From positions 1 to 10,858 of the forward strand of contig JAPLKQ010000033.1 in assembly GCA_026387995.1 (NCBI GenBank): a stretch of 10,858 bases of DNA. Reading direction: 5' to 3'. Shown one piece after another: positions 1 through 10,858 of this stretch. This stretch comes from Bacillota bacterium. GTDB lineage: Bacteria; Bacillota_I; Bacilli_A; RFN20; CAG-826. The stretch's first letter is position 1; each line of letters starts with the position of its first letter. Under the pieces are notes generated by a model. The model ran no database searches, had not been told where the DNA came from, and worked only from the letters and a program-made list of their open reading frames with translations. The position numbers were made by a program, and so were the translations under genes.

Positions 1-522
1 ACTCATACAGGCTTTTCTTCTGTCGAAGTTATGCTATATATCGACCTAAATAAACTGAATGCCAACGCTTATCTTTACAAAATCACTTCCGAAGGCTACG
101 AATATTGGGACACGGCGGCTGATAAATTATGGGTTGACGGAAGTTATGGCCGCCCCTCAAATCCGATAACATTAACTGGCAAACGAAAATTCCTTGAGCC
201 TCAAGAAGGCGATTATTACCCAATGAGTTACGACGTAACCTATTTGATCAACATAGAGTACATGGACTCGCTCGAATCAGCGATTATTTATGAATATGAC
301 TCTTCCGACGCTCTCATTGGTACAGTTACGGTTTCAACCGCTGCCGACATTTCAAGCATCACTATCGATGCACTAACAAGTTACGTTAACATTGAGCAAA
401 GATATAAAACTGGCACTGATGAATACAGTGAACGGACCGCCATCAATCGAGATGATACATTTGATTTCCGATTCAGCGATGCTTACGGTGTTATTGGCGC
501 ACACTACTGGCACTTTATTTAA
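1..522 (+). CDS. 3' end of an unrecognised beta-rich protein (5' partial)
   Basis: The frame is open from the first base of the window to a TAA at 520-522, so at least 173 residues of the C-terminal part are present and the true start lies outside. An ATG at 31 has no ribosome site in front of it and is internal. The sequence is rich in Tyr, Thr, Ser and Asp with alternating hydrophobic residues (for example LINIEYMDSLESAIIYEYD), which suggests beta strands. There are no membrane segments and no cysteines in the visible part, which would suit an exported or surface protein, but the N-terminus is missing so this is inference. I do not recognise the family. No clear terminator follows; the next gene has its own promoter. 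Confidence 0.7.
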   Translation, partial: THTGFSSVEVMLYIDLNKLNANAYLYKITSEGYEYWDTAADKLWVDGSYGRPSNPITLTGKRKFLEPQEGDYYPMSYDVTYLINIEYMDSLESAIIYEYDSSDALIGTVTVSTAADISSITIDALTSYVNIEQRYKTGTDEYSERTAINRDDTFDFRFSDAYGVIGAHYWHFI

Positions 523-634
523 TAGAACTTAAGTCGATTCCACACGTTGGAAGAAAGTTTGCTTAAGGTCATTCAAAATTTTACAAACAGCCGAAACTCG
601 ATAATCCATATGAAAACAGCGAAGGCAGATATTT

Positions 635-663
635 TTGACAACTCGGAATCAATCGAGTATATT
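635..663 (+). promoter_or_regulatory. Consensus sigma-A-like promoter for the membrane protein gene at 704
   Basis: A perfect -35 TTGACA (635-640) is separated by 17 bases from a -10 TATATT (658-663). Transcription would start near 670 and give a leader of about 35 nt carrying the ribosome site. This rules out the longer reading frame that begins inside the -35 box. Bases 523-634 hold nothing else I can name. Confidence 0.75.
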
Positions 664-703
664 GAAATTAATAAAAGAAAACAATTTCGAAAGGAGTTGC
701 TTT

Positions 704-1192
704 ATGTCCAAAAAAATACTCTATGCCCTACCGCAACTTGTTTTAGGAATCATGATCTTCTTTTCGCTAATGATTGTCATTCAACTATTTCTATTTCCTT
801 TCACGCTTTCCCAATATGTGTATTGTATTTTAGTTTTATTCCTTTTGTGCCTAGTCATAGCAATGAGGAAATCAAAGTTCTTCTATGTCGGATTTTCTAT
901 CAGCGTTTTCGGGTTTGTCATTCTTTGCCTTTCTATCTATTCCTTGCATACTTTACAACCGTTTTTTGACGCTCCTTCAACGCCAATTAATTTTGACAGC
1001 ACCATCTACCTTTTTTCGGCAATCGAATTTGACAGTGGTTTGCTGTCTGGAGGGATAAGGAGTAACAATCTGATTGGCCCCTTTATGATAATAACTAAAA
1101 TGCTAGACCTTGGTTTTATTATCTTTCTTCCAATGTATCAAATAGTCCATCATGTGAAAGTTTCACCTCATACGTTAAAGAGCAATCATTAA
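704..1192 (+). CDS. Small four-helix membrane protein of unknown function
   Basis: This is a 162-residue protein. The start at 704 is chosen because AAGGAG (691-696) lies 7 nt upstream and a consensus promoter ends at 663; an in-frame ATG at 635 would fall inside that promoter. Four hydrophobic segments are visible, at about residues 5-32, 36-55, 60-82 and 124-148. A polar loop between the third and fourth contains PFFDAPSTPINFD. The N-terminus (MSKK) and C-terminus (HVKVSPHTLKSNH) are basic, consistent with both ends in the cytoplasm. There is no recognisable catalytic motif. It stands alone, followed by the hairpin at 1232-1270 and recombination-site repeat copy 1. Family unknown. Confidence 0.75.
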   Translation: MSKKILYALPQLVLGIMIFFSLMIVIQLFLFPFTLSQYVYCILVLFLLCLVIAMRKSKFFYVGFSISVFGFVILCLSIYSLHTLQPFFDAPSTPINFDSTIYLFSAIEFDSGLLSGGIRSNNLIGPFMIITKMLDLGFIIFLPMYQIVHHVKVSPHTLKSNH

Positions 1193-1231
1193 ATTTGAAA
1201 ATAAATTAACGATACAATATTGATACAAATA

Positions 1232-1270
1232 ATGAAGAATAAAAAACATAAAATTATGTTTTTTCTTCAT
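1232..1270. terminator. Hairpin inside repeat copy 1, possible terminator of the 704-1192 gene
   Basis: The arms ATGAAG/CTTCAT and AAAAAACATAA/TTATGTTTTTT form a long AT-rich stem with a small bulge, starting 40 nt after the stop of the membrane protein gene. The T-run lies in the 3' arm rather than after a GC stem, so it is not a classic terminator. The equivalent hairpin in repeat copy 2 suggests it belongs to the repeat and may only double as a terminator. Confidence 0.4.
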
Positions 1271-1326
1271 CCCACTGTCAAGTCTTTTTCGGAATGGCTA
1301 TTAATTATATAATAATTACGCGAGCG

Positions 1327-1354
1327 ACGGTCAAAGCCCCACCGTTCCGACCAT
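1327..1354. other. 28-bp tyrosine-recombinase-type crossover site, left (11-6-11)
   Basis: The left arm ACGGTCAAAGC, centre CCCACC and right arm GTTCCGACCAT make 28 bp with the two arms inverted. In the matching right-hand site, 8 of 11 arm positions are symmetric and the other three differ only by purine transitions. The 11-6-11 spacing is that of Xer/dif sites and many integrase core sites. The sequence itself is not the usual Bacillota dif. It lies 27 bp from the end of a recombinase remnant. Confidence 0.6.
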
Positions 1355-1397
1355 TACTTACTACGTAAGTAATGTAACCACTAGTTCTTGGTTACAT
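1353..1397. repeat. Two back-to-back dyads between the left core and the recombinase remnant
   Basis: ATTACTTAC (1353-1361) and GTAAGTAAT (1365-1373) form a perfect 9-bp inverted repeat with a 3-base loop that starts in the last bases of the core site. ATGTAACCA (1372-1380) and TGGTTACAT (1389-1397) form a second perfect 9-bp inverted repeat spanning the recombinase stop codon. They could be recombinase-binding arms or a terminator-like structure for the minus-strand operon. Confidence 0.6.
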
Positions 1398-1626
1398 CAA
1401 ACTTACTTAAATATCTGACGACAATATCATTCAATTTAATCATGGCGTCATCTTTCTCGTTTTGAGTGGCATGGAGGTACACACCTTCCGTGACACTTTT
1501 TGTTTTATGCCCCATTAATTGATTGATCGTTTGCGTGCTGACTATTTTGCTATAAAAAACAAGGCAAACGAACGGGGGGGAATAATTGTGTAACCAAAAA
1601 GCAATCGGTTCTTTGCTAAAAATCAA
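1381..1626 (-). pseudogene. C-terminal remnant of a tyrosine recombinase/integrase
   Basis: The last part of this frame carries the C-terminal signature of phage-type tyrosine recombinases: INQLMGHKTKSVTEGVYLHAT. It has the GH motif (H40 of the open frame) and the nucleophile tyrosine ten residues later (Y50), followed by a short charged tail. The upstream catalytic residues (first Arg, Lys, HxxR) and the whole N-terminal binding domain are absent. An R-S-F-A-L stretch typical of the HxLRxTFA motif appears only in another frame, near a run of seven C bases (minus strand, about 1574-1580), so frameshift decay is likely. There is no ribosome site in front, and the upstream gene ends 32 bp away. 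It is probably non-functional. Its position next to a crossover site supports an integrated element. Confidence 0.7.
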
Positions 1627-1658
1627 ACCTACGTTCCATCGGGATTGGAGAAGCCCAG

Positions 1659-2692
1659 TTACAAATTTGCGAAATCTATATAAGACAAGATTTTGTCCCC
1701 AACGGTTTTTTCAGCTTCATAATAGAGTTTTGAACCATAAAAGCAGACATTTGCTACACGTTCATCTATTGTAAAAAATGCACTGAGAGTGCCATTCTCA
1801 TCATTGTATACGAATACGCTGAAAATAGATTTTTTTATCGAAGTGGTTAATTCCGGAGTTCTCAAAATGAATATGCCAATTTCTTGGAAACGATATGCGG
1901 CATAGAGTAAAGAAGAGCCGAACTTTTCAATCGCCTTGAATGTTTCTGTCAGCCTTGTATCAACATTCCGACGTTCTAAATAATAGGAATTATCAAGTGG
2001 AAAATTTGACTCGAACTAAATAGATCTTGAGACTCACCGTTCTTGTAGACGTATTCATTATTAGTGCAAAGATAGATGTCACCATTAACTTTATGAATGA
2101 TGTTGCGAATCCCCAAATAAAGATTATCAAAATATTCTGTGGATGCCGGTGTATCGGAGACGCCACCACTGTCGTATAGATATTTTGATAAAGAATACTG
2201 CGATTCGCTACTCTCTTGAAATGTCAGATAAAACGAAGAGTCGTATGCATCCAAATAAAAGTTTGTATTCATTCCATAGTCAAAATGCTCACTTAAAACG
2301 GTTTCTTGATTACCTAAAAGAGAGACTCTATACAAATTGCACAAATAAGAACTTTCAGAATTAAAATTCACGACAAAATAAAAGTACCCGTCAAGTTCAA
2401 AAACGCTTTGTGCATTGTCCACTTGGTTAATGACCCCAGGATATTCCTTAAAAAATAACAAGACTTCACTTGCATAGACCTTCAGTTCAGTCACACTATC
2501 GATTGTTTTAAGCGAATATTGGTGGGTTTCAGAAATGTCGATCAGAATTTCGCTATTCTCTTTTTCATGAACATTGAGCGAAATCGGCGTTGTATTTTCA
2601 ACAATGGTTTTCAAAGAATCCTTTGCGCTTGAACAACCGGTTAAAACCAAGATACTTATCGCGATGAGTAGATTAAGGTTTTTCGATTTCAT
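1659..2692 (-). pseudogene. Secreted lipoprotein, frameshifted (about 344 residues if repaired)
   Basis: The 5' part (2692 to 1976) encodes 238 residues with a lipoprotein signal: basic MKSKN start, hydrophobic core, lipobox LTGC with C20 as the modified cysteine, then SSAKDS. The ribosome site GGAGG (2699-2703) is 6 nt upstream. The frame ends early in LIIPII-stop. A second frame from about 2005 to the TAA at 1659 continues with NFPLDNSYYLERRNVDTRL and 100 further residues without any start of its own. Adding one base in the A3T4 run at 2001-2007 joins both frames into one protein. Repeated stretches such as DGYFYFVVNF, NGDIYLCTNNEYVY and SFYLTFQE resemble blades of a beta-propeller. The function is unknown. 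It follows the secreted 466-residue protein by 20 nt, probably in one operon. Confidence 0.7.
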
Positions 2693-2712
2693 AATCTTCC
2701 TCCAAAATCATT

Positions 2713-4113
2713 TTAATATATATTTCCATATCCGGCTTCGCTTGTAACAAAATTAATAAAACCTTTCACCATGTTTTTTCTAACTGCATATGATGGCATA
2801 TGATATTCACCTTCTAAAGAATACGGATGGCATAGAAAATAATCTCTCGGGTCGATTGAAGGAAGGTCAAGAGAAGCGTCTGCCAGATTGGTCGGTGATA
2901 ATAAACAAGCATTGGCCGTTGTAAATCTAAATGCATTAATTCCGGTAGTATTTAGATCCGTTGCAACAAATGCTCCTGCTCCTGTATCGATTGGATCCGC
3001 AACATATTGATAAGCCACATTCTTTATAAAACTCCTGTACCTAAATGGTTCACTGTCAACACAACTTTCATAGTAAGCGGCTAGGGCACCACTAACTAAA
3101 TTGCATCTATTACTATTAGCATCGTATGTCGTTAAATAGCCTCTCCCAATATTATAGGCATCAATGTCAGCATAAAAATCTGCTCTTGAAAAGTCAGTGT
3201 TGGAATCCAAAACTTGGTTTTCAAAATTAGTAACTAAGCCACCCGTAAGTCCAAAATCATAGCACGCACTATGCAAATCCCCTATGAAAGCTATAAGATT
3301 TTGCAGTTGATAACCAATGCTTAAATTACCCCCTGGATATTGCTCGAGTCCATCAAGTGAACAAAACATGTGGATCAAGTCAATTCCATAAGCATTATTC
3401 ACAGGATCTTCCAACATATTCCTCATCTTAAATCTTTCCAAAACCGTGCCATATCTTGGATTAATATTTGCGGTAATTGAAACAAAAGATGCAAAATACG
3501 ATTTCATATCAACTAATGAATTATTAATACATGTATATTTTATGCTCTCTTTTGCATTAACAAAATCGACAAATCCTAAGTCAAATTGCCCACAAATGAG
3601 GCTAAAAGCAGTTCCGATTAAACTCTCGAAAATTGTACCTGAATCTCGATAACCAAGATCAAGATTTCTTATATAACCCAACACTAGATTATCTACATCG
3701 CTGGAAGTTATATTATTTATAGAAATATAGGACGCTGCATAACTTTCAAGTTGCCTAATCATAAAAATCAAGGAATCTACCTTAGTACTCAGGCTTCGAA
3801 CTTCAACAACTTCATTAACAAACTCATTCGCTTGATAATAATAAAGATGATGCGTAGTAATAAAGGGCCACCAGCCAGTAGTATATGTTATCGTATGAAC
3901 AACTGCACCAGTGGCTTCAACAAATGGAACCATTTCTTTAGATATATAAATCGTTGTAGCTTTATTTACAGGCTTTGTAACTATAAAGTCGCCTATTGGC
4001 AAATTCGAGACTTGCGCGTGAACGATATGCCCGTTATCCGCGTTTGTGTTTAATGTTCCCAGAGTACCTAGGCCGACCAAAAGCACTCCTAAAATTGCCA
4101 TCATTTTTTTCAT
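2713..4113 (-). CDS. Secreted protein of unknown family (466 residues, eight cysteines)
   Basis: The start at 4113 has AAAGGAA (4121-4127) 7 nt upstream and a consensus promoter at 4166-4194. Residues 1-33 look like a Sec signal peptide: KK, hydrophobic core AILGVLLVGLGTLGTL, likely cleavage after VHA. The mature part has no membrane segment. Distinct stretches are GWWPF (80-84), D-L-I-H-M-F-C-S-L-D-G (245-255), GDLHSACYDFGLTGG (278-292) and ADIDAYNIG (315-323). Together these histidines, aspartates and glycines look like a conserved enzymatic or binding core, but I cannot name a family. Cysteines sit at 174, 195, 251, 284, 337, 351, 403 and 428, an even number that would allow disulfides outside the cell. 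It is the first gene of a minus-strand operon with the lipoprotein, so the pair may act together at the surface. Confidence 0.75.
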   Translation of the reverse strand: MKKMMAILGVLLVGLGTLGTLNTNADNGHIVHAQVSNLPIGDFIVTKPVNKATTIYISKEMVPFVEATGAVVHTITYTTGWWPFITTHHLYYYQANEFVNEVVEVRSLSTKVDSLIFMIRQLESYAASYISINNITSSDVDNLVLGYIRNLDLGYRDSGTIFESLIGTAFSLICGQFDLGFVDFVNAKESIKYTCINNSLVDMKSYFASFVSITANINPRYGTVLERFKMRNMLEDPVNNAYGIDLIHMFCSLDGLEQYPGGNLSIGYQLQNLIAFIGDLHSACYDFGLTGGLVTNFENQVLDSNTDFSRADFYADIDAYNIGRGYLTTYDANSNRCNLVSGALAAYYESCVDSEPFRYRSFIKNVAYQYVADPIDTGAGAFVATDLNTTGINAFRFTTANACLLSPTNLADASLDLPSIDPRDYFLCHPYSLEGEYHMPSYAVRKNMVKGFINFVTSEAGYGNIY

Positions 4114-4165
4114 TTTGTTTTTCCTTTATGCTTTATCTTTGATCAAAAATAAATAGATATTTTTT

Positions 4166-4194
4166 ATTTTAATGTTGTTTAACATAGTTGTCAA
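4166..4194 (-). promoter_or_regulatory. Promoter of the module operon with a dyad between -35 and -10
   Basis: On the minus strand TTGACA (4194-4189), 17 bases and TAAAAT (4171-4166) form a strong sigma-A-like promoter for the secreted-protein operon, about 52 nt upstream of the start codon. The spacer contains the inverted repeat ATGTT-gttt-AACAT (4172-4185). A protein bound there would block polymerase, so a repressor site is likely but unproven. Confidence 0.65.
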
Positions 4195-4221
4195 GGTAGT
4201 AGAAGGTTTTGCAGCCAGACT

Positions 4222-4352
4222 GATACATTATTGATACAGTAAATGAATAACTATGTTATTCATACGTTTTCGAAGTATTTTTGGATGGCGAAACTAATTA
4301 TAACAGTATAATTAAGCACTCGATGGTCAAAGCCCCACCGTTCCGACCATTA
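4222..4352. repeat. Structured intergenic repeat, copy 2
   Basis: The order of parts is the same as in 1211-1356. Two GATACA boxes 11 bp apart (4222-4227, 4233-4238) are followed after 4 nt by a perfect 9-bp hairpin ATGAATAAC/GTTATTCAT (4243-4251, 4255-4263). A perfect 8-bp AT dyad TAATTATA/TATAATTA (4295-4302, 4307-4314) comes next, then 6 nt, then the 32-bp conserved stretch (4321-4352). The GATACA block is 16/17 identical to copy 1, and the stretch between hairpin and dyad is only loosely similar. Orientation is the same as copy 1. Confidence 0.75.
4323..4350. other. 28-bp tyrosine-recombinase-type crossover site, right (11-6-11)
   Basis: The arms ATGGTCAAAGC and GTTCCGACCAT surround the centre CCCACC. 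The outer six bases of the arms are perfectly inverted (ATGGTC/GACCAT). It differs from the left site at one base (T4324 against C1328). It is followed within 10 bp by a terminator hairpin, and by the shift to higher-GC, chromosome-like genes. Confidence 0.6.
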
Positions 4353-4359
4353 GAATAGT

Positions 4360-4385
4360 AAAGGCCTCGATTTGAGGCCTTTTTT
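4360..4385. terminator. Rho-independent terminator, GGCCTC type
   Basis: AAAGGCCTC and GAGGCCTTT pair around GATTT, followed by further T bases on the plus strand. It serves the plus strand best, but no plus-strand gene ends here. On the minus strand it lies 37 nt after the stop of the 4422-5009 gene and can end that transcript. A near-identical stem occurs at 9091-9117, and a related one at 5107-5134. Confidence 0.8.
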
Positions 4386-4421
4386 CTATGAGGGAACCGA
4401 GGATGGTCAGAGACTAGCTAT

Positions 4422-5009
4422 TTATTGAGATTTGGGCTTAAGAAGAGGATCGGGAGCGGATTCGTATTCCGCGATGTACAGCCGGTAAAGTTTTTGCCGC
4501 TCCAAAACGACATTTCGGCGGTTCAAAAAAAACGTCTCAACCGATGACCAAACAAAGCCCCAGCTGACTAATAGTGAAATTTCTTGAAAGAAATAGGTCA
4601 CATAAGAAATACTCCGGAAAAAGCCCGATAACAGCAAAGCGAAGATACCGCCGCCAAGCAAAATAAGGCAATAAATATTCAGACGTTTGATTTCCAATTC
4701 TTCGAAATAGATCATTTTGACGATTTCGCCATTGACGGCTTTTTTGATAGATGCCGGATTGGGGTCGGGGGAACCGTCCGGGAAAGCGACTCGGACGGTG
4801 ATCGCCTGGGTCATCGGCAGATATTTGGTTTCTGTCAGCATATGTTCGATGGCGTCTTGGATTCGGACTCGGCTCAGGGTCCCAGGGTAAACCTCAAGAT
4901 CGATGTGGCCCGCTTCCGAATATGCGGAAAAGGCCCTAACCTTTTTCATCAGTTGTTTGGCTGCTTTTATTTCTTTCAAATCCTCAGGATTGAGTTGTAT
5001 CGTTTTCAT
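4422..5009 (-). CDS. Two-helix membrane protein of unknown function
   Basis: This 195-residue protein starts at 5009, with AAAGGA (5018-5023) 8 nt upstream. Residues 1-108 are soluble, charged and mixed alpha/beta, with no recognised motif. Two hydrophobic segments follow at about 111-131 (IYCLILLGGGIFALLLSGFF) and 134-159, with only a short turn between them. The last 35 residues are polar and basic, then end in APDPLLKPKSQ. Both soluble ends should face the cytoplasm. The gene is monocistronic, between its own extended -10 promoter and the terminator at 4360-4385. I do not recognise the family. Confidence 0.75.
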   Translation of the reverse strand: MKTIQLNPEDLKEIKAAKQLMKKVRAFSAYSEAGHIDLEVYPGTLSRVRIQDAIEHMLTETKYLPMTQAITVRVAFPDGSPDPNPASIKKAVNGEIVKMIYFEELEIKRLNIYCLILLGGGIFALLLSGFFRSISYVTYFFQEISLLVSWGFVWSSVETFFLNRRNVVLERQKLYRLYIAEYESAPDPLLKPKSQ

Positions 5010-5053
5010 GATGGTTATCCTTTTCTTTTACATTTATTGTCTCTTTCTATCTT

Positions 5054-5062
5054 ATTCTATCA
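5054..5062 (-). promoter_or_regulatory. Extended -10 promoter for the 5009-4422 gene
   Basis: The minus strand reads TGATAGAAT, a TGn-extended -10 with one mismatch to TATAAT. A TTGAAA occurs only 13 bases upstream (5078-5073), too close for a normal -35, so the extended -10 would carry the promoter. Confidence 0.4.
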
Positions 5063-5106
5063 TGCTTTCACTTTTCAAAAGGCGCGCTGCTCGATCGTGA
5101 AAATGC

Positions 5107-5134
5107 AAAAGGCCCCACGATGAGGCCCTTTTTT
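5107..5134 (-). terminator. Terminator of the SDR oxidoreductase gene
   Basis: AAAAGGCC and GGCC-C-TTTTTT pair with a short inner CA/TG extension. The hairpin lies about 28 nt beyond the SDR stop codon on the minus strand and has T-rich flanks on both strands. It is a variant of the GGCCTC stem used at 4360 and 9091. Confidence 0.65.
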
Positions 5135-5161
5135 ACTAATCAGTAGAAAGAAGGTTTGGTA

Positions 5162-6085
5162 TTAAACTATAAAGGGGACTTTAGTCAGTTGTTCAGACAA
5201 CGTCCATAACTTTTTGGCGTCAGCTTCAGAGTGGGATTCTTCGCTAGATTCGACCACCACCGGTTGTTTTTTCGTTTTCTTATCCTTACTCGGCCCATAG
5301 TATTGTCCATTGAGCGCCGTTTCATCTAGGCAAGCCCGGATTTCCGGTAAGGCGCCTTCATAAGGAGTCGAAGCGACTTTGGAGAACATCCAGAAGAGGG
5401 GACGAACCAGAATATTCTTCGTCATATAACGGCCAAGCTCGGTATTGGCAACCCCAGGATGGGCCGCCATTACGCGTACATCAAGATGTTTGGCCTCTAC
5501 CCTTCGGGCCAGTTCATACGTGAATAGAAGGTTAGAAAGTTTGCTTCTCCCATAGGCGCCGATCTTTGAATATTTACTATGTTCGAAGAGGTAGTCGTCA
5601 AAATCCATTTTTCCCATTTTGTGGGCCATGCTGCTCACGGTGACGATTCGGGAATGGGGTGTCTGTGCAATGAGGTCGAAGAGTTGAGCCGTCAAGGCAA
5701 AATGCCCTAAATGGTTGACGCCATTCTGTTTCTCGAATCCATCTTCGGTCTTTCCGTAAGGGACCGTCATGATGCCCGCATTGTTCAGCAAGATGTCCAA
5801 GCGTGAATACTTGGCTTTAAAGGCTTGAACGAAGGCGTGGATGGACGCCAAACTGCCCAAATCCAGTTTCATGATATCGACGGTGGCATCTTTGGTTTCC
5901 GCCAGTATTTTGTTTTTGGCTTCCGTGGCGCGTTCCAGTGAACGGCAGGCCAGAATGACCGTGGCGTGTTTTTTGGCAAAAACTTTGGCCGCCTCAAATC
6001 CGAGTCCGGTGTTTCCCCCGGTGACGATGATAACTTTGTCTTTCAATGATTTAATGTTTTCAAGATTCCAAGAGCTGTTTTCCAT
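5162..6085 (-). CDS. Short-chain dehydrogenase/reductase, retinol-dehydrogenase-like
   Basis: This 307-residue protein has a full classical SDR set. The cofactor loop TGGNTGLG is at 22-29, CRS at 47-49 (Arg48 favours NADP(H)), the adenine-contact LDLGS at 74-78, and NNAG at 101-104. Asn124 lies in NGVNHLGHF, the catalytic Ser is in VSSMAH (151/152), and YGRSK (Tyr178, Lys182) is followed by AHPGVANTELGRY. The overall pattern resembles the retinol dehydrogenase / WWOX / protochlorophyllide-reductase branch, which reduces carbonyls or oxidises alcohols of hydrophobic substrates. The actual substrate cannot be told. The C-terminal 40 residues are charged and have a KDKKTKK stretch. The start is supported by GAGG (6091-6094) 5 nt upstream. 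It appears monocistronic. Confidence 0.9.
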   Translation of the reverse strand: MENSSWNLENIKSLKDKVIIVTGGNTGLGFEAAKVFAKKHATVILACRSLERATEAKNKILAETKDATVDIMKLDLGSLASIHAFVQAFKAKYSRLDILLNNAGIMTVPYGKTEDGFEKQNGVNHLGHFALTAQLFDLIAQTPHSRIVTVSSMAHKMGKMDFDDYLFEHSKYSKIGAYGRSKLSNLLFTYELARRVEAKHLDVRVMAAHPGVANTELGRYMTKNILVRPLFWMFSKVASTPYEGALPEIRACLDETALNGQYYGPSKDKKTKKQPVVVESSEESHSEADAKKLWTLSEQLTKVPFIV

Positions 6086-6101
6086 AGAGACCTCGCTTTG
6101 A

Positions 6102-6118
6102 GCACCATTGTGTGGTGC
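6102..6118. promoter_or_regulatory. Dyad in the leader of the SDR gene, likely operator
   Basis: GCACCA (6102-6107) and TGGTGC (6113-6118) form a perfect 6-bp inverted repeat with a 5-base gap. It lies between the predicted transcription start and the ribosome site of the SDR gene. SDR genes are often under TetR/MarR/HxlR-type repressors, and none is encoded next to it here. Confidence 0.45.
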
Positions 6119-6133
6119 GTTTTTACAGTTGTG

Positions 6134-6142
6134 ATTATAGCA
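6134..6142 (-). promoter_or_regulatory. Extended -10 promoter for the SDR gene
   Basis: The minus strand reads TGCTATAAT, a perfect extended -10, about 50 nt upstream of the start codon. No good -35 is seen 16-18 bases further up. The same nine bases serve as promoter of the ChrB-like gene at 9591-9599. Confidence 0.65.
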
Positions 6143-6173
6143 TGTGTGTTTCTACTCTTACGGCGTCGATGCA

Positions 6174-6199
6174 CTTTTTAATCGTAAAAAGCATACTAT
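6174..6199 (+). promoter_or_regulatory. Weak candidate promoter with upstream dyad for the 6228 gene
   Basis: CTTTTTA (6174-6180) and TAAAAAG (6185-6191) form a perfect 7-bp inverted repeat immediately before TACTAT (6194-6199), a possible -10. No -35 is convincing. The dyad could be a regulator site or only AT-rich chance. Confidence 0.3.
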
Positions 6200-6227
6200 G
6201 ATGGTGAGACGTCATAGGAGGCCCATC

Positions 6228-6746
6228 ATGAATTTTGAAGAATATTTGGCCACGGAAAACATTAAATTTAAAGAAACGCAGACGAGAGATAAAGAAATCG
6301 TGGATTACCTTTCGATGAAAAAAGCTTTTGAATATCTCGAAAAGCTCCGCTACGAGGATGTACCGTCCATCTATCTTGGGTGCGCCAGCGTCAATTTATT
6401 GAACACCTATGTCAAGGAAGTCAAAAAGAGCATCAGTTATCAATTTAAAGATCATCTCCGGGAAATCATCCGTGGGATTTTAGCCATACACTCTCCGGGA
6501 ATCACGCTAGATTACCAGCCGAGCGACGAAGGAAACGTCCTAATCATTAAAATCTTTTCCGTCCAGTTCAGTTTCCATGATATCAAACTTTGGGCCGAAC
6601 TCGAGCAGGCACTGGGCGATTCCCAAATCCATGAGCACATCCAATGGGACGGAATCCGCAAGCAAAAATGCGCGATGACCGTCTTCGCCTCCGCTTTTAA
6701 CAAGGATTTTATGCCCAATGTTTTCTTAGAAGGCCGACATTCATAA
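6228..6746 (+). CDS. Hypothetical cytosolic protein, 172 residues
   Basis: The start at 6228 is chosen because AGGAGG (6216-6221) lies 6 nt upstream; a longer in-frame version from 6144 would begin upstream of the likely promoter and has no ribosome site. The protein has no signal peptide or membrane segment. Its first half is charged and helical (DYLSMKKAFEYLEKL, LNTYVKEVKKSISYQFKDHL). Its second half has a beta-like stretch (VLIIKIFSVQFSFHDIK) followed by WAELEQAL. I recognise no family. It is convergent with the CBS gene, with a 14-bp gap containing only a weak AATAA/TTATT hairpin. Confidence 0.75.
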   Translation: MNFEEYLATENIKFKETQTRDKEIVDYLSMKKAFEYLEKLRYEDVPSIYLGCASVNLLNTYVKEVKKSISYQFKDHLREIIRGILAIHSPGITLDYQPSDEGNVLIIKIFSVQFSFHDIKLWAELEQALGDSQIHEHIQWDGIRKQKCAMTVFASAFNKDFMPNVFLEGRHS

Positions 6747-6760
6747 CGCCGGAATAAGCT

Positions 6761-7480
6761 TTATTTTTCTTCGTTTACGATTAAATCCCATTGGGTAATC
6801 ATGCCGATGATGGTTTCGTTGGGAAGGCCGTTTTCCGTGATAAAGGCAACGACCAAATTTTGCGGTTTTTCAAAACTGGCGATAAAATCCCGCTCGATAT
6901 CCGAGAGCAAGACGTCCCTTTTGACGAATTCAAAAGCTTCGTTTAAGTGCTTATCAAGGGCTAAAAACGGCTTTAAGAACTCAAAAGTCGTGTTGCTATT
7001 GAAATCCGCTTCGCGGTTGAATGAAAAAATGGTTAACAGGACGTCGCCGGAGAAAACCCCGATGAGCTCTTTTCCGGAATACACGGGAACATAAGAAAAA
7101 TTCTTTTCGGCCATCACCGCGATGGTCTCGTGAATGTTGGCTTTGATGTCGACTTTGTAAATACTGCCTTCCTTGACGCAGACGTCGTAGGCCCTTTGGG
7201 GACTTGCAATATAGGAAAGAATAAGTCTAAGCGTGTCAATGGACGCGGCGGCGACCTCGTAGTAACCCGACGTATTCGCCTCATGCGCCTCAAGATTACG
7301 GAGTTTCCTTAGGACATCGATCGTCCGTTCGAATTTTCGTAAGCGTTTGTCTTTGACGGCGCTTTGCCGAAAATTGTCCATGAAGTATTCACTTTCGGAA
7401 ACGCCTAAGTGGTCCTCGATTTGCTTGAACAACTCGAAAAATGTTTTGTTGACGTCATTGACTTGGTTTTGCGGTTCCAT
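6761..7480 (-). CDS. CBS-pair regulatory protein with HEPN/DUF4145-like N-terminal part
   Basis: The protein has 239 residues. The start at 7480 is fixed by AAGGAG (7488-7493) 7 nt upstream; the open frame runs on to 7660, but that stretch reads as promoter region. Residues 1-95 are helical and contain LRKLRNLEAHE, whose R61-x4-H66 spacing matches the R-x4-6-H motif of HEPN-type domains. Residues 96-239 look like two CBS repeats: SIYKVDIKANIHETIAVMAEKNFSYVPV with GKELIGVFSGDVLL, then the degenerate LNEAFEFVKRDVLLSD with ETIIGMITQWDLI. CBS pairs usually bind adenine nucleotides and switch an attached domain. If the N-terminal part is a nuclease, this would be a nucleotide-controlled RNase, but that is inference. 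Confidence 0.8.
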   Translation of the reverse strand: MEPQNQVNDVNKTFFELFKQIEDHLGVSESEYFMDNFRQSAVKDKRLRKFERTIDVLRKLRNLEAHEANTSGYYEVAAASIDTLRLILSYIASPQRAYDVCVKEGSIYKVDIKANIHETIAVMAEKNFSYVPVYSGKELIGVFSGDVLLTIFSFNREADFNSNTTFEFLKPFLALDKHLNEAFEFVKRDVLLSDIERDFIASFEKPQNLVVAFITENGLPNETIIGMITQWDLIVNEEK

Positions 7481-7627
7481 ATTTTTTCTCCTTAGAAAGG
7501 AAGGAAATGAATGATTAACACGATTTTTTCGAATAATGCCACACGGGTTTTCTCTATTCCTATTTATGCATATCCGCGCGCAATCATCAAATAGAAGATG
7601 CAATGTGTGTAAAAGCAGACAAATACA

Positions 7628-7641
7628 TATAATGGTATAAT
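7628..7641 (+). promoter_or_regulatory. Promoter of the Rieske-bacterioferritin cluster, two overlapping -10 boxes
   Basis: Two TATAAT hexamers lie 8 bp apart (7628-7633 and 7636-7641). The second is preceded by TGG, making an extended -10. No clear -35 is visible. This stretch is not an inverted repeat, so it does not fit a Fur or PerR box. The 230-bp divergent region 7481-7710 holds no other clear feature. Confidence 0.6.
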
Positions 7642-7710
7642 AAACACAGTTAGCCACCAAAGAACTTAATCATGATTCCGTTTTTTCAATCTCACAAGAA
7701 AGGAGGTCAT

Positions 7711-8040
7711 ATGAATTACATAAAAATCGCTGAAAAAGCCGAACTCACCAGCGGAGGTAAAAAGAAAGTATCCGTCGGAGGAAAAGATATCCTTTTGACG
7801 AATATCGAAGGCACTTATTACGCGGTCGAGAACACCTGCCCGCACATGGGCGGATCGCTCGTCGAAGGCAAACTCGATGGCCACCATATCGTCTGTCCAC
7901 GTCATGGCTCCAGCTTTGACGTCACCACCGGAAAACTATTTTCGCCAGGCAAGCTGCTCTTTATCAAAGTCAAACCCCGCGACCTGTTGAGTTTCCCCGT
8001 AAAGATCGAAGGAAACGACATTCTCGTCGGGATTGAATAG
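7711..8040 (+). CDS. Rieske [2Fe-2S] ferredoxin-like protein
   Basis: The 109-residue protein has the Rieske cluster motif C43-P-H45 and C62-P-R-H65, with 16 residues between the halves, so two Cys and two His bind a [2Fe-2S] centre. Gly replaces the second cysteine found in disulfide-bearing, high-potential Rieske proteins (CPHMGG rather than CTHLGC), which points to a soluble low-potential ferredoxin such as those feeding oxygenases or acting as nitrite-reductase small subunits. No membrane helix or signal is present, so it is cytosolic. The start at 7711 has AAAGGAGG (7699-7706) just upstream; a longer frame from 7672 only extends into the leader. It leads a probable operon with bacterioferritin, 59 nt downstream, for which it might supply or accept electrons (inference). 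Confidence 0.92.
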   Translation: MNYIKIAEKAELTSGGKKKVSVGGKDILLTNIEGTYYAVENTCPHMGGSLVEGKLDGHHIVCPRHGSSFDVTTGKLFSPGKLLFIKVKPRDLLSFPVKIEGNDILVGIE

Positions 8041-8099
8041 TCGCCTAGACATTAAGTTATCATTAAAAATACGAACACATCTTGAAAGGAGTTGTTCTT

Positions 8100-8564
8100 A
8101 TGAAAGGTAATACCGCATTAATCGCCACGTTGAATGCCTTACTGTCCGATGAGCTGAGCGCGACCAACCAATACATCGTCCACTCCGAGATGAGCGCCAA
8201 CTGGGGTTACACCAAGCTCCATGAATACTTTGAAAAGCGCGCCATCGACGAGATGAAACACGCCGAAAAGCTGATTGGCCGCATCTTATTCTTAGAAGGC
8301 CTCCCCATGGTCAGCAAACTCCACGACATCAAAATCGGGAGCGACCTCAATAAACAACTAGACAGCGACCATAAGTCTGAAGAAGGCGCCATCGCTTCTT
8401 ATAACGCCGCCATTGTCCTCGCCGGCGAAGTCAAAGATTTCGCGACCCGCGAGATTCTCGAAAAGATTTTAAATGATGAAGACCGCCACATCGACGAAAT
8501 CGAAGAATTACAAGATCAGATTTCACAGATGGGCTTGCCGCTTTTCCTGACCACACAACGTTAA
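8100..8564 (+). CDS. bfr: Bacterioferritin
   Basis: The 154-residue length is typical. Every ferroxidase ligand known from E. coli Bfr is present at the same number: E18, E51, H54, E94, E127 and H130. Met52, the ligand of the haem between subunits, is also present. The protein should form a 24-subunit cytosolic shell that oxidises ferrous iron with oxygen or peroxide and stores it as ferric mineral. The start at 8100 has AAAGGAG (8085-8091) 8 nt upstream. It follows the Rieske gene by 59 nt and precedes a rubrerythrin-like gene by 34 nt, with no terminator between. No associated [2Fe-2S] Bfd, the usual iron-release partner, is seen; the Rieske protein may substitute (inference). Confidence 0.93.
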   Translation: MKGNTALIATLNALLSDELSATNQYIVHSEMSANWGYTKLHEYFEKRAIDEMKHAEKLIGRILFLEGLPMVSKLHDIKIGSDLNKQLDSDHKSEEGAIASYNAAIVLAGEVKDFATREILEKILNDEDRHIDEIEELQDQISQMGLPLFLTTQR

Positions 8565-8598
8565 TAAGGATGCCGATCGACAGAAACGGAGCATAGCC

Positions 8599-9084
8599 AT
8601 GAATGATATGAAATTTGCTCTCCAGATGGAACACGATGGAGAACGTTACTACCGCGAACAAGCATCCCTGATAAAAAACAAAGGCATCCGCAGCGTTTGC
8701 CTGCTTTTAGCGGACGAAGAAAAACACCATGGCGAACTCCTCGAAAAGAAATTCGGTTCTAAATTAGGAACATTGTCCGACACCGACGCGCTAGCGCAGG
8801 CCAAAAACGTCTTCCACGGACTCAGCGCCATCAAAGTCGACGGCGTGGAAAAAGCCAGCCAGCTTGATTTTTACCGCATCGCTTCGGAAAAGGAAAAAGA
8901 AAGCATTGAGCTCTACACGAAATATCTTGCTCACGCGAAAAGCGATGAAGAAAAACAACTCTTTGAGTTCTTGATCAGGCAAGAAACCCACCACTACGAG
9001 ATTCTCGAAGCGTTCGTCGCGTTCGTCAAACGGCCAGAAGACTGGGTCGAAAACGCGGAATTCGGAATCCGCGAAGATTATTAA
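8599..9084 (+). CDS. Rubrerythrin-like / ferritin-like diiron protein without rubredoxin domain
   Basis: The 161-residue protein is a four-helix bundle with two diiron half-sites. The first is E11 (in MEHDGERYY) with the ExxH in ADEEKHH (E40/E41, H43/H44). The second is an E in ASEKEKESIELY (E99 or E101) with E129xxH132 in RQETHHYEIL. This is the ferritin-like family related to the rubrerythrin N-terminal domain; there are no CxxC pairs, so no rubredoxin domain. Members typically reduce peroxide or handle iron. The start at 8599 has ACGGAG (8586-8591) 7 nt upstream. It is the last gene of the cluster, ending 6 nt before a strong terminator. The exact reaction and electron donor are unknown; the Rieske protein is a possible donor. 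Confidence 0.85.
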   Translation: MNDMKFALQMEHDGERYYREQASLIKNKGIRSVCLLLADEEKHHGELLEKKFGSKLGTLSDTDALAQAKNVFHGLSAIKVDGVEKASQLDFYRIASEKEKESIELYTKYLAHAKSDEEKQLFEFLIRQETHHYEILEAFVAFVKRPEDWVENAEFGIREDY

Positions 9085-9090
9085 ATAGCG

Positions 9091-9117
9091 AAAAGGCCTC
9101 ATCGCGAGGCCTTTTTT
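9091..9117. terminator. Bidirectional terminator between the diiron and ChrB-like genes
   Basis: AAAAGGCCTC and GAGGCCTTTT pair perfectly around ATCGC, followed by more T on the plus strand; the minus strand also ends in TTTT. It separates the convergent genes ending at 9084 and 9124. Confidence 0.9.
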
Positions 9118-9123
9118 CATGTT

Positions 9124-9552
9124 TTATTTTGGGTTCTCTTGTTTTTGAAAATACGCATAGAGCGCGTCATAAAGGTAAAATTCTTTTTCCAGCGTCTCGT
9201 GGTCGTTCTTGGTGATGAGCCCGTAACCTGTCGCAAGAATTTCAAGCGAGAAGGATAATGGGTTTTCGTTTTCCCGGTCGGTATCCGCTAAGCGGACGAT
9301 TTCCTGGATTTTACGAAGGGCCGGGTCTTTTCCAAGATTATATTTTTTCATGATGGCGTCAAAGGAACATTCATCCCCATGGTGGCCAAGCTCGACACCC
9401 TTCATGTCAAATGGCGTTCCGTCTTTGATCGTCGCGGGATCGGTGTTTCGCGGGACAAAAACGAATTGCGCGTCTTTATCGACAAAGTTTTTGATCAGCC
9501 AAGGACAGGCGACGCGGTCGACGTGGACTTTTTCTCTGGTTACCCATTTCAT
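9124..9552 (-). CDS. ChrB C-terminal-domain protein (chromate-resistance type)
   Basis: The 142-residue protein matches the C-terminal domain of chromate-resistance protein ChrB from its first residues: MKWVTREKVHVDRVACPWLI, then FVFVPRN, TPFDMKGVELGHHGDECSFD, DPALRKIQEIVRLADTD and a final YDALYAYF. Full ChrB is about twice as long; only this domain is present, as is common for stand-alone members. In ChrB it is linked to chromate sensing or reduction, but the role of stand-alone forms is unclear and chromate itself is not proven. I choose ATG at 9552, with AAGAAG 8 nt upstream; a GTG at 9561 would add three residues but has poor ribosome spacing. No ChrA transporter lies nearby. The extended -10 promoter is at 9591-9599. 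Confidence 0.85.
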   Translation of the reverse strand: MKWVTREKVHVDRVACPWLIKNFVDKDAQFVFVPRNTDPATIKDGTPFDMKGVELGHHGDECSFDAIMKKYNLGKDPALRKIQEIVRLADTDRENENPLSFSLEILATGYGLITKNDHETLEKEFYLYDALYAYFQKQENPK

Positions 9553-9590
9553 GAAGGTCACTTCTTTCTTTGGAACGGTATGTTGATTGA

Positions 9591-9599
9591 ATTATAGCA
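9591..9599 (-). promoter_or_regulatory. Extended -10 promoter for the ChrB-like gene
   Basis: The minus strand reads TGCTATAAT, identical to the SDR promoter at 6134-6142. A TTGACG (9622-9617) lies 20 bases upstream, too far for an ideal -35. Confidence 0.65.
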
Positions 9600-9644
9600 C
9601 AGCGCAACGAGGATATCGTCAAATTTAGCCACTTCATTTTGGGC

Positions 9645-9671
9645 AAATAAAAAAGTCGCCGAAGCGACTTT
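9645..9671 (-). terminator. Terminator of the cold shock gene
   Basis: On the minus strand AAAGTCGC-TTCG-GCGACTTT forms a perfect 8-bp stem with a stable TTCG loop, followed by a T-run (TTTTTTATTT in all, sharing its first three T with the stem). It begins 18 nt after the cold shock stop codon. Confidence 0.92.
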
Positions 9672-9689
9672 AGTTTGCGGTTTTGCTAA

Positions 9690-9884
9690 TTAAATCTTGC
9701 GAAGATTTGAAGCGCGTGGGCCGCGTGGGGATTCTTCGACGTCAAATTCCACTTTTTCGCCGATAGAGGCGATTTTGGGTGTATCTTGAATCGCAGAATA
9801 ATGGAAGAAGACGTCTTTGCCGTCTTCAGTCGTGACGAAGCCGAAGCCTTTGTCTTTGTTGAAATTCTTTACAGTGCCTTTCAT
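9690..9884 (-). CDS. csp: Cold shock protein, CspA family
   Basis: The 64-residue protein is a single cold-shock OB-fold domain. It carries RNP1 (KGFGFV, 12-17) and RNP2 (VFFHYS, 25-30), the aromatic surface that binds single-stranded RNA and DNA, and the usual ending in GPRASNLRKI. Such proteins act as RNA chaperones that melt structure in mRNA. Length and sequence are fully typical. An AAAGG stands about 13 nt before the start, a little far. The region upstream is long and AT-rich with an inverted repeat at 9913-9928, consistent with a structured leader as is usual for csp genes. It is monocistronic, with its own terminator. Confidence 0.95.
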   Translation of the reverse strand: MKGTVKNFNKDKGFGFVTTEDGKDVFFHYSAIQDTPKIASIGEKVEFDVEESPRGPRASNLRKI

Positions 9885-9912
9885 TTGTGAACCATATACC
9901 TTTCTGAATGTT

Positions 9913-9928
9913 TTAAGTCTTTACTTAA
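9913..9928. promoter_or_regulatory. Dyad in the predicted cold shock leader
   Basis: TTAAGT (9913-9918) and ACTTAA (9923-9928) are inverted around CTTT, 29 bases upstream of the csp start. It could fold in the leader RNA. I found no convincing csp promoter further up. Confidence 0.35.
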
Positions 9929-10059
9929 GTAGGCCACAATTCATTTGCCTACAACATAAAGATACCACTTCAATACAAAAATTCATACATTTATAATTTA
10001 ATGTTTTTGAAAACCGGTTATTTTTTTCACTATTTTTCAATTCTTTTAGACGATAAAAA

Positions 10060-10072
10060 TGAAGCGCTTACA
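10060..10072. promoter_or_regulatory. cre-like (CcpA) site upstream of leucine dehydrogenase
   Basis: TGAAGCGCTTACA resembles catabolite-responsive elements (TGWNANCGNTNWCA), but it is one base short in the left half; the right half AGCGCTTACA matches fully. It lies about 50 bp before the -10 box. Carbon control of branched-chain amino acid breakdown would make sense, but the missing base weakens the call. Confidence 0.35.
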
Positions 10073-10124
10073 TTATATTTGGTTTTTTTATCAAAATGAG
10101 GGGAAACACAATCAAAAATCATAG

Positions 10125-10130
10125 TATAAT
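10125..10130 (+). promoter_or_regulatory. -10 box of the leucine dehydrogenase gene
   Basis: A perfect TATAAT lies 35 bases upstream of the start codon. No TTGACA-like -35 stands 16-18 bases before it, so activation by a regulator is possible. The rest of the 281-bp divergent region 9885-10165 is AT-rich, with an AACCGGTT palindrome at 10012-10019. Confidence 0.5.
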
Positions 10131-10165
10131 AAAAACAAGGTCCACCATAACCAGAGGAGAAAAAA

Positions 10166-10753
10166 ATGAGTGATTTCAAAGTGTTCGAATACATGACCAA
10201 ACACAACTATGAACAAGTCGTCCACTTCTATGACAAGACCACGGGATTAAAAGGTATCACTGTCATCCACAACACGACATTGGGACCCGCCCTCGGCGGC
10301 ACCCGCATCTGGAATTACGAATCCGAAGACGAAGCCTTAATGGATTGCCTGCGCTTAGCGCGTGGGATGACCTACAAAGCCGCAGCGGCCGGGTTGAACC
10401 TCGGTGGCGGAAAAACCGTCATCATCGGCGATCCCAGCAAAGTTAAATCCGAAGCTTTCTTCCGTGCGTTAGGCCGTTATGTCCAATCCTTGGGTGGCCG
10501 TTACATTACCGCCGAAGACGTCAATACCTCTACCAGCGACATGGCTTATATCCATATGGAAACCGATTACGTGGTTGGCCTCGAAGGCAAATCCGGGAAC
10601 CCTTCCCCGATGACTGCGCTCGGTGCTTTTTATGGTATCAAAGCTTCTTTAAAATACAAATTCAATGATGAAGATATTTCGAAGTATACTTTCGCAGTTC
10701 AAGGCGCCGGTCAAACCGGTTATTTCCTCATCAATCACTTTAGATTCATTTAA
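10166..10753 (+). pseudogene. bcd: Leucine dehydrogenase, truncated in the NAD-binding domain
   Basis: The first about 190 residues closely follow Leu/Val/Phe dehydrogenases of Bacillus type: [13 protein letters not shown] (37-49), [18 protein letters not shown] (K71 and K83, the substrate and catalytic lysines), ITAEDVN with D118, and [10 protein letters not shown] (144-153). The NAD-binding fold begins with [10 protein letters not shown] (176-185) and then breaks off in HFRFI-stop. Family members are about 350-370 residues, so roughly 165 residues, including most of the Rossmann fold, are missing. No plus-strand frame downstream resumes the family sequence. The product would deaminate leucine or valine to the oxo-acid in an intact form; here it cannot be active. 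AGAGGAG (10153-10159) supports the start. Cause: insertion, rearrangement or assembly join at about 10735-10742. Confidence 0.85.
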
Positions 10754-10858
10754 ATCTTGAAACCTACCATTTTGATCATAGGTACCGTCGTTTCTATTGA
10801 GGAATATGTTTAGACTGTTGTACTTCTTAAACAGACTTAAAATGAAAGTATCATATGT
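10649..10858 (-). CDS. Partial opposite-strand open frame past the dehydrogenase break
   Basis: The minus strand is open from the window edge (10858) to a TAA at 10649. The first about 40 codons (for example [20 protein letters not shown]) have ordinary, AT-rich coding character and start within a gene entering from the right. The remaining codons are antisense to leucine dehydrogenase and are probably not genuine coding. I do not recognise the protein. It looks like the interior of another gene joined to the broken dehydrogenase. Confidence 0.45.

Follow-up and report, generated by a model that had tools for sequence, protein, structure and literature searches.

The locus analysed here carries two 28-bp sequences, at 1327-1354 and 4323-4350, with about 3 kb of DNA between them, and raises the question of what these sites are and what kind of DNA they delimit. 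The initial annotation described them as dif-like crossover sites of an unfamiliar type at the ends of an integrated module. The window (the whole stretch of 10,858 nt) starts where its contig begins, at base 1, and belongs to a fragmented metagenome-assembled genome (MAG) of 1.15 Mb in 216 contigs, 82.9% complete. With a probability of roughly 85%, we read the window as the right part of a genomic island inserted in the 3′ end of a tRNA-Pro(CGG) gene and built from two tandem elements, A and B, with phage-type tyrosine integrases.

Paired sites and the blocks that end in them

The sites and the sequences leading up to them are as follows, with element names according to the proposed reading.

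1211-1326, + strand: right-end block of element A, with GATACA at 1211 and 1222, a hairpin at 1232-1271 and an AT palindrome at about 1300-1317; delimited by similarity to 4222-4322 and by folds
1327-1356, + strand: putative att core, left copy, at the proposed A/B junction; 1338-1356 reads as a displaced tRNA-Pro(CGG) 3′ end
4222-4322, + strand: right-end block of element B, with GATACA at 4222 and 4233, a hairpin at about 4243-4263 and an AT palindrome at about 4295-4314
4323-4352, + strand: putative att core, right copy (attR), at the proposed island-chromosome junction with the GC step; 4334-4352 reads as a displaced tRNA-Pro(CGG) 3′ end

The two 28-mers are direct repeats and agree at 27 of 28 positions, so the coordinates and the single mismatch given by the initial annotation were borne out. 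Its 11-6-11 layout with inverted arms, as read from the sequence, was also recovered beyond chance. The arms ATGGTCAAAGC and ATGGTCGGAAC match at 8 of 11 positions, and a search of the window for the arm pattern returned four strand-hits, namely both sites on both strands, whereas 200 shuffles averaged 0.14 hits and none gave as many as four. The pair falls within the largest direct-repeat family (59 nt, 81%) among the best 20 of 27 families.

The shared sequence is longer than the 28-mers, covering about 1211-1356 and 4222-4352 and ending each time with the site. Gapped similarity upstream of the 28-mer, back to 1211 and 4222, scored 66; the highest values were 63 among 1000 shuffles and 55 among 895 other window segments. 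Both right-end blocks have the same order of parts, which is two GATACA motifs 11 bp apart, a hairpin, an AT palindrome and the core, and these two pairs account for four of the five GATACA motifs in the window. The hairpins keep their position in both copies and differ in sequence. RNA folding z-scores at the blocks were -5.7 and -4.6, each fold including in part an adjacent hairpin or terminator that lies beyond the shared block. The core is nearly identical between the copies and the block upstream of it has diverged, which favours two distinct elements over a recent duplication; beyond CCATTA (two bases past the 28-mer), the copies show little similarity. The GATACA pairs may serve as arm-type integrase sites. 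In IMG/VR the pair gave 58 matches, none with core-like sequence within 220 bp (11 of 28 mismatches at best), and these were therefore taken as chance. TATAAT-like boxes upstream of the sites and a terminator after the right copy were also seen by eye.

The distribution of the site was narrow. At up to 3 mismatches, the own genome (82.9% complete) holds two copies, both in the window, so the genome-wide spread of the motif that would have told against the initial annotation did not occur. The same threshold gave no hit in the remaining 57 of 58 relatives or in the remaining 278 of the 279 genomes searched in the order. Neither IMG/VR, searched with a 24-base exact form of the site, nor the GTDB r220 contigs, searched with a 19-base relaxed form, contained a match.

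Match of the site to the 3′ end of tRNA-Pro(CGG)

The description of the site as unfamiliar did not hold. Judged by sequence comparison, its 3′ part, CCCACCGTTCCGACCATTA, is the 3′ end of tRNA-Pro(CGG), a classic kind of integrase target, and an apparently unfamiliar recombination site thereby becomes a familiar one. These 19 nt are identical in both copies (1338-1356 and 4334-4352). When compared with the tRNA-Pro(CGG) ends of 17 relatives, they lay within 3 mismatches in 10, with 1 mismatch to one relative, 2 to three and 3 to six, the nearest relative (G001) being among those with 3. The other seven ends, one of which is truncated at the edge of its contig, differ at 4-8 of 19 positions, so that the match rests on the closer ones. 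Each of the 33 tRNAs of the own assembly has at least 5 mismatches to CCCACCGTTCCGACCATTA.

Searches in the opposite direction gave the same picture. The tRNA end of G019, used as query, fitted the sites with 1 mismatch and the rest of the window with 6, and local alignment to the G014 tRNA gave 28 and 32 at the two sites and at most 19 in 481 other segments. The best match of the 28-mer outside its own contig, among 120 loci, was again a tRNA 3′ end in G014 (8 of 28 mismatches, ungapped). ARAGORN calls this G014 tRNA, whose sequence has two N, Ala(tgc); its anticodon loop was read as CGG, and it was therefore treated as tRNA-Pro against that call.

CCCACCGTTCCGACCATTA maps to the 3′ strand of the T-stem, the 3′ strand of the acceptor, A73, CCA and the trailer. 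The first ~10 bases of the core, ATGGTCAAAG, are at odds with the T-arm of the tRNA; they would belong to the element's side of the crossover, which may fall in the T-loop/T-stem region. No tRNA body precedes either site copy in the window; with a tRNA-Pro(CGG)-like 3′ end at both, this indicates that both are displaced tRNA fragments. Such fragments are the usual signature of tyrosine-integrase islands. An attB in the 3′ end of rpsI, considered for a short K-A-P-x-F resemblance, was set aside once the tRNA match appeared.

The surroundings of tRNA-Pro(CGG) were compared between relatives and the own assembly. The gene directly before the G014 tRNA-Pro is presumably polC, and open frames at the polC loci are mostly 1,370-1,620 codons long. 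The 3′ part of polC is present in 34 of 34 other genomes searched; four of these returned no locus, leaving 30 loci that were read. ARAGORN called tRNA-Pro(CGG) beside polC in 16 of the 30. With G014 included, the tRNA adjoins polC in 17 of 19 loci of the same family and in 0 of 11 loci of other families; in G017 it lies on the opposite strand. All 17 relatives with this arrangement are other species than the source. Neither tRNA-Pro(CGG) nor the polC 3′ part was found in the own assembly (82.9% complete; 33 tRNAs). Because the two are neighbours in relatives and missing together here, the intact tRNA-Pro(CGG) probably lies beyond the left contig end, a placement that the joint absence fits but does not prove.

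In 16 relatives, the DNA downstream of the tRNA (stretches of about 0.06 to 19.8 kb) contained no second site copy when as many as 3 mismatches were allowed over 18 nt. A two-query phmmer comparison with 267 open stretches, a weak test, found no integrase either, and none of the relatives read showed an island at this place. Thus, the view of tRNA-Pro(CGG) as a recurrent target gains no support from these stretches. The tRNA-Pro of G014 is followed by a fragment of the dehydrogenase of the window's right flank in the same orientation, with 75% DNA identity over 103 nt (window 5362-5464, E=1.8e-10) and 52% over 63 residues against the window protein. Among the right-flank proteins the dehydrogenase alone matched near a relative's tRNA-Pro, in G014, and the others had no match there.

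Boundary of the proposed island and its contents

Outside the sites and their blocks, the following features were recorded.

1-1354, no strand: right part of proposed element A (GC 0.370), holding the C-terminal part of a protein (1-522, +), a membrane protein (704-1192, +) and the right-end block
1381-1626, - strand: tyrosine integrase remnant, C-terminal end alone; PHROG integrase families, E=3.9e-7 and 6.1e-7
1659-2692, - strand: disrupted lipoprotein gene, now in two frames with ORFs 1976-2692 and 1659-1865, the latter frame continuing open to about 1985
2713-4113, - strand: secreted protein of 466 aa; PF27189 in its protein-database entry
4360-4386, + strand: hairpin and T run, a terminator by sequence reading and fold
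5162-6085, - strand: short-chain dehydrogenase of the chromosomal flank; Pfam adh_short, 4.8e-31

The composition change that the initial annotation placed right of 4352 was confirmed, with GC rising from 0.355 (1355-4350) to 0.454 (4351-9900), a value within the 0.43-0.48 of six sampled own contigs. In those six contigs, none of 173 comparable windows was as low as the DNA between the sites, and 1 of 211 was as low as the 0.370 left of 1354. The GC step at the right site, together with AT-rich DNA to its left, identifies 4323-4352 as the island-chromosome junction, and 1327-1356 appears to be an internal junction because the AT-rich DNA runs on to the left contig end. Therefore, the proposal that the two sites are the ends of a module was right in part: both look like crossover sites bounding integrated DNA, and the right one abuts the chromosome, but the left one lies inside the island. 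The chromosome resumes at about 4353, and the terminator at 4360-4386 is plausibly that of the original tRNA gene. The right end of the contig also looks odd, since the similarity that it shares with the dehydrogenase gene of two relatives breaks off near 10735.

All three genes named by the initial annotation, for a secreted protein, a lipoprotein and a tyrosine-recombinase remnant, were found between the sites, the lipoprotein frame being broken; they make up the coding content of 1355-4350, which has no whole integration or transfer gene. An int gene usually sits beside att, and the stop codon of the remnant begins 24 bp right of the left core repeat. The remnant contains GVYLHAT, which we take to be the tyrosine motif. 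Besides its PHROG matches, it gave E=3e-3 at best against phage integrases by tblastn (36% over 44 residues), E=0.062 to Phage_integrase in Pfam, below the family cut-off, one weak plasmid match (E=0.3), and no match in IMG/VR. The lipoprotein was recognized by eye from its N-terminal LTGCSS.

The secreted protein has at least 6 relatives besides itself (8000 best candidates scored), and 9 of the order's 279 genomes, the own among them, contain matches. Searches of Pfam, PHROG and NCBIfam found no family above cut-off for it, though the protein database still lists PF27189, and phage records and IMG/VR gave no match. Its structure prediction had a mean pLDDT of 36 and was not used. G042 carries a relative with 43% identity; around it, no site-like flanks were seen among the best 20 of 53 repeat families, the 28-mer search of that genome was empty, and the adjacent lipoprotein has no detectable similarity to that of the window. 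No tRNAs were found at 8 loci of secreted-protein relatives (flanks about 1.5 kb or less). On the other side of the left site, the membrane protein (704-1189) has 2 relatives, 84% and 80% identical, and no match in IMG/VR.

In the tandem-island reading, each integration would restore the tRNA from an element-borne copy, leaving the former 3′ end on the far side of the element. Two displaced tRNA ends in direct orientation, with the same right-end anatomy, point to two elements accreted at one tRNA gene. Element A would end at 1354 and element B would span 1355-4350, with chromosome from about 4353. The contig edge cuts off the left part of element A, and neither attL nor an intact integrase was seen. 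Having lost its own integrase, element B may be a passenger that moves only with help in trans or within a composite, in the manner of a CIME, or it may be dead. Most probably, the 3 kb between the sites represents integrated mobile DNA that has decayed and that belongs to a common, well-known kind. A bolder version, which we consider unlikely, is a family of tiny tRNA-Pro elements in uncultured Bacilli, with a right end of ~145 bp, secreted or surface cargo swapped in tandem arrays, and an intact integrase acting in trans from elsewhere in the island; if true, it would be a cassette-like system built on a tRNA site. If the island reading is true, the intact tRNA-Pro(CGG), beside polC, would be found at the island's other end, and the 3′ end of this species' tRNA-Pro(CGG) would not differ clearly from CCCACCGTTCCGACCA. 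The locus also illustrates how finders that rely on tRNA genes can overlook an island in a fragmented MAG if its integrase has decayed and the contig with the tRNA is missing.

Alternative explanations and known systems

Each of the other readings that we considered accounts for part of the data. That foreign or misplaced AT-rich DNA was joined at a repeat during assembly or binning would suit a MAG in 216 contigs whose right contig end, near 10735, is also odd, but the junction falls exactly at a core resembling a tRNA 3′ end, as biology predicts, and a second copy of that core sits 3 kb into the AT-rich part; such an artefact is improbable. Host Xer recombinases acting on dif-like 28-mers, in a pdif-like or IMEX-like module, would explain the 28-bp 11-6-11 layout, and a scan of the own genome showed a single complete gene for a tyrosine recombinase, presumably of XerC/CodV type as judged from its neighbours trmFO and rpsB. 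However, sites near the Bacillota dif consensus, searched with up to 3 mismatches, were found in 13 of 58 genomes (0 in the own, incomplete one) and are unlike the 28-mer. This difference ruled out dif identity and upheld the initial annotation in its statement that the site is not canonical Bacillota dif. Moreover, the inner arm halves of dif are inverted, whereas in the 28-mer the outer halves are. The tRNA end accounts for the 3′ part of the site and a phage-type integrase remnant is present, and a Xer-driven module is thus very unlikely.

A regulatory or small-RNA repeat, or plain segmental duplication, with no recombination involved, would agree with the TATAAT-like boxes, the terminator after the right copy and the stable folds. 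At the sites no Rfam match appeared even at E≤5, and duplication would not give a near-identical core next to strongly diverged flanks; either reading would leave the tRNA-end match and the composition step unexplained, and we give them little credence. The hairpins kept by place and not by sequence, with their low z-scores, recall an integron-like cassette array, in which a gene set is paired with a structured recombination site. Yet the own genome holds two sites in total, its single Phage_integrase match at E≤0.1 (in an incomplete assembly) is the Xer-like gene and no IntI, the remnant matches phage integrases, and the folds derive partly from the hairpin or terminator outside the shared block. 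No R/L boxes of attC were seen at the sites by eye, and an integron is the least credible of these explanations. We retain two tandem elements at tRNA-Pro(CGG) as the preferred reading.

Several known systems resemble this locus. The pdif modules of Acinetobacter plasmids have 28-bp 11-6-11 sites around small cargo modules, and the window likewise has such sites bounding small cargo. Its sites differ in being tRNA-derived and not dif, its contig carries chromosomal genes, and the integrase remnant is of phage type.

In the Islander work, integration of tRNA islands restores the tRNA from the attP of the island and displaces a fragment, and tandem arrays have one fragment and one integrase per member (PMC4383910). 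The likeness to islands so described lies in a displaced 3′ tRNA fragment per element in direct orientation, a tyrosine integrase, here a remnant, beside att, and foreign composition. The difference is that the contig of the window is without an intact tRNA and its integrase is a remnant, so that the integrase filter of Islander would reject the locus as it stands (PMC4383910). CIMEs are decayed elements that keep their att sites (attL and attR) and are accreted in tandem with others (PMC5704250). Although element B is very small and no partner ICE or IME was seen in the contig, 1355-4350 is like a CIME so described in having an att-like core at both ends, integration and transfer genes that have been lost, and a tandem neighbour (PMC5704250).

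Genes of the two proposed elements

704-1192, membrane protein of element A (its right part is 1..1354, within the proposed tRNA-Pro(CGG) island); only two relatives by protein search
2713-4113, secreted protein of element B (1355-4350), a member of PF27189, a small family; six relatives apart from the protein itself

The two relatives that the protein search found for the membrane protein were 84% and 80% identical to it. One of them was located on a 238-kb contig, where an intact element could be present. The family of the secreted protein has conserved motifs, IDLIHMFC and GDLH among them, and matches to the protein were observed in 9 of the 279 genomes of the order, its own genome included.

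tRNA-Pro(CGG) loci of relatives

L051:1501-1619 (relative G014), dehydrogenase gene fragment directly after tRNA-Pro

This gene, fragmentary in G014, is whole in the right flank of the window. In two other relatives, G010 (locus L164) and G008 (L202), the contig ends within ∼1 and ∼61 bp of the end of tRNA-Pro(CGG), respectively, and repeats at an occupied site might have caused these breaks.

Right flank and contig end

10166-10858, dehydrogenase gene that ends early; NCBIfam Trp_DH_ScyB
6761-7480, CBS-domain protein

The dehydrogenase gene scored 211 bits against Trp_DH_ScyB, below the cut-off of 600. Its DNA similarity to G014 and to another relative, G001, breaks off near 10735, and the sequence beyond ∼10735 is AT-rich. 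The early stop may stem from chimerism at the contig end or from an insertion. Compared with the anti-phage CBS protein DS11, the CBS-domain protein gave a weak match, far under the cut-off, which probably reflects the common CBS domain only.
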